Origin: Oscillospiraceae bacterium
Lineage (GTDB): Bacteria > Bacillota > Clostridia > Oscillospirales > CAG-272
DNA: 40,789 nucleotides
NCBI GenBank assembly: GCA_015065385.1
Contig: SVQK01000111.1
Span: forward strand, 1 to 40,789
Direction of reading: 5' to 3'
This document shows positions 1 through 40,789 of this stretch, in pieces; positions within the stretch are counted from its first letter, which is position 1, and each line of letters starts with the position of its first letter. The notes under the pieces are model-generated. The model did no database searches and was not told the origin of the DNA. It saw only the letters and a list, made by a program, of their open reading frames with translations. Both the position numbers and the translations under genes were made by a program.

Positions 1-530
1 GACACTTGACGTCAAGCATCTGTACTTTCTGGATGAAAGCGGAGTCAACACGGATATGACCCGCGCTTACGGAAGAGCGCAGGGCGGAGAACGCGTTGTC
101 GGAAGCGTGCCTCTGAACACTCCGAAAAGCACGACGATCCTGTCGTCCATTTGCCTGAGCGGAAACACGAACTATACGACCTACAGCGGAGGGACTACAG
201 GGGAGAAGTTTGTGGATTACTTGAAGAACAATCTGATTCCCACACTCGGGAAAGACGACATTGTCATCATGGATAACCTCCGTTCCCACCACGTCAAAGA
301 AGTCAAAGAAACCTTGGAGAAGGCGGGAATACATTTCCTGTATCTCCCCCCATACAGTCCGGATCTGAATCCGATCGAGATGCTCTGGTCAAAGATCAAA
401 GCCATCCTTCGCAGTCTTGAAATTCGTACAGCCGAAGAACTGCCGAACGCCATCGCTTCTGCCTTCCATGCCGTCACCACCTCGGACTGCCTTGGCTGGT
501 TCTCTGCTGCGGGATTGTGCTCCTAAATGT
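1..530 (+). mobile_element. 3' part of an IS630-family insertion sequence
   Basis: The window opens inside a transposase gene whose C-terminal end is complete. The left end of the element lies outside the window. The right terminal inverted repeat could not be placed without the left end for comparison, so the right boundary is only approximate and may extend towards position 566. Confidence 0.7.
2..526 (+). CDS. IS630-family transposase, 5' truncated by window edge
   Basis: DDE-type transposase that cuts and joins the ends of its own insertion sequence, normally into TA targets. The frame is open from base 2, so the N-terminal helix-turn-helix half lies outside the window. The catalytic core is visible in order: first Asp in LDESGV (codons around 30-47), second Asp in MDNLRSHH (about 268-291), and the Glu in SPDLNPIEMLW (about 358-390). 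The C-terminal SDCLGWF ending is typical for the family and intact, so the visible part shows no frameshift. An internal ATG at 56 is not the true start, because catalytic LDES precedes it. The neighbouring small gene at 567 is unrelated to transposition. Confidence 0.93.
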   Translation, partial: TLDVKHLYFLDESGVNTDMTRAYGRAQGGERVVGSVPLNTPKSTTILSSICLSGNTNYTTYSGGTTGEKFVDYLKNNLIPTLGKDDIVIMDNLRSHHVKEVKETLEKAGIHFLYLPPYSPDLNPIEMLWSKIKAILRSLEIRTAEELPNAIASAFHAVTTSDCLGWFSAAGLCS

Positions 531-566
531 GTGGATTGCTATAGAAGCAAAACAGTATGTATTCAA

Positions 567-923
567 ATGGGAAACAGAAAACAGAGGAAAAAACCGACAA
601 AAAAAGGAACTGTTGCCGTAATCGCGGTCCTTCTGGCGATCGCTGTGCTGTCAGTCGGTTTCTGCTACATCACATACGAACATCCGGCGGTGCTTCTCGG
701 AACCGATCTGTACCGGCAGTACGAAGAGGCGTGCATAAGATACAGCCACACGCTGATGTTCGGTTTATTCGGCATCCCCGCCCATGCGCAGTTCGTGGAA
801 ATCAGAGAAACCGGATACGGGATCGAGATCCTGATGATTTCCGTTCTCCCGCCGGCGCGGACCAAAGTGTACCACTCCGAAGCGGACGCACCGTACTGGA
901 CCACCGGATTCAACGCATACTGA
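567..923 (+). CDS. Small single-span membrane protein, function unknown
   Basis: Predicted protein of 118 residues. A lysine/arginine-rich head (residues 1-14) is followed by one hydrophobic helix (about 16-37), which suggests an N-in membrane anchor with the remaining 80 residues outside. I do not recognise the domain. The ATG at 567 was chosen because it gives the positively charged head directly before the helix; no good Shine-Dalgarno sequence precedes it, and a longer reading would run into the transposase. The insertion sequence ends only about 40 bases upstream, so the gene may have lost its own promoter or N-terminus. A strong terminator follows it. Confidence 0.6.
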   Translation: MGNRKQRKKPTKKGTVAVIAVLLAIAVLSVGFCYITYEHPAVLLGTDLYRQYEEACIRYSHTLMFGLFGIPAHAQFVEIRETGYGIEILMISVLPPARTKVYHSEADAPYWTTGFNAY

Positions 924-935
924 AAAGAACACGCA

Positions 936-988
936 AAACCACCGCCGCCCCGGCGTCTGACCGTTGGAGCGGCGGTTTCCTGTTTTTT
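936..988. terminator. Bidirectional rho-independent terminator
   Basis: ACCGCCGC (941-948) pairs with GCGGCGGT (969-976). On the plus strand a T-rich tract follows (TTTCCTGTTTTTT), ending the small membrane protein gene. On the minus strand the stem is followed by TTTTG, which serves the converging larC gene. Confidence 0.8.
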
Positions 989-995
989 CTCGGTC

Positions 996-2303
996 TTATT
1001 TGATCTCTTTCCGGATTTCCGCGATGCTCTTTCCGGCTTTGCGGGCGGCGGCGGCGAGGTCGTCGTATTCGTATTTCTCCCTCGTCACGCCGTATCCGTC
1101 GGAGATCTTCTTCCGGACCGGACCGAAAGGCGTCTCTTCCGTTTCGATCCTCCGGGCGAGCACATACCGGCGCAGTACGGATTCCCGCACGCCGATGGTG
1201 GCGGTGTGGCGGAACAGCAGGCGGACCATCGCCTCCCGGTCTTCTGGCTTTGCGAGGACGGACAGAACGACGCCCGGGCGGTTCTTCTTCATCCCGGCGG
1301 CGGTGGTCCAGACGTCGAGCGCGCCTCCCGCAAAAAGGGCGTCCATGGCGAATCCGATTTCCTCCGGCGTGCTGTCGTCGAGATTGCATTCCAGAAGCAG
1401 CGCGTCGTCCCGCTCCCCTTCCCGCTCGCCGAGGATCGCGCGGACGCAGTTTGCCGCTTCGAAGTCCTTCTTTCCCATGCCGTAGCCGATCTTCTCCGCG
1501 CGCATCACGGGCTGATCCCCGAACCGTGCGGCGAAGTGCTTCAAAAGGGCCGCGCCGGTCGGAGTGCAGAGCTCGCCCTTGACCGCCCCTCCGTAGGTGG
1601 GAACGTCCCGGAGGATGTACGCCGTCGCGGGAGCCGGAACCGGGAGGATCCCGTGGGCGCACCGGACGTTCCCCGCCCCCACATGGATCGGGGACACCAC
1701 GATCTCGTCCGGAGCCAGCTCCGCCATGGCAAGACAGACCGCCGTGATATCCGCCACCGCGTCCATCGTCCCGACCTCGTGGAAATGGATCTGTTCCACC
1801 GGGACGCCGTGGGCCGCGCTCTCCGCCTCCGCGATCAGGGAATAGACCGCCATCACGTCGTCCTTCACCTTTGCGGGCAGGTCGAGGTGGTCCCGGACGA
1901 TGTGTCCGATCCCGTGGAGGGTGGAATGGCTGTGGTGGTGATGGCCGTGGTCGTGTTCGTGTTCGTGGGTATGTTCATGGTCGTGGTCGTGCTCATGCTC
2001 GTGATCGTGGTCATGGTCGTGGTCATGATCGTGGTCGTGCTCATGCTCATGGTCATGGTCGTGCTCATGATGATGGTCGTGAACGTCTTCGGATTCCTCC
2101 TCTTCCCCGTTCACCGTGACCTTCATGTGCGTGCCGGTGATGCCGCACTTCACGGAGGTCTCCCGCTCGAATCTCACGCCGGGGATCCCGAGGGCGTTGA
2201 GCTTTGACACAAATCCGTCCGGATCGGGCATCAGCTCGCATAAAGCCGCCGTCAGCATGTCCCCCGCCGCGCCCATATTGCATCCGATATACAGTGTTTT
2301 CAT
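996..2303 (-). CDS. larC: Nickel-pincer cofactor biosynthesis protein LarC
   Basis: LarC inserts nickel, in a CTP-dependent reaction, into the pyridinium bisthiocarboxylic mononucleotide to finish the nickel-pincer cofactor used by lactate racemase LarA and related enzymes. The N-terminal MKTLYIGCNMGAAGDM is the family signature. Residues about 74-125 are a His/Asp/Glu-rich linker, presumably metal binding. The C-terminal half (ILGEREGERDDALLLECNLDD onward) is the catalytic LarC2 part, with PFGPVRKKISDGYG near the end. In Lactobacillus the two halves are joined by programmed frameshifting; here one continuous frame of 435 residues encodes both. The ATG at 2303 was preferred over 2315 because AAAGGA lies 11 bases before it but abuts the first ATG. 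No larA, larB or larE is in the window. Confidence 0.93.
   Translation of the reverse strand: MKTLYIGCNMGAAGDMLTAALCELMPDPDGFVSKLNALGIPGVRFERETSVKCGITGTHMKVTVNGEEEESEDVHDHHHEHDHDHEHEHDHDHDHDHDHDHEHEHDHDHEHTHEHEHDHGHHHHSHSTLHGIGHIVRDHLDLPAKVKDDVMAVYSLIAEAESAAHGVPVEQIHFHEVGTMDAVADITAVCLAMAELAPDEIVVSPIHVGAGNVRCAHGILPVPAPATAYILRDVPTYGGAVKGELCTPTGAALLKHFAARFGDQPVMRAEKIGYGMGKKDFEAANCVRAILGEREGERDDALLLECNLDDSTPEEIGFAMDALFAGGALDVWTTAAGMKKNRPGVVLSVLAKPEDREAMVRLLFRHTATIGVRESVLRRYVLARRIETEETPFGPVRKKISDGYGVTREKYEYDDLAAAARKAGKSIAEIRKEIK
1925..2081 (-). repeat. Degenerate His-Asp/His-Glu codon repeat within larC
   Basis: A run of alternating CAT/CAC with GAC/GAG codons (six-base unit, imperfect) encodes about 50 residues in which histidine alternates with Asp or Glu. 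Low-complexity DNA of this kind is prone to length change by slippage, but the frame is kept. Confidence 0.9.
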
Positions 2304-2347
2304 CTGTGATTTCATCCTTTCCGTGGATCCGCCGCTCTCCCATTACC

Positions 2348-2386
2348 AAAAAACGGCATACCTCCCCCATCCATGAGACGTATGCC
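2348..2386 (-). promoter_or_regulatory. Hairpin plus U-tract in larC leader: candidate attenuator
   Basis: In the 115-base leader between the larC promoter and its start, GGCATAC (2380-2386) and GTATGCC (2355-2361) form a 7-bp stem, followed one base later by six Ts (2348-2353). This is the shape of an intrinsic terminator inside a 5' leader. A second hairpin (CCCGTTC with GAAGCGGG, about 2400-2422) lies upstream of it. I did not recognise a known riboswitch consensus in it. Confidence 0.5.
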
Positions 2387-2425
2387 TTCGCGGCTTCCGA
2401 TTCCCGCTTCGTGCGGAACGGGATA

Positions 2426-2454
2426 AGTATAGCATAAAATTCAAATTCTGTCAA
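2426..2454 (-). promoter_or_regulatory. Sigma-A promoter for larC
   Basis: TTGACA at 2449-2454, 17-base spacer, TATACT at 2426-2431, read on the minus strand. It overlaps the stop codon of the upstream small membrane protein gene (2451-2453). Confidence 0.85.
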
Positions 2455-2840
2455 GAGTCCGGGAGACGTTCGAGCCTTGTGTACACCCGGCCTTCGCATC
2501 CCCGCTCCTCAGCCACCGTCACCCGGACGCGGGGATTGGGATCTTCCGTCGGGTTCCACGAATCCCAGTTCACATGCTCCGCGCCGATGGCTGCCTCCCA
2601 GAAAACCTCTTCTGTTCCGTCGTCGTACCGCAGGATCAGACAGCCCCTCGAGCTCTTGGCAAGCGGATCATCATCATGCCGCATCCCGCTGTCGATTCTC
2701 ACGCCCTCCACGACGGCCTCCGTCCCGGGGATGGGCTTCTCCGGCCGCGTCGCCAGCCAGAAGAGCACCCCGAGAACCACCCACGGGATCGAAAAGATCC
2801 CCGTCCAGCGCAAGATTTTCTTCCGATCTTCCTGTGTCAC
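2451..2840 (-). CDS. Small membrane-anchored protein of unknown function
   Basis: Predicted protein of 129 residues. A charged head (TQEDRKKILRW) precedes one hydrophobic helix at about residues 12-30, leaving an extracytoplasmic tail of about 98 residues with no motif I recognise. The start is GTG at 2840, supported by GGGAGAG seven bases upstream. It is the last gene of the run EEP protein, nrdR, histidine phosphatase, but a hairpin with a short T run stands between it and the phosphatase, so its transcript level may be lower than theirs. Its stop codon lies inside the larC promoter. Confidence 0.72.
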   Translation of the reverse strand: MTQEDRKKILRWTGIFSIPWVVLGVLFWLATRPEKPIPGTEAVVEGVRIDSGMRHDDDPLAKSSRGCLILRYDDGTEEVFWEAAIGAEHVNWDSWNPTEDPNPRVRVTVAEERGCEGRVYTRLERLPDS

Positions 2841-2858
2841 AAGACTCTCCCTATCACG

Positions 2859-2895
2859 AAAAGCGCGGCCGCCCCGTCAGTTCGGGACAGCCGCG
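2859..2895 (-). terminator. Hairpin after the histidine phosphatase gene
   Basis: A 12-bp stem with G-U pairs (CGCGGCTGTCCC at 2884-2895 with GGGGCGGCCGCG at 2864-2875, 8-base loop) is followed by CTTTTC on the minus strand. The short T tract suggests partial termination before the last small gene. Confidence 0.6.
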
Positions 2896-2901
2896 GCGAT
2901 G

Positions 2902-3621
2902 TCAGATCGTAAAGTGCGTATGATACCGCCTGTCCGCCCATCCGTCCTCGGCGAGGTGGGACATATCGGACATGCAGAGGCATTTCGGGACGGTGGTCCC
3001 GCATTTCCGGTTGGAGAATTCCAGCACGGTGACGCCGGTATGGGTGATATCGAACTCTGCCCAGAAGACGTTCGGCGGGATCCGGAGCAGGTGGGACAGC
3101 CACGAGAGCCCGAAGCCCTGATGGCAGAACACCGCCACACGGTCGTCGTTTGGGCGCTCGATCCGGTATTCGTTCCCCTCCCGGACGTAGCCCTGCCGCG
3201 CCATGAACTCGTCGGACTCGCTCTGGAGGGCGGCGTACCCGTCCTTTCCGTTCACGATCGCGGCCATGGCGTCGATCTCGTACCAGCGGTCCCCGGCGTC
3301 CCGGTTGGATCCCCGGACGAAGGAACCGATATCGTCCACGTTCCAGACCCACGTCCGCCGCCCCTCGCCGAGATCTCTCGTGAAGCGGGACCACGCCAGA
3401 TTCTCCGAGCACCACGGCTCGATGAAGATGGGCAGTCCGAGGGCGTGGGCGGTGGGCTCGGCGGTCTCGATCGCGCGGCGCAGGGGGGAGGCGTAGATCC
3501 GGTTGATCCCGGCCCTTCTCATGCGCGGCACGAGAGCCCTCGCCTGCTTCCGCCCGACGTCCGTGAGCATTTCCTTCGGACCGTAGACCGGGTGTCCGTG
3601 ACGAACGATATATAAGAACAT
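2902..3621 (-). CDS. Histidine phosphatase (phosphoglycerate-mutase-like) protein
   Basis: Member of the histidine phosphatase superfamily, 239 residues, cytoplasmic. The N-terminal FLYIVRHGHP holds the RHG motif with the histidine that becomes phosphorylated; SPLRRAIETAE (about residues 45-55) is the second conserved block, and VAVFCHQGFG (about 157-166) carries the second catalytic histidine. Substrate cannot be told from the sequence: the family includes cofactor-dependent phosphoglycerate mutase, cobalamin phosphatases and general phosphatases, and this one lacks the longer insertions of true GpmA. The start at 3621 lies two bases after the nrdR stop and AAGGGA precedes it, so the two are translationally close-coupled. 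Confidence 0.88.
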   Translation of the reverse strand: MFLYIVRHGHPVYGPKEMLTDVGRKQARALVPRMRRAGINRIYASPLRRAIETAEPTAHALGLPIFIEPWCSENLAWSRFTRDLGEGRRTWVWNVDDIGSFVRGSNRDAGDRWYEIDAMAAIVNGKDGYAALQSESDEFMARQGYVREGNEYRIERPNDDRVAVFCHQGFGLSWLSHLLRIPPNVFWAEFDITHTGVTVLEFSNRKCGTTVPKCLCMSDMSHLAEDGWADRRYHTHFTI

Positions 3622-3622
3622 A

Positions 3623-4072
3623 TTATTTCCCTTCCTGCTTCAGCTCGGAAATCTCCCGCATGAAGGTGTCGATGTCCTTGAACTCCCTGTGCACGGAGGC
3701 GAACCGGACGTAGGCCACGGGATCCAGCTCCTTGAGCCGCTCCATGGCGAGCTCGCCGATGCGGTTGGACGTGACCTCGGACTTCATGCAGCTCTGGATC
3801 TGCGATTCGATCCAGTCCGCTACCTCCTTGGGGTTGACGGGGCGTTTCTCGCACGCCTTGTACAGCCCTGCCAGAAGCTTGTTCCGGTCGAAGATCTCCC
3901 GCGATCCGTCCTTCTTGATGACGAAGGGATTCTGCTGGTCGATGATCTCATAGGTGGTGAACCGCCGCCTGCATTCAACGCACTCGCGGCGGCGCTTGAT
4001 GCTGTTGTTTTCCTCGACGGGACGGCTGTCGATCACCGTGGATTTCTCACAGCCGCAGGCAGGGCATTTCAT
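3623..4072 (-). CDS. nrdR: Transcriptional repressor NrdR
   Basis: NrdR senses ATP/dATP and represses ribonucleotide reductase genes by binding NrdR boxes. The 149 residues are the usual family length. The N-terminal zinc ribbon has MKCPACGCEKSTVIDSR and a second pair in RRECVECRRRFTTYE; the ATP-cone follows from about residue 46 (FVIKKDGSREIFDRNKLLAG). The C-terminal YVRFASVHREFKDIDTF block is strongly conserved. SD GGAGGT precedes the ATG. No ribonucleotide reductase gene and no obvious NrdR box pair is in the window, so its targets lie elsewhere. Confidence 0.97.
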   Translation of the reverse strand: MKCPACGCEKSTVIDSRPVEENNSIKRRRECVECRRRFTTYEIIDQQNPFVIKKDGSREIFDRNKLLAGLYKACEKRPVNPKEVADWIESQIQSCMKSEVTSNRIGELAMERLKELDPVAYVRFASVHREFKDIDTFMREISELKQEGK

Positions 4073-4101
4073 AGGCTAACCTCCGGTTTCCGATGGTGGA
4101 A

Positions 4102-4884
4102 TCAGAACTCCAAATCCGCGCAGACGGGATAGTGGTCGGAAAACGTCAGGCCGTCGCGCTCGTTCTTTGCCGCGAAGGACTTCGACGGATCGAAGGGCAG
4201 CGTCGTGAACACATAGTCGATCTTGGAGCCGGGCCAATCCTTTTTGAAGCCGTGGTAGGTGCCGCCCACGTCCGCCGTCGCGTCGGCAAGGGGCGCGCCG
4301 CATCCGCCGAAGGTCACGACGGACTTGTACACGAGGCTGTCGGGCGTCACGTTGAAGTCGCCGGTCAGAACGATGGGCAGCGGATTTTCGGCATAGTCGG
4401 AGGCGATGCGGTTCAGGATCAGGGAGATCCCCTGCGCCTGCGCGAAGGCTCCGACGTGGTCGAGGTGGGTATTGTAATGGCGGAGGCATTTGCCGCTCTC
4501 ACGCTCTCTCAGCGTCGTGCAGGTGCAGATCCGCGGGCAGTCGCTCTGGTCGGTGGAGAAGCGGGATCCGGGGATCCGCGGCGTGTCGGAGAGCCAGAAG
4601 GTCTCGAGGAAGACGAGGTCGAAGCGGCTTTTGCGGTAGAGGACCACATTGCTCTCGCCGAGCAGATCCCGGTCGCGTCCGATGCCGCAGACTTCGAAAT
4701 CGGTGAAGTTGTCGATCAGCCACTGTCTCTGCGGCGGCTGGGTCTCCTGAAATCCGATCAGATCCGGCTCATAGGGGAGAAATTCGTCGAGAATCAGCTT
4801 GGATCGGGAGGAGAATCTTCTCGGCCCGGTTCCCTGACAGTTATCGGTCCAGATATTGAAGGAAAACACGCGGATTTTGCTCAT
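4102..4884 (-). CDS. Endonuclease/exonuclease/phosphatase-family protein
   Basis: Metal-dependent phosphodiesterase fold (DNase I / EEP superfamily), 260 residues, no signal peptide, so cytoplasmic. Landmarks are the N-terminal RVFSFNIW, the metal-binding Glu in IGFQETQ (about 43-49), NTHLDH (about 139-144), TGDFNVTP (about 174-181), SKIDYVF (about 227-233) and the terminal FSDHYPV with the catalytic His. The true substrate may be a nucleic acid, a sugar phosphate or a lipid head group; the family is too broad to decide. It is the first gene of the run leading into nrdR, with a good sigma-A promoter upstream and AAAGGA as SD. Confidence 0.88.
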   Translation of the reverse strand: MSKIRVFSFNIWTDNCQGTGPRRFSSRSKLILDEFLPYEPDLIGFQETQPPQRQWLIDNFTDFEVCGIGRDRDLLGESNVVLYRKSRFDLVFLETFWLSDTPRIPGSRFSTDQSDCPRICTCTTLRERESGKCLRHYNTHLDHVGAFAQAQGISLILNRIASDYAENPLPIVLTGDFNVTPDSLVYKSVVTFGGCGAPLADATADVGGTYHGFKKDWPGSKIDYVFTTLPFDPSKSFAAKNERDGLTFSDHYPVCADLEF

Positions 4885-4956
4885 GACGGCGTCCTTTCTG
4901 CATCGGTTCTGCTACACCCCCGGCGGAGAGCGCGGAGGCATAAATCGGTCGGATCA

Positions 4957-4985
4957 ATTATAGCATCCGCGCCGCGCAATTGCAA
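4957..4985 (-). promoter_or_regulatory. Sigma-A promoter for the EEP-nrdR operon
   Basis: TTGCAA at 4980-4985, 17-base spacer, TATAAT at 4957-4962 on the minus strand. Confidence 0.82.
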
Positions 4986-5022
4986 GACGGTTCGGCAACT
5001 TTTTCGCCTTTCCCGCGCGGGA

Positions 5023-5697
5023 TCAGAGATGCGCCCACCGCCCGAGCTCGGAGAGAAAATGCTTTCCCCGGAACACGACCTGCGCGAACAGCAGAAGGAT
5101 GGAGACCGTCATGGAAAGGAGGGCGAAATGGGCGTAGAGCCCCGTCATCTTCCCGGTGAAATACAGGACCGCAACCGCCGCCGTGCCGCAGAGGGCGATG
5201 AGGAAATACCCGGCGTAGGTCCCGAGCCTCCGTCCGTCCACAATGCCCATGACGAAATAGAAAACCGCGAGTCCCGCGCTGAGGACGGGGAGGACGTAGC
5301 CCCAGCTCCATCCGTGCCAGCCGGTCATCCAGTCCCACGGGAGGCAGAGGAGCATGGCGATCACGCTCTCCCAGAGGATCCCCTTGGCGATGTTCTTCCT
5401 CTTCCGCGCGCCGACGTTGACCGTGATCCACGCGCAGACCGTCCCCAGCACGATCATGGTGAAGATCGGCATATGGGGGATATACAGCAGATGGATCACC
5501 GCCGCCACAAGAAGGATCACGATCGCGGCGAAGGTGGAGATGCGGAAAATCAGGTCGTAGGTGTGCCGGGCGGGAATGACCGGAAAAACCCCGGCGCTCT
5601 CGACCGTCTCAGGCGCGTCGGACAGGATCCGTCCGCACAGGGGACACCGCTTTCTCTCCCCGTCCGTCTTCACGCCGCATACGGGACAGTGCTGCAT
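5023..5697 (-). CDS. Zinc-ribbon multi-span membrane protein (DUF6320-like)
   Basis: Predicted protein of 224 residues. The N-terminus is a double-CxxC zinc ribbon (CPVCGVKTDGERKRCPLCGR), followed from about residue 50 by six hydrophobic helices with short loops. Zinc-ribbon plus helix-bundle architecture matches the family I know as DUF6320, commonly found beside alcohol-acetyltransferase-like genes in Clostridia, as here. Function is unknown; a role in helping the neighbouring acyltransferase at the membrane is only a guess. SD GGAGGA and a start four bases after the GNAT gene's stop codon begins show one operon with the two genes upstream. Confidence 0.75.
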   Translation of the reverse strand: MQHCPVCGVKTDGERKRCPLCGRILSDAPETVESAGVFPVIPARHTYDLIFRISTFAAIVILLVAAVIHLLYIPHMPIFTMIVLGTVCAWITVNVGARKRKNIAKGILWESVIAMLLCLPWDWMTGWHGWSWGYVLPVLSAGLAVFYFVMGIVDGRRLGTYAGYFLIALCGTAAVAVLYFTGKMTGLYAHFALLSMTVSILLLFAQVVFRGKHFLSELGRWAHL

Positions 5698-5698
5698 C

Positions 5699-6496
5699 TC
5701 AGTATTCCTCCTTCTTACCGGTTTGTTCTTTTCGCTCCGGGATCCGGACCGCCGACAGGGACGCCCACGCGGGACGAAATCCGGCGCGGACGGCGTTTCC
5801 GACGGAGCGGACGTTGGCCCAGACCGCGCTGTAAAACGGAACCTGACCTGAATCGAGGATCTCCCGGGCGAGGCGGTTAGTCAGCGCGGCCCCGATCCCG
5901 AGCCCTCTGTATGCGGGCAGGACGTTCACGCCGATCTGCATCATGTCGGGACAGTCCTGCGAAGCCCCGGCCAGCCCCACGAGCACATCCCCGTCGTACG
6001 CGCCCGCGCCGATCCGGTCGAGCTCCCGCCGTTTCTCGCAGAGCGCGTCGGACCACTCCGGGCGGTACAGATACGCGAAATCCTCCGGGCCGAGGATCCG
6101 CATCCGGAAGGGGGAGGTCCCGCTGAACCTTCCGATTTCCTCCGGATCGGGGAGAAAGGACGAGACGGCGAACGACAGCCCCGCGCCGAAGGGAGCGAGA
6201 AGCGCGTCCAGATCGTGCGTCCCCTCCGGAGCGAAGAGCTGCCAGAACTCCGGATCCCGCTCGAGCAGCTCCCGCACCCCGTCCGTCAGAGCGGGGTCGC
6301 AGGTCACGACCGCGTTCGGGCCGTAGGTCGTCACATCGAGAATGGCGGGTTCGGTGAGATAGACCCGCGCATTTCCCCGGATCCCAGCGGGAAAGAACCG
6401 GTGCTCCGAAGCCTCGAAGTCCTCCGGAGAACAGCCGTGATCCGCGGCAGACTGCCTCAGGGCGATCTGCCGGATCTCTTCCTTCGTCCAGTTCAT
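5699..6496 (-). CDS. GNAT-family N-acetyltransferase
   Basis: Predicted cytoplasmic acyl-CoA-dependent acetyltransferase of 265 residues. The C-terminal half carries the GNAT core: IGVNVLPAYRGLGIG with the RGLGIG acetyl-CoA pyrophosphate loop (about residues 207-221 of this start), then AREIL, and a final NAVRAGFRPAW block. The N-terminal half (about 130 residues) is a less conserved GNAT-like domain, as in two-domain GNATs. The ATG at 6496 was chosen because GGAGAG (6504-6509) sits seven bases before it; the upstream ATG at 6529 would overlap the preceding gene by 19 bases without a matching SD. Middle gene of a three-gene operon; substrate unknown. Confidence 0.85.
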   Translation of the reverse strand: MNWTKEEIRQIALRQSAADHGCSPEDFEASEHRFFPAGIRGNARVYLTEPAILDVTTYGPNAVVTCDPALTDGVRELLERDPEFWQLFAPEGTHDLDALLAPFGAGLSFAVSSFLPDPEEIGRFSGTSPFRMRILGPEDFAYLYRPEWSDALCEKRRELDRIGAGAYDGDVLVGLAGASQDCPDMMQIGVNVLPAYRGLGIGAALTNRLAREILDSGQVPFYSAVWANVRSVGNAVRAGFRPAWASLSAVRIPERKEQTGKKEEY

Positions 6497-6510
6497 TCGT
6501 TTGCTCTCCG

Positions 6511-7794
6511 TCAGACCAGATAGTTGCACGCCACCACGATGTCCGGATCCACCTTTGCCATGCGGCGGAAGAAGGCCCGCTCCACCTCGTGCTCGGCGAA
6601 AACGGTGGAGAAGGTCAGGGTCATTTTATCCCCGAAGGTACACAGGCAGATCTGGCGGGAGGAGCTGGAGTTGAACACGTCGAACCGCTCGATACTCGAC
6701 GCGAAGGGCTCCGCCATGGAAATCCGCCCGACGTTCGAAAGCGTCACGGTCCGCCGCTTCATGGAGACATTCTGGAGCGTCCTCATGATGAAGTCCTTCA
6801 GGAAAAGGGGGCAGATCCGCACGACCGGATGCCGCTCCATCTTCACCTGAGAGGCCACCTTCTGCTCCATGTTTTCCTGGGTCAGCTCATTCAAAAACGA
6901 CTGCTTCACCGAGGCCGCCACGTCCGCGAGGTCCTCCGATCCCTCGGAAAAATCGTAGGTGATCTGCACGATGCCGAAGAAATTCCGCATGGTCTCGCTG
7001 TCGAAATACCGCCTGAGATTGACGGGCATCGCCACGGCCACGGCTTTTTTCCGGTCGGCGGGCGCCATGGTGTCGCGGATCGAGAGAATCAGCTGCGCGC
7101 AGAGATATTCGGTCACGGTGACGCCCAGAGCCTTCCCCGCCGCATGGATCTTCTCCGCGCTGACCCAGCCCTCCGTGACGTTCTGCCGCAGATCGGGCGT
7201 CTTCGGCTCGCTGAACCGGTAGACCTTCTTCTGCTTGCCCCGGTCGCCGAGGAATTCGAAATTCAGGGGCGAACCGACGCCTTTTTTGAAATTCTCGGTA
7301 AACCCGTCCGCCGCCTGATCGCGCTCGGATACGTCCGGCGTTTCGACCGCGCTCCGCTCGAAGGATTCGGGATGGGCTTCGGCCAGATAGTTTTCCACCA
7401 GATTCCGGAAGAAGACGAACGCGCCGGTGCCGTCGGTCAGGGCGTGGAACAGTTCGAGGTTGATCCGCTTCTTATAGTAGGTCACGGAGAACAACAGTCC
7501 GCCCTCGTCCGTAAAGAGCGGGGTGAGCGCCGGTTCGCACTCCTCCTTCACCTCGGGCTTGACGCCGCTCCGCTCGAGATAGTACCAGAAGATCCCGCGC
7601 CGCACGGTTTCGGTGAACTGCGGGAATTCCTCGAGCGATTCCTCCAGCGCGCGGGACAGGGCGACGGGATCGATTTCCTCCCTCAGCTCGCAGGACAGCC
7701 GGAAGATCTCCGGATCCTCCGCCGAAGCGATTGACGGAAAGATCTTCGCCGCGTTATCCAGCTTTTTCCATCGCGTGTTGCCCGTCTTCCACAT
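6511..7794 (-). CDS. Condensation-domain-like acyltransferase (alcohol acetyltransferase type)
   Basis: Protein of 427 residues of the CoA-dependent acyltransferase superfamily that includes condensation domains, chloramphenicol acetyltransferase and yeast alcohol acetyltransferase. The active-site histidine motif is seen as ELFHALTDGTG (about residues 113-123), a variant of HHxxxDG with one His. A later block, VAMPVNLRRYF (about 243-253) and TLSNVGRISM (about 350-359), corresponds to the conserved second-half motifs. No carrier-protein or adenylation domain is attached, so it probably acts alone on a small alcohol, thiol or lipid acceptor. First gene of the operon with the GNAT and DUF6320-like genes; promoter at 7852-7880. 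Confidence 0.78.
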   Translation of the reverse strand: MWKTGNTRWKKLDNAAKIFPSIASAEDPEIFRLSCELREEIDPVALSRALEESLEEFPQFTETVRRGIFWYYLERSGVKPEVKEECEPALTPLFTDEGGLLFSVTYYKKRINLELFHALTDGTGAFVFFRNLVENYLAEAHPESFERSAVETPDVSERDQAADGFTENFKKGVGSPLNFEFLGDRGKQKKVYRFSEPKTPDLRQNVTEGWVSAEKIHAAGKALGVTVTEYLCAQLILSIRDTMAPADRKKAVAVAMPVNLRRYFDSETMRNFFGIVQITYDFSEGSEDLADVAASVKQSFLNELTQENMEQKVASQVKMERHPVVRICPLFLKDFIMRTLQNVSMKRRTVTLSNVGRISMAEPFASSIERFDVFNSSSSRQICLCTFGDKMTLTFSTVFAEHEVERAFFRRMAKVDPDIVVACNYLV

Positions 7795-7851
7795 GCGCCT
7801 TGTCCCCCTGCGTTTCCGATAGTTTCAGGTTCGAATGATTCACTCACTGAA

Positions 7852-7880
7852 ATTATACCACATCGCGCGCACCAATACAA
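7852..7880 (-). promoter_or_regulatory. Sigma-A promoter for the acyltransferase operon
   Basis: TTGTAT at 7875-7880, 17-base spacer, TATAAT at 7852-7857 on the minus strand. Confidence 0.75.
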
Positions 7881-7910
7881 GCGGCGCGCCCGCGATTTAA
7901 CAAATCTGTC

Positions 7911-7951
7911 AAAAAAGCGGACCGCCCGACGGAAATCGGGATCCGGTCCGC
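7911..7951 (-). terminator. Rho-independent terminator ending the T-box operon
   Basis: Perfect 8-bp stem GCGGACCG / CGGTCCGC (7944-7951 with 7917-7924) followed by six Ts on the minus strand (7911-7916). Confidence 0.9.
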
Positions 7952-7977
7952 GGAGATCTGCGGTTGTTCCCTCCGGC

Positions 7978-9003
7978 TTACTTCCGATACTTCGCGCGGT
8001 TTTCGGAGAGGATCCGGTCGCGCTCGAAGGACCAGATCCGGGCAAAGGCCTGATTGGTCTTGGCACGGACGAGATACGGATTCTTCGCCCCGTAGTCGTT
8101 GGAGATGGAGCCGAAATAGCCCCACGCGATGATCGTGCGGGCTCCTGCGTCGTACGCCGCTTCCGTGGCCTCGACGATCTCCTCTTCCATGCCGCGGGGG
8201 GTGTGATAGGTCTGGATCCAGACGTTGTGATCCTTGCCGTAGGTTTCAGCCGTTTCGATGGTCTTCTTCGCGCCGTTGTAGACGAATTCGTAGGGATTCA
8301 CTCCTGTGTAGCCCCAGTACGGGTCGGAGCCGATGTTGCCGAGCGTTTCGATCCCGCCGATCCGCCCGAGGGAGGAGAGATTGATCCCGATCCCCTCGGA
8401 CAGCATGACGCAGACCGCGTTGGAAAGACCCTTCGACGCCGCGTAGTCGCAGATATCCCGGAAATACTCCGCGATGGTGTCGAGGCGGAATGCGGCGGCG
8501 TCTTCGTCCATCGTCTCCGGCATGGGGCGCCCGTACTTCTCCTCGAAGGCCTTACGGCAGAGGGGGCAGGCGCAGGAATAAGCTCCGTCCCGCATCGGAA
8601 GATGGGGCTCGTCCCAGAAGATCGTCTTCGCGCCGGTCCACGCCACGGTGTCGATCCATTCATGCACGAACTGGCGGAACGACGGCTGGCGCAGGCAGGC
8701 CCGCACCGGATCGGGAGTCCCGTCCGAATAGATCTGATGGGCCTCCGGGTGATAGGCGAGGAAATGGGATTTGTCCCCGGGAGGGCCTCCCAGTCCCCAG
8801 TTGTCCAGCCAGACTTCAAGTCCCGCCTCCTCGGAGATCTCCACGATCTCCTTCATGACGCGGCAGTGGCGGTCCCAGTCCGTGTGGGACAGCATGTGCA
8901 CCACTAAATTCATGTGGTTGTCCGCCATGTCCCGCATATCGTTCTCCACATGGTGGAGCATCCGGCAGCCGTGATAGGCCGCGCCCGTTCTCAGCTTCTG
9001 CAT
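7978..9003 (-). CDS. TIM-barrel-like protein, possible glycoside-hydrolase relative
   Basis: Protein of 341 residues without a signal peptide. It is not a family I can name. The pattern of short strands ending in acidic or aromatic residues (LVVHMLSHTDWDRH, EVWLDNWG, TIFWDEPHLP, CVMLSEGIG, NVWIQTYH, TIIAWGYFG) fits a (beta/alpha)8 barrel with the Asp-Glu of FWDEPHL as candidate catalytic residues. CACPLCRKAFEEKYG (about 168-182) is the CxCxxC...F..KYG motif seen in several uncharacterised glycoside-hydrolase-like families. SD GGGAGGA precedes the ATG. It is the last gene of the T-box operon and ends at a strong terminator. Confidence 0.6.
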   Translation of the reverse strand: MQKLRTGAAYHGCRMLHHVENDMRDMADNHMNLVVHMLSHTDWDRHCRVMKEIVEISEEAGLEVWLDNWGLGGPPGDKSHFLAYHPEAHQIYSDGTPDPVRACLRQPSFRQFVHEWIDTVAWTGAKTIFWDEPHLPMRDGAYSCACPLCRKAFEEKYGRPMPETMDEDAAAFRLDTIAEYFRDICDYAASKGLSNAVCVMLSEGIGINLSSLGRIGGIETLGNIGSDPYWGYTGVNPYEFVYNGAKKTIETAETYGKDHNVWIQTYHTPRGMEEEIVEATEAAYDAGARTIIAWGYFGSISNDYGAKNPYLVRAKTNQAFARIWSFERDRILSENRAKYRK

Positions 9004-9021
9004 GATGGTCCTCCCTTTTGT

Positions 9022-9618
9022 TTATGTCCGGATCAGGACGTCCGCCCGGTCCCGGATCCCGAAGGCGGCCTCGTACCGGATCTCGTACGGGATCCAGCGT
9101 TCCTCGAACAGCTTCAGCCGCTCCGGGCCGTTCCGCGCGAGGATCCGCCTCCGCTGCTCCTCCGGATCGGTCTCCATAAAGCAGCGCAGATCGGCGTAAT
9201 CACCGAAATACGGATGGGACGCGTACGCCCCTTCGATCACCGTCACGGGGGCGGCGGGCAGAGTCCGGGTCCGCGCGATGCCCATGATCTCGTGGCTGAA
9301 CACGCCGTAGGTCAGGCCGGGATCGGCGAGGCGGTCGATGACCTCCGCCTTCAGCCGCTCGTAATGGATGGTTCCCCCCGGTTCGGCGTACCGTTCCGCG
9401 CTCCGCATGTCCCGGGGGAGATAGAAGTCGTCCGTATGGATCACCCGCGCGCCGAAGCGTTTTTCAAGCTCCTCCGACAGCGTGGTCTTCCCGGAGGCGC
9501 AGAAGCCGTCCAGCGCGATCACGAAAGGCTTCTCCGCGTCCCGGATCAGCGAAAAGAGCGGATCGAGCGCGCCGGGGCCGTCGGATCGCAGCATCAGCCG
9601 TTTGTCTTTCATGCCCAT
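9022..9618 (-). CDS. Uridine-kinase-like P-loop kinase
   Basis: Protein of 198 residues of the P-loop kinase class that includes uridine kinase and phosphoribulokinase. The Walker A is LDGFCASGKTT (about residues 36-46), HTDDFYLPRDM (about 60-70) is the substrate/Mg region typical of uridine kinases, VTVIEGAYASHPYF (about 126-139) is the Walker B zone, and RRRILARNG is the lid. The missing lysine-rich lid of true Udk and the small size make the substrate uncertain. It sits 18 bases downstream of the acid-CoA ligase gene, with no promoter between, so it belongs to the T-box operon. No convincing SD precedes its ATG. Confidence 0.78.
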   Translation of the reverse strand: MGMKDKRLMLRSDGPGALDPLFSLIRDAEKPFVIALDGFCASGKTTLSEELEKRFGARVIHTDDFYLPRDMRSAERYAEPGGTIHYERLKAEVIDRLADPGLTYGVFSHEIMGIARTRTLPAAPVTVIEGAYASHPYFGDYADLRCFMETDPEEQRRRILARNGPERLKLFEERWIPYEIRYEAAFGIRDRADVLIRT

Positions 9619-9636
9619 GCCGTTCGCCGGGTGAGG

Positions 9637-11271
9637 TCAGCGGGTGGTCTGCTCTTCCACGAGCCGTCCGCCGCAGTAGATCTCTCTCAGCTTCGGCTTT
9701 TCGATCTTGCCGGTGGGATTGCGCGGAACGTGGGCGAAGATGATCTTCCGCGGGCGCTTGTACCGGGGCAGCTCGAGGCAGAATTCGTTCACCTCGTCCT
9801 CGGTCAGCTCCATGCCCTCCTTGACCTCGATGATGGCCGCCGCGATCTCGCCGAGTCTCTCGTCCGGGAGCCCGATGACCGCGACGTCCTTGATCCGGTC
9901 GTGCTTGCGGAGGAAGTCCTCGATCTGCACGGGATAAAGGTTTTCGCCGCCCGTGATGATGACGTCCTTCTTCCGGTCCACCAGATAGATGAAGCCGTCC
10001 TCGTCCCGCTTCGCCATGTCGCCGGTATAGAGCCAACCGTCCTTCAAAACTTCCGCCGTGGCCTCGGGATTCTTATAGTAGCAGGTCATGACGCCGGGGC
10101 CCTTCACGATCAGCTCGCCGACCTCTTCCCCTTCCACGGGCGTGCCGTCCGGTCTGACGATCTCAGCCTCCCAGAGGTAGCCGGGAACGCCGATCGCGCC
10201 GACCTTGTGGATGTTCTCCACGCCGAGGTGGACGCATCCGGGGCCGATCGATTCGGACAGGCCGTAGTTCGTGTCGTATTCGTGATGCGGGAAGACCTTC
10301 TTCCAGCGGCGGATCAGGGACGGGGGAACGGGCTGCGCGCCGATGTGCATCAGTCTCCACTGATCGAGGCGGTAGTCCTCGAGCTTGATGTCGCCCCGGT
10401 CGATGGCGTCGAGGATATCCTGCGCCCACGGCACGAGCAGCCAGACGATCGTCGCCTTCTCCTGCGAAACCGCCCGGATAATCCCCTCGGGAGAGACGCC
10501 CCGCAGGATCACGGCACGGCTGCCCGAGATGAGGGACCCGAACCAGTGCATTTTCGCGCCCGTATGGTAGAGCGGCGGGATGCAGAGGAACACGTCCCCC
10601 CTCGTCTGCCCGTGGTGGTGCTGTTCGACCTGGCAGGAGGAGATGAGGGAGCGGTGCTTGTGCAGGATCGCCTTCGGGAAGCCGGTCGTTCCGGACGAGA
10701 AGTAGATCGCGCCGAAGTCGTCCTCGTCGAATTCCACGGCGGGAGCGGTGGAGGAGCAGTAGGTCACAAGGCGGTCGTAGCTGTCGGCGAATTCCGGCAC
10801 GGGCTCGCCCACGAAGAAGTAATTCTTGATGAGGGGCAGATCCATGAATACGGAGCGCACGCGGTCGGTGAACTCGGGGCCGAAGATCAGGACCGAGGCG
10901 TCGGCCAGCTCGGCGCAGTACTTGATCTCCTCTGCGGAATAGCGGTAGTTCATCGGAACCGCCAGCGCGCCGGTCTTGAGCACGCCGAAGTAAACGGGCA
11001 GCCATTCCAGGCAGTTCATCAGAAGGATCGCAACCTTGTCCCCCTTCTTCACGCCGCGGGTGAGGAGCAGGTTGGCGAAGCGGTTGGCCTTCACGTCGAA
11101 CTCGCGCCACGTCATTTCGCGGCGGTAGCGTCCCCCGGGAGCGGCTTCGATGAGGGAGAATTCCCTCCATGTGAGATTGGGGTCCGGCTGGTTCTGGGGA
11201 TTGAGCTCCACCAGCGCGACCTCGTCGGGATACAGCTTGGCGTTTCGTTCCAGAAGATCGGTAATGACCAT
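9637..11271 (-). CDS. AMP-forming acyl- or aryl-acid-CoA ligase
   Basis: Class I adenylate-forming enzyme of 544 residues, full length. It should activate a carboxylic acid with ATP to an acyl-AMP and then form the CoA thioester. Landmarks in order: AIYFSSGTTGFPKAIL phosphate loop (about 188-203), YGLSESIGPG (about 338-347), GWLYTGDMAKRDEDGF and DRKKDVIITGGENLYP hinge region (about 410-443), and the catalytic lysine in NPTGKIEKPKLRE near the C-terminus. The acid is unknown; fatty acids or aromatic acids are possible. The ATG at 11271 has AAAGGA as SD. The gene lies directly behind a T-box leader, which is unusual for this family. Confidence 0.88.
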   Translation of the reverse strand: MVITDLLERNAKLYPDEVALVELNPQNQPDPNLTWREFSLIEAAPGGRYRREMTWREFDVKANRFANLLLTRGVKKGDKVAILLMNCLEWLPVYFGVLKTGALAVPMNYRYSAEEIKYCAELADASVLIFGPEFTDRVRSVFMDLPLIKNYFFVGEPVPEFADSYDRLVTYCSSTAPAVEFDEDDFGAIYFSSGTTGFPKAILHKHRSLISSCQVEQHHHGQTRGDVFLCIPPLYHTGAKMHWFGSLISGSRAVILRGVSPEGIIRAVSQEKATIVWLLVPWAQDILDAIDRGDIKLEDYRLDQWRLMHIGAQPVPPSLIRRWKKVFPHHEYDTNYGLSESIGPGCVHLGVENIHKVGAIGVPGYLWEAEIVRPDGTPVEGEEVGELIVKGPGVMTCYYKNPEATAEVLKDGWLYTGDMAKRDEDGFIYLVDRKKDVIITGGENLYPVQIEDFLRKHDRIKDVAVIGLPDERLGEIAAAIIEVKEGMELTEDEVNEFCLELPRYKRPRKIIFAHVPRNPTGKIEKPKLREIYCGGRLVEEQTTR

Positions 11272-11304
11272 TGTGTCGTTCCTTTCTTAAATCCGGGGGA
11301 AAAC

Positions 11305-11603
11305 AAAAAAACCCCGCCGAAATTCAGCAGAGGACGGATCAGATATCCGCGGTACCACCTCAGTTTGCCCCGCTCTCTCGGGCGAAGCCTCCGGGACTTC
11401 GGGAAAACGCGTCCCGCAAGTCCTGCCCGATAACGGCGGCCTCCGTCGCAGCCTACGCGGAACGGACTCTTTGCCCGCTCTTTCGGTGCGCCGCTCGGGA
11501 ACTGTATTCGGAGGGGATCTCCCTGCGGCTTGCACCGACCGCCGCTTCTCTGGAAGGATCGGATCCCGGCCTACTTCTGTTCCGTCATGGCGTTTGAATG
11601 ATT
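11305..11603 (-). promoter_or_regulatory. T-box riboswitch leader, apparent tyrosine (UAC) specifier
   Basis: The roughly 300-base leader between the promoter and the acid-CoA ligase gene contains, on the minus strand, the AGAGA motif (11547-11551), a stem GCGGC/GCCGC with GGTCGGTGCAA loop (11525-11545), GAATACAG with UAC at 11504-11506 in the specifier-loop position, the T-box sequence AGGTGGTACCGCGG (11347-11360), and a G-rich stem side plus seven Ts (11318 down to 11305). T-boxes bind uncharged tRNA: the anticodon pairs with the specifier and the tRNA 3' end with UGGN. UGGU fits a tRNA with A73, as bacterial tRNA-Tyr has. Specifier assignment is by pattern, not by folding. The plus strand of this gap holds the divergent promoter of the next gene. 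Confidence 0.88.
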
Positions 11604-11609
11604 GATGGC

Positions 11610-11638
11610 ATTATACCACGCCCCGAGCGGCTTGTCAA
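11610..11638 (-). promoter_or_regulatory. Sigma-A promoter for the T-box operon
   Basis: TTGACA at 11633-11638, exactly 17 bases, TATAAT at 11610-11615 on the minus strand. Transcription should begin near 11603. Confidence 0.92.
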
Positions 11639-11658
11639 GGGAAAATCCCGCCGCGCTC

Positions 11659-11687
11659 TTTTCATTTCGGGAAAAATGTGATAAAAT
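11659..11687 (+). promoter_or_regulatory. Probable promoter for the GNAT-GrpB-GNAT gene
   Basis: TTTTCA at 11659-11664, 17-base spacer, TAAAAT at 11682-11687. The -35 matches only four of six bases. Confidence 0.55.
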
Positions 11688-11713
11688 GAAAGAAAAAACG
11701 CCGAGGTGCCGCA

Positions 11714-13228
11714 ATGAACGAACTCCTCACCCGTCCCCGGATCATTCAAACGAACCGGCTGATCCTGCGCCCGATCCGCAAAGACGACGCGCCGGACACC
11801 GTCCGCATCCTGACCAATCCCCGCTGCGCCGAAACCTATATGCTCCCGGACTACCCCTCCCCCGACGACGCCCTGCCGCTCGCCCGCCGCCTTGCCGCGC
11901 TCTCCGAAAAGACCGGGGCGGAGGATAAGCTCGTTTACGGCATCGCGCTGAGGGAGGACGACCGGCTGATCGGCTTTCTGAACGAAGTCGCCCGGGAGGG
12001 GGATGCGATGGAGCTTGGCTACGTCCTGCATCCGAATCACTGGAACCGCGGGTATATGACGGAGGCGTTCCGCGAGGTGATCGGGATGCTCTTCCGATGC
12101 GGATACTCCGCCGTCCGCGCGGGGTATTTCGAGGAGAACGCCGCCAGCCGCCGCGTGATGGAAAAATGCGGGATGACCCTCACGGGGGAGAGCGAGGAGA
12201 TCGACTACCGCGGAAGATCCCATCGCTGTGTGTACCGGGAGATTCGAAAAATCGGGCGGATGGGCAAGGCCGTCTCCGTCGTTCCGTATTCGTCCCGCTG
12301 GAAAGAAGATTTTGCCCTGCTCCGGGACCGGATCGCCGGGGCCGCCGGATCCTGTTTCTCCGCGGTGGAGCATGTCGGGAGCACCTCGGTCGAAGGGCTT
12401 TGCGCAAAACCGATCGTTGACATCGACGCCGTGCTTGCGGACGCGGGCCTGTTTCCCGCCGCGAAAGACGCGCTCGCCGGGATCGGATACGAATACGAGG
12501 GGGACCGTGGGATCCCCGGGCGGGAGGCGTTCCGGTACGTCGGCGGGGAGATTCTGCCGAAGCACAATCTGTATGTCTGCCCGCCGGATTCGCCCGAACT
12601 CGCCCGCCATCTCGCGCTCCGGAACTGGCTGAGAGAACATCCGGCGGGAGCGGAAGCCTACGGAAGGATCAAGCAGAGAGCCGCCGAGGACTTTCCATAC
12701 GAGATCGAGCGGTACATCGAGGCGAAGACGCCCTTCATCGAGTCGGTTTACCGCGAGGCCGGACTGCTTCCCTCCCCCGTCCGTCAAGCGCGAGAGGAAG
12801 ACGCCGAACGGATCGCGGAAATCCGGGTCGGCTGTTACCGGATGAACTTTTACCCGATCTTCCGCTCCGACTCATATTATTTCGGGGAGCTTTCGGTGAC
12901 GGGTCTCGCCCGCCGGATCCGCGAAGATCCCCTTTTCCCGGGAGCGTATGCCGTATTCGACGACGGCGCGGTCAAGGGGTATTCTCGGATCGAGGGGGAC
13001 GAGCTGAAGGAGCTCTTCGTGGAACCCTGTTTACAGGGCCGCGGGATCGGAACCGCCCTCTTCGGCATGGCCGTCCGGGAGCGGGGAGTCCGGACGCTTT
13101 GGGCGCTGGAGGAGAACACGCGCGCCCTGCGGTTTTACTCCCGCCGCGGATTTACCCCGGACGGAGAGCGGAAGCCGGAAGCGGATACGGAACACGATCT
13201 GATCCGGCTGTCGAAGACAGAAGCGTAA
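11714..13228 (+). CDS. Three-domain GNAT-GrpB-GNAT fusion protein
   Basis: Protein of 504 residues. Residues 1-177 are a RimJ/RimL-type GNAT (TNRLILRPIRKDDAPD, ELGYVLHPNHWNRGYMTEA, NAASRRVMEKCGM). Residues about 184-350 are a GrpB/UPF0157 domain, a nucleotidyltransferase-like fold, with VEHVGSTSVEGLCAKPIVDI as its signature. Residues about 356-500 are a second GNAT (ELFVEPCLQGRGIGTALFG, NTRALRFYSRRGF). The three are in one frame with no stop or frameshift. GNAT-GrpB fusions are known to occur; the GNAT at both ends is less usual. Substrates are unknown. SD GAGGTG precedes the ATG and a bidirectional terminator follows. It stands alone, divergent from the T-box operon. Confidence 0.88.
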   Translation: MNELLTRPRIIQTNRLILRPIRKDDAPDTVRILTNPRCAETYMLPDYPSPDDALPLARRLAALSEKTGAEDKLVYGIALREDDRLIGFLNEVAREGDAMELGYVLHPNHWNRGYMTEAFREVIGMLFRCGYSAVRAGYFEENAASRRVMEKCGMTLTGESEEIDYRGRSHRCVYREIRKIGRMGKAVSVVPYSSRWKEDFALLRDRIAGAAGSCFSAVEHVGSTSVEGLCAKPIVDIDAVLADAGLFPAAKDALAGIGYEYEGDRGIPGREAFRYVGGEILPKHNLYVCPPDSPELARHLALRNWLREHPAGAEAYGRIKQRAAEDFPYEIERYIEAKTPFIESVYREAGLLPSPVRQAREEDAERIAEIRVGCYRMNFYPIFRSDSYYFGELSVTGLARRIREDPLFPGAYAVFDDGAVKGYSRIEGDELKELFVEPCLQGRGIGTALFGMAVRERGVRTLWALEENTRALRFYSRRGFTPDGERKPEADTEHDLIRLSKTEA

Positions 13229-13259
13229 AGCCCGCCGTTCAGCCGGATCCGTAAAGAAA

Positions 13260-13294
13260 GCAGGAAACGCACATGCGCCTCCTGCCTTTTCTTT
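13260..13294. terminator. Bidirectional terminator between convergent genes
   Basis: GCAGGA (13260-13265) pairs with TCCTGC (13280-13285) with an inner GCAC/GCGC-rich extension. TTTTCTTTT follows on the plus strand; CTTTCTTT follows on the minus strand, so it can serve the converging esterase gene too. Confidence 0.8.
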
Positions 13295-13306
13295 TCTATA
13301 GCCGGA

Positions 13307-14092
13307 TCACCGGATATACGCGAGGAACCGCTGGATGTGTTCGTCCCAGTATTCCCATGTGTGCGCGCCGGGATCCTCCTCGTAGACGTAATCGAAGGGA
13401 TTTCCCTCGAAGCTCCCGAAGAAATCGCGGGTGAAGTGGGCGGAATCGAGTAAAAAGTCCTCGGAGCCCGTGGAGTGATAGATGCGCGGGACGGGCTTTC
13501 CCTCTTCGATGATCCGCTTCGCGTTGCCGATCAGATCCTCCTCGGAGCCCTCGAGATCCCGGCCGTCGTAGCGGATGTATGCGCCGCGCTCCTTTGCGGG
13601 ATCGATGTGCTTCGTGTCCGCGGGCAGCCTGCGGTTGAAGATCCCGGCGGAGAGGCATCCGATAGCGGCGTACTGCTCCGGATTGGCCAGTCCGATCTTG
13701 AGAGCCCCCGCGCCGCCCATGGAGAGGCCGCAGACGAAGTTGTCCTCGCGGGCCGCGGAGAAGCCGAAGAAAGAGCGCATCACCTCGGGCAGCTCCTTCG
13801 CGACGTAGGTGTAGAACCTCCCGCCGTGCGCCAGATCCGCGTATCCCGAGACCTCGACGCCGGGCATGACCACCGCCATCCCGAGGGGCGCGACGTACCG
13901 CTCGATCGACGTCCGCCTCTGCCAGATGGTTTCGTCGTCGGACGCGCCGTGGAGCAGCCAGAGGACCGGGATTTTCTCCTTTTCCTCGGTGTTCATGCCG
14001 ATGAGCTTCGTGGATTTCTGGGGAAGGATCACCTCGCAGCCCGTGCCGCGGCCGAGTACGTTCGAGAAGAAATGCGTATGTACGAGCGCCAT
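13307..14092 (-). CDS. Alpha/beta-hydrolase esterase (EstA/FrmB-like), second of a tandem pair
   Basis: Serine esterase of 261 residues of the esterase D / tributyrin esterase family. The nucleophile Ser is in FVCGLSMGGAGALK (about residues 119-132), the family's early PVLWLLHGASDDETIW block gives the oxyanion hole (about 42-57), and the catalytic Asp and His are likely in SEDFLLD (about 211-217) and DPGAHTWEYW (about 241-250). No signal peptide, so cytoplasmic. It starts two bases after the first base of the upstream esterase stop codon and is clearly a paralogue of it. The substrate is probably a short-chain or sugar-linked acyl ester; formylglutathione is possible for the family but not shown here. 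Confidence 0.86.
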   Translation of the reverse strand: MALVHTHFFSNVLGRGTGCEVILPQKSTKLIGMNTEEKEKIPVLWLLHGASDDETIWQRRTSIERYVAPLGMAVVMPGVEVSGYADLAHGGRFYTYVAKELPEVMRSFFGFSAAREDNFVCGLSMGGAGALKIGLANPEQYAAIGCLSAGIFNRRLPADTKHIDPAKERGAYIRYDGRDLEGSEEDLIGNAKRIIEEGKPVPRIYHSTGSEDFLLDSAHFTRDFFGSFEGNPFDYVYEEDPGAHTWEYWDEHIQRFLAYIR

Positions 14093-14093
14093 G

Positions 14094-14885
14094 TCAGATC
14101 CCCTTTCTGTAGTCGTCGATGAAGGTCAGCACATTCTGAATCTCGCGGTCCCAGAAGCCCCAGGTGTGCGCGCCGTCGGGCTCCCGGTAGGTCACGTCGT
14201 AGCCGAGGGCGGTGAGGCAGTCCCGCATCCGGTGATTGTCGTGCAGCAGGAAATCGTCCTGACCGCAGGCGATGAAGAGCTTCGGGAGAGGCGATCCGTC
14301 GTTTTTCCTCACCTCCGCCATGTGGAAGAGGTCGTTCGGGGAGCCCGCGAATTCGTCAATGGGTCCGAAGATATCCGTGAAGAAGGTGTTCTCCGGGTGC
14401 TCGGGATTGTAGAGATGGGTGGGATCGAAAGCGGCGGAAAGGGGCGCGCACACGCCGTAGGTTTCGGGGTAGGTCAGGGCGAGGGCGAGGGAGCCGTAGC
14501 CGCCCATGGAGTTGCCCGAGATGTAGTTGTCCTCGCGCCGCGCGCTCATGCCGGGGAAGAAGGAGCGGCAGATCTTCGGCAGCTCCTCGCCGATGAAGGT
14601 CCGGTAGGCATAGCCGAACTTCATGTCGGTGTACCAGCCGAGGTAGGTGGTGGGCATGACGACGGCGATCCCGTGCTCCTCCGCGTACCGCTCGATCGAC
14701 GTGCGGCGCATCCAGATGGTGTGGTCGTCGCTCATGCCGTGGAGCAGCCAGAGGGTGGGAAAGGTCTCTCCCGTCTCCCCCGGATTCACGCCGATGTTGC
14801 CGCGGGTGCGCTGGGGAATCACCGCGTTCAGCGACATCGCCATGCCGAGGGCGTCGGAAAAGAAGTTGACTTCCATGAATGCCAT
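14094..14885 (-). CDS. Alpha/beta-hydrolase esterase, first of a tandem pair
   Basis: Serine esterase of 263 residues, same family as the next gene. The blocks match one for one: FPTLWLLHGMSDDHTIW, RRTSIERYAEEHGIAVVMP, YISGNSMGGYGSLALAL with the nucleophile Ser, QDDFLLHDNHRMRDCL, and PDGAHTWGFWD. A GNSMGGYG nucleophile elbow replaces GLSMGGAG of the paralogue. The ATG at 14885 was chosen because it has the strong SD AAAGGAGG; the open frame runs 98 codons further upstream but would overlap the repeat-protein gene. Promoter at 14935-14963. The two esterase genes form one operon. Confidence 0.88.
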   Translation of the reverse strand: MAFMEVNFFSDALGMAMSLNAVIPQRTRGNIGVNPGETGETFPTLWLLHGMSDDHTIWMRRTSIERYAEEHGIAVVMPTTYLGWYTDMKFGYAYRTFIGEELPKICRSFFPGMSARREDNYISGNSMGGYGSLALALTYPETYGVCAPLSAAFDPTHLYNPEHPENTFFTDIFGPIDEFAGSPNDLFHMAEVRKNDGSPLPKLFIACGQDDFLLHDNHRMRDCLTALGYDVTYREPDGAHTWGFWDREIQNVLTFIDDYRKGI

Positions 14886-14934
14886 AGTGTGTCCTCCTTT
14901 GTCGTGCCGGATAGTCCGGCCTGTTCCGGTTCTG

Positions 14935-14963
14935 ATTATACCACAGTCCGGTGGATTTGTACA
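14935..14963 (-). promoter_or_regulatory. Promoter for the tandem esterase operon
   Basis: TGTACA at 14958-14963, 17-base spacer, TATAAT at 14935-14940 on the minus strand. Only 34 bases separate it from the stop codon of the gene upstream. Confidence 0.75.
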
Positions 14964-14997
14964 GGGCGCTGGGAAAAATTCAGAAATGGAGCCGGAC

Positions 14998-17541
14998 TCA
15001 GTTTTCGAACACGGCGGTGAGGTATTCTCCCCAGCGCGCGCCGACCTCGGGCCATCCTTCCGCGTTCTTCGGACGGTAGACGAGGAAGGAGTCGTCCCGC
15101 GCGCCGAAGACGGTATTTCCAGGTGCCGTCGGGGCGTTCCCGTAAAACCGCGCGGAGGTGAGTCCGGAGCATCCGTCAAAGGCGTTCGAGCGGACGGTCG
15201 TGACCGTTGCGGCGATCTCGACCTCGCCCGTAAAGCCGGAGCAGCCGGAGAACACTCCGACGCCGAGGGTGGTGACCTTCGCCGGGATCGTCAGCTTTCC
15301 GGAAAGGCCGGTGCAGCCTTTGAAGGTATAACTCTCGATCAAAGCGAGATTCGAGGGGAGGGTCAGAGTTCCGGTAAAGCCCGTGCAGTTTTCAAAGGCG
15401 CGGGCGCCGAGGGTGTAGACCAACTCGCCGACGACCAGATCGCCCGTGAAGCCGGAACAGCCGGAGAAGGCGGACTCTCCGATGGTATGCACGCCTTCGT
15501 CGAGAATCAGCCTGCCATCGAACCCTTTGCATCCGAAGAACGCGTTATTGCCGATTTTCGAAGCGGATAACGCCAGATCGCCCGCAAAGCCGCTGCATCC
15601 GGAAAACGCCGACTGACCGATCGAAGTCACGCCCTTTCCGAAAGACAGATTCCCCGTGAATCCCGAACAGCCGTTGAACGCGTTGTCTCCGATTTTTGTT
15701 TTCGGACGCCCGTGACCGTCCGAATAGCCGCGGATCGTCAGATCGCCGGAAAAACCGCTGCAATTCTGAAACGCGCCGGTTCCGATCTCGCTTACATACT
15801 CGGGAATGACCAGACCGCCGGTGAATCCGCTGCATCCGGAAAACGCGTAGTCATCGATTTCCATGACGTTCTGCGGAATGATCAGTTCGCCCGTGAAGCC
15901 GGAGCAGTTTTCAAAGGTGTACCGATAAATATTGGTCGGTCTTTCCGACAGCGTCAACGTCCCCGAAAAGCCGGTGCATCCTCTGAACGCTTCCGCCTCC
16001 ATCGTGACCACGCTGTTCGGAATGATCAAATCTCCCGTAAAGCCGGTACAACCGCTGAACGCGCCTGCCCCGATGGCCGTCACGCCGTTCGAAATCGTCA
16101 GACTGCCGTTAAAACCGTTACAGTTGGAAAACGCCCAGCTTCCGACTGACTTTACACTGCCCGGAATCGTCAGGCTGCCCGTAAAGCCGCCGCAATCAGA
16201 AAATGCGCTGTTTCCGATCGATGTCACGCTGTCCGAAATCGACAGAGTTCCCGTAAAACCGGAGCATTTACCAAACGCTTTTTCGGGAATGGCCGTGACG
16301 CTGTCAGGAATGGAGAGATCCCCTGTAAAACCTGTGCAGTTGTAAAAAGCTCCCGACCCGATTGACGTCACACTGTCCGGAATGATCAGTTTCCCGGATA
16401 ATCCCGTACAACCTGAAAACGCATACTGTCCGATTGAGGTCACACTGTCCGGGATCGTCAGAGTACCGGACAAAGTGCTTTTTATCTGCTTGTCAAAGTA
16501 GAACGCGTAAGAACCGATGGAGCTTACTCCATCTTGAATCTTCAAAGCAGTTACCAGATATTCCTGCCAAGGAGCTGTGGAAGAAAGTCCCGCGGCGCTG
16601 TAATCCTCCATCGGCCCCGTCCCTTCAATCTCCAAAAGTCCGCTCTCAAACAGCGTCCATGTGAGGTTCGGGCCGCATGTTCCGGAGGCGGTGATCTGCC
16701 CGTCGTCACCCGGATTCTCGGAAAGCACCGTCAGCCGATATCCGTGCCATGTCAGACCGGACGCGCTGAAAACCGTATCCGCATTAAAGCTCTCTGCGAA
16801 CTCCTTCTTACACTGTACGGCGAACCCCGTCCCGCGATCGCCGAACACGGACGCGCCGACCTCGGGGGCATTTCCTTCAAACGACGCGCCGGTGATCCCG
16901 CAGCCGGAGAACGCCCGCTTGCCGATCGCGGTCACGCTCGCCGGAACACTCAGCGTACCCGTCAGCCCGGAGCAGTCCGCAAAGGCGTAGGAGCCGATCG
17001 CTGCGAGGTTTTCGGGAAGGGTCAGCTCGCCCTTCATCGCGGAGCAGCCGTCGAACGCCTCGTCCCCGATCGAGGTCAGCGACGCGGGAAACGCCGGAGG
17101 AGCCGTCAGAGCGGAGCACCCGGCAAACGCGCGGTTCCCGGCCGAGGTCACGCCGTCCGCGATCCGCGCGCTCCGGATCTCTGCGGCTCTGTCCGCCCAC
17201 GGAGCGGGATCCGCGGACGAATAGTCCCGCATCCGGCCCGTGCCTTCGATCACGAGCGTCCCGTCTTCGATCCGCCACGTCAGCGCGTCGCCGTTCAGCG
17301 GAACCGGGGGAAGCTCCGAGCCGTCTTTGCGGAAATACAATTTATAGTCCTCCCACCCGGCGAGGAAGCGGGACAAAATCAGCCGGTCTTCCGCATTGAC
17401 CTCTCCGTCCCCGTCGATATCGCCGACGAGCTGTCCCGGCGCGGCTGTTTTGGTCGGCACGAATTCCTCCGCCGCCGAAACGCCCGCTGCCAGGATCAGC
17501 GCGAGAATCAGCGCGCACAGCGTCATACTTTGCTTCTTCAT
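14998..17541 (-). CDS. Secreted BspA-type leucine-rich-repeat protein with dockerin-like repeat
   Basis: Protein of 847 residues. Residues 1-23 form a Sec signal peptide (KKQSMTLCALILALILAAG). Residues about 40-63 (GDIDGDGEVNAEDRLILSRF) are one calcium-binding dockerin-type F-hand; a true dockerin has two. The rest is LRR_5-type repeats of about 23 residues in the style SVTSIGxxAFSGCSGFTGxL. Two blocks are seen, each opened by a related LTW...IEGTGPMxDYSA segment (about 85 and 290), which points to an internal duplication followed by expansion of the second block. Such proteins are extracellular and bind host or plant polymers or other cells. No sortase or membrane anchor is seen at the C-terminus; the dockerin-like loop could be the attachment. 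Confidence 0.88.
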   Translation of the reverse strand: MKKQSMTLCALILALILAAGVSAAEEFVPTKTAAPGQLVGDIDGDGEVNAEDRLILSRFLAGWEDYKLYFRKDGSELPPVPLNGDALTWRIEDGTLVIEGTGRMRDYSSADPAPWADRAAEIRSARIADGVTSAGNRAFAGCSALTAPPAFPASLTSIGDEAFDGCSAMKGELTLPENLAAIGSYAFADCSGLTGTLSVPASVTAIGKRAFSGCGITGASFEGNAPEVGASVFGDRGTGFAVQCKKEFAESFNADTVFSASGLTWHGYRLTVLSENPGDDGQITASGTCGPNLTWTLFESGLLEIEGTGPMEDYSAAGLSSTAPWQEYLVTALKIQDGVSSIGSYAFYFDKQIKSTLSGTLTIPDSVTSIGQYAFSGCTGLSGKLIIPDSVTSIGSGAFYNCTGFTGDLSIPDSVTAIPEKAFGKCSGFTGTLSISDSVTSIGNSAFSDCGGFTGSLTIPGSVKSVGSWAFSNCNGFNGSLTISNGVTAIGAGAFSGCTGFTGDLIIPNSVVTMEAEAFRGCTGFSGTLTLSERPTNIYRYTFENCSGFTGELIIPQNVMEIDDYAFSGCSGFTGGLVIPEYVSEIGTGAFQNCSGFSGDLTIRGYSDGHGRPKTKIGDNAFNGCSGFTGNLSFGKGVTSIGQSAFSGCSGFAGDLALSASKIGNNAFFGCKGFDGRLILDEGVHTIGESAFSGCSGFTGDLVVGELVYTLGARAFENCTGFTGTLTLPSNLALIESYTFKGCTGLSGKLTIPAKVTTLGVGVFSGCSGFTGEVEIAATVTTVRSNAFDGCSGLTSARFYGNAPTAPGNTVFGARDDSFLVYRPKNAEGWPEVGARWGEYLTAVFEN

Positions 17542-17662
17542 GACATACTCCTTTTTGCGGTGAAATACGAATGATCACACATGTTCAGCCCGCCCGCACA
17601 GCGCCGGACACGGAGGAAAACGTCCCCGGTCCGCGTCCGTCCGGACGAATCATTTCGACGCA

Positions 17663-17671
17663 AGTATAGCA
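17663..17671 (-). promoter_or_regulatory. Possible extended -10 promoter for the repeat-protein gene
   Basis: TGCTATACT on the minus strand (TATACT at 17663-17668). No good -35 at 17 bases; an extended -10 may compensate. The following leader of about 120 bases holds nothing else I recognise. Confidence 0.45.
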
Positions 17672-17721
17672 CAGCCAAACCGGCGAAATTGTAAAGTGAG
17701 TGTGAATTTTATCAAATCCGC

Positions 17722-17750
17722 TTGACATTTGCGCCCGGATTGGGTACAAT
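17722..17750 (+). promoter_or_regulatory. Sigma-A promoter for the peroxidase-ohrR-CDF operon
   Basis: TTGACA at 17722-17727, 17-base spacer, TACAAT at 17745-17750. The inverted arrangement needed for an OhrR operator could not be seen with certainty around it. Confidence 0.88.
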
Positions 17751-17792
17751 TACACCCGATGAAATAATCGCATGCAATCAAAGGAGATCCAC

Positions 17793-18326
17793 ATGAGCAT
17801 TTACGACTACACCCTCCCGAAGCCCGACGGATCCGAGGTCTCCCTCTCCGAGTTCAAGGGCAAGGTCCTTCTCATCGTCAACACCGCGACCGGCTGCGGC
17901 TTCACGCCCCACTACGAGCCCCTCGAAAAGATGTACGAGGAGTATCACGACAAGGGACTGGAGATCATCGATGTCCCCTGCAACCAGTTCCGCGAGCAGG
18001 CTCCCGGCACCGACGAGGAGATCCATCAGTTCTGCACCCTCAAGTACAACACGCAGTTCCCCCAGTACAAGAAGAGCGACGTCAACGGCGAGAACGCCCT
18101 GCCCCTCTTCGGCTATCTGAAGAGCCAGCGCGGCTTCGAAGGCTTCGGCAAGGGTCCCGTGGCCCTGATGATGAGCCAGATGCTCAAGAAGATCCCGAAG
18201 GACAATCCGGACATCCGCTGGAACTTCACCAAGTTCGTCGTGGACCGCGAAGGGAACGTCGTCGCCCGCTTCGAGCCCACAAACGACATGAAAACGGTCG
18301 AGGAGTGCGTCGCGTCGCTTCTCTGA
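17793..18326 (+). CDS. Glutathione-peroxidase-family thiol peroxidase
   Basis: Thioredoxin-fold peroxidase of 177 residues that reduces hydrogen peroxide or organic hydroperoxides, cytoplasmic. The peroxidatic cysteine is in NTATGCGFTPHYEPLEKMY (about residues 29-47); the motif has Cys, not selenocysteine. VPCNQFREQAPGTDEEI (about 63-79) has the conserved Gln and likely resolving Cys, and RWNFTKFVVDREG (about 140-152) has the catalytic Trp and Asn. Bacterial members usually use thioredoxin rather than glutathione. The ATG at 17793 has AAAGGAG as SD; the upstream ATG at 17772 lacks one. Followed by an OhrR-type sensor gene. Confidence 0.93.
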   Translation: MSIYDYTLPKPDGSEVSLSEFKGKVLLIVNTATGCGFTPHYEPLEKMYEEYHDKGLEIIDVPCNQFREQAPGTDEEIHQFCTLKYNTQFPQYKKSDVNGENALPLFGYLKSQRGFEGFGKGPVALMMSQMLKKIPKDNPDIRWNFTKFVVDREGNVVARFEPTNDMKTVEECVASLL

Positions 18327-18438
18327 TCCCCCGTACAAACCCGATTCCGCGCAGGTCCCGCCCGTCCCATGACCGGATGAGCGGGATCCCTTCACATTCA
18401 CACCAAAATCATCAAGACAGCAAAGGAGCGTCAATCTC

Positions 18439-18903
18439 ATGGAAAACAACACCCCCTACGAACAGCTCAAGCTGGAGAACCAGCTTTGTTTCCCGCTTTA
18501 CGCCTGCGCAAAGGAAGTCGTGCGCCTTTACACGCCCTATCTCGATCCCCTCGGCCTGACCTACACGCAGTACATCACCATGCTCGTGCTCTGGGAAAAG
18601 CGGCAGGTCAGCGTCAAGGCCCTCGGCGAGCTGCTCTGGCTCGATTCCGGCACCCTGACGCCGCTGCTCAAAAAGCTCGAGTCGAAGGGAATGGTCACCC
18701 GCTCCCGCTCCAAGGAAGACGAGCGCAGCGTCGTGATCGGCCTGACCGAAGCGGGAGAAGCCCTCGAGAAGGACGCGGCGGAAGTCCCCGCCAAGGTGGG
18801 CTCCTGCCTGAAAATGCCCCCCGAGGAGGCCGCGGCCCTTTATTCCCTGCTCTATAAGACCCTGAACCGTCTGAACGACTCCGACGGGAACGGGGAGGAC
18901 TGA
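18439..18903 (+). CDS. ohrR: MarR-family regulator of the OhrR type
   Basis: Winged-helix dimer of 154 residues that represses peroxide-defence genes until its reactive cysteine is oxidised. The N-terminal LENQLCFPLYACAKEV puts the sensing Cys at residue 17, as in OhrR, followed by YTPYLDPLGLTYTQYITMLVLWE, the OhrR-typical region with the tyrosines that contact the Cys. The DNA-recognition wing is near ESKGMVTRSRSKEDERS (about 80-96). OhrR normally controls ohr; here it lies directly behind a glutathione-peroxidase-like gene in the same operon, with a CDF exporter behind it. SD AAAGGAG precedes the ATG. Confidence 0.9.
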   Translation: MENNTPYEQLKLENQLCFPLYACAKEVVRLYTPYLDPLGLTYTQYITMLVLWEKRQVSVKALGELLWLDSGTLTPLLKKLESKGMVTRSRSKEDERSVVIGLTEAGEALEKDAAEVPAKVGSCLKMPPEEAAALYSLLYKTLNRLNDSDGNGED

Positions 18904-18905
18904 TC

Positions 18906-20006
18906 ATGGACCGGAGCAGCAGCATCGTCCGCGTATCCGTCGTCGGGATCGCTGCCAATATCGTTCTGGCCGCGTTCAAGGCCGCGGTGGGACTGATTGC
19001 GGGCTCCATCGCCGTGGTGCTGGACGCGGTGAACAATCTGAGCGACGCCTTCTCCTCCGCGGTCACCATCATCGGGACCAAGCTGGCGAACCGTCCCCCG
19101 GACCGCAAGCACCCGTACGGTCACGGCCGGATCGAATATGTAAGCTCCGTCGTCCTGTCCCTGATCGTCCTGCTCGCCGGCGTGACCTCGATCCGGGAAT
19201 CCGTCTCCGCGATCCTGCATCCGGAGGCGGCGGACTACTCCCTCGTCACCGTCATCGTCGTAGCCGCGGCGGTCATCGTGAAATTCTTCCTCGGGCGGTT
19301 TGTGAAGAAGTCCGGGGAGCGGCTCAACTCCGAATCCCTCGTGGCCTCCGGAACGGACGCGTTTTTCGACGCCGTCGTCTCTGCCGCCACATTGGTCGGC
19401 GCGGCTGCGACCCTGCTCTTCCACGTCACCGTTGACGGATGGCTGGGACTGTTGATTTCGGTCCTGATCATCCGGGCCGGCGCGGAGATCCTCATGAAAT
19501 CCCTGTCCGATATCGTCGGGCAGCGCGTGGAGGGGGATCTGACCCGCTCGCTGAGAAACAGGATCAACTCGATGGACGGCGTGCTCGGTACCTACGACCT
19601 GATCCTCCACCGCTATGGACCGGAAAAGCTGATCGGCTCCGTACACGTCGAGGTGGCCGACAGCCTGACCGCACGCGAGATCCACCGCCTGACCCGGAAG
19701 ATCTCCGAAGAGGTCTACAGGGAGTTCGGCATCATCCTGACCGTGGGCATCTACGCCTCCAACAGCGAGGATCCGGAGGCCGAGGCCATCAAGGCGGACG
19801 TCGAACGGATCGCGGCCTCCCATCCCGAGGTGCTGGGCATCCACGGATTCTACATCGAGCCCGGTTCGCGGCGCGTCTCCTTCGATCTACTGGTGGATTT
19901 CGGCCGCAATGCGAAGGATGTCTACGAAAAAGTCTGCGACGAGATCGCGGCGGCCCATCCGGAATGTATATTCGATATCGTGCTGGACAGCGATTTCAGC
20001 GACTGA
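18906..20006 (+). CDS. Cation diffusion facilitator (CDF) metal exporter
   Basis: Inner-membrane divalent-cation/proton antiporter of 366 residues. Six membrane helices fill about residues 10-195, with the metal-site pairs in LDAVNNLSDA (about 39-48; DxxxD type with N-L-S-D) and ASGTDAFFDA (about 146-155). KHPYGHGRIEY (about 65-75) is the conserved loop. The C-terminal cytoplasmic domain (about 205-366) is longer than average and holds a second alpha/beta module. The metal cannot be assigned; members of this clade export Mn, Fe or Zn. It starts two bases after ohrR's last base, so it is probably co-controlled by peroxide. A terminator follows. Confidence 0.92.
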   Translation: MDRSSSIVRVSVVGIAANIVLAAFKAAVGLIAGSIAVVLDAVNNLSDAFSSAVTIIGTKLANRPPDRKHPYGHGRIEYVSSVVLSLIVLLAGVTSIRESVSAILHPEAADYSLVTVIVVAAAVIVKFFLGRFVKKSGERLNSESLVASGTDAFFDAVVSAATLVGAAATLLFHVTVDGWLGLLISVLIIRAGAEILMKSLSDIVGQRVEGDLTRSLRNRINSMDGVLGTYDLILHRYGPEKLIGSVHVEVADSLTAREIHRLTRKISEEVYREFGIILTVGIYASNSEDPEAEAIKADVERIAASHPEVLGIHGFYIEPGSRRVSFDLLVDFGRNAKDVYEKVCDEIAAAHPECIFDIVLDSDFSD

Positions 20007-20018
20007 ACGCTCAAAACG

Positions 20019-20054
20019 GACGCGAGGCGGAAAGATGCTCCCCGCGTCTTTTTT
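20019..20054 (+). terminator. Rho-independent terminator after the CDF gene
   Basis: GACGCG (20019-20024) pairs with CGCGTC (20043-20048), followed by six Ts. Confidence 0.8.
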
Positions 20055-20075
20055 CTTTCATTCATAATTTGTATC

Positions 20076-20104
20076 TTGTTCTTTCCGCTCTTCCGCGGTA
20101 TAAT
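20076..20104 (+). promoter_or_regulatory. Promoter for the MutS-like operon
   Basis: TATAAT at 20099-20104 with TTGTTC at 20076-20081, 17-base spacer. The -35 is weak. Confidence 0.7.
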
Positions 20105-20137
20105 GATTTTATATGCACGACTACAGGAGGCCACTCC

Positions 20138-21766
20138 ATGGCGGAACAACGCGAAACCCTTGACGTATCGGATATCAGTCTGCTCTATCCCGACGCGGAC
20201 AGCCTCAGAAGACACATGCTCGGCGAAGAGGCGGGCCGGCTGTCCCAGAATACGGCGGAACAGCTCGAGCTGTACTTTCTCATGGACCTCAAGAGCTGCG
20301 ACTTCGGCTCTTTCTATACCTGCGACCCGGAGGTCATTCTTTACAGGCAGGAGACCTTCGAGGATCTGACCAACCATCCCGAGCTCGCGCGGATCCTGCT
20401 CAAAATGATCCCGCTTCTGAACGACATCACGGAACTGCGGCGGATGGGCTCCGACTCGGCCCAGTCCACGGAGGCGTATCTCTACAGCATCACCGAGGTG
20501 GAGCTCTACACCACCCTGCTGGACCTGTTGCGGGACGAGCTGCTGCCTCTGGCTCCGGAGCTGAGAAGCGAGGCGTTCATGCGCTTTGCCGAGCGGATCA
20601 ACACCCTGACCGGTTCCGAGTACTACCGCAATCTGAACGCGGAGCTGAAAGCCCTGACGTCCCGGGTGAGGGAGATCAAATCCGTCACCATCGGCGTGAA
20701 TCTGGATTCCCAGCTCCGGGCGGACCGGGCGGGCGTGCTGTCCATCAACAACGAGCCCTTCAAGTCCGGCGAGCTGCTCGACAAGATGCTCCGGCTGGAC
20801 TTCAAGAACGACGACAAGACCTGCATCGCGCCGCTCGTTCCCTTCCGCAAGGGGCAGAGCGACAATCAGCAGATGGCCCTGCAGAACGCGTTCAACGGCG
20901 CGATCGGGGACGTCTTCCGCTCCTCCGTCCGCTCGTGGAAGAAGGTCATTCAGCACTACGTCCTCGAGAACACCGACTTTCTCATCCGCATGATGCCGGA
21001 GATCGAGTTCGTCACCAAAGCCACGGAGCTTCTGGTCAAGCTGAAGGAGCGGGGATGCCCCCTCTGCCATCCGGTGATCCGTCCGGTGTCCGAAAAGGCC
21101 TTCGACGCGAAGGGGCTGTGCAATCCCATCGTCGCTATGAAGCTGGATACGCCGGTCGTTCCGAACGACTTTAAGTTCGACGAGCAGGGCATGATCTACG
21201 TCCTGACCGGCCCGAACCGCGGCGGCAAGTCCGTCATCACCTGCGCCGTCGGCATCGCGTTCGTCATGGCTCAGCTGGGACTGCCGGTCTGCGCGGATTC
21301 CTGCGTCATCTCCCCCTGCGACGAGATCTTCACCCACTTCCCCACGGGCAGCGAGGACACCATCGACAAAGGCCGCCTCGGCGAGGAATGCTCCCGTCTC
21401 TCGGCGATCTTCGAGGAAGTGCATGAAGACAGCCTCGTGCTGCTCGACGAATCCCTGTCCTCCACCGGCTCCTTCGAGGGGGCCTACATCGCGGCGGAGG
21501 TACTGGAGGGCTTTTCCATGGTGAAATGCCGCGGGATCTTCTCGACCCACCTCCACGATCTGGCCGCTTCCGTGGACCGCATCAACGAATCCACCCTGCC
21601 GAAGGGGGGCGTCCGGATCGACAATCTGGTGGCGGCGATCGAGAAGGGCTCCCGGAGCTTCAAGATCCTGCGCGAACGCCCCGACGGAAAGTCCTACGCC
21701 CGGGATATCGCGGACAAATACGGCCTTTCGATTGAGAAAATCATGCATAAGGTGAAAAAGAAATGA
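20138..21766 (+). CDS. MutS-related ATPase
   Basis: Protein of 542 residues. The C-terminal third is the MutS ATPase domain: TGPNRGGKSVITCAVG Walker A (about 355-370), a DSCVISPCDEIFTHF block, DSLVLLDESLSS Walker B (about 431-442) and a FSTHLHDLA switch. The N-terminal two thirds are helical, like MutS lever/core regions, without the mismatch-recognition domain I. It is therefore not MutS itself; it belongs to the loosely described MutS-family proteins of Clostridia, whose role is unknown. The ATG at 20138 has CAGGAGG as SD; the frame is open much further upstream only as a shadow of the CDF gene. It overlaps the next gene by four bases. Confidence 0.85.
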   Translation: MAEQRETLDVSDISLLYPDADSLRRHMLGEEAGRLSQNTAEQLELYFLMDLKSCDFGSFYTCDPEVILYRQETFEDLTNHPELARILLKMIPLLNDITELRRMGSDSAQSTEAYLYSITEVELYTTLLDLLRDELLPLAPELRSEAFMRFAERINTLTGSEYYRNLNAELKALTSRVREIKSVTIGVNLDSQLRADRAGVLSINNEPFKSGELLDKMLRLDFKNDDKTCIAPLVPFRKGQSDNQQMALQNAFNGAIGDVFRSSVRSWKKVIQHYVLENTDFLIRMMPEIEFVTKATELLVKLKERGCPLCHPVIRPVSEKAFDAKGLCNPIVAMKLDTPVVPNDFKFDEQGMIYVLTGPNRGGKSVITCAVGIAFVMAQLGLPVCADSCVISPCDEIFTHFPTGSEDTIDKGRLGEECSRLSAIFEEVHEDSLVLLDESLSSTGSFEGAYIAAEVLEGFSMVKCRGIFSTHLHDLAASVDRINESTLPKGGVRIDNLVAAIEKGSRSFKILRERPDGKSYARDIADKYGLSIEKIMHKVKKK

Positions 21767-22239
21767 ACGAACTTCTGAAACTGCTGGAAAACGACGCGCG
21801 CCTCTCCCCCGAAGCCCTCGCCCTGATGCTCGACAAGGAAGTCGGGGACATCAAAACCATGATCGACGAGGCCGAGCGCGAGGGCGTCATCGTCGGCTAT
21901 CACACCATGATCGACTGGGACAAGACCGACCGGGAATATGTCACCGCCATGATCGAGCTGAAAATCACGCCTCAGCGGGGCCACGGCTACGACCACATCG
22001 CGCGGAAGATCTACAACTACCCCGAGGTCGAGACGCTCTACCTCATGTCCGGCGGATTCGACCTCGCCGTGTTCATCAAGGGGCGGACCATGCGCGAGGT
22101 GGCCTTCTTCGTGGCGGAAAAGCTGGCGACGCTCGAGGACGTGGTGTCCACGGCGACCCATTTCGTGCTTCGGAAATACAAGGACAACAACGTCATCTAC
22201 GGCGCGGCTCCGGTGGATGAGAGAGGGACGGAATTCTGA
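21763..22239 (+). CDS. Lrp/AsnC-family regulator, AlaR-like
   Basis: Leucine-responsive-type regulator of 158 residues. A short N-terminal helix-turn-helix (ELLKLLENDARLSPEALALM, about 3-22) is followed by an effector-binding RAM domain (about 62-145; VTAMIELKITPQRG, GGFDLAVFIKG). Lrp-type regulators sense amino acids and form octamers. The ATGA overlap with the MutS-like gene and the one-base overlap with the aminotransferase gene show strict translational coupling. In Bacillus subtilis a similar regulator/aminotransferase pair is AlaR-AlaT, so control of alanine transamination is a likely role, by analogy. Confidence 0.88.
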   Translation: MNELLKLLENDARLSPEALALMLDKEVGDIKTMIDEAEREGVIVGYHTMIDWDKTDREYVTAMIELKITPQRGHGYDHIARKIYNYPEVETLYLMSGGFDLAVFIKGRTMREVAFFVAEKLATLEDVVSTATHFVLRKYKDNNVIYGAAPVDERGTEF

Positions 22240-23405
22240 TGTTCGACTACGACAGACTGCTCTCAAAGACCGCGCAGCAGATCAAGCCCTCCGGCATCCG
22301 GAAGTTCTTCGATTTGATCGGGGGCCGGAAGGATCTCATCGCGCTGACGGTGGGACAGCCGGACTTCGTGACGCCGTGGCACATCCGGGTCTCCGCCATC
22401 GAATCCCTGGAGCAGGGGAGGACCTATTACACATCGAACAGCGGTACAACGGAGCTGAGGACTGAGATCGCCGCCTACATGGAGCGGAGGTTCGGTCTGG
22501 TCTACGCGCCGGAGAACGAGATCATCGTCACCGTCGGCGGGAGCGAGGCCATCGACCTTGCCATGCGGGCCGTTCTCAATCCCGGGGACGAGGTGATCGT
22601 GCCGCAGCCCTCCTATGTCTGCTACGCGCCTGTCACGTCTCTTGCGGGGGGCGTCCCGGTGATCCTCGAGACGAAGGAGAAGGACCGCTTCAAGCTGACG
22701 CTGGAGGATCTGAAAGCGGCCGTCACCCCGAAGACGAAGCTGCTCGTCCTTCCCTACCCGAACAATCCGACCGGCGCCATCATGACCGAGGAGGATCTTG
22801 AACCCATCGCGGACTTTCTCAGGGACACGGATATCATGGTCCTCTCCGACGAAATCTACTGCGAGCTGACCTACGGCCGGAACCATGTGTCCATCGCGTC
22901 CCTGCCCGGCATGCGGGAACGGACGATCATCGCAAGCGGCTTTTCCAAGAGCTACGCCATGACCGGTTGGCGTCTCGGATACACCCTCGCTCCGGCGGAA
23001 ATCACAAGGCAGATGCTGAAAATCCACCAGTACGCCATCATGTGCGCCCCCACCGCCTCCCAGTTCGCCGCCGTCGAAGCCATGCGCAACGGGGACGACG
23101 ACGTGGCGGAAATGCGGGCAGAATACAACCGCAGACGCCGGTATCTCGTGGGAGGACTGCAGGACATGGGCGTAGACTGCTTCCATCCGGAGGGCGCGTT
23201 CTACGTCTGGCCCAATATTTCCCGCTTCAGCATGCCCTCCGAGGTCTTCTGCCGACGGCTCATGGAGGAGGCCGGCGTGGTGATCGTCCCGGGAACGGCG
23301 TTCGGAGACTGCGGCGAGGGATTCGCGCGGATCTCCTACGCCTATTCCGTGGAGCATATCGCCCAGGCGCTGGACCGGATCGAAAAATTCATCGGGACGC
23401 TCTAA
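22239..23405 (+). CDS. Pyridoxal-phosphate aminotransferase, AlaT-like
   Basis: Class I fold-type I aminotransferase of 388 residues, cytoplasmic. NPTGAIMTEEDL (about 175-186) is the substrate/PLP-phosphate block, DEIYCELTYG (about 206-215) has the conserved Asp-Tyr, SGFSKSYAMTGWRLGY (about 231-246) carries the lysine that forms the Schiff base, and ARISYA near the C-terminus has the carboxylate-binding Arg. It is similar to the AlaT / PatA-like branch. It directly follows its likely Lrp regulator. The amino-acid substrate is probably alanine or a broad range; this is an inference from the gene pair. No clear terminator follows. Confidence 0.9.
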   Translation: MFDYDRLLSKTAQQIKPSGIRKFFDLIGGRKDLIALTVGQPDFVTPWHIRVSAIESLEQGRTYYTSNSGTTELRTEIAAYMERRFGLVYAPENEIIVTVGGSEAIDLAMRAVLNPGDEVIVPQPSYVCYAPVTSLAGGVPVILETKEKDRFKLTLEDLKAAVTPKTKLLVLPYPNNPTGAIMTEEDLEPIADFLRDTDIMVLSDEIYCELTYGRNHVSIASLPGMRERTIIASGFSKSYAMTGWRLGYTLAPAEITRQMLKIHQYAIMCAPTASQFAAVEAMRNGDDDVAEMRAEYNRRRRYLVGGLQDMGVDCFHPEGAFYVWPNISRFSMPSEVFCRRLMEEAGVVIVPGTAFGDCGEGFARISYAYSVEHIAQALDRIEKFIGTL

Positions 23406-23456
23406 AAAAACCGTCCCCGGCCTGTTGTTTTTGTGCAGGAAAACAGCGATTCCCTC

Positions 23457-23485
23457 TTGCATTTTTGAGAGGGCTGTGATATAAT
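23457..23485 (+). promoter_or_regulatory. Sigma-A promoter for rpmB
   Basis: TTGCAT at 23457-23462, 17-base spacer, TATAAT at 23480-23485. Confidence 0.85.
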
Positions 23486-23531
23486 ACCCAATGTTGACTT
23501 GTCAGAATCCGAGAGATGGAGGTGTAACAGA

Positions 23532-23756
23532 ATGGCAAAGTGCGAAATCTGCGGCAAGGGCGTGACCTTCGGTCATAACGTATCCCACTCCAACCGCAAG
23601 ACCAACAGAGCTTGGAAGCCCAATATCAGAAAGGTCAAGGCTGTTGTGGACGGCAAGCATACCACAGTCACCGTCTGCTCCCGCTGCCTGCGTTCCGGTA
23701 AGGTTCAGCGCGCGGTGAAGGAGCCCGCCGCCGTGTCCGTCGAAGCGGATGCGTAA
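23532..23756 (+). CDS. rpmB: 50S ribosomal protein L28
   Basis: Ribosomal protein of 74 residues in the large subunit. AKCEICGKGVTFGHNVSHSN is the standard N-terminus; the CEIC and CSRC pairs make this the zinc-binding (C+) form of L28. RAWKPNIRKVKAV is the conserved core. The ATG at 23532 has GGAGGTG as SD (23518-23524); the frame is open further upstream but the family begins here. It has its own promoter and terminator. Confidence 0.98.
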   Translation: MAKCEICGKGVTFGHNVSHSNRKTNRAWKPNIRKVKAVVDGKHTTVTVCSRCLRSGKVQRAVKEPAAVSVEADA

Positions 23757-23771
23757 TTCCAGAGCATGAGC

Positions 23772-23810
23772 AAAACTCTCCCTGAGCCTTCACGGAGAGT
23801 TTTATCATTT
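23772..23810 (+). terminator. Rho-independent terminator after rpmB
   Basis: AAAACTCTCC (23772-23781) pairs with GGAGAGTTTT (23794-23803) around a 12-base loop; TTTT ATC ATTT follows. The symmetric A/T tracts allow use on both strands. Confidence 0.92.
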
Positions 23811-23846
23811 TATCGCGTGTTTTTCAGCCGGGAAAGGAGGAGCCCG

Positions 23847-24623
23847 ATGGATCCGTCGTCTGTAAAGCCGCTCGCCGTAGTTTCGTCCGAACTTCCCGAA
23901 AAAGAAATGAAACGGCTTTCCGATCGGTTCGACGTCCTTCCCCTGCCCCCGGATCCCGATCTGCCGGAACCCGTGGCCTGCCATCCGGACATGATCCTCG
24001 CCGAGGCCGCCGGAGCCCTCTTTCTCTCCCGCCGGTATGCCGAGACCTATCCCGGCCTGATCCATGCGCTGGCGGAAAAGACCGGCTTGCCCGTCATCCT
24101 GTCCGACGCGCCTCGCTCCACCGTATATCCGCATGACGTGGGATGCAACGCCTTCGTATGGGAACGGGAGGAGGGGGACGCTCTGCTCGTCGGGCGGCTG
24201 GACAGTCTCTTTCCCGAGATCCTGCGGCGGGCGGAGGAAGCCGGGATACGCGCAGTCCATGTGAGGCAGGGATACGCCGCCTGCTCCTGTATTCCCCTCC
24301 CGGGGATGCTTCTGACCTCCGACTGGGGGATCATGAAGGCGCTTCGCCCGTATTCCGAAGAGGTGTTTTGGGTTCCCTCGTACGGGATCCTGCTGCCCGG
24401 GTACAATCAGGGATTTCTGGGCGGCGCGTCCGGCGTTCTGAACGGAAATAACGGATCCGAGGTTTTCTTTTTCGGAGATCCCTCCTCCATGGAGTACGCC
24501 GAAACGCTGTCCCGCATGCTGGACGCTTCAGGCGCGGACATTCGTCTGCTGGCGGAGGATCATCCCCTGACGGACCGGGGCGGGATCCGCTTCATCCATC
24601 CGAATTTATCCGTGAGGTCATGA
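23847..24623 (+). CDS. Uncharacterised GME-fold-like protein (DUF6873-like)
   Basis: Predicted cytoplasmic protein of 258 residues. It resembles, by overall pattern, the clostridial family I know as DUF6873, thought to have the guanidino-group-modifying (arginine deiminase/amidinotransferase) fold. VRQGYAACSCIPLPGMLLTSDWGI (about 152-175; conserved Cys and Asp), PSYGILLPGYNQGFLGGASG (about 186-205) and EVFFFGD are the regular blocks; a classic His-Asp-Cys triad cannot be mapped with confidence. The ATG at 23847 has AAAGGAGG as SD; the reading frame's earlier ATG lies inside the rpmB terminator. It is followed by an inositol-monophosphatase-family gene, one base apart. Confidence 0.62.
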   Translation: MDPSSVKPLAVVSSELPEKEMKRLSDRFDVLPLPPDPDLPEPVACHPDMILAEAAGALFLSRRYAETYPGLIHALAEKTGLPVILSDAPRSTVYPHDVGCNAFVWEREEGDALLVGRLDSLFPEILRRAEEAGIRAVHVRQGYAACSCIPLPGMLLTSDWGIMKALRPYSEEVFWVPSYGILLPGYNQGFLGGASGVLNGNNGSEVFFFGDPSSMEYAETLSRMLDASGADIRLLAEDHPLTDRGGIRFIHPNLSVRS

Positions 24624-24624
24624 T

Positions 24625-25419
24625 ATGTACGAACAGATTCTTCCCATCATGGAACAGGCCGCCCTCCTGATGCTCGCCGCGCACGACGTGGACGCCGACG
24701 TCACCGTCAAGCCCGGGGACGCGAACTATGTCACGGCCTACGACGTCGCCGTGGAGGAAGCGTTATACCGTGAGCTGGGCCGTCTGTTCCCGGACGCGGT
24801 GTTCATCGGCGAGGAGGCGGAGGAGAACCACACGGAGCTTCTCAACTCCTCCCTTGCCTTCATCATCGATCCCATCGACGGTACGACCAATTTCATCCAC
24901 AACTGCCGGTACAGCGCGATCTCCGTCGGGTTGTGCGACCGCGGGCGGATGGTCTTCGGCGCGGTGTACAACCCCTACGACCGCTGCCTGTTCCACGCAG
25001 AAGCCGGTCACGGGGCGTTCGTCCGCGATACCCGCACGGGAGAGGACACGCCGATCCATGTGTCCGACCGCCCGCTGCGCGACGCGCTGGCCGGGTTCGG
25101 GACCTCCCCCTACTACCGGGACGAGCTGGCGGAGCCGACCTTCCGCGCCGTATCCGCGCTGTTCCGCATGACCCGGGACGTGCGCCGGTCCGGATCCGCG
25201 GCTCTGGATCTGTGCATGACGGCGTGCGGCTCCCTCGACGTATTCATCGAATACCGGCTTTCCCCGTGGGACGTGGCGGCTGGATCGCTGATCCTGACCG
25301 AAGCCGGAGGATGCATCACCCGCATGGACGGCTCCCCCGTGACCTTCGCCTCCCCCGGATCGATTCTGGCCGGGAACCCGGTCACCTGCCGCGAAGTCCT
25401 CGAAAGCGGGATCCTGTAA
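24625..25419 (+). CDS. Inositol-monophosphatase-family phosphatase
   Basis: Mg-dependent, Li-sensitive-type phosphatase of 264 residues. VFIGEEAEEN (about 59-68) carries the first metal-binding Glu, IDPIDGTTNFIHN (about 81-93) is the family's catalytic signature, and SPWDVAAGSLILTEAGG (about 215-231) is the C-terminal signature. Substrates in the family include inositol phosphates, histidinol phosphate, NADP and PAP. The SuhB type is closest by length. The start lies one base after the upstream gene's stop. A bidirectional terminator follows and separates it from the converging activase gene. Confidence 0.93.
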   Translation: MYEQILPIMEQAALLMLAAHDVDADVTVKPGDANYVTAYDVAVEEALYRELGRLFPDAVFIGEEAEENHTELLNSSLAFIIDPIDGTTNFIHNCRYSAISVGLCDRGRMVFGAVYNPYDRCLFHAEAGHGAFVRDTRTGEDTPIHVSDRPLRDALAGFGTSPYYRDELAEPTFRAVSALFRMTRDVRRSGSAALDLCMTACGSLDVFIEYRLSPWDVAAGSLILTEAGGCITRMDGSPVTFASPGSILAGNPVTCREVLESGIL

Positions 25420-25430
25420 AAACCAAAGAA

Positions 25431-25477
25431 ATCCGCCCTCTCCGCGCGTTTTCCGCATGGATGAGAGCGGATCTTTT
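25431..25477. terminator. Bidirectional terminator between convergent genes
   Basis: ATCCGCCCTCTC (25431-25442) pairs with GAGAGCGGAT (25463-25472) with one bulged base; CTTTTC follows on the plus strand and TTTCTTTGG on the minus strand. Confidence 0.75.
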
Positions 25478-26314
25478 CTATTTGCGGACGCGGGCGTTTC
25501 TGAACAGGGATTTCATCCCCTCAAGCTCCTCCGCGCTCTGCCTTTTGAAGTCCGGGAATCCGAACGCCCGTCCGACCGAGGGGTATTTTGCCCCGGCCAT
25601 GACGTTGTACGGCAAGAGCTCCGCCGGGGAGTCCCCGATGAAGGCCGAAACTGCCTGCAGATTGTCCTCCGTGTCGGTGATCCCGGGGATCAGGGGGATC
25701 CGGATGAGGTACGGCACGCCGCTGTCCATGAGGATCCGCAGATTGCCGAGGATCCCGTCGTTCGGAACGCCGCAGAATCTTTTGTGCGCCTCCCCGTCCA
25801 TGAGCTTGCAGTCGGCCAGCACGCAGTCCATTCTCCGGATCGTGTCCCGGTACGCCGCCTCCGGAGCGAAGGACGAGGTCTCGAGTGCGCAGCAAACGTC
25901 CCGATCCCGGAGCATCTCCGCCGTCTCGCAGACGAAACGCCATTGAAGAAGCGGCTCCCCGCCGGAAAACGTCACGCCGCCGTCCTCCCCGAACACGTCC
26001 CGGTCCCGCGCCAGCCGATCCGCCAGCGTCTCCGAGGTCCACGTCTCCCCCGCGACGGTGAGGCAGCCTTCCGGGCAGACGCGCAGGCACCGTCCCCACG
26101 GCTGACAGTCCGGATGGGAACAGGTTCTCCGGCACCTGCCGCAATGTCTGCACCGCGCGGCCTTATAAAGCAGCTCCGGCTCCGGGGACAGCCCCTCCGG
26201 ATTGTGGCACCAGAGACAGCGGAGCGGACAGCCTTTCAGAAAGACCGTCGTCCGGATGCCCGGCCCGTCGTTCAGCGCGAAGCCCTTGATATCGAATATC
26301 GTCCCCTTCTCCAT
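25478..26314 (-). CDS. Glycyl-radical-enzyme activating protein (radical SAM)
   Basis: PflA-like activase of 278 residues that uses SAM and an iron-sulphur cluster to make a glycyl radical on a partner enzyme, under anaerobic conditions. The radical-SAM CxxxCxxC is in GCPLRCLWCHNPEG (about residues 29-42). A cysteine-rich insert (about 53-82; CRHCGRCRRTC, GRCLRVCPEGC) adds ferredoxin-like clusters, as in activases of choline, glycerol or hydroxyproline-type glycyl radical enzymes. VTFSGGEPLLQ (about 115-125) binds SAM. SD GGGAGGAG precedes the ATG at 26314. No glycyl radical enzyme gene lies in the window, so its partner is elsewhere. Confidence 0.9.
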   Translation of the reverse strand: MEKGTIFDIKGFALNDGPGIRTTVFLKGCPLRCLWCHNPEGLSPEPELLYKAARCRHCGRCRRTCSHPDCQPWGRCLRVCPEGCLTVAGETWTSETLADRLARDRDVFGEDGGVTFSGGEPLLQWRFVCETAEMLRDRDVCCALETSSFAPEAAYRDTIRRMDCVLADCKLMDGEAHKRFCGVPNDGILGNLRILMDSGVPYLIRIPLIPGITDTEDNLQAVSAFIGDSPAELLPYNVMAGAKYPSVGRAFGFPDFKRQSAEELEGMKSLFRNARVRK

Positions 26315-26344
26315 CGGCTCCTCCCGTTCCGTCGTGATATCCGG

Positions 26345-26373
26345 AGTATAGCATGGTACGCGGGATTTGTCAA
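26345..26373 (-). promoter_or_regulatory. Sigma-A promoter for the activase gene
   Basis: TTGACA at 26368-26373, 17-base spacer, TATACT at 26345-26350 on the minus strand. Confidence 0.88.
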
Positions 26374-26423
26374 GGGCAAGCGATCTCCGAAGGTGAACCG
26401 TCCTGTTTGGTCTTTCATATAAA

Positions 26424-26456
26424 AACCGCCCTGTTTTTCGGCAGGACGGTTCTTTT
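26424..26456. terminator. Terminator at the end of the heat-shock operon
   Basis: AACCGCCCTG (26424-26433) pairs with CAGGACGGTT (26442-26451) around an 8-base loop; on the minus strand five Ts follow. It ends prmA and with it the hrcA operon. Confidence 0.9.
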
Positions 26457-26463
26457 GTTCCGT

Positions 26464-27399
26464 TCAGTTCTTTTTCAGCGCGGCGGCGTACCAGCCGTTT
26501 TCGTACCGTTCGTCCTTCACCTCGTACCCGTTCGCACGGAGCACGCCGAGGACTTCCTCCGCCCGCTCGGCGATGATGCCGGAGACCACGAAGGTTCCGC
26601 CCGGAGCGAGGTAATCCCCCACGTCGGGAGCCAGACGGATGATGATATCCGCGACGATGTTCGCAACGATCAAATCGTAGCCGCCTTCGGTCTTCTCCGC
26701 CTGCTTCAGGAGATCGGACACGGCGCAGGTCACGTTGTCCGTTCCGTTCAGCGCTGCGTTTTCCTTCGCCACACGGACGGCAACTGGGTCGATGTCGCAC
26801 GCGAAGCACTTCCCCGCCCCCAGCCGAGACGCCGCGATGGCGAGGATCCCGGATCCGCATCCGACGTCCAGCACCGAGCAGCCGGGCTTCGTGTATTCCT
26901 CAACGAATCCGGCGCAGAGGCGCGTGGTCTCGTGCGTGCCGGTCCCGAAGGCCATGCCCGGATCCATCAGCACCGTGACCTCGCCGGGTTCGGGATCGTA
27001 GGTCTCCCACACCGGGACGATCACGAGCCGTTTGCCCGTGCGGATGGGCTTATAGTACTGCTTCCACGAATCGGCCCAGTCCTCCTCCCGGATCCCGGAA
27101 TGGGTCAGGGTGAAGGCGATCCCGAGGTCGGTCAGCCGCTGACGGATGAAGAGCTCGCTCTCCGCGGGGGATTTCACGGTCGGCAGAAACACCGAGACCG
27201 CGGCTTTCGTCCTGTCCGCTTCGAGCAGGCTTTCGTCGATCAGCTCGCCGTACATCCCGTGTTTGATCAGCTCGTCAAGTTCGGAGTTGTCCTCGATCAT
27301 GAGGCCGTTGTCCACCATCGACATGACGGAGGAGACCGTGTCCACGTCCCGCGCGCCGCATTCGACCTTCAGCTGCACCCAGCTCTTGTTGTCATCCAT
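26464..27399 (-). CDS. prmA: Ribosomal protein L11 methyltransferase PrmA
   Basis: SAM-dependent methyltransferase of 311 residues that trimethylates ribosomal protein L11. MDPGMAFGTGTHETTRLC (about 144-161) is the PrmA signature with the SAM and L11 contacts; SVLDVGCGSGILAIAA (about 171-186) is motif I and DLIVANIVADIII (about 241-253) contains the catalytic-loop N-x(2)-A pattern. The N-terminal 70 residues recognise L11. The ATG at 27399 is preferred over the GTG nine bases earlier; the SD is weak for both. Last gene of the hrcA operon, a common clostridial order. Confidence 0.96.
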   Translation of the reverse strand: MDDNKSWVQLKVECGARDVDTVSSVMSMVDNGLMIEDNSELDELIKHGMYGELIDESLLEADRTKAAVSVFLPTVKSPAESELFIRQRLTDLGIAFTLTHSGIREEDWADSWKQYYKPIRTGKRLVIVPVWETYDPEPGEVTVLMDPGMAFGTGTHETTRLCAGFVEEYTKPGCSVLDVGCGSGILAIAASRLGAGKCFACDIDPVAVRVAKENAALNGTDNVTCAVSDLLKQAEKTEGGYDLIVANIVADIIIRLAPDVGDYLAPGGTFVVSGIIAERAEEVLGVLRANGYEVKDERYENGWYAAALKKN

Positions 27400-27422
27400 A
27401 CCGTTCACCCGTTTGTTCCGTC

Positions 27423-28550
27423 TCAGTTCTTTCTGTGCTTTTTGAAGAAGCTCTGCCGCTTCGAATAGTTGGACTCGCCGCAGGAGGCAGCGAACTTTTC
27501 AAGCAGCCCCTTCTGCTCGTTCGTCAGATTCTTCGGCACCTCGACGTTCACGGTGAGGTACAGGTTGCCTCTGACCTTCGGATTGTTCACCCGCTGTACG
27601 CCCATGTTCCGGAGGGTGAAGACGGTTCCCGTCTGCGTTCCCTCGGGGATGGTGTACTTCTGGGAGCCCTCGAGCGTCTGGATGTCGATCTCCGCGCCGA
27701 GCGCGGCTTCCGCGAAGGTGATCGGCACGTCGCAGTACAGATCGTCCCCGTCGCGCTCGAACACGGAATGCGGACGGACGCTGATGATGATGTTGAGGTC
27801 GCCCGCCGTGCCGCCGTTCATGCCGTCGGAACCCTGATACCGCAGGGCGATCTGCTGGCCGTCGTCAATGCCCGCGGGGATGTTGACCTCGAGGGTCTTC
27901 TGCACGCGCTCGAATCCGGAGCCCCGGCAGCGCGAGCATTTGTTTTCGATGGTCTTGCCCGTCCCGCGGCACACGTCGCAGGGCTTGGAGGACTGCATCA
28001 TGCCGAAGAGCGTTCTCTGCTGGACGCGGACCTGACCGGAGCCGCCGCAGGCCGTACAGGTCTTCGGGGACGTTCCGGGAGCCGCTCCGGAGCCGCCGCA
28101 GTCGGGACACTGCTGAACCTTGTAGTAGCTGACTTCCTTCTTGCATCCGAAGACGGCCTCTTCAAAGCTCAGGGTCAGACGGACGTTGACGTTGTCGCCG
28201 CGGATCGGGCCGTTCCGTCTGGTCCCCGCCGTGGACGAGCCGCCGAAGAAGCTCGAGAAAATATCGCTGATATCGAATCCGAAGTCGCCGAATCCCGCGC
28301 CGCCCATCCCGGAGGCCGGATCGAACGCGGCGTGGCCGTACTGGTCGTACTTCGCCCTCTTGTCGGGATCGGACAGCACGTCGTACGCCTCGTTGACTTC
28401 CTTGAAATTCTTCTCCGCCGCCGCGTCTCCGGGGTTGAGGTCGGGGTGGTATTTCTTCGCAAGGGTTCTGTACGCCTTCTTGATGGCCGCGTCGTCCGCG
28501 CTCTTGTCAACGCCCAGAACCTCATAATAATCGCGCTTGGTGTCTGCCAT
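27423..28550 (-). CDS. dnaJ: Chaperone protein DnaJ
   Basis: Hsp40 co-chaperone of 375 residues that delivers unfolded proteins to DnaK and stimulates its ATPase. J-domain at 1-72 with the HPD motif in [12 protein letters not shown]; Gly/Phe-rich linker about 76-105 ([13 protein letters not shown]); four zinc-finger repeats [24 protein letters not shown] and CSRCRGSG (about 147-208); two C-terminal substrate-binding domains after that. All key residues are present. The ATG has only a distant GGGAGA, an unusually weak ribosome site for a DnaJ gene. Located between dnaK and prmA in the operon. Confidence 0.98.
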
Positions 28551-28625
28551 GGTGTTTCTTCAGTCTCCCTTCGTGGGAAATACCCGGAATCGGCCGGCAT
28601 GGGATGGTTCCCTTTACCGATAGAA

Positions 28626-28649
28626 GGCGGAGAGAGAACTCCCTCCGCC
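28626..28649 (-). terminator. Hairpin between dnaK and dnaJ
   Basis: GGCGGAG (28643-28649) pairs with CTCCGCC (28626-28632), followed by TTCTA rather than a T run on the minus strand. More likely a processing or partial-attenuation hairpin than a full terminator; it could explain less DnaJ than DnaK. Confidence 0.5.
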
Positions 28650-28669
28650 CGGACTGACCGATTGGGCCG

Positions 28670-30508
28670 TCAATTGTTGCTCTTGTCCTCGAAGTCGGTG
28701 CTGTAGTAGGTTCCGTCGGGCCCCTGCTCAGTGGTGCCGCCCGCCTGAGGATTTGCGCCGCCCTGCGCCTGCTGCTGCTGATACATCTTCTCGGCGATGG
28801 GATAGAAGGCCTTCTCGAGCGCGTCGGTGTCGGCCTTGATGGCTTCGACGTCGGTGCCCTTCATCGTCTCCTTCAGCTTGTCGATCGCGGCGCGGACGGC
28901 GTCCTTGTCGCTGTCGGAAGCCTTGTCGCCGATATCGGACAGGCTCTTTTCGCTCTGGTAGATCACCTGCTCGGCGCGGTTCTTGATCTCGACCGCCTCT
29001 TTGTTCTTCTTGTCCTCTTCGGCAAACCGCTCCGCCTCGCGCACGGCCTTGTCGATGTCTTCCTTGGACATGTTGGTGGAGGAGGTGATGGTGATGTGCT
29101 GTTCCTTGCCGGTTCCCTTATCGACTGCGGTGACGTTCACGATGCCGTTCGCGTCGATATCGAAGGTGACCTCGATCTGAGGAACGCCGCGCGGCGCGGG
29201 AGTGATGCCGTCGAGGATAAAGCGGCCGAGGGTGGTGTTGTTCGCCGCCATCTCGCGCTCGCCCTGCAGGACGTGGATCTCAACGGAGGTCTGGCCGTCC
29301 GCCGCGGTGGAGTAGATCTGGCTCTTCTTGACCGGGATCGTGGTGTTGCGGTCGATGATGCGGTTGAACACGCCGCCGAGGGTTTCAAGGCCGAGAGACA
29401 GAGGCGTCACGTCAAGCAGCAGAAGGTCTTTCTTCTCGCCGCCGAGCACGCCCGCCTGAATCGCGGCGCCGACCGCCACGCACTCGTCGGGGTTGATGCC
29501 CTTGAAGGGATCCTTGCCGGTGAAGTTCTTCACGGCTTCCTGAACGGCGGGGATTCTCGTGGAACCGCCGACCAGCAGGACCTTGTCGATCTGGGAGACG
29601 GAGAGTCCCGCGTCTGCCAGCGCCTTTCTCGTCGGGCCCATGGTGCGCTCAACGAGATCTGCGGTCAGTTCGTTGAACTTCGCGCGGGTCAGGGTGGCGT
29701 CGAAGTGCTTCGGGCCGGTGGCGTCCGCCGTGATGAAGGGAAGATTGATGTTGGAAGAGGTCACGCCGGAGAGCTCGATCTTCGCCTTTTCGGCAGCCTC
29801 TTTCAGTCTCTGCAGGGCCATCTTGTCCTGACGGAGGTCGATGCCGCCGTTTTCGCGCTTGAACTCCTCCGCGATCCAGTCGATGATGCGCTGGTCGAAG
29901 TCGTCGCCGCCGAGCTTGGTGTCGCCGTTGGTGGCCAGCACTTCGAACACGCCGTCGGAGATCTCGAGGAGCGATACGTCGAACGTGCCGCCGCCGAGGT
30001 CGAAGACCATGATCTTCTGCTCGGTGTTTTCCTTATCCACGCCGTATGCCAGAGCGGCCGCCGTGGGTTCGTTGATGATTCTCAGAACCTCGAGGCCCGC
30101 AATCTTGCCCGCGTCCTTCGTGGCCTGACGCTGGGAGTCGGTGAAGTACGCCGGAACGGTGATGACCGCCTGGGATACCGTGCCGCCCAGATAGGATTCC
30201 GCGTCCGCCTTCAGCTTCTGCAGCACCATGGCGGAGATTTCCTGCGGGGTGTACCGCTTGTCGTCGATGGTGACCTTGTAGTCGGAGCCCATGTGACGCT
30301 TGATCGAAGAGACGGTGCGGTCCGGGTTGGTGATGGCCTGACGCTTTGCGACCTGCCCGACCAGACGCTCGCCGGTCTTGGAGAACGCCACAACGGACGG
30401 AGTGGTTCTCGCGCCTTCCGGATTCGGGATGACGACGGGCTCGCCGCCTTCGTAAACGGCGACGCAGGAGTTGGTAGTACCGAGATCTATGCCGATGATT
30501 TTTGCCAT
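28670..30508 (-). CDS. dnaK: Chaperone protein DnaK (Hsp70)
   Basis: Hsp70 ATPase chaperone of 612 residues. The N-terminus [20 protein letters not shown] binds ATP phosphate; [13 protein letters not shown] (about 142-154), [16 protein letters not shown] (about 169-184) and [12 protein letters not shown] (about 312-323) are the three Hsp70 signatures. Substrate-binding beta domain about 365-480, then the helical lid and a Gly/Gln-rich tail. It lacks the 24-residue insertion of Gram-negative DnaK in the ATPase domain, as in Firmicutes. SD GGAGGA precedes the ATG. Central gene of the CIRCE-controlled operon. Confidence 0.99.
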
Positions 30509-30582
30509 AACAGTGTTCCTCCGTATATTGTAAAGGTAAATTTTTAACGAATTTCAGGACCGGATTCTTTCAGGCGTTCCGG

Positions 30583-31263
30583 TCAGTTCGCCGTTTTGAC
30601 CATGGCGTAGCGGAGCACCTTGTCTCCGTACATGTACCCCTGCTGGAGCACTTCCACGATCACGCCCTCCCCGAGGCTCTCGTCCTCGACGTGCATGACG
30701 GCGTTATGCAGCGCGGGATCGAAGGTCTCGCCCGCCTCGCCGAACGCTTTGATGCCGAGTTTTTCGAGGGTTTCCGGCAGCTTCGAGAGGATCATGGTCA
30801 GCCCCTCGGCCACCTTTTCCGCGTCTCCGCCGGAGTATTTCGCGGCGTATTGCAGATTGTCGATGATCGGAAGGAGGCCTCTGAGGGTATCGGAAACCGC
30901 GTCCGCGTAGATCCCGGCCTTTTCGCTCTGGGTTCTCTTGCGGAAGTTGTCGTATTCCGCGGCGAGTCTCAACGCTCTGTCCCCGGCCTCTTCCGCTTTC
31001 TTCTGCGCGTCCGCGAGGGATTTTTTCGTCTCCTCCAGTTCTTTTTTCAGCTTCCGGATCTCTCCGCGGCGGCCCTTCGGTTCGGGTTCCGCGTCCCTGC
31101 CGGATTCGTCCGGAGTCTCCTCCGGGACCGGTTCCTCAGCCGGGCTTCCTTCCGCTTCCGTTTTCTCCGGTTCGGCGGACGCTTCCCCGGGCGCGGGATC
31201 GGATTCCCCGGCGGTAGGATCCTTCTCGAGGAGTTCTTCCTCCGCTTTCTTCTTCTCTTCCAT
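30583..31263 (-). CDS. grpE: Nucleotide exchange factor GrpE
   Basis: Homodimeric exchange factor of 226 residues that releases ADP from DnaK. The first 65 residues are acidic and disordered (rich in E, P, D). A long coiled coil follows (about 68-115; RKLKKELEETKKSLADAQKK), then the four-helix and beta-wing head, with the conserved NFRKRTQSEK, FDPALHNAV and the terminal QQGYMYGDKVLRYAMVKTA. The ATG at 31263 was chosen since GGAG lies 11 bases upstream; an ATG at 31296 is in frame but has no SD. Second gene of the operon. Confidence 0.96.
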   Translation of the reverse strand: MEEKKKAEEELLEKDPTAGESDPAPGEASAEPEKTEAEGSPAEEPVPEETPDESGRDAEPEPKGRRGEIRKLKKELEETKKSLADAQKKAEEAGDRALRLAAEYDNFRKRTQSEKAGIYADAVSDTLRGLLPIIDNLQYAAKYSGGDAEKVAEGLTMILSKLPETLEKLGIKAFGEAGETFDPALHNAVMHVEDESLGEGVIVEVLQQGYMYGDKVLRYAMVKTAN

Positions 31264-31327
31264 ATCTCTATTGTCTCCGTTGCGTATTTCTTTCATTCAT
31301 CGGACGTCGTGCGCCGGGAGCGGACCG

Positions 31328-32383
31328 CTATCCGTCGTCACGCGGGCTGCCGAGCGCGTCCGTCACGCCTCTCGAGAGGCTGTCGATCGTGGCGATGACC
31401 CGGCGGTAGTCCATCCGCGTGGGGCCGATGATCCCGATCGCACCGACGGCCTTGCCGTTCTGGGTGACCGCCTTGAAAATCAGGGTGGAATTGTCCATGA
31501 CCTTCACGACGTTCTCGCGCCCGATGAAGACCTGCACCTGATCGTCCTTCCGCGCCTCGTCGGAGAGCACCTCGAGGAGGGCCTCCTTCTTCTCGAACAG
31601 GGCCAGCATCTCTCTCAGCCGGTCCATGTCGTAGTAATCCGGGAAGGCGAGGAGCTTGTTGATCCCCTCGAACCGGAGCTCGCCGCCGTCGAACACGGAG
31701 ATGGTCTCGCAGACCGCCTTCACCACGGGATTCACGAGGTAATCGTATTCGCCGAGGCAGCGTTCCATGTCCATCAAAATCGGCATGTTGATCTCGTCCG
31801 CCGTCAGGCCGGTCAGCTTCGCGTTGAGCGCGCCGGCAAGCAGCATGGCCGCGTCCGGGGGAATCGGGCTTCTCGAGCGAATGTACTTTGTCTTCACCAC
31901 GCCGCCGATGAGCATGATCAGGACGGCGGTGTATTCGTCCAGCCGCATGATTTCGAAGCGGTTGACGGTGATGCGCGCCTGCCTCGGCTTGACGGCCAGC
32001 GCGGTGTAATTGGTCAGCTTGGCCGCCAGAGCCGCCGCCGTCTGCATGATGGAGTCCAGCTCCGACCGCCTCTGCCTGAGCGCCGATTTCAGCTCGTCGA
32101 TTTCGCTCTGGGCCAGATTGTACCGGTCGATCAGCTGATCCACATAGAAGCGGTAGCCGGCTTCGGAAGGGATCCGTCCCGCCGAAGTGTGGGGCTGTTC
32201 GAGATATCCCATCTCTTCGAGCTCCGCCATTTCGTTCCGGATGGTAGCAGAGGAGCAGGCGATCTGCTTATTCTGTGTCAGGAATTTGCTCCCCACCGGC
32301 TCGCCGTTTGCGATATGCGCGTCCACGATCGCCTTCAGGATCAGCTTTTTCCGTTCGTTCAGCTTTTTTTCAGCGCCGCTCAC
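31328..32383 (-). CDS. hrcA: Heat-inducible transcription repressor HrcA
   Basis: Repressor of the class I heat-shock genes, about 351 residues, that binds CIRCE operators and needs GroEL to fold. The N-terminal winged helix has NERKKLILKAIVDAHIANGE, the region PVGSKFLTQNKQI and SSATIRNEMAELEEMGYLEQ; HTSAGRIPSEAGYRFYVD (about 65-82) is the signature. GAF-like and dimerisation parts follow, ending GIIGPTRMDYRRVIATID. GTG at 32383 is preferred as start because AAGGAGG lies eight bases before it; the GTG at 32392 touches that SD. First gene of the operon and autoregulated through the CIRCE upstream. Confidence 0.97.
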   Translation of the reverse strand: MSGAEKKLNERKKLILKAIVDAHIANGEPVGSKFLTQNKQIACSSATIRNEMAELEEMGYLEQPHTSAGRIPSEAGYRFYVDQLIDRYNLAQSEIDELKSALRQRRSELDSIMQTAAALAAKLTNYTALAVKPRQARITVNRFEIMRLDEYTAVLIMLIGGVVKTKYIRSRSPIPPDAAMLLAGALNAKLTGLTADEINMPILMDMERCLGEYDYLVNPVVKAVCETISVFDGGELRFEGINKLLAFPDYYDMDRLREMLALFEKKEALLEVLSDEARKDDQVQVFIGRENVVKVMDNSTLIFKAVTQNGKAVGAIGIIGPTRMDYRRVIATIDSLSRGVTDALGSPRDDG

Positions 32384-32420
32384 CGCATCCACCTCCTTCG
32401 CGGCATCCCTTCGGGTCGGA

Positions 32421-32447
32421 TTAGCACTTGAATAACCTGAGTGCTAA
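32421..32447 (-). promoter_or_regulatory. CIRCE operator (HrcA binding site)
   Basis: Inverted repeat TTAGCACTC, nine-base spacer, AAGTGCTAA on the minus strand; one base differs from the consensus TTAGCACTC-N9-GAGTGCTAA. It lies just downstream of the promoter and upstream of hrcA. Confidence 0.97.
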
Positions 32448-32458
32448 TCTGTGCCTAT

Positions 32459-32487
32459 ACTGTACCATTTTTGCCCTCCATAATCAA
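32459..32487 (-). promoter_or_regulatory. Promoter of the hrcA heat-shock operon
   Basis: TTGATT at 32482-32487, 17-base spacer, TACAGT at 32459-32464 on the minus strand, 11 bases before the CIRCE. Confidence 0.78.
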
Positions 32488-32539
32488 GAACAAATCGTTA
32501 TGTATTTGTTAATATTTTATGAATTCTGGGGCAATATGG

Positions 32540-32573
32540 AAAAAACAGCGGAATTTGATTAGCATTCCGCTGT
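32540..32573 (-). terminator. Rho-independent terminator after the secreted protein gene
   Basis: Perfect 10-bp stem ACAGCGGAAT / ATTCCGCTGT (32564-32573 with 32545-32554), nine-base loop, six-T tract on the minus strand (32540 to about 32545). Confidence 0.93.
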
Positions 32574-32619
32574 CCTGTTTGTTGATTCTTTCCGGTCCGC
32601 AGAATCCGTCCCCCGCCGG

Positions 32620-33519
32620 TCAGATCCGTCTGCGGCGATTCCGATGAGAAAGGCCGCAGCCAAGGATCACGGCGGCGCCGCCGGTCACTGCTGCGACCTG
32701 CTGGTAGGTCTGGGCGCGGGTCCGGTCTCCCGTTCTCGGGGAGGTTTCTCCGGAGGGCTGTCCGCCTCCTCCCCGGCCGCCGGAACCGGGCTTCGAAGGG
32801 GTCTTCGCTCCCGGCTCGTCGCGCACGGCGGAGGTGTCGTCACCGGTCTTCTTCTCGTAGCCGCATCCGTTGACTACCCAGACGTCCGAAATGGCTGCGC
32901 CGTCGTTCCGCACCGCGAATCCCATGGATCCCTGCGCGATCACCAGAACGTCCGTCCTCTCGAGCGTGCAGGATTTGTCCCCCGCCGTCAGCTTCATGCG
33001 GTGAACCGCGCCTTCCTCCACGGGGATCTCCACCGTCACAGTCTTTCCGCCGCGGATGGCCGCACTGACCGCCGGATCCGGATCCGGGAAGTCGTCCACG
33101 GTTCCGGTGGAGCGGATGACGAGCGAGGTGATGTTGGTGGGTTCCTCTCCGCGGCAGGTGAGCAGAAAGCCGAGGGAACCGTTTTCCATGCCGCTTTCGG
33201 TAAAGCGGAAGGTGAATTCGACGGTATAGGACGTCCCGCGGCTCACGGACGGCATGAGAACATACGCCCGCCCGCCGTCCATGCATCTGACCCGCATCGC
33301 GCCGTCCTTCACGGAGACGGTTGCTTTTTCGGAGGCGGAGGTCCCCTTCGTCCAGCCGCTCTTATCAAAATCGGAAAGATCCGCGAAGGACTGACGGTAG
33401 AGGATCTCCCCGGCGGCCATGTCCGCGCTCCACTCCGCCGCCTGCGTTCCGGGGGCAGAACAGACAAAAAGGGACGCCAAAAGAAGAAAGACGGTCAGAA
33501 GCCTTGCGATCCTTCTCAT
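32620..33519 (-). CDS. Secreted or membrane-tethered beta-sandwich-like protein
   Basis: Protein of 299 residues. Residues 1-27 form a signal peptide (RRIARLLTVFLLLASLFVCS, cut near TQAAEW). The body (about 30-215) has a FDKSGWTKGT, SLGFLLTCRG, GSMGFAVRNDG, ISDVWVVNG pattern that suggests a concanavalin-like beta sandwich as in proteins describing a measured difference from background; I cannot name the family. A Pro/Gly-rich linker (about 232-262; GSGGRGGGGQPSGE) leads to a weak hydrophobic helix and a basic end (RNRRRRI), so it may be an anchored surface protein. The ATG at 33519 was chosen since it begins the signal peptide; no strong SD is seen. Confidence 0.68.
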   Translation of the reverse strand: MRRIARLLTVFLLLASLFVCSAPGTQAAEWSADMAAGEILYRQSFADLSDFDKSGWTKGTSASEKATVSVKDGAMRVRCMDGGRAYVLMPSVSRGTSYTVEFTFRFTESGMENGSLGFLLTCRGEEPTNITSLVIRSTGTVDDFPDPDPAVSAAIRGGKTVTVEIPVEEGAVHRMKLTAGDKSCTLERTDVLVIAQGSMGFAVRNDGAAISDVWVVNGCGYEKKTGDDTSAVRDEPGAKTPSKPGSGGRGGGGQPSGETSPRTGDRTRAQTYQQVAAVTGGAAVILGCGLSHRNRRRRI

Positions 33520-33552
33520 ACGGCACCCCGGAGTCGTTTGAATTTCATATTT

Positions 33553-33581
33553 ATTATATTCACATTGCCGGTCCGCGTCAA
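33553..33581 (-). promoter_or_regulatory. Sigma-A promoter for the secreted protein gene
   Basis: TTGACG at 33576-33581, 17-base spacer, TATAAT at 33553-33558 on the minus strand. Confidence 0.87.
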
Positions 33582-33662
33582 TACTTGTGAACAAATTTCC
33601 GGCAAAAATTAACAAAATCCGCAAAGAAGTGACAACAGTCGCGTGAGACAGAGCAAAATCGC

Positions 33663-33695
33663 AAAAAAAGAACCTCCCGAAACTCGGAAAGTTCT
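33663..33695 (-). terminator. Terminator of the tRNA gene
   Basis: AGAACTTTCC pairs with GGGAGGTTCT (33686-33695 with 33669-33678, including G-U pairs), followed by a seven-T tract on the minus strand. Confidence 0.82.
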
Positions 33696-33706
33696 CTCTT
33701 TTCGCA

Positions 33707-33781
33707 CCCGCCCTGAGGGATTTGAACCCACGACCATCGGAATCGGAATCCGGTACTCTATCCGGGCTGAGCTAAGGGCGG
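33707..33781 (-). tRNA. tRNA-Arg, anticodon CCG
   Basis: A 75-base tRNA on the minus strand. Acceptor CCGCCCT/AGGGCGG is a perfect 7-bp stem; D-arm GCTC...GAGT, anticodon loop TTCCGAT with CCG, and T-loop TTCAAAT are in the right places. Two pairs are mismatched (C27-A43 and T50-T64). Discriminator G73; the CCA tail is not encoded (TGC follows). A strong promoter and terminator frame it, so it is probably functional. Confidence 0.85.
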
Positions 33782-33793
33782 TCAGCAGATTGT

Positions 33794-33822
33794 ATTATAG
33801 CACACGGCCCCGGGTTTGTAAA
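33794..33822 (-). promoter_or_regulatory. Sigma-A promoter for tRNA-Arg
   Basis: TTTACA at 33817-33822, 17-base spacer, TATAAT at 33794-33799 on the minus strand. Confidence 0.88.
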
Positions 33823-33869
33823 GAGGTTTGTGAAAATTTTCCCCGAAAAAATCCCCTCCCGATCCTCCC

Positions 33870-33898
33870 TTGCAAAACGGAGGAAGCTGTGATACAAT
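33870..33898 (+). promoter_or_regulatory. Sigma-A promoter for the exonuclease gene
   Basis: TTGCAA at 33870-33875, 17-base spacer, TACAAT at 33893-33898. Confidence 0.83.
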
Positions 33899-33929
33899 GA
33901 TCGAAAAAACAAGCCGGAGGTCGCGTCGG

Positions 33930-34793
33930 ATGAACACGCTTCTCCTTGTGGACGGCCACAATCTGCTCTTTCGGATGTTCTACGGCATGCCGGATCACTT
34001 CCGCACGCGCGAGGGCATCCGGTACAATGCGGTTTACGGATTTCTCAACGCGATGGCGGCGGCGATGTACGAGCTGAGTCCCACCCACGCGCTGGTGCTG
34101 TTCGACACGGAGGACTGCGGGGAACGGCGCGCGCTCGACGCGGAATACAAGGCCAACCGCCCCGACTGGTCGGAAGCCGCCGAAGACGAGCTCCCCTTCT
34201 CCCAGATTCCCGCAATCTGCCTCGCGCTCGACGAATGCGGAATCCCCCACGCGGAGGCACGGGGCTGCGAGGCGGACGATCTCATCGCCTCCTACGCGCT
34301 GTCCGCCGGGGAGGGGTGGCATGCCATGATCCTCTCGACCGACCGGGATTACTGGCAGCTCGTGGGGGAGAGAATCTCTGTGGTCCGGTATCTGAACGGG
34401 GGATGCGAGCTCGTCACGCCGGACGCGGTGATGCGGAAATACGGCGTGCGGCCCGATCAGTTCGCCGACTGGAAATGCCTCGTGGGGGATTCCTCGGACA
34501 ACATTCCGGGCGTCCCCGGAGTCGGACCGAAAACCGCCGCCGCCCTGCTCTCCGCCTTCGGAACGCTGGACGAGCTTCTCTGCCGGCTGGACGAGGTGGA
34601 AAAGCCGCGGATCCGCTCAGCGCTCGGGGAAAGCCGGGAGAGGATGGAGCTCAACCGGAAGCTCATCCTGCTCGGACCGGGCACGCCCCTGCCCAAACCC
34701 TTTGAAGAGCTGCTCTGCGCGCCGCTCTTTCCCCGGAATCTTCTGACGCTGGCCCGGACCTGCGCCGAAGCCTGCGGATCAGATTCAGGTTGA
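33930..34793 (+). CDS. 5'-3' exonuclease / flap endonuclease (stand-alone PolA N-domain type)
   Basis: Structure-specific 5' nuclease of 287 residues that cuts RNA primers and flaps, related to the N-terminal domain of DNA polymerase I but not fused to a polymerase. LLLVDGHNLLFRMFYG (about 4-19) holds the first metal-binding Asp; LVLFDTEDC (about 57-65), GCEADDLIASYA (about 113-124), LSTDRDYWQLV (about 134-144) and GDSSDNIPGVPGVGPKTAA (about 188-206) carry the remaining acidic residues and the helix-hairpin-helix. The ATG at 33930 has CCGGAGG as SD and starts the domain exactly. A second copy of the activity is usual beside PolA; the rest of the gap to 35059 holds only a promoter. Confidence 0.92.
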   Translation: MNTLLLVDGHNLLFRMFYGMPDHFRTREGIRYNAVYGFLNAMAAAMYELSPTHALVLFDTEDCGERRALDAEYKANRPDWSEAAEDELPFSQIPAICLALDECGIPHAEARGCEADDLIASYALSAGEGWHAMILSTDRDYWQLVGERISVVRYLNGGCELVTPDAVMRKYGVRPDQFADWKCLVGDSSDNIPGVPGVGPKTAAALLSAFGTLDELLCRLDEVEKPRIRSALGESRERMELNRKLILLGPGTPLPKPFEELLCAPLFPRNLLTLARTCAEACGSDSG

Positions 34794-34925
34794 TTTTTCA
34801 CAATACATATGATGAGTATCCGCCAAAAACGACAGTTTTAACGCATACAGTCGTATTTTCCGCGGATTTCTTCATGTTTATTCATTTTTCCAAAGCGATT
34901 TTCCGTACCGTTTTTCTTTTTTTCA

Positions 34926-34954
34926 TTGACTTTAGTATCACGGAATGGTATAAT
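34926..34954 (+). promoter_or_regulatory. Sigma-A promoter for the large surface protein
   Basis: TTGACT at 34926-34931, 17-base spacer, TATAAT at 34949-34954. The leader to the start codon is about 100 bases, AT-rich, with a GGTTTTCCCCCGTT-type weak hairpin near 35010-35035; nothing else is recognised. Confidence 0.85.
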
Positions 34955-35058
34955 GAGCACAGACAGTTCAACCGGCGAGAGACCCGTTCTCATCCGGATT
35001 CTGTCCAAACACAAAACGGCGGTTTTCCCCCGTTACCATTTCTTATGGAGGTATCATC

Positions 35059-37068
35059 ATGAAGAAACTCCTCTCCGTTCTTCTCTCCGTTCTCATGATC
35101 TCCGCTCTGTCGCTGACAGCCGGCGCGGTGCTTCTGACATGGGAAGACGCGGACGAAACCTACTGGTCTCCGGACTATACGTTCAACCTTGACAAGGGCG
35201 ACACGTCCGAGTACCTTGTCGTGCTGGAAGACGGCACCATGAGCGGAAGCAACGGCACCGGCAGCTGGTACGAAATGCCCAATCTGGAAGGCGATATCCC
35301 CGCCAACCTGATCACCAACCTCAATCCCGGCTGGTACGAGGCCGCGTTCTACGATCTCGGCGCGGACTGCACGGGAGCGGACGGTCAGATCGCCCTCATT
35401 GCCCGCGGTTCGTCCACCTTCACCGAAAAGACCCGCGCCGCTCAGGTAGCGGGAGCCGTCGGCGCGATCGTGATGAACAACGGCAAGGATGAAACCATCG
35501 ACGACGTGGACTACGTCATCGAAGGCGGGACCGGCACGTTCGGCATGGGCATGACCGAAGAGACTCTGCCCTGCTGCACCGTTTCCACCGACATCGGCAT
35601 CCGCATGCTCTCCCTGATCTACGGCATCAAGATGGCGGACGCCTACGACGCTCTTCTCGAAGCGCAGACCGGCGCGTCCACGACCGGCCTCGAGAGCGGC
35701 AAGCCCGTGACCCACGTCTTCATCGGCACGATGGCCGACTATGAAGCGATCGGCCCTTACGACGAATCCAAGCTCGTGAAGAAGGAGAACGCGCTGAAGC
35801 CTGACGCGATCCTCCCGGGCGCCGTCGAGCTGCCCCCTCCGCCGGAATTTGACGCCGCGGCACAGGAAATCCCCGCGGGCGACGCGCTCAAGAACGACGG
35901 CAAGTCCTATGACGACGCGTCCTCCGCTGCGAAGGCTCTCGGGACCAACCCGATCACGAGCTACACCTACGTCAACGGAACGGCCGGAAACGGCGGCGAG
36001 GGCGCGATGAATCTCTGGGACGGCGACACCGCCACCAAGTTCTGCACCTCGACCTTCCCGGCCATCTCGGTCGCCAAGACCTCCGCTCCGATCTCCGTGA
36101 ACGGCATCATCATGGCGACGGCGAACGACAACGCCTCCTACAACGGCAGAAACCCGAACGAATGGGCGATCTTCGGCTCCAATGACGGCGCAAGCTGGAC
36201 CGTCATCGCGCAGGGCGACGATTCCTTCTTCGACGAAACCAACTTCACCTACTACGCCGCCTCCATCAATCCCACCGAGCCATACCAGTACTTCCAGTTC
36301 CAGGCAACCGGCACCGACTCCGGCACCTTCCAGGTCTCCGAGCTGGTCCTCTGCACCGACACCGTTCCCGCCCTCGCCACCTCCGACACCGAGCTTCTCA
36401 ACCACTCCTTCGACACCATTTTCGTGGACTATGAGATGATGGTGGACGGAAACGCGGGCGACTGGCTGGCCGCGAACCCGGTGGAAGGTCCCATCGAGGC
36501 GTTTGAGTTCCGCGGCTGGACGTACATTGCCTCCGCGATCAACGGCTTTGCCTACACGATCGACGGCGGCGAGGCTGTGAAGTCCGCAGACTTCATTCAG
36601 GACAGACCCGACGTCAAGGCGGCGATCGCGGAGGATGCGAACGGCTTCGACATCCAGATCGACGTCTCCGGTCTTGCCCCCGGCGACCACCTTATCAAGA
36701 TCTACGCGGTAGACGCGAACGACGGTCTTGTGGACACCACGATTGAAATCCCCTTCACCATGGAAGCCGCTCCCGAACCGGAACCTGCTCCCGAGCCGGA
36801 ACCGGAACCCGCTCCCGCACCTGAGCCGGAGCCCGAACCCGAACCGGAGACTCCCACCGTTGAGGAAGTGGCCGAGAACGCCGCTGAAAATGTGACCGAA
36901 GCTGTGGAAAACGCAGCTGAGGCTGTTTCCAGCGCTGCCGAAAACGCGGTCGAGGCTGTCGGCAGCACCGTGGACTCCGCGAAATCCGGATGCGGCTCCT
37001 TCATCGGCGGCGGACTGATCGTCCTCGTCTCCGTGCTCGGCTCCGCCTGGATCGCCAAGAGAAAGTAA
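35059..37068 (+). CDS. Large cell-surface protein: PA-like domain, discoidin-like domain, membrane anchor
   Basis: Protein of 669 residues, with SD TGGAGG. Residues 1-23 are a signal peptide (KKLLSVLLSVLMISALSLT). About 75-195 resembles a protease-associated (PA) domain (GQIALIARGSSTFTEKTRAA, GAIVMNN). About 285-435 resembles an F5/8 type C (discoidin) carbohydrate-binding domain (AMNLWDGDTATKFCT, EWAIFGSNDGASW, FQVSELVLCTDT). About 465-570 is a beta-rich module of unknown type (GWTYIASAINGFAYTIDGG). Then follow a Pro-Glu repeat (about 572-597), an Ala/Glu-rich helical stretch (about 600-640) and one membrane helix (about 648-666) with KRK at the end. No catalytic domain is recognised. Confidence 0.82.
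   Translation: MKKLLSVLLSVLMISALSLTAGAVLLTWEDADETYWSPDYTFNLDKGDTSEYLVVLEDGTMSGSNGTGSWYEMPNLEGDIPANLITNLNPGWYEAAFYDLGADCTGADGQIALIARGSSTFTEKTRAAQVAGAVGAIVMNNGKDETIDDVDYVIEGGTGTFGMGMTEETLPCCTVSTDIGIRMLSLIYGIKMADAYDALLEAQTGASTTGLESGKPVTHVFIGTMADYEAIGPYDESKLVKKENALKPDAILPGAVELPPPPEFDAAAQEIPAGDALKNDGKSYDDASSAAKALGTNPITSYTYVNGTAGNGGEGAMNLWDGDTATKFCTSTFPAISVAKTSAPISVNGIIMATANDNASYNGRNPNEWAIFGSNDGASWTVIAQGDDSFFDETNFTYYAASINPTEPYQYFQFQATGTDSGTFQVSELVLCTDTVPALATSDTELLNHSFDTIFVDYEMMVDGNAGDWLAANPVEGPIEAFEFRGWTYIASAINGFAYTIDGGEAVKSADFIQDRPDVKAAIAEDANGFDIQIDVSGLAPGDHLIKIYAVDANDGLVDTTIEIPFTMEAAPEPEPAPEPEPEPAPAPEPEPEPEPETPTVEEVAENAAENVTEAVENAAEAVSSAAENAVEAVGSTVDSAKSGCGSFIGGGLIVLVSVLGSAWIAKRK
36774..36850 (+). 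repeat. Pro-Glu (PEPEPAPEPEPE) codon repeat in the surface-protein stalk
   Basis: Imperfect six-base units (CCG/CCC GAA/GAG) encode a stiff Pro-Glu stalk of about 26 residues between the outer domains and the membrane part. Confidence 0.9.
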
Positions 37069-37105
37069 TCCATCATCCGGCCCGACCGGATACGAATCCC
37101 GAATC

Positions 37106-37142
37106 AGACTCCCCTGCCAAAAGACCGGCGGGGGAGTCTTTG
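37106..37142 (+). terminator. Rho-independent terminator after the surface protein
   Basis: AGACTCCCC (37106-37114) pairs with GGGGGAGTCT (37130-37139), followed by a short T tract. Confidence 0.82.
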
Positions 37143-37225
37143 ACTTCGCGCTTCTCCCTCGGGCAGAACGTGCGGCATCCCCGGGCGCATGATCCGTCGG
37201 GATCCGCGAAATTTCCCGCGAAACC

Positions 37226-37254
37226 TTGCAATCGGGGAGAAAATCATGTATAAT
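37226..37254 (+). promoter_or_regulatory. Sigma-A promoter for the DUF308-like/MBL pair
   Basis: TTGCAA at 37226-37231, 17-base spacer, TGTATAAT with TATAAT at 37249-37254. Confidence 0.85.
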
Positions 37255-37286
37255 GATAAAAACGATCCGGATTCTGGAGGGTTCCC

Positions 37287-37880
37287 ATGAAGTCCCTGAG
37301 ACAAAACATTTCCCTCGCGCTTCTGATACTCTTTGAGATTGCGGCGGGCGTGCTCCTGCTCCTCGAGCCCGAAAAAGTGGCCCGCGTGATCCTCTTCCTC
37401 TTCGGCATCGTCATGATCGTGATCGGCGGCATGAATCTCATCCGGTTCTACAAGGAAAAGCCGGAGGGGCTGACCGGCTTCATCACCTGCATGGTGGGCG
37501 TCGCGGCCCTGCTCATGGGCGTGTTCAGCGTCATTCCCGCCACGATGGACATGATGATGGAATACCGGACCATCTTCTATGCCCTGATCTTCTTCGTGGC
37601 CGGTCTGTACGAGGCGCAGATGTATTTCACCGCCCGCAAGAACGGCGTCCCCGTCTCCGTCATGCTGCTCCTCTCCGCCGTGCTCGCCATCGTGTTCGGC
37701 GTGCTGGTGGCCGTCAACCACAACGGCGGTCTGATCTCCTTTCTCGACAAGGATCAGCTCCCCGCCGTCTTCATGTTCTGTCAGGCGCTGACGGACCTGA
37801 TCGCCCTGATTCTCGCCGTCCGTCAGAACAAAGAAGGAGGAAAGAAGAATGAACCCCGTGATATCGAACCTTCGGCCTGA
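37287..37880 (+). CDS. DUF308 (HdeD-like) membrane protein
   Basis: Protein of 197 residues with six closely spaced hydrophobic helices (about 8-28, 33-53, 64-84, 92-110, 122-142, 156-180) and short loops, matching the DUF308/HdeD group. Function is unknown; HdeD of Escherichia coli is linked to acid tolerance, but that cannot be carried over. The stretch FYKEKPEGLTGFITCMVG and KEGGKKNE give charged loops. SD GGAGGG precedes the ATG. It overlaps the next gene by 32 bases, so the two are translationally coupled. Confidence 0.8.
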   Translation: MKSLRQNISLALLILFEIAAGVLLLLEPEKVARVILFLFGIVMIVIGGMNLIRFYKEKPEGLTGFITCMVGVAALLMGVFSVIPATMDMMMEYRTIFYALIFFVAGLYEAQMYFTARKNGVPVSVMLLLSAVLAIVFGVLVAVNHNGGLISFLDKDQLPAVFMFCQALTDLIALILAVRQNKEGGKKNEPRDIEPSA

Positions 37881-38538
37881 CACCTTCCGCATCGACGACG
37901 GCGGCGTCCGCTTCTTCCTGCTCTGCGGGACGGAACGCGCCCTTCTCGCGGACAGCGGCATGACCGTGAAAAACGCGCGGGAGATCGCGGAGGGACTCAC
38001 CTCCCTGCCCGTCTCCCTGCTGAACACCCACGCCGACCAGGATCACACCGGCTCAAACGATGAATTTGACGAAGTGATGATGCACCCGGACGAAGAGCCT
38101 CTGTACCGGAAGAACGGATACGAAAACCGCGTCGTGCCGGTCCGGGGCGGCGACATGATCGATCTGGGAGAGCGGCTCCTTGAGGTGGTGGATCTTCCCG
38201 GACACACCCCCGGCAGCATCGGGCTCCTTGACCGGAAGATGCGCGTTCTCATCAGCGGAGACCCGATCCAGCAGAACGGGAATGTTTTCATGTTCGGCTC
38301 TCACCGGGATCTGCGGCTCTATATCGAAAGCCTCAAAAACCTCCTGCCCCGGCTCGGGGAAATCGACGAGATCTGGCCGTCCCATGCCGATCTGCCTGTC
38401 TCCCCCGCCGTCGTCCCCCGGCTGATCGAGGGCGCGGAAAAGATCCTGCGGGGCGAGCTCACCGGAGACCACGTCGAGATGCACGGACGGTCGATTCACC
38501 GCGTCGATCTCGGCGTCACGGGCATGCTGGTGGAATGA
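37849..38538 (+). CDS. Metallo-beta-lactamase-fold hydrolase
   Basis: Protein of 229 residues of the MBL-fold hydrolase superfamily, cytoplasmic. The zinc motif appears as LNTHADQDHTGSN (about 58-70), i.e. HxDxDH rather than the usual HxHxDH; VVDLPGHTPGSIGLLD (about 112-127) and LISGDPIQQNGNVF (about 133-146) carry further metal ligands (Asp, and likely His in SHADLP at about 182-187). The Asp-for-His variant is common in some MBL clades and should still hold metal. Substrate unknown. SD AAGGAGG precedes its ATG inside the end of the DUF308-like gene. A bidirectional terminator follows. Confidence 0.87.
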   Translation: MNPVISNLRPDTFRIDDGGVRFFLLCGTERALLADSGMTVKNAREIAEGLTSLPVSLLNTHADQDHTGSNDEFDEVMMHPDEEPLYRKNGYENRVVPVRGGDMIDLGERLLEVVDLPGHTPGSIGLLDRKMRVLISGDPIQQNGNVFMFGSHRDLRLYIESLKNLLPRLGEIDEIWPSHADLPVSPAVVPRLIEGAEKILRGELTGDHVEMHGRSIHRVDLGVTGMLVE

Positions 38539-38546
38539 ACCCAAAC

Positions 38547-38584
38547 AAAAAGAACAGGATTCGTTATTTCGGTCCTGTTCTTTT
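38547..38584. terminator. Bidirectional terminator between convergent genes
   Basis: AAAAGAACAGGA (38547-38558) pairs with TCCTGTTCTTTT (38573-38584) around a 14-base loop; the A and T flanks serve both strands. Confidence 0.9.
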
Positions 38585-38608
38585 CCATTCCGCTGTTTGT
38601 CCGGGGAT

Positions 38609-38734
38609 TCAGTCTCTCCGGTCCAGTCTTTCCCGTCTGCGGTCTTCTTCTCCCGCGATGGCGAAGAGACACATGAAGAAGACGCCGAGCATCCCTCCGA
38701 TGAACAGCCCTCCGATAAACGACAGCCAGTGCAT
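38609..38734 (-). CDS. Small membrane protein (DUF3789-like)
   Basis: A 41-residue protein with one helix (HWLSFIGGLFIGGMLGVFFMCL, glycine-zipper pattern) followed by a charged tail (AGEEDRRRERLDRRD). It matches the tiny membrane-protein family I know as DUF3789 in Firmicutes, whose function is not known. The start ATG at 38734 is well supported by AAGGAGGG as SD (about 38743-38750). The reading frame is open well upstream, but those codons have no start with a ribosome site and would overlap the next gene. It shares a direction with that gene but lies 152 bases from it, and that gap holds nothing I recognise. Confidence 0.7.
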   Translation of the reverse strand: MHWLSFIGGLFIGGMLGVFFMCLFAIAGEEDRRRERLDRRD

Positions 38735-38886
38735 GATAGTCGCCCTCCTTCCGATCCGAACGGATCCGGAAAAGAGTATGCCCAAACGAGCGGGAATCAT
38801 GCGTTCGGAATCAAAAAAAGCCGCGCGGATGAGGTCGAATCGGTTCTTGTCCGAAACGCCCTGTCCTGCGGCGATTGAAGTTTCGT

Positions 38887-39516
38887 TTATTCGTTTTCCG
38901 GGGTATCTTCGTTTTCCGCGGGCCGGGCGGCGTTTTTGTTCTCCTCTGCCTGACGCTGCTTCTCGCGCCATCTCTCGGCGGCGTGCGCGGCGATCTCTCC
39001 CATATGATCGAGCAGATAGGTCTGCGCCTTGACGTTGTAGGTCACGGCGTGATAGCGGCCGTTGCGTCCCGTCTTTTCCGCGGACGCGATTCCGATGTCC
39101 TCCCCCTGCTGCGTGGGGATCCTGTGCTTTCCGCCGGATTCCGTTCCTTCTTCCCGCAAAAGCCCCTTCGCGGTCATCCAGTCCGTCAGATCCCGAACGG
39201 TCAGGCTCCGCACGCGGCTCAGATCCACCGTGTCGTTCACAGCCTGCACAAACCGGCTCACGGCGATCGGCTCGGGCGGGAAATGATAGCGCATCAGCTC
39301 CTCGGGCGACGCGGAGAAGTCCCCCTTCGCCCACCGCGGGATCCGCTTCTGGATCATGTCGTCCAAAAGGCCGGACACATAGCGGAAGCATCCGGTCACT
39401 CTCGCCTGCCGCGCGACGTCGCCCTCGGGGATCGGCGTCCCGTCCACGGGATTCACGCCCGCCGCCAGCTGATCGAGAAAGCGTTTCGTGTACTGAATCT
39501 TTTCAAGCTCTGTCAT
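38887..39516 (-). CDS. Conserved clostridial protein of unknown function
   Basis: Predicted cytoplasmic protein of 209 residues. The N-terminal MTELEKIQYTKRFLDQLAAG and NPVDGTPIPEGD are strongly conserved-looking blocks that I have seen in many Firmicutes proteins without an assigned function. A middle alpha-helical region (about 55-110; CFRYVSGLLDDMIQKRI) and a winged-helix-like segment (about 125-150; LTDWMTAKGLLREEG) follow, then an acidic coiled tail rich in E, A and Q. It could bind nucleic acid or protein, but nothing shows which. The ATG at 39516 was chosen as the conserved start, with GGAG 11 bases upstream; a perfect promoter lies further upstream. Confidence 0.72.
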   Translation of the reverse strand: MTELEKIQYTKRFLDQLAAGVNPVDGTPIPEGDVARQARVTGCFRYVSGLLDDMIQKRIPRWAKGDFSASPEELMRYHFPPEPIAVSRFVQAVNDTVDLSRVRSLTVRDLTDWMTAKGLLREEGTESGGKHRIPTQQGEDIGIASAEKTGRNGRYHAVTYNVKAQTYLLDHMGEIAAHAAERWREKQRQAEENKNAARPAENEDTPENE

Positions 39517-39583
39517 AGCGTTCTTTTCTCCATGAATTGACAATATAAATGGTCCGGACCGCCGCATTCAGCGGTCAGTCGCT

Positions 39584-39613
39584 ATTATAGCACACCCGCC
39601 CCCCTTCTGTCAA
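39584..39613 (-). promoter_or_regulatory. Sigma-A promoter with perfect hexamers
   Basis: TTGACA at 39608-39613, 18-base spacer, TATAAT at 39584-39589 on the minus strand; feeds the conserved unknown gene. Confidence 0.85.
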
Positions 39614-39620
39614 GAGAGCG

Positions 39621-39667
39621 AAAACGCCGCGCTTCCTCCGGGACGGATCCGGGAAGAGAACGCGGCG
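39621..39667 (-). terminator. Terminator after the solute-binding protein gene
   Basis: CGCCGCG (39625-39631) pairs with CGCGGCG (39661-39667), with a further inner helix; TTTTC follows on the minus strand. Confidence 0.75.
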
Positions 39668-39688
39668 CGGGATTTGGATCGGAGCGGA

Positions 39689-40789
39689 TTATTCGGCGTT
39701 GGCGTAGGCTGCGTTGACCTTTTCGAGCTGCTTGGTCAAAGCCTTTGTGACAGCCGCGAACTTGGAGGACGCCGTGTTCTCGCGCGCGGAGATCATGGAG
39801 TCGATCATACCGCTGACGCCGCCCATGGCGTTCTGATAGCCGATATCATAGGTCATGCCGCGGAAGATGTAGCCGAGCTGATCGGCGGTGCGCTCGTCGC
39901 GGGCGAACTTGGATTCCAGCGCGTTCTCGATGTAGGCGGGCGCGATGGTCAGGCTGGACTCATAGCCCATCGCCTGAAGCATGTATCCGGCGAATTCCTT
40001 GTCGGCGGCGGTCTTCGGCACGCAGATCATCTGAGCCAGCGTAGCGCAGGTGGTGCGGTAGTCGGACTGCGCTTCGTCGTACTTCACCATCGGGAGGACG
40101 CCGAAGTCGTATTCCAGCGTGCGGAAGTTCGCCAGCTTCTGGGTGACTTCGATGAAGAACAGGGCGCGCCCGTCCGTGAAGACCGGCTCCGCGACGTCCC
40201 ACGAACCGGCGTAGATCACGTTGTTGTTCATGACGGAGATGATCCGGTCGATGGCGGCGTAGGTCTTCTCGGTGTTGAGCGTGAAGGTCAGTTCGCCGTC
40301 CACCACGGTCGTGTAGGGATCGTCCCACGCGTGCAGGAAGTTGCCCAGATACGAAACGTTGGCCGTGCAGCCCCAGGTGTCCTTCTGGTCGAGCGTGCCG
40401 TCGCCGTTCGAATCGTTGGTCACGGCGTTTGTGTACTCGGAGAACTTGTCGATGGTCCATTTTCCCTCGTCCACAAGGTCGTACAGCTCGTTTGCCGTGA
40501 TGTTGTACGAGGCCGCGACATTCTTGTTGAAGAACATGCAGACCGCTGTCCACTTGTCCATGAAGTTCATGTCGCCGGAGATGAAGAGGATCGAATCGTG
40601 CACCGTCAGGGACTCTCTGGCGAACTGACTCCACCACGACTTCGAGAGGTCGAGGCTTTCGATCTTGTTCATGTCGTACGCGCCGCCGGAACTCGCGACG
40701 CTGTTCATCTCGGAAATGCGCGGGAACGCGATGTCATAGGCATGCGTCCCGGCCACGACCTCCGCCGTGATGGGAGCGTCGAGATACGC
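39689..40789 (-). CDS. ABC-transporter extracellular solute-binding protein, N-terminus outside window
   Basis: C-terminal 366 or so residues of a family-1 type extracellular (lipo)protein that captures a sugar or similar solute for an ABC importer. The reading frame is open to the window edge at 40789, so the signal peptide and start are missing; the GTG at 40756 is only an internal codon. Typical blocks: THAYDIAFP, GDMNFMDKWTAVCMFFNKNV, ELYDLVDEGKWTIDKFSEY, and GVLPMVKYDEAQSDYRT. DSNGDGTLDQKD (about residues 105-116 of the visible part) is an EF-hand-like calcium loop common in this clostridial clade. The transporter's permease genes are not in view. Confidence 0.88.
   Translation of the reverse strand, partial: AYLDAPITAEVVAGTHAYDIAFPRISEMNSVASSGGAYDMNKIESLDLSKSWWSQFARESLTVHDSILFISGDMNFMDKWTAVCMFFNKNVAASYNITANELYDLVDEGKWTIDKFSEYTNAVTNDSNGDGTLDQKDTWGCTANVSYLGNFLHAWDDPYTTVVDGELTFTLNTEKTYAAIDRIISVMNNNVIYAGSWDVAEPVFTDGRALFFIEVTQKLANFRTLEYDFGVLPMVKYDEAQSDYRTTCATLAQMICVPKTAADKEFAGYMLQAMGYESSLTIAPAYIENALESKFARDERTADQLGYIFRGMTYDIGYQNAMGGVSGMIDSMISARENTASSKFAAVTKALTKQLEKVNAAYANAE

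Follow-up and report, generated by a model that had tools for sequence, protein, structure and literature searches.

By its sequence, the leader upstream of an AMP-forming acid-CoA ligase gene of an Oscillospiraceae bacterium is a transcriptional T-box that would respond to the charging of tRNA-Tyr in living cells. It lies on the minus strand of the window, that is, the whole 40,789-nucleotide stretch of DNA (contig SVQK01000111.1) that was analysed. We propose, at a probability of about three in four, that the ligase converts an arylacetate, probably 4-hydroxyphenylacetate, into the CoA form needed for ferredoxin-driven carboxylation on the way to tyrosine, and that uncharged tRNA-Tyr switches this step on. 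The proposal is built on the T-box, its specifier, the matching tRNA and the conserved pairing with the ligase as established from the sequence, together with the operon links seen in relatives and their matching Tyr, Phe and Trp T-boxes.

The T-box leader in front of the ligase gene

The promoter, the T-box leader, the terminator and the ligase gene follow one another in this order on the minus strand, and the ligase starts 56 nt past the end of the T-box match. The features are the following:

11610..11638, minus strand: sigma-70-type promoter, TTGACA-17-TATAAT, the second hexamer preceded by TG (12/12 consensus matches)
11327..11597, minus strand: T-box leader, from stem I to the antiterminator (Rfam RF00230, 101.2 bits)
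11547..11551, minus strand: AGAGA motif in stem I (located by alignment with the Rfam consensus)
11504..11506, minus strand: specifier UAC (Tyr), with GAA on its 5′ side and A on its 3′ side (Rfam alignment and sequence)
11347..11360, minus strand: T-box sequence AGGUGGUACCGCGG (Rfam alignment and sequence)
11305..11332, minus strand: intrinsic terminator, 9-pair stem and seven Ts (sequence, terminator scan and related leaders)
9637..11271, minus strand: AMP-forming acid-CoA ligase, 544 aa (PF00501, 237.6 bits, and PF13193)
9022..9618, minus strand: P-loop kinase-like protein, 18 nt after the ligase

The initial annotation had described a full T-box between a perfect promoter and the ligase gene, and all of its motifs were found as described. 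The RF00230 covariance model matched positions 11597–11327 of the minus strand over its whole length (1–219), scoring 101.2 bits (E 2.3e-21) where the gathering score is 93, and a promoter scan of 561 bases gave two promoter-like sites compared with a mean of 0.1 in shuffles of the region. The reading of a tyrosine specifier was also confirmed, since the Rfam alignment places UAC after GAA in the specifier loop. The loop reads GAA-UAC-A and GUUCC follows it; judged by eye, this is complementary to GGAAC on the 5′ side, thus UAC would occupy nucleotides 2–4 before the loop end, which is the location of the specifier by the TBDB rule as understood here from the main text of PMC7778990. The UGGU bulge (11357–11354, minus strand) can pair with the ACCA end of tRNA-Tyr. 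Two tRNA-Tyr(GUA) genes were found in the source genome and A73 is present in both, which matches the UAC specifier and agrees with the earlier proposal that UGGU fits A73 of this tRNA.

In the predicted fold, the CUC at 11332–11330 is common to the terminator and the antiterminator, making the two structures mutually exclusive. Taken alone, the 3′ region of the leader folded no better than its shuffled versions (z −0.90), and the terminator scan of the region was near expectation (two sites against a mean of 0.9, sd 1.1). The terminator of the window leader is supported rather by related leaders, as a hairpin below −12 kcal/mol with at least four Ts was detected in 47 of the 49 distinct leaders having the strict T-box motif, compared with 2.2% of the shuffled stretches (ten shuffles per leader). 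The pairing score of the antiterminator is the best of many positions and was excluded from the evidence.

Conservation of the leader–ligase pair

Genome counts of the motif were based on tblastn hits of at least 55% identity starting within the first 10 residues, and the T-boxes in the ligase-locus counts were mostly detected by sequence motif, not by the covariance model. A close relative of the ligase (80–97% identity) was present in 22 of the 24 same-genus genomes searched. The T-box motif was located 5′ of the ligase in 20 of the 21 assessable genomes, G016 being the exception; this count is without G020, where only 60 nt of upstream DNA was available. The same leader thus precedes the ligase in related genomes, as the initial annotation had considered. 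The specifier was UAC in all 20 leaders, with an extra A before it in three (L017, L026, and L027), and Rfam covariance matches covered at least 17 of the 20 motif-bearing genomes. The ligase also occurred in 12 genomes belonging to other genera of the family and order, one of which (G049) was left out as it is cut at the contig end. Three of the 11 assessable genomes (G030, G032, and G034) carried the motif, each with UAC, and in G030 it was found 379 nt before the ligase. We conclude from the conserved motif, the pairing and the terminators in the relatives that this lineage has retained the switch and that it is no debris.

According to an alternative that the initial annotation had raised, the leader was left from a lost tyrosyl-tRNA synthetase gene and the ligase is a local replacement. 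T-box motifs do occur in front of tyrS, at 2 of the 30 tyrS loci examined (G031 and G057; for one locus, just 199 nt of upstream sequence was available), and inspection by eye suggested a tyrS T-box also for G028 and G053. However, a leader kept with tyrS at only 2 of 30 loci speaks against the replacement, and so do the tyrS of the source genome, which is located elsewhere (C56:573–1781) with no T-box motif in the 499 nt upstream, the motif standing before the ligase in nearly all assessable same-genus genomes, and the recurrence of the T-box/ligase pairing in other genera and with Phe specifiers. The leftover-leader origin was rejected on the ligase pairing within the genus and on the motif-free tyrS of the genome itself, and we regard it as hardly credible.

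A wider set consisted of the window and the best 80 of 396 ligase relatives in named genome contigs, several of which overlap the same-genus set. Among the first four named contigs, two have "Rumen" in their titles and two bear the label RUG, which we take to stand for rumen uncultured genome. A T-box was found at most 600 nt upstream of the ligase in 36 of the 81 loci, 30 with UAC and six with UUC, and no other amino acid was represented; 35 of these were detected by the strict motif, while L091 (Phe) was added on re-inspection of the 46 rows scored as "none", and L115 was read with Rfam. Sporomusa ovata (L129), a cultured relative, carries such a leader, its UAC being preceded by an extra A, and L118 is a relative behind a Phe T-box. 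No T-box was found within 600 nt in the other 45 loci. The distribution of T-boxes on the ligase tree requires at least 16 changes (L091 counted as without), indicating that the element was gained or lost often. Two sister ligases with an SH-aLRT support of 100 have different specifiers, Tyr in L120 and Phe in L134, thus the specifier seems to have been swapped between Tyr and Phe before the same gene.

The ligase, its neighbours and the IorA link

By its sequence, the ligase is a member of the broad acyl-CoA ligase group. It scored below the cut-off of all 25 NCBIfam families listed, out of 108 matched, and among solved structures the closest in sequence was FadD13, a fatty-acid ligase. The breadth of the family and the lack of a specific call among those 25 would suit a reading in which the leader senses tRNA-Tyr but the ligase takes some other acid useful at tyrosine shortage, such as phenylpropionate, hydroxybenzoate or a fatty acid; the window ligase without iorA nearby and the downstream neighbours varying among loci point the same way. 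Nevertheless, all 36 T-box-bearing loci read Tyr or Phe, iorA recurs downstream of the ligase and the ligase co-occurs with IorA (see below), which together make such a substrate rather unlikely. The ligase is proposed instead to be probably an arylacetate-CoA ligase acting on 4-hydroxyphenylacetate, a substrate that we infer from the T-box specifiers and from the neighbours in relatives, the preference for the 4-hydroxy acid in the window following from the Tyr specifier.

The P-loop kinase-like gene at 9022–9618 possibly shares the transcript of the ligase. In 12 same-genus genomes, a homologue was found 3′ of the ligase and in the same orientation, at a distance of about 12–43, 277 or 578–689 nt, and some other loci were too short. 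Two further window genes (7978–9003 and 6511–7794) were matched only in loci where the ligase is at least 88% identical, the gene at 5023–5697 was matched in one genome, and that at 5699–6529 gave one weak partial match; in this comparison, most of the loci were too short to judge the outer genes.

Of the 80 loci (best 80 of 396), 21 have iorA, which encodes indolepyruvate:ferredoxin oxidoreductase, downstream of the ligase; it always had the same orientation, and its distance from the start of the ligase was 1.65 to 3.7 kb. The recurrent partners of the ligase in relatives are a sodium:solute symporter, IorA, IorB, a PaaK-like ligase and an ACT protein, which stand in this order in the L048 operon. 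The L048 IorA matched TIGR03336 with 733 bits (cut-off 650.9) and IorB reached 268 bits (cut-off 230), while the best match of the PaaK-like protein was PaaK with 522 bits, below the cut-off of 646.3. In two loci, L107 and L115, a Tyr T-box precedes the ligase and a separate Phe T-box precedes iorA further down, the Tyr specifier of L115 being preceded by CAA, not GAA. At least seven PaaK-like genes directly behind a T-box occurred among the matches listed in relatives, and all seven examined read UUC (Phe), with one extra G before UUC in L206. A Tyr T-box heads a symporter-iorA-iorB-paaK cluster in L213, and a Trp T-box (UGG) heads trpB-sodium symporter-paaK-iorA in L214 (G045:C5:62300–69600), an arrangement that suggests an indoleacetate-to-tryptophan arm. 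Genes for an acid ligase, a transporter and an arylpyruvate oxidoreductase all carry aromatic T-boxes, which argues for one task, the formation of aromatic amino acids from arylacetates.

The ligase and IorA were also associated at the level of genomes. Of 59 genomes, 35 have the ligase, and IorA exceeded the cut-off in 34 of these, against 12 of the 24 genomes lacking the ligase (Fisher p 2.4e-5), the sole ligase-bearing genome without such an IorA being G005, which had a partial match of 487.6 bits. Since genomes of one genus are not independent, the comparison by genus is fairer, and it gave IorA in 13 of 13 genera with the ligase against 10 of 22 without it (p 0.0009). The source genome contains two IorA genes over the cut-off (714.7 and 676.5 bits); its ligase gene lies apart from them, and T-boxes were detected upstream of neither the two iorA loci nor the PaaK-like genes.

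Loss of the shikimate route was considered as a reason for a salvage gene and was rejected, as the source genome encodes chorismate synthase and both prephenate enzymes, the dehydratase and the dehydrogenase. With these last enzymes of the shikimate route in place, salvage would not be needed by this genome and would be a supplement. In three genomes that are 98–99% complete (G038, G050, and G054), neither prephenate enzyme scored over the cut-off; the ligase was present in them with no T-box motif before it. These genomes count against the proposal, as do the breadth of the ligase family, the loci and other genera in which no T-box was found, the 16 or more changes on the ligase tree, the separate position of ligase and iorA in the source genome, and its last shikimate enzymes.

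The source genome gave 11 T-box matches at E values up to 0.001, two of them over the gathering score and one with its gene beyond the contig end. Acid-CoA ligases lie behind three of the 11, that of the window included. The other two matches are below the gathering score of 93, namely C94:43457–43700 (L004, L201; 67.3 bits), with the apparent specifier AUC (Ile), and the weak C4:6462–6746 (L010, L200; 34.8 bits), with the apparent specifier GUA (Val). The gene behind each of them encodes a helix-turn-helix fused to a cupin and an AMP-forming ligase, which could represent a possible branched-chain acid salvage route.

Several further T-boxes were noted in passing. Inspection by eye suggested the same T-box/fusion pairing in relatives, for example G032:C3, G012:C100 and G006:C31. 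A T-box of 124.3 bits with an apparent CUG (Leu) specifier (G046:C51, L212:2675–2924) lies about 1.5 kb before an 827-residue ORF, the frame of which contains an AMP-forming ligase match. In the source genome, the T-box at C2:7484–7712 (L001, L202) heads two genes that, as read from their sequences, look kinase-like and, for the second, an 874-residue ORF, like valS. Closely similar T-boxes reading UGG (Trp) are found at two contig starts, C1:1–249 (L005) and C86:1–246 (L006); the latter precedes a TrpB-like enzyme and the former, apparently, a membrane protein and an ABC ATPase.

The proposed salvage route and its known counterparts

T-box genes are switched on by shortage of the cognate amino acid. 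This, together with the gene company of the ligase in relatives, makes it more likely that the acid feeds tyrosine. The link that the initial annotation had drawn between tyrosine supply and acid activation is supported, while its suggestion that the acid is made from tyrosine is not. In the proposed mechanism, uncharged tRNA-Tyr would allow the antiterminator to form and the ligase to be made, whereas with charged tRNA-Tyr transcription would end at 11332–11305. The ligase would convert an external arylacetate, most likely 4-hydroxyphenylacetate, to its CoA thioester; IorAB, encoded elsewhere in the genome, would add CO2 with reduced ferredoxin to yield 4-hydroxyphenylpyruvate, and a transaminase would convert this to tyrosine. 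The switch would thus open a salvage route to tyrosine alongside the shikimate route.

The direction in which IorAB would run is deduced, and the same enzymes could operate oxidatively, converting tyrosine to 4-hydroxyphenylacetyl-CoA and the free acid; for amino acid fermentation, PMC13285125 indeed describes IOR enzymes working in the oxidative direction as well. For a breakdown route, however, a T-box that is on when the amino acid is scarce would have the wrong sense, and AMP-forming ligases typically favour acyl-CoA synthesis according to a passage of the same paper, so that we hold the oxidative direction to be quite improbable. The biosynthetic direction, from arylacetate to tyrosine, may also be one part of something larger. 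Rumen and gut clostridia may possess a T-box acid-salvage regulon, in which the matching uncharged tRNA (Tyr, Phe and Trp, or Val and Ile via branched-chain acid ligases) would turn on both the import of the corresponding carboxylic acid and its conversion to the CoA thioester, which ferredoxin-driven carboxylation would then use. The window gene would be the tyrosine arm of this regulon, a dedicated 4-hydroxyphenylacetate-CoA ligase. The chances for and against this broader scheme seem to us evenly balanced.

The specifier codons name an amino acid and thereby suggest substrates for the ligase, the oxidoreductase and the transporter, which the sequence families alone do not. If the proposal is true, it suggests what a widespread ligase family, with 396 relatives found in a single scan, may act on, reveals how the route is regulated, and provides testable candidates for aromatic-acid cross-feeding in the gut.

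No acid-CoA ligase target was seen in the main texts of three T-box surveys (PMC2494555, PMC3766115, and PMC7778990), and a literature search with mostly open-access coverage did not link a T-box to phenylacetate-CoA ligase or the indolepyruvate route, a link that may be printed elsewhere. Decades ago, Allison (cited in PMC7356843) showed that rumen bacteria can use phenylacetate and branched-chain acids to make amino acids; the same source attributes to Allison (1965) the formation of phenylalanine from phenylacetate in the rumen, and gives isobutyrate and 2-methylbutyrate as rumen precursors of valine and isoleucine.

The window leader shares the fold, the motifs, the specifier logic, the UGGN bulge and the terminator/antiterminator arrangement with the RF00230 T-boxes that lead genes for aminoacyl-tRNA synthetases or for amino acid biosynthesis, but differs from them in the controlled gene, that of an acid-CoA ligase. 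The aryl-acid route of methanogens, and that from phenylacetate to phenylalanine in the rumen, uses the same combination of arylacetate-CoA ligase and IOR, and in relatives these genes lie close together, often with a symporter; here, in contrast, T-boxes that read the matching amino acid stand in front of the genes, and activity and flux are presumed. A Bacteroides AMP-forming ligase adjoining IOR, assayed as an arylacetate-CoA ligase according to a part of PMC13285125, where a biosynthetic role is suggested, is likewise tied to IOR; the term T-box has no occurrence in the main text of that paper. The T-box itself is of a known kind, and its target pathway appears new.
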